Source: Desulfurococcales archaeon (lineage in GTDB: Archaea > Thermoproteota > Thermoprotei_A > Sulfolobales > WANQ01). Taken from it: a stretch of DNA of 10,610 nucleotides. Location: assembly GCA_027043985.1 (NCBI GenBank), contig JALUDQ010000167.1, forward strand, positions 1 to 10,610, in the 5' to 3' direction. The notes below the pieces were generated by a model, which did no database searches, was not told the origin of the DNA, and saw nothing but the letters and a program-made list of their open reading frames with translations. Positions 1 through 10,610 of this stretch are shown piece by piece (position 1 is the first letter of the stretch; each line of letters starts with the position of its first letter). The position numbers and the translations under genes are program-made.

Positions 1-33
1 GTTTGTTGGACCAGTTCTCTTCACTTCAACCAC
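1..33 (-). CDS. rpl18e: Large ribosomal subunit protein eL18 (L18e), N-terminal fragment
   Basis: Only the first 11 codons are inside the window. Read from GTG at 33 they give MVEVKRTGPTN, and the KRTGPTN stretch is the usual beginning of archaeal L18e. The stop of rpoD at 38-40 lies just upstream, and rpl18e is the normal next gene after rpoD in archaeal S13-S4-S11-RpoD operons. A second GTG at 24 is an alternative start: it has a GGGGGTGG Shine-Dalgarno-like run at a better spacing (about 6 nt). The call rests on few residues plus conserved gene order. Confidence 0.6.
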   Translation of the reverse strand, partial: MVEVKRTGPTN

Positions 34-37
34 CCCC

Positions 38-865
38 TCATCTCTCAAGCTCACTTAGCAGTTGTTCCGCCTTCTCTTCCAGTATTCTTGAGGCTTCTAA
101 AACTATTCGCTCTGGCCTAAGAACCCCCGTACTCTCAACATACATTATATATGAGCTAGGCTTCCAGGAAACAAGAATAGCATCATTTGGACATACTTTC
201 TCACATTGCCTACACAGCGAACATGAAAGTTCGTCTTCAACAACAAGCTTACCGTCTTTTATCTTTAAAACATTCTTAGGACATACATTCACACATTTTG
301 CACAAGATTCTCCATAGCATTTCTCCGAATTCACGATTATCTGTGGCACATACTTATGTGTAGCCGCAGATACTGGCGACCATTTTGCATGCTCTCTCCC
401 TCTACCTAGACGTGCCCGTGCTTCAAAGGAGATCTTCTGACCAGGTCCTAGAACTACTATTGGTATATTCTTGTAAACTGGTTGTACATCTTCGTCGTCT
501 GAAACTAGGTCTCCACTATACACTACCTTTGTACCGTCAGAAGCTTCTGCTTCTAAATACAATCTTGCATAACAATCTGGTCTTTCCTCGTTATCCCTAC
601 ACTCTTCGGGAGGACCGTATTTCTCTAACGCTCTATCCGATGTCAGCGGTATTAGGCCTAATCTATGTGCAACTATTTCGTCATATAATGGACTACTGTT
701 TTCTATGAAGTATACGTAGTCTATAGCCATTGACGGAACATCACTTATAGTTAAGCGCCTAATAGCGTTTAGTAAAGCTAGAGGAATATTTTCAACGAGA
801 AATCTTATACTTCTATCATCATATTCTAGTATCTTTATTTTCAATCCAGTAACCTCTCCGAGCAT
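38..865 (-). CDS. rpoD: DNA-directed RNA polymerase subunit Rpo3 (RpoD), with ferredoxin-like domain
   Basis: This is the archaeal counterpart of bacterial alpha and eukaryotic RPB3, which pairs with Rpo11 (RpoL) to start polymerase assembly. The alpha-like core is clear (NAIRR near residue 33, MAIDYVYFIENSSPLYDEIVAHRLGLIP at 46-73 as the conserved block). An inserted ferredoxin-like domain around 180-230 has two complete cysteine sets, C183-x4-C188-x2-C191-x3-C195-P and C215-x2-C218-x2-C221-x3-C225-P, enough for two 4Fe-4S clusters. The ATG at 865 overlaps the rps11 stop as TAATG. A TTG at 844 is an alternative start: it has a GGAGAGGT Shine-Dalgarno 7 nt upstream and would give MKIKILEYDD, matching the N-terminal length of Sulfolobus Rpo3 as I remember it. 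The identity is secure and the start is not. Confidence 0.96.
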   Translation of the reverse strand: MLGEVTGLKIKILEYDDRSIRFLVENIPLALLNAIRRLTISDVPSMAIDYVYFIENSSPLYDEIVAHRLGLIPLTSDRALEKYGPPEECRDNEERPDCYARLYLEAEASDGTKVVYSGDLVSDDEDVQPVYKNIPIVVLGPGQKISFEARARLGRGREHAKWSPVSAATHKYVPQIIVNSEKCYGESCAKCVNVCPKNVLKIKDGKLVVEDELSCSLCRQCEKVCPNDAILVSWKPSSYIMYVESTGVLRPERIVLEASRILEEKAEQLLSELER

Positions 866-1266
866 TAGACTCTTCTACCACGCCTTCCGCCGGGTCTTCT
901 AGTAGTATCGTGTGGTATTGGTGTTACATCCTCTATTCTCCCTATAATGAAACCAGCACGTGCTAGTGCACGTATTGCAGCTTGTGCACCAGGACCAGGT
1001 GTTTTTGGTCCATGGCCTCCGGGTGCTCTTACCTTTATGTGTATAGCTGCTATACCCTTCTCCATGGCTTCATGTGCGGCTCTACTGGCTGCAAGCATTG
1101 CTGCATACGGTGATGGTTTTTCACGGTCAGCCTTTACAACCATACCTCCACTTGCTCTAGATACCGTTTCCGCTCCAGTCAGGTCTGTTATGTGTATTAT
1201 AGTGTTATTTAGTGAGCTGTATATGTGTGCTACCCCCCATTTCAATTCACGTGCATGGAAGGCCAT
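865..1266 (-). CDS. rps11: Small ribosomal subunit protein uS11
   Basis: A 133-residue uS11 of normal archaeal length, a component of the 30S platform that binds 16S rRNA. The conserved core is visible: [22 protein letters not shown] near the N-terminus, [29 protein letters not shown] at about 76-104, and the basic tail [11 protein letters not shown]. The start is well supported: ATG is preceded by GGTGAT at 1272-1277, about 5 nt away. That site begins on the last base of the rps4 TAA stop, so translation of the two genes is probably coupled. It ends in a one-base TAATG overlap with rpoD. Confidence 0.97.
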
Positions 1267-1277
1267 TTACTATCACC

Positions 1278-1796
1278 TTATGATTGTACTTGTTGTTCTT
1301 GTAGTCTTTTAGTATAATAGGGGCTTGTGGGTGTGTAGTCTATTAGATCTTCTTCAGCTCTCTTTACAAGATATCCTGGAGCATTTATGACTCTTCCACC
1401 TATTGCGATATGACGATGAACTATTAGTTGTCTCGCCTCATTAATTGTTCTAGCTAATCCCTTCTTGTATACTATGGTTTGAAGCCTACGGTCAAGTATA
1501 TTCTCAACTGTTAGACGCAGAACGTCGTCTAGTGTAGCTTTTTCAGGCAGCAATCCCATTTCATATAATCGGTGAAGTAATTCTTTCTCAGCTTTCTCTC
1601 TTACCTCAGGAGGAAGGGCCAGTAGCGAGCGTGCACGGTGACGTATACGTTTCAATAGTGTCTTGGCCTTCCAGATTTCTCTCTTATTTCTAAGACCATA
1701 TTTTCCTAAGAGCTCCATTTCCTCCATTAGCCTATCTTTCTTCCATGGATGCTTTGGGCCTTCCCAGGTTTTACGGGGTTTACGTGGGTCTCCCAT
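1278..1796 (-). CDS. rps4: Small ribosomal subunit protein uS4
   Basis: A 172-residue archaeal uS4, a primary 16S rRNA-binding protein of the 30S body. The N-terminal MGDPRKPRKTWEGPKHPW is typical of archaeal and eukaryotic S4/S9 proteins. An S4 RNA-binding domain occupies roughly residues 103-165 and includes RRLQTIVYKKGLA, INEARQLIVHRHIAIGGRVI and APGYLV. The start ATG has a GGTG Shine-Dalgarno with a 7-nt spacer, located in the 14-nt gap after rps13. It lies between rps13 and rps11, the standard archaeal order. Confidence 0.97.
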   Translation of the reverse strand: MGDPRKPRKTWEGPKHPWKKDRLMEEMELLGKYGLRNKREIWKAKTLLKRIRHRARSLLALPPEVREKAEKELLHRLYEMGLLPEKATLDDVLRLTVENILDRRLQTIVYKKGLARTINEARQLIVHRHIAIGGRVINAPGYLVKRAEEDLIDYTPTSPYYTKRLQEQQVQS

Positions 1797-1810
1797 AGCT
1801 TACACCAAGA

Positions 1811-2263
1811 CTACTTTCTTCTCCTCTTTACACCAACAGTTATACCAGTACGGCCTGTTGTAGCAGTTCTCTGTCCACGGACTTTTAGTCCCAATGCGTG
1901 TCTTATACCCCTCCAGCTCTTTATTTTCTTTTCTCGCTCAATGTCTTGTCTAACAACAAATATTAGGTCTGCTCCTATCAAGTGACGGTCATTCCCTGTA
2001 TCATAGTCCTTTCGTCTATTTAACATCCACCCAGGCAAGCCTATCTTGGTTGGATCTGAGAGAGCGTTTTCTATTTTTCTTATCTCGGCATCTGTTAGGA
2101 AGCCTATACGTTTCTCTGGGTCTATGCCTAGTAGACGACACATAGCAAGCGCTAGATTGTATCCTACGCCTTTAATTTCGGAGAGACCATAAGCTACCTT
2201 TAATCTGCCATCGATGTCTGTACCAGCTATTCTAACAATATACTTGAACTCCGATGTAGACAC
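1811..2263 (-). CDS. rps13: Small ribosomal subunit protein uS13
   Basis: uS13 of the 30S head, contacting the P-site tRNA and the central protuberance of the 50S subunit. Recognisable blocks are FKYIVRIAGTDIDG at the N-terminus, a helix-two-turn-helix around GVGYNLALAMCRLLGI, the RRKDYDTGNDRHLIG segment, and the C-terminal KSWRGIRHALGLKVRGQRTATTGRTG. I chose the GTG at 2263, giving MSTSEFKY and 150 residues, because AGGTG at 2271-2275 sits 7 nt upstream and the resulting N-terminus has the family's usual length. The open frame can be extended to another GTG at 2287, adding eight residues of no recognisable similarity. This is the first gene of the operon running to the left edge. Confidence 0.95.
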   Translation of the reverse strand: MSTSEFKYIVRIAGTDIDGRLKVAYGLSEIKGVGYNLALAMCRLLGIDPEKRIGFLTDAEIRKIENALSDPTKIGLPGWMLNRRKDYDTGNDRHLIGADLIFVVRQDIEREKKIKSWRGIRHALGLKVRGQRTATTGRTGITVGVKRRRK

Positions 2264-2327
2264 GTGCAAGCACCTAATTATCGCCACTGTCTCCTAATAC
2301 TAGCTGTTTAGGGAATAATAAATACTA

Positions 2328-2335
2328 TATTTAAA
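2328..2335 (-). promoter_or_regulatory. Putative TATA box/BRE for the rps13-rps4-rps11-rpoD operon
   Basis: On the minus strand, AAGG followed by TTTAAATA resembles an archaeal BRE plus TATA box. It lies about 65-72 bases before the chosen rps13 start, so transcription would begin near 2304-2310 and leave a leader of about 40-45 nt. The region between rps13 and the divergent sfsA contains nothing else obvious. Because the element is close to palindromic (TATTTAAA), it could also serve sfsA in the other direction. Confidence 0.5.
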
Positions 2336-2393
2336 CCTTAATGATACACAACTATAATGCTGTGTTCAACGAGGGAAAGAGGTTAACTACTTT

Positions 2394-3098
2394 ATGCAAC
2401 GGGTTACCAGCATACCATATACTACTATATGTAATATTTTGAGACGGGAGAATAGATTTGTAGTAGAAGTCCTCGTAAACAGTAGTAGGGAAAGAGCATA
2501 TATAAATAATACCGGAAGACTAACAGAAATATTAACAGCTAATAGAATTGGATACTGTATGGAAAGTAAAGGAGCAAGGACCAAATACAGATTATTTGCA
2601 GTTAAGGAAAATGACTTAGCTGCATTAATAGATACTAGAATACAGGAGGAGGTTTTTAGAATACTCGTAAATGAGAAAATGTTGTCTTGGCTAGGTAATT
2701 GTTCCATTATAAAGCGTGCACCAAGACTAGGGGAATCAGTTTTAGACTATCTAATAAGATGCGATAAGAGGATAATCTATGTTGAGCTAAAGAGCGCAGT
2801 TCTACGTGGTAATAGAGAGTACGCTATGTATCCTGACTGTCCATCTCTTAGAGGACGTAGACATATCAAAGAGTTGATAAATCATGCTCGACAAGGAGGA
2901 TTAGGTCTTATAGTATTTATAGCCGCTCTCCCACACATCAAGTACTTTACTCCTAACAAGAATGCAGATCCCGTTATAGCACAGCTTCTCAAAGAAGCTG
3001 TAGGGGGAGGCGTAATGGTGAAGGCCATAAATATCGTTTATAGCCCTCTTAAACAACATGTATACTTAGTTAACGAGGATTTACCCGTTATATTATGA
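2394..3098 (+). CDS. sfsA: SfsA family protein (DNA/RNA nuclease-like)
   Basis: A 234-residue SfsA homologue. The family was named for sugar fermentation stimulation in E. coli; it combines an N-terminal OB-like nucleic-acid-binding part with a PD-(D/E)XK nuclease-like core. Seen here: the N-terminal strand region with NTGRLTEIL (39-47), then D118, and E131-x-K133 in YVELKSA as the catalytic-type triad. These are followed by the family signature AMYPDCPSLRGRRHIKEL, which aligns with the usual A-(M)-(F/Y)-PD...RG.(K/R)H..EL. The catalytic positions look intact, so it should be active if the family is a nuclease. It is transcribed away from the ribosomal operon. Its function in archaea is not established, and a link to the redox genes downstream is only positional. 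Confidence 0.9.
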   Translation: MQRVTSIPYTTICNILRRENRFVVEVLVNSSRERAYINNTGRLTEILTANRIGYCMESKGARTKYRLFAVKENDLAALIDTRIQEEVFRILVNEKMLSWLGNCSIIKRAPRLGESVLDYLIRCDKRIIYVELKSAVLRGNREYAMYPDCPSLRGRRHIKELINHARQGGLGLIVFIAALPHIKYFTPNKNADPVIAQLLKEAVGGGVMVKAINIVYSPLKQHVYLVNEDLPVIL

Positions 3099-3147
3099 AA
3101 ACACTTATGGTTAGATATACTAACTAAATAGATATAGATACTAAAAG

Positions 3148-3157
3148 TTTATATTTA
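3148..3157 (+). promoter_or_regulatory. Putative TATA box of the superoxide reductase gene
   Basis: TTTATATTTA, preceded by the purine-rich AAAAG, lies in the 91-bp gap after sfsA. A start about 25 nt downstream (near 3178) would leave a leader of only about 10 nt before the ATG at 3190. This supports independent transcription of the redox genes from sfsA. Confidence 0.5.
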
Positions 3158-3189
3158 GCCTTTCAAATATAAGACATAGGGAGAAAGGC

Positions 3190-3564
3190 ATGAAACGTTT
3201 CGGAGAACTTATCTATACACCGGAAACAGCTTCCGGTGAGGCTATTAGTAAGGTTGAATCACATGCACCAAAAATAGAAGCTCCAAATACTGTGAAGGCA
3301 GATGAACCCTTTACAGTAAGAATAAGTGTGGGACCTCATCCAAATACTGTTGAACACTCGATAAGGAAAATAGAAGTATACCTCTATGAGGAGGGAAGAA
3401 AGTTTAATCCAATACTAGTAGCATCAATTGATTTAACACCAGTTTATAGCGAACCGAAAGTAGAATTAACATTAAAGATAAAGAAAAATAGCGTTATCTA
3501 TGCACTCGGATATTGTAATTTACATGGAGTATGGGAGAGCAGAAAGGAGATAAAAGTAGAGTAA
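3190..3564 (+). CDS. sor: Superoxide reductase, 1Fe (neelaredoxin) type
   Basis: This protein reduces superoxide to hydrogen peroxide at a mononuclear iron centre without making oxygen, in the cytoplasm, usually with electrons from rubredoxin. All iron ligands of the SOR fold are visible: H25 in ESHAPKIEAP, H50 and H56 in PHPNTVEHSIRKIEVY, and C109 and H112 in YCNLHGVWE. E23, the glutamate that binds the resting iron, is present. There is no N-terminal desulforedoxin (4-Cys) domain, so it is the one-iron class; 124 residues is normal for that class. The position right after E23, where most SORs have the catalytic lysine (EKH), is Ser24, a rare variant. The ATG follows a GGGAG-like site. It heads the sor-CxxC-lrp group. 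Confidence 0.95.
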   Translation: MKRFGELIYTPETASGEAISKVESHAPKIEAPNTVKADEPFTVRISVGPHPNTVEHSIRKIEVYLYEEGRKFNPILVASIDLTPVYSEPKVELTLKIKKNSVIYALGYCNLHGVWESRKEIKVE

Positions 3565-3583
3565 TCTTGTTCCAAAACGATAT

Positions 3584-3595
3584 ATGTTTAAACAT
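3584..3595. promoter_or_regulatory. 12-bp perfect palindrome at the promoter of the CxxC-protein gene
   Basis: ATGTTTAAACAT is its own reverse complement and lies in the 53-bp gap between sor and the CxxC gene. It overlaps a likely TATA element (TATATGTTTAAA, 3581-3592). The T-run directly after it (TTTTTT, 3595-3600) could act as a U-tract terminator for sor. As a symmetrical site over a TATA box it could be an operator, for example for the Lrp-type regulator two genes away, but it could equally be a TATA box that is palindromic by chance. Confidence 0.4.
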
Positions 3596-3617
3596 TTTTT
3601 ATTAAGGTGATCACATT

Positions 3618-3974
3618 ATGCCAAACAAGTATCGTATTTCAAGCGATGAGCTAAAAAGAATTGCGAGAAAAGCCCTAGAGGATTATAATAGAATTAGAGC
3701 CCCAGAAGCCATAGCTAGACTTATAGATATAAAAGATAACCTATTGTACATAGAGTTTAGTGGAAGCTACTGTGAGACATGTGGTCTGTATGATTGGATC
3801 GAAGATTTCAAATATGTTCTAGAAGATTTGGGTGTAAAAGCTGAGATAGTAGATGTTATTGAGCCAGAAGATCCCAGAGATGATAGAAGAATTGGTATCT
3901 TCCGTGTAGACAATATAGGTATGTTTTTGAAGAAAATACAGAATAACTTAAACCTAGCCGAAGAATCAACGTAA
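3618..3974 (+). CDS. Small CxxC protein with a NifU-C-like motif, function unknown
   Basis: A 118-residue acidic soluble protein that I cannot assign to a named family. Residues 42-62, LLYIEFSGSYCETCGLYDWIE, resemble the cluster-binding strand-loop-helix of the NifU C-terminal domain (hydrophobic strand, then G-x-C-x-x-C, then helix). The protein has just two cysteines, C52 and C55. A helix (around 8-22) precedes the motif, and a strand (AEIVDVIEP, 75-83) follows, as in NifU-type alpha/beta folds. A dimer could therefore hold one Fe-S cluster; a thioredoxin-like redox CxxC or zinc site is the alternative. The start is firm: GGTGATCA Shine-Dalgarno at 3607-3614, close before the ATG. Position between sor and lrp suggests a redox, iron-sulphur or metal-sensing role; that is inference. 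Confidence 0.8.
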   Translation: MPNKYRISSDELKRIARKALEDYNRIRAPEAIARLIDIKDNLLYIEFSGSYCETCGLYDWIEDFKYVLEDLGVKAEIVDVIEPEDPRDDRRIGIFRVDNIGMFLKKIQNNLNLAEEST

Positions 3975-3989
3975 GTGGTGTACAAAATC

Positions 3990-4418
3990 ATGATGCTTGA
4001 CGAGAAAGATTTGAAAATTATAGAAATACTAAGGGAAAATGCGAGGACATCGTATACAGATATAGCCAGGCAACTTGGGATAAGTGATGTCGCTGTCTTA
4101 AAGCGTATCCGCAAGCTAGAGCAATTAGGTGTTATTAGGAAATACACTATTGTGGTTGACCCGAAGAAGCTAGGATACACAGCTATATCAATAACTGGGA
4201 TCGATGTTGCTCCCGAACAATTATTTACAGTACTAGACGAATTGAAGAGTAAAGAATACGTTAGATTCCTAGCACTAACTTCAGGTGATCACGGTATAAT
4301 GGCTACTATATGGGCAAGAGATAGTAGAGAGCTTGCAAAAATTCACGATGAAATCTCAAAAATGGATGGCGTTAAAAGAGTTTGCCCAGCAGTTATACTT
4401 GATGTACTAAAAGAATAA
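3990..4418 (+). CDS. Lrp/AsnC family transcriptional regulator
   Basis: A DNA-binding regulator of about 142 residues. The N-terminal AsnC-type winged helix-turn-helix is clear (LDEKDLKIIEILRENARTSY, then TDIARQLGISDVAVLKRIRKLEQLGVIRKY), followed by the linker VDPKKLGY. A C-terminal RAM domain (about residues 58-140, with FLALTSGDHGIMATIWARD) mediates oligomerisation and usually binds an amino acid or other small effector. I chose ATG 3990 because GGTG at 3977-3980 lies 9 nt upstream; the frame also opens at GTG 3975/3978 immediately after the preceding stop, and ATG 3993 is possible. The gene is 15 nt after the CxxC gene and so is probably co-transcribed. Regulation of the surrounding redox genes is plausible but not shown. 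It faces the minus-strand ferritin-VIT gene with a 7-nt gap. Confidence 0.93.
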   Translation: MMLDEKDLKIIEILRENARTSYTDIARQLGISDVAVLKRIRKLEQLGVIRKYTIVVDPKKLGYTAISITGIDVAPEQLFTVLDELKSKEYVRFLALTSGDHGIMATIWARDSRELAKIHDEISKMDGVKRVCPAVILDVLKE

Positions 4419-4425
4419 TCTTAGT

Positions 4426-5550
4426 CTAACCTACTTCTATGCCTAGAAGCCACGATGCTAGTTTACCTATGAGAAACGTTAGCGTTGCTGATCCGAGCCC
4501 TGCTAATACTAGTTCTAATGCCTTCTTCTTAATACCTATTTCAGCGGCTACTGCAATAACAAATCCCATCATAGCAAGCATTAGTGCAGCTATGCTAAAC
4601 GATAATGGTAGAGAAAGAAGTATAGGTAGCCTCAGATAATATGGTATTAATGGGACTATAGCCCCAACTATATAGAATAACCCAGTATATAACCCAGCCT
4701 TTCCTGGGCTCTCTAATTTTTCTTCTCTTAACCCATATTCTTCCTCAGCTATTATTTTAGCTAAAAGCTCCTTATTACGTAGGGCTTCCTTGGCTATACT
4801 CTCTGAAGTTTGCCTGGAAAGCCCCTTCTTGGACATATATCCTATTACTCTAGAATATAGTGCATGTGCAACATAGTTAACTGCTATCTTTATTCTAGAA
4901 AGTAAGCCTAATCGGACTTGCTTTTGAGCTCTAACGCTAGTAAACGCTCCTATACCCATTGAGAGAGCTCCTGCAATACCTACAATAGTGCCACCCAATG
5001 CAACATTTAATGGGTCTCCATAAGCTCCTGCTAAGCCAGCAGCAACTGATAGAACTTCAACTAATCCGTCGCTCATGCCTAAGACGGCATCTCTTATGTG
5101 ATCTACTAGATCCTTGAATCTTTCCTCTTCTTCAGCGAGTTCTTGTTCGTGTAGTAATTCGTCTTTTAAGATTTCACGAAGTCTTTCCTTCTCTTCATCA
5201 GATAATTCATTACTCTCAAGCATTAAGGCATAGATTTTTGTAGCCTCTCGTTCTCCTGCCTCCATTAACTTTAATGATAATGCAATACCAAGTATTCTAT
5301 AGAGTACTAACTCTAATGATAACTTTAATTTACTTACCTTTATATTACTTATATTGATTCCTCTTTTCTTAAGAAAAGATAACCAGAATTCTGCATGTCT
5401 TGCCTCCATTTGAGCCATTTTCCTAAGTTTTTCCTTTACTTGTTTATCTTTAAATAGACGTTCTAGCCTACTGTAAACGGCAGCAGCATGTAGCTCGTCT
5501 AATAGCGACTTCTTGGCATACTCTATAGTAGTACTTGAATTGTTATTCAA
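4426..5550 (-). CDS. Ferritin-like/VIT1 (CCC1) fusion membrane protein, MbfA type
   Basis: A 374-residue membrane protein combining an N-terminal rubrerythrin-like four-helix domain (about 8-145) with a C-terminal VIT1/CCC1 iron/manganese transporter domain (about 148-374). The di-metal site is visible: E19, E49-x-x-H52 (EARH), E97/E100 and E131-x-x-H134 (DELLHE). The VIT part begins with DHIRDAVLGMSDGLVEVLSVAAGLAGA and includes several hydrophobic helices, for example 290-310 and 313-337, and a charged stretch (about 250-280) typical of the metal-binding loop. The bacterial relative MbfA exports iron during stress; export or sequestration of Fe/Mn is inferred here. It starts with TTG, since a TAG stop lies five codons upstream in frame and there is no ATG before the first helix. 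It follows the flavodiiron gene by 25 nt, so it is probably in the same transcript. Confidence 0.9.
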   Translation of the reverse strand: MNNNSSTTIEYAKKSLLDELHAAAVYSRLERLFKDKQVKEKLRKMAQMEARHAEFWLSFLKKRGINISNIKVSKLKLSLELVLYRILGIALSLKLMEAGEREATKIYALMLESNELSDEEKERLREILKDELLHEQELAEEEERFKDLVDHIRDAVLGMSDGLVEVLSVAAGLAGAYGDPLNVALGGTIVGIAGALSMGIGAFTSVRAQKQVRLGLLSRIKIAVNYVAHALYSRVIGYMSKKGLSRQTSESIAKEALRNKELLAKIIAEEEYGLREEKLESPGKAGLYTGLFYIVGAIVPLIPYYLRLPILLSLPLSFSIAALMLAMMGFVIAVAAEIGIKKKALELVLAGLGSATLTFLIGKLASWLLGIEVG

Positions 5551-5575
5551 TAGTAGTCTTCCCTAAACGATGATT

Positions 5576-6781
5576 TCATGTCTTCACATGTTTTAAAAGC
5601 TCATTTACTGCGCTCCTTATGTCTTTCAACGTGCTTTCAGTTAACATACCCTTGTATTCAATAATCCTTAATACTTTGAACTTAGTTTTAGATAATATAT
5701 TGCTAATGAATTTACCAGCAACTCCGCCCCAACCATAAGATGATATTATTATTACTGGTTTAGGAGAATTAGCCTTCTTGGCTAACTGGTTTATAACGAA
5801 CTCCATATAGGGGAATACTCCAGCCTCATATGTTGCTGCACCTAATACTATGGCTGATGAATCTATTGCATCGCTTAGTATATCACTAATCTCGCTTCTA
5901 TAATTATCTGTTATCTTATATACTGCTACGTCAACATTGTGTGATTGTAGTAATTCTATAACGAACTGTATCGCTTTTTCAACAAATCCATACATCGAAC
6001 TATATATTACTGTTACTTTATTTTCTACTCCTTCGCCACGCCCCCATTTAATATAATACTCAGCTATCCTCCCTATATCTTTCCAGAGAGCCCCATGAAG
6101 AGGCGCTACTAGCTCTATGTCAAGCCCTAGGCCTAGTATTTTCTGAATGTTTTTCTCAACATGTTGTCTATAGTATCCTATAACGTCTACAAAGTATTTA
6201 CGCATAAAGTTAATGTAATCTCGTGTAAGTTCTTCGCCAAATACTGAAGAGGGTATAGAGAAAGCTCCGAAGACATCACCAGTAAACAATGTCTTAGTAC
6301 TATATAGGTAGCTCATAATAGTCTCTGGCCAGTGAAGCCACGGCGTATAAATAAATTTCAACTTTATATCCTCTATATTTATCTCTTCTAAATCTCGCAC
6401 TGGTCTAAAAGCAATATTCTTTATTCCATAGAATGATTCGATCATGTTCTTAACTAGTGGGTGGCCGAAGACTTTAATGTCGGGGTTCAACTCTACTAGT
6501 GACTTTAATGCACCACTATGATCTGGTTCCATGTGATGAACAATTATAGCATCAATATCTTTAGGCTCAACTAGACTTCTAAGCGTCTCTATGAAAAGTG
6601 AACTAAAACCTATTTTCCACGTATCAAATAGGATACGGGTATTTGGACCAAGATATAGGTAGGCATTATAGGTTATCCCTTCCGGAATATGCCATAGAGC
6701 TTCAAAATACTTTATTTCATCATCATCTAATCTTAAGAGATATAAGTTTTCTGCTACTTCTTTAACTAGTGTTTTCGCCAT
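5576..6781 (-). CDS. Flavodiiron protein (FprA/A-type flavoprotein)
   Basis: A 401-residue cytoplasmic O2 and/or NO reductase made of a metallo-beta-lactamase-like diiron domain (about 1-250) and a flavodoxin domain (about 255-398) holding FMN. All canonical diiron ligands are present: H83-x-E85-x-D87-H88 (HMEPDH), H150, D169 (TGDVFG) and H229 (PLHGALW). The FMN-binding loop is VIYSSMYGFVEKA near 258-270, with a second flavin loop at about AATYEAG and GWGG. There is no C-terminal rubredoxin or flavin reductase domain, so it is the simple class A form, needing an external donor such as rubredoxin. None is in the window. GGGAG about 8 nt before the ATG is the likely Shine-Dalgarno. O2 versus NO preference cannot be read from the sequence. 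Confidence 0.95.
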   Translation of the reverse strand: MAKTLVKEVAENLYLLRLDDDEIKYFEALWHIPEGITYNAYLYLGPNTRILFDTWKIGFSSLFIETLRSLVEPKDIDAIIVHHMEPDHSGALKSLVELNPDIKVFGHPLVKNMIESFYGIKNIAFRPVRDLEEINIEDIKLKFIYTPWLHWPETIMSYLYSTKTLFTGDVFGAFSIPSSVFGEELTRDYINFMRKYFVDVIGYYRQHVEKNIQKILGLGLDIELVAPLHGALWKDIGRIAEYYIKWGRGEGVENKVTVIYSSMYGFVEKAIQFVIELLQSHNVDVAVYKITDNYRSEISDILSDAIDSSAIVLGAATYEAGVFPYMEFVINQLAKKANSPKPVIIISSYGWGGVAGKFISNILSKTKFKVLRIIEYKGMLTESTLKDIRSAVNELLKHVKT

Positions 6782-6838
6782 ATGTTTTCTCCCAAGATAA
6801 TCTATGAGAGAAAGTTGAATTATATAGTTATAGCTGAG

Positions 6839-6847
6839 TTTAAATAA
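6839..6847 (-). promoter_or_regulatory. Putative TATA box of the flavodiiron/ferritin-VIT transcript
   Basis: On the minus strand TTATTTAAA lies 58-66 bases before the flavodiiron ATG, in the 114-bp gap after the peroxiredoxin gene. Transcription would start near 6815. It suggests that flavodiiron and ferritin-VIT can be transcribed separately from the peroxiredoxin gene. Confidence 0.45.
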
Positions 6848-6858
6848 TAATGCTTAGC

Positions 6859-6885
6859 TAAAAATGTATTTTTATAAAAAGAGAG
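6859..6885 (-). terminator. Possible U-rich terminator after the peroxiredoxin gene
   Basis: Just past the peroxiredoxin stop, the minus strand has CTCTCTTTTTAT and, a little further, ACATTTTTAG. Short T-tracts without a hairpin are the usual intrinsic terminators in archaea. The assignment is tentative because the region is AT-rich in general. Confidence 0.3.
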
Positions 6886-6895
6886 TTAAGAATAA

Positions 6896-7600
6896 TTACT
6901 TTGCTGGCTTCGAAGCCCTTTCTAAGAACTTTCTTACTTGTTCTATGTCTTCTTTCGGCACCACTTCTTCGTAGCAGAACCACCAGTCATAGCACTTGTA
7001 TTTCTTCAAGCGTTCTTCAGCCTCAGATATTGTAGCTGCTGGTGGAACTATTACTGCCTCACCTATTATCTCGTTGTTGGGCCAGTTAGCTGGTATAGCT
7101 CTACCATACTTGTCAGATAATTGTAATGCCTTAACAGCTCTCAGGATTTCGTCTATTAGTCTTCCAACGTTTAATGGATAGTACAATATTGTTCTTATGA
7201 TTCCCTTGTCGTCAACTATAAAGACTGCTCTCACTGTGTGTGTAGCTGACTCAGCATGAAGCATGCCTAGTTTACGTGCTACATTTCCTTGCGGGTCACC
7301 TATTACTGGGAACGGTATTTCAACGCCTAGTTTTTCTTTAATCCACTCAATCCACTTAATATGGCTGAACGTACTGTCTACGCTTAAGCCTATTAGCTCT
7401 GTATTTAGTTTCTTAAAGTCCTCGTATCTCTTGGCAAAAGCCACGAACTCTGTTGTACATACTGGAGTAAAGTCTGCTGGATGGCTAAATAGTACGAACC
7501 ATTTGCCCTTGTAGTCGTCTGGTAGTTTCTTAGGACCATGTGTTGTCATTACGGTCATTTCAGGGAATTTTTCACCTATTAAGGGTATTTGACCGGGCAT
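6896..7600 (-). CDS. Peroxiredoxin (archaeal Prx6-like thioredoxin peroxidase)
   Basis: This cytoplasmic protein reduces hydrogen peroxide and organic peroxides with a thiol donor. The 234 residues match the archaeal AhpC/Prx6 group. The peroxidatic C48 lies in the motif [12 protein letters not shown] (41-52); T45 and R124 complete the usual active site. Two further cysteines, C203 and C209 in [11 protein letters not shown], correspond to the C-terminal pair known from the Aeropyrum pernix enzyme, where the resolving cysteine lies in this region of the neighbouring subunit. Such enzymes form rings of five dimers. The start ATG has a GAGGTT Shine-Dalgarno. It would remove the peroxide produced by the superoxide reductase encoded nearby. 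It is the first gene of the leftward prx-flavodiiron-ferritin/VIT series. Confidence 0.96.
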
Positions 7601-7650
7601 TTTTCTAAAACCTCGTACTCAAATCTTCGAGATATATATGTAAAAAGCTA

Positions 7651-7660
7651 ATATTAAAAA
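7651..7660 (-). promoter_or_regulatory. Putative TATA box of the peroxiredoxin gene
   Basis: TTTTTAATAT preceded by AAAAG on the minus strand lies 51-60 bases upstream of the ATG, implying a start near 7630 and a leader of about 30 nt containing the GAGGTT Shine-Dalgarno. The rest of the stretch from 7661 to the tRNA (7832) holds no gene I can support. Confidence 0.5.
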
Positions 7661-7832
7661 CTTTTCTATCAAGATTATCTAATCTAGTTTAATGGATATT
7701 TCTAAGTATAAAGTTAGAATTCCTAATATAATGACAAATCACGTGAGTATCTTATTTTCCGAATACGATGAATTTAATTAGCTATTAGAAGTGATACATG
7801 TTTCCATAGAAGAAAGGTGGCAAGAAGAGTAG

Positions 7833-7918
<86 letters not shown>

Positions 7919-7953
7919 ACTTAGTCCGGGTTCTTTTTGTTGTTTCCGTGGGA

Positions 7954-7965
7954 TTTAATATTTAA
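7954..7965 (-). promoter_or_regulatory. Putative TATA box of tRNA-Ser
   Basis: TTAAATATTAAA on the minus strand lies 36-47 bases before the mature 5' end of the tRNA, implying a start near 7930-7935 and a short leader to be removed by RNase P. It overlaps the stop codon of the methyltransferase gene (7955-7957). Confidence 0.45.
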
Positions 7966-8551
7966 TGCTTTTCAGTACTTTGTAGCCGGATTTACGTGCT
8001 ACTATTTCAACGTTACCATATGTTTTTTCCATTAGCGATGATATAGTGTTTACTCCTTTTCTTAAGACTATTTCTATTATGCCTTTTTCTACTAGATGGT
8101 TTTTTGCTTCTTCAACTATTTTTTCAACTATTTTTAATCCTGCTGATATGGGGGGATTTGATGCTATTAGATTGAATTTTTTATCTCTTACTGGTTCGTA
8201 TAGGTTTCCTTGGAGGACTATCACTCTATCTTGTACTTTATTTATCTTTGCATTGATTTTCGCTAATTCTATTGCCCGCTTATTAATGTCTATAAGGTAC
8301 ACTTTTAGTGCGGGGTTTATTTTCGCTAAGATTATCCCTATTACGCCGTAACCGCAACCCATATCTAGTGCTGTTCCCTTTTCGGGTATGTCTAGGTTCT
8401 CTATTAGGAGTCTTGTGCCAGGGTCTATTCTTTTGGGTGAAAACACTCCGGGTTCCGTGATTAATTCTATTGGTATTCCTCGTATCACATCTGATATAAC
8501 TGTTCTCCTTCTAGGTGTACTCGGCTTTTTTGAGTAATAGTGGTTTGACAT
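7955..8551 (-). CDS. Class I SAM-dependent methyltransferase, MJ0882/RsmC-like
   Basis: A 198-residue Rossmann-fold methyltransferase. The SAM-binding motif I is ALDMGCGYGVIG (D63-x-G-C-G-x-G), followed by the acidic D88 in LIDINKRAIELAKIN and motif IV SNPPISAG (N132-P-P-I). N-P-P-(I/Y/F) is typical of enzymes that methylate amino groups of bases. The N-terminal HYYSKKPST and the TEPGVFSPKRIDPGT block match Methanocaldococcus MJ0882, a relative of the bacterial 16S rRNA guanine-N2 methyltransferases RsmC/RsmD. The exact RNA target is unknown. Its ATG overlaps the cbf5 stop as TAATG, so the two genes are translationally coupled, which fits a shared role in RNA modification. Confidence 0.92.
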   Translation of the reverse strand: MSNHYYSKKPSTPRRRTVISDVIRGIPIELITEPGVFSPKRIDPGTRLLIENLDIPEKGTALDMGCGYGVIGIILAKINPALKVYLIDINKRAIELAKINAKINKVQDRVIVLQGNLYEPVRDKKFNLIASNPPISAGLKIVEKIVEEAKNHLVEKGIIEIVLRKGVNTISSLMEKTYGNVEIVARKSGYKVLKSIKY

Positions 8552-9617
8552 TATTGTTTTGACCTAGTTTTCCATTTTTTCGGATAAACGCCTGGAGGCA
8601 TTACCACTCTTATTGTCTTAACGGCTATGCCTTTTGATACTTCCCCTATCTCCTTGCTACTCATTAATGCTTTCCCTAATGCTACTAGTTCTCCTTTTAG
8701 AGTCATTAATGCAACCTTGTCTCCCCTCCTTATATTATCGTGCAACATAACTATACCAGGTACTGCTAGATCTGCTCCATGTGCTATCGAGTCTACGGCT
8801 GAGTCACGTATAATGATCTTAGACATATGGCTTACAATATATTCCATTGGAAGAATAGTTTTTCTAAGCAATTTTTCACTCCCACTACTACGCCATTCAT
8901 AAATAGCTTCAGATAGCTGCTGCATAGTGACTAGTGTCTCATCTTCTTTGAAAGGACCAGTACGTGTTCTCCTTAATTCCCTCATGTGTGCTCCTACTCC
9001 CAGAACCTCGCCTACATCATGGCATAGTTTTCTCATATATGTTCCGGCTTCACAGCCTATTCTCAACAATGCGTATTTTCCTGTGTACTCTAACAATTCT
9101 ATATAGTATATCGTTTTTACACGTATGGTCCGCTTTACGCTCGATCTTAATGGCGGTTTCTGATATATTTTGCCAACGAATTCGTTGAGAACTTTTCTTA
9201 ACTTGTCTTCAGACACTTCACTATGGAGCTGCATTACGCATACGTATTCCTTGCCGGAATGCACTATGTTTCCGATAACTTTTGTGGCGTTTTCCAGGGC
9301 TACTGGTAGAACGCCGGTTACCTTGGGGTCTCCCCACCCCACGTGTTTTACACGTGGGGTTCTAGGGTACCCCCATGTCCGGCCTTGTTTAACCCTAGCA
9401 TCCGTTTTATCCAGGCTACTACTTCGTGACTTGTTGGTCCTGGCGGTTTGTCCAGGTTTATTACTCCGTTTCGGATATGTTCTTTTATCTCACGTTTCCA
9501 GGGGAAGCTCCCGTAATTAGGGTTTGTCTCTTCTTCTACTTTTACTATCCAGTTAGCCTTCACATCGCCGTATTCATCTAGTTTCTTGATAAAATCTAAG
9601 CCGTTCTTATACTCCAT
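8551..9617 (-). CDS. cbf5: tRNA/rRNA pseudouridine synthase Cbf5 (dyskerin/TruB family), intron-containing
   Basis: Cbf5 is the catalytic subunit of H/ACA ribonucleoproteins (with Nop10, Gar1 and L7Ae) and also acts on tRNA U55. The reading frame is in two pieces: exon 1 is 9617-9362 and exon 2 is 9329-8551. Joined, they give 1,035 nt, 344 residues and an uninterrupted frame. Exon 1 has [20 protein letters not shown] and ends in GHGGTL. Exon 2 begins with [12 protein letters not shown], so the joined GGTLDPKVTG restores the catalytic Asp (D86). Downstream are the K-E-Y motif (Y114) and the C-terminal PUA domain (about 250-335). Without splicing the product stops after 89 residues. The start ATG has a GGTG Shine-Dalgarno 8 nt upstream. 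Introns at this site are known in crenarchaeal cbf5 genes. Confidence 0.95.
9330..9361 (-). other. Archaeal BHB intron in cbf5 pre-mRNA (32 nt)
   Basis: The RNA folds into a bulge-helix-bulge motif recognised by the archaeal tRNA-splicing endonuclease. The intron hairpin is a perfect 11-bp stem ACCCCACGUGU/ACACGUGGGGU (9360-9350 and 9346-9336) with an AAA loop. Two 3-nt bulges, both AGA (9363-9361 and 9331-9329), flank a 4-bp central helix CCCU/GGGG (9367-9364 and 9335-9332). Cleavage between the second and third bulge bases removes 32 nt and joins CTA-G|AC-CCC, a phase-1 junction. The outer exon helix is irregular (GGGG with CCCC, with UA bulged out), so this may be a relaxed BHB. Junction slippage over the repeated AGA cannot be excluded but would give the same mRNA. 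Confidence 0.92.
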
Positions 9618-9664
9618 TGGAGTTACACCGTATTTGTTTTCTATAGATTATATGGTATTACTTG

Positions 9665-9672
9665 AATATAAA
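9665..9672 (-). promoter_or_regulatory. Putative TATA box of cbf5
   Basis: TTTATATT on the minus strand lies 48-55 bases before the cbf5 ATG, in the 109-bp gap after rpl14e. It implies a start near 9640 and a leader of about 25 nt. Read-through from the rpl14e transcript is also possible. Confidence 0.4.
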
Positions 9673-9726
9673 GTGATTTTCTTGGATTATTCTTAAAAGT
9701 TAAAAGAATCCAACTGTTAGAGTTCT

Positions 9727-10017
9727 CTATATTGGTTTTATCTCGGGTTTTACTGGCTCCTTCATAAATTCTATTAGTCCCGCATTTTTGAGAGCTTCTA
9801 TTACTTCGCTATCTGATGCTCCCTTATTTATTTCTATCTTTTTGTCTAGGGGTTCTATGTGGTTTATATTGGCTCTACGTCTTTTTACTCCACTTATTTC
9901 TTTCGGACCAGTTATTAATACGAAGTTTTCATCAATTATGTCTACTATTACACATTTCCTACCAGCTTCCCTACCAGCTATTTTTACGCATATTCTCCCT
10001 ATTTCGATTGCTGGCAT
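9727..10017 (-). CDS. rpl14e: Large ribosomal subunit protein eL14 (L14e)
   Basis: A 96-residue archaeal eL14 of the 50S subunit. The KOW-type SH3-like fold is visible: [52 protein letters not shown] (about 5-57 as the conserved core), with a variable acidic/lysine C-terminal part. The start is firm, with AGGTGA about 7 nt before the ATG. Position between CMP kinase and cbf5 is the usual crenarchaeal arrangement. Confidence 0.95.
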
Positions 10018-10094
10018 AATGGTTCACCTAGGCTTCTATTTAATCAGCCTTGCTTGCTCTAAGAATTCATGCTAGATAAATTTTACTCAGAATA

Positions 10095-10610
10095 CTATTC
10101 CTTACTAGAGGAAAGTATTCTTTTCACGAAGTTCTCAATTAGTTCTATTACATCATCTATACTTAGTCTCGATGTATCTATTACTAGATCAAATATGCTT
10201 AAGTCACGTGTATCTATACCGTAGTATTCATAGAATCTCTTACGTTGGCTGTTCTCCCTATTAACGGTCTCATGTAGTACTTCCTCTATAGGTCTATTCT
10301 CGCGTAGAGCTATGCGTTTTACTCTCTCAAGTAAGGGAGCTTTAACATATATTTTCACATCTGCTATATCCTTTACAACCCATGCGACAAGATGCCCCTC
10401 GACTACAACATTGCCTTTACTTGCTTCTTCTAGTGTTCTCTTATCTATTTCTAGGTCTATTGAAGGATCCTTCTCCGCTATTCTGCTTAGCTCTTCAAGT
10501 GTTAGTCCTCTACTCTTAGCTATCTCACGAAAAATACTTCCAGCAGAAAAATACCGTAAGCCGTATTTTTTAGCTAGAATTTTTGCGTATGTTGTCTTAC
10601 CGCTTCCAGC
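10095..10610 (-). CDS. cmk: Cytidylate (CMP) kinase, N-terminus cut by the window edge
   Basis: This enzyme phosphorylates CMP/dCMP with ATP in pyrimidine nucleotide synthesis. The frame is open from the right edge to the stop at 10095 (171 codons). The visible part starts inside the P-loop, AGSGKTTYAKILAKKYGL, so probably fewer than ten residues are missing. It continues with RYFSAGSIFREIAKSRG (nucleoside-monophosphate-binding part), a segment rich in DPSIDLEID, then VVEGHLVAWVV and the lid-like ERVKRIALRENRP. The archaeal CMP kinase family fits better than adenylate kinase because of the SAGSIFR and EGHLVAW blocks and the gene order next to rpl14e and cbf5. The ATG at 10358 (in VKIYVKAP terms, an internal position) is not the start. 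Confidence 0.93.
   Translation of the reverse strand, partial: AGSGKTTYAKILAKKYGLRYFSAGSIFREIAKSRGLTLEELSRIAEKDPSIDLEIDKRTLEEASKGNVVVEGHLVAWVVKDIADVKIYVKAPLLERVKRIALRENRPIEEVLHETVNRENSQRKRFYEYYGIDTRDLSIFDLVIDTSRLSIDDVIELIENFVKRILSSSKE

Follow-up and report, generated by a model that had tools for sequence, protein, structure and literature searches.

Is the cbf5 gene at this locus broken, or could it be made whole in RNA? The window, a stretch of 10,610 nucleotides from a Desulfurococcales archaeon (GCA_027043985.1, contig JALUDQ010000167.1), carries cbf5 on its minus strand, split over two reading frames by a 32-nt insert (9361–9330). We take this insert to be an archaeal cbf5 intron of the bulge-helix-bulge (BHB) kind, which the splicing endonuclease would excise such that an Asp codon is restored, and which belongs to introns whose stop codons in the exon-1 frame look selected. 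We put the probability of this reading at roughly 0.94.

Architecture of the Split cbf5 Gene

The ORF listing and profile search identify cmk (truncated at the window end), L14e, cbf5 and an RsmC-like methyltransferase as the minus-strand genes of the window. The parts of cbf5 are as follows.

9362–9617, minus strand: cbf5 exon 1, 85 codons plus the G of the Asp codon; ATG at 9617, the start codon given by the mechanical ORF list
9330–9361, minus strand: predicted BHB intron of 32 nt, from the frame break, the fold and an identical copy in genome G001
9348–9350, minus strand: in-frame TAA within the intron, ending the unspliced reading (ORF listing); the intron has its stop in the exon-1 frame only
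8551–9329, minus strand: cbf5 exon 2, the AC of the Asp codon, 258 codons and the stop; begins AC CCC AAG

On profile scores the host gene is cbf5: exon 2 alone passes both NCBIfam cut-offs, with 374.4 bits against NF003280 (cut-off 242) and 353.9 bits against TIGR00425 (cut-off 238). The exon 1 piece scores 96.1 bits against TIGR00425 CBF5, below the cut-off, as for a fragment. Exon 1 reads to GHGGTL and one further G, and the unspliced reading continues with EPHV before the TAA, giving an ORF of 89 amino acids (9348–9617). Exon 2 picks up at PKVTG in a different frame; removal of 32 nt yields GGTLDPKVTG, with the insertion site between bases 1 and 2 of the Asp codon. The D at this junction is the catalytic Asp of Cbf5 (Yokobori 2009, PMC2738675). 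A preliminary description of the window had placed the insert at exactly 9330–9361 without stating the strand; that position, the frame break, the stop after GHGGTL and the rejoined reading are all borne out by the ORF listing and by relatives.

The sequence comes from a metagenome assembly, 63% complete and in 264 contigs, which is the argument for an assembly or sequencing error, or a decaying cbf5, behind the frame break. The alignment of relatives that the preliminary description had proposed as a check argues otherwise. The intron is identical, at 32 nt, in a separate metagenome assembly (G001), which makes a genome error unlikely, and G003 has a different intron of 37 nt with the same helix. 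Both exons are open and well-scoring, and changes across relatives are compensatory (see below). We consider error or decay very unlikely.

The Insert Folds into a Bulge-Helix-Bulge Motif

The 63-nt stretch comprising the insert and its flanks folds with −36.5 kcal/mol, compared with a shuffle mean of −21.9 (z −4.7; 0/200 shuffles as good). The elements of the fold are listed below, with a slash at each predicted cut.

9364–9367, minus strand: central helix, 5′ strand CCCU, in the Thr-Leu codons of exon 1 (fold; covariation over 242 introns)
9332–9335, minus strand: central helix, 3′ strand GGGG, in the intron (fold; covariation over 242 introns)
9361–9363, minus strand: 5′ bulge AG/A (fold), predicted cut 9362/9361
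9329–9331, minus strand: 3′ bulge AG/A (fold), predicted cut 9330/9329
9336–9360, minus strand: inner hairpin, 11 bp with an AAA loop (fold)
9369–9373, minus strand: outer helix, 5′ strand GGGGU, with ACCCC at 9325–9329 (minimum-energy fold)

The fold thus agrees with the 11-bp hairpin, the AGA bulges and the 4-bp helix described earlier. The minimum-energy form pairs U9369 with A9329, which shortens the 3′ bulge to 2 nt and leaves a single A bulged out; the strict form with 3-nt/3-nt bulges, at −32.6 kcal/mol, is not the best fold. As modeled, the motif is a BHB or relaxed BHB with predicted cuts after the second residue of each bulge. Both junctions read AGA, so that four adjacent cut positions would give an identical spliced mRNA, and the choice of a G/AC cut comes from bulge geometry alone. 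Some archaeal endonucleases accept relaxed BHB-like motifs as substrates, and the Aeropyrum enzyme has a broader specificity (2025 structure paper, PMC12397907), which suits the irregular outer helix of the window intron.

Introns at the Same Position throughout the Class

Using the exon-2 protein as query (E ≤ 1e-40), we found matches in 203 of the 229 genomes of the window's class. All but one of these (202/203; the match in G147 starts past the junction) were read at the DNA level in any frame, and 198 could be resolved. The intron is present in 169 of the 198 resolved genes and absent from 29. The genes left aside lie at contig ends (G002, G157) or are intron-like, with exons in different frames, and missed by the motif (G225, G219). 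Also kept outside the counts were L321, L323 and L325 (kinship not given, or a duplicate of G327; the intron is 20 nt long in L321 and absent from L325), 80 named loci except those recurring under G handles, and G379–G553.

Class introns are 13–67 nt long (median 31), and all introns, in the class and beyond, span 13–76 nt and all three frames. Published cbf5 introns, at the same position in Desulfurococcales and Sulfolobales, are 16–44 nt long, and that of Sulfophobococcus zilligii is 32 nt (Yokobori 2009, Table 1, PMC2738675). The introns of 13 nt are thus shorter than the published minimum; they occur in L041 and L044 (f4) and in L388–L390, L409, L416 and L419 (f21), with a complete central helix and scant room for an inner helix. 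The longest are those of L308 (G270, f33; 76 nt) and L281 (G217, f13; 67 nt), against a published maximum of 44.

Three features that the preliminary description had held to be specific to this sequence are shared with the class. Twelve of the 169 class introns are also 32 nt long, 19/169 have at least 11 contiguous inner base pairs, and an outer helix offset by 2–3 nt on its 5′ side is the best-pairing register of the class. The 5′ bulge is AGA in 149/169 class introns, and the third base of the 3′ bulge is A in 169/169.

On a quick Cbf5 tree with open forks and long branches, where gain and loss are indistinguishable, intron state requires eight changes within the class. The intronless genes belong to f7 (Pyrodictiaceae, by names), f6 (which we take to be Ignicoccus), f4:g14, f12, f5:g34 (in two places), f9:g48, and f9:g47 with g53. 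These eight changes compare with a published scheme of gain in the common ancestor of both orders and probably at least two losses, in Pyrodictiaceae and Ignicoccus (PMC2738675). The pattern bears on the proposal by Watanabe and Yokobori that the intron is retained as a negative regulator of Cbf5 level (Yokobori 2009, PMC2738675). Retention in 169/198 class genes would fit such a role, but the repeated changes of state speak against it, and we regard regulation as distinctly unlikely; there is no need to assume a regulatory role for the intron.

The Central Helix Covaries and May Constrain Two Codons

Of the 242 introns read at this position, 238 form all 4 bp of the central helix: 167/169 in the class, 55/57 in other Thermoproteota and 16/16 in an Asgard set, the last including both copies from mixed bins (see below). 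The BHB intron reading given earlier is upheld by this comparison, as is the position of the junction in the Asp codon (G/AC), which agrees with the published site. Helix cells pair in 99.4% of cases, against a mean of 95.2% and a maximum of 96.1% when the 3′ letters were shuffled 500 times, and 35 cells are changed on both sides, against a shuffle mean of 2.5 and a maximum of 8; none of the 500 shuffles reaches the observed values, although these statistics are inflated by related sequences. Slid registers, which are free of that effect, pair only 33–71% of cells. The both-side changes give CCCU:GGGG, CUCU:AGAG, CCUU:AAGG, CACU:AGUG and CUUU:GAAG. Judged from these alignments, the changes are compensatory: a change in the Thr or Leu codon is matched in the intron strand. 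Among the 223 introns of at least 16 nt, the first four inner pairs form in 95.2% of cells, compared with 70.7% in shuffles.

The helix is incomplete in four of the 242 introns, those of G021 and G118 and two other Thermoproteota rows (3/4 pairs). In L014 (G021) and L086 (G118), of genus f9:g18, CCCU faces GGUU in the common register; these two introns may use another register.

Half of the central helix lies in codons. The third base of the Thr codon preceding the junction is C or T in 169/169 class genes with the intron versus 14/29 without, and Leu is CTA in 158/169 versus 10/29; Fisher values for this bias ignore relatedness. Third-position entropies for Thr and Leu are 0.37 and 0.38 bits with the intron, and 1.93 and 1.77 without. 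None of 43 other codons examined has a comparable gap in that direction, the next largest being that of the Pro codon after the junction (1.40 versus 1.99). In this alignment, near-fixation of the Thr and Leu codons is confined to genes that have the intron. Codon release after loss, assessed in independent pairs, is not significant: a Thr pyrimidine gave 3 pairs for, 0 against and 4 ties of 7 (median p 0.25), and median p was 0.63 for Leu CTA and 0.38 for Pro CCC. The direction agrees with a codon lock but lacks significance.

Frame-Keeping Introns Carry a Stop Codon

An intron whose length is a multiple of three (3n) and which held no stop would let an unspliced mRNA give full-length Cbf5 lacking the Asp. 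All 46 of the 3n introns in the class have a stop in the exon-1 frame (46/46), against 7 and 8 in the other frames and a mean of 12.5 (maximum 23) in 300 shuffles of the intron core. Counted by genus, the figures are 30/30 versus 3 and 6, across seven families, and among distinct introns 43/43 versus 7 and 8 (binomial p 2e-33, relatedness ignored). The first stops lie 2–10 codons past the Asp codon and comprise 20 TAG, 17 TGA and 9 TAA. The 3n share among class introns is 46/169, or 27% against one third. Some cbf5 introns were already described as keeping frame in Yokobori 2009 (PMC2738675), whose main text leaves stops unmentioned.

The excess has the signature of selection, and its probable target is unspliced mRNA that would give full-length Cbf5 without the Asp. 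Such a protein would, we guess, occupy H/ACA particles as a dead enzyme, and it is for this putative reason that stops in the exon-1 frame look selected. An alternative is that the stops clear ribosomes off the BHB to give the endonuclease access, rather than avoid a dead protein. Frame-shifting class introns are indeed also enriched in exon-1-frame stops, with 41/70 (13 and 13 in the other frames; shuffle 19.4) and 28/53 (13 and 2; 10.8) for the two lengths modulo three, and the window intron, although not 3n, has such a stop. The effect is absolute, however, only in 3n introns, at 43/43 distinct introns versus 64/115 frame-shifting ones (Fisher p 1.7e-9, relatedness ignored), and we find ribosome clearing doubtful. 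The unspliced reading terminates within 52 codons in 169/169 class genes, at a median of 5.

Outside the class, 3n introns carry the stop in 7/7 and 2/2 cases, and those of length 2 modulo 3 have no clear excess (6/22 and 3/9). We base the stop rule on the class because the outside rows were picked partly by short frames and shuffles there equal the counts, also reaching 7 and 2.

A programmed ribosomal frameshift or a bypass of the 32 nt, in place of RNA splicing, would leave an identical protein product, and the first cbf5 examples were taken by others for frameshifting (PMC2738675). Lengths of 13–76 nt in three frames, together with a stop in 46/46 class 3n introns, fit removal of RNA better, and both spliced cbf5 cDNA and endonuclease cleavage are published for relatives (PMC2738675). 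Recoding by the ribosome therefore merits hardly any weight.

The stop rule resembles that of ciliate short introns: in Paramecium and others, 3n introns are enriched in in-frame stops, and retention ends translation (PMC5014332). The ciliate introns are, in contrast, spliceosomal, spread over many genes and linked to nonsense-mediated decay (PMC5014332), whereas the archaeal case concerns a single gene and a protein endonuclease. If selection acted as we suggest, the rule would be a sign, drawn from comparison, that archaeal mRNA left unspliced is translated and does harm.

Introns at the Same Position in Other Thermoproteota and in Asgard Archaea

Among 150 genomes of other Thermoproteota (80 + 70), 146 have a match (1e-25 and 1e-30), and 83 were read at the DNA level; 57 of the 83 have the intron and 26 do not. 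In the phylum of Jordarchaeum, 141 of 148 genomes have a match, and with one named genome added, 40 copies in 38 genomes were read, 16 with the intron and 24 without. These shares are biased, because best matches and rows with a short exon-2 frame were chosen. That cbf5 introns at this position were known, as the preliminary description stated, is correct (Yokobori 2009, PMC2738675); their restriction to crenarchaea in the old sense is not.

Two of the 16 Asgard-set introns lie in second copies of mixed bins, which leaves 14. The bins concerned, G641 (L400/L401) and G610 (L403/L404), each hold a pair of cbf5 genes, only one of which has the intron. The copy G641b is sister to a Thermoproteota row, and the intron-bearing copy is on that placement probably foreign to its bin; the placement of G610b is unsure. 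Named intron-bearing records are Candidatus Jordarchaeum madagascariense EB_bin_7, Candidatus Jordarchaeia QZM_A3 and Candidatus Sigynarchaeota SQRJ_179. The taxonomy, in which the name Jordarchaeum madagascariense was not found, places Sigynarchaeota in Promethearchaeati; we take Jordarchaeia to be Asgard archaea. A stray short contig is not the cause in G563 and G582, whose contigs are 1,110,802 and 443,129 bases long.

In a quick tree of 313 rows, covering Thermoproteota and Asgard archaea, intron state changes at least 18 times. Ten of the 14 Asgard rows fall in three groups among intronless Asgard Cbf5, and the remaining four on a branch adjoining the Asgard cluster, with a weakly supported place; none of the 14 falls inside the window's class. 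One account of this distribution is that a single Asp-codon BHB intron is older than the divergence of Thermoproteota from Asgard archaea and has disappeared on many occasions, and that every frame-keeping intron must carry a stop because unspliced mRNA is translated and would give a dominant-negative, Asp-less Cbf5. We hold this combined account at even odds; if true, Archaea would have a counterpart of the ciliate 3n rule that works without a spliceosome.

Instead of one ancient gain, the introns outside the class, Asgard ones included, might have separate origins or have been passed on with cbf5. The patchy distribution with its at least 18 changes, the scatter of intron-bearing Asgard rows over several groups and the differing Asgard helix sets (CACU, CUCU, CUUU) point that way. 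The nucleotide position, the bulge pattern and the pairing scheme are nevertheless the same throughout, and repeated independent gain at a single phosphate would be hard to credit to chance unless the site were favored. We see separate origin or transfer as a serious contender that falls somewhat short of an even chance. An Asgard presence would push the origin of the intron far back or show that it spreads, in either case close to the lineage from which eukaryotes are held to have arisen.

A Model for Removal of the Intron

From the position, fold, covariation, codon bias and stop excess observed here, we infer both cutting and joining of the cbf5 transcript. In the transcript, the Thr-Leu codons that end exon 1 would base-pair as CCCU:GGGG with the last part of the intron. 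Each bulge would then be cut at AG/A by the splicing endonuclease, and an RNA ligase would join G to AC, restoring the catalytic Asp codon. Unspliced mRNA would give no active Cbf5; it is presumably translated, and the intron stops in the exon-1 frame would cut the unspliced message short. Comparison with relatives likewise favors the earlier proposal that the unspliced product of 89 residues is dead and that active Cbf5 would depend on the endonuclease.

Endonuclease genes matching PF01974 number two each in G001 and G003 (one of those in G003 below the curated cut-off) and one in G002; a PF01974 search of the window's own genome, 63% complete, gave no match. At least two such genes are present in 72 of the 80 genomes tested, intron-bearing and intronless together. 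We rejected endonuclease type as a cause of intron presence or loss: at least two PF01974 genes occur in 46/50 intron-bearing versus 26/30 intronless genomes, the intronless state of G230, G239, G237 and G244 being taken from a long open frame only. A trans-spliced or split cbf5 was also set aside; the two-piece matches of G109 and G134 and the cut matches of G150 and G151 all end at contig ends.

Relation to Known Introns

The window intron is of a known kind. It shares with published cbf5 introns the gene, the Asp-codon position and a BHB-like fold, and EndA does the cutting of the cbf5 intron (PMC2738675). The window organism is absent from the published list, in which most structures are termed unconventional and Watanabe 2002 and Yoshinari 2006 are cited as earlier cbf5-intron work (Yokobori 2009, PMC2738675). 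With the BHB introns of archaeal tRNA and rRNA genes it shares the predicted endonuclease and the motif (PMC2738675), but its host is protein-coding, half of its central helix lies in codons, and it is too short for a homing endonuclease. A 2020 paper describes the crenarchaeal cbf5 intron as the only additional BHB intron reported, with a function not known (PMC7714728).

Apparently new here are the spread to other Thermoproteota and Asgard archaea, further state changes, the near-fixation of two codons, the helix covariation and the stop rule. The open-licence literature yielded no report of an Asgard cbf5 intron, which is not proof of priority, nor any of further losses, compensatory helix sets or the 3n stop rule. 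Annotation of many archaeal genomes runs the risk of listing cbf5 as two broken genes.

Other Features of the Locus and of Related Genes

A tRNA-Ser gene (anticodon tga, 87 nt) lies at 7832–7918 on the minus strand, and an Rfam scan of the window returned nothing besides this one tRNA. At 8551, the ORF of the RsmC-like methyltransferase overlaps the cbf5 stop codon by one base at its start; this overlap suggests that the two are co-transcribed.

Inserts of another kind occur in some related genes. L410 (G229:C11:291900-294900, 103–2496, minus strand) encodes a Cbf5 with an intein (Pfam Intein_splicing, 80 bits, and LAGLIDADG_3), which interrupts the exon-2 part between RKL and the following Cys; a 22-nt Asp-codon BHB intron is present in this gene as well. 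Asgard Cbf5 frames of 836–867 amino acids, with a large in-frame insert near query residues 100–108, are found in L411 (G577), L412 (G608), G604, G605 and G660, and the inserts of L411 and L412 look like inteins at the same place.
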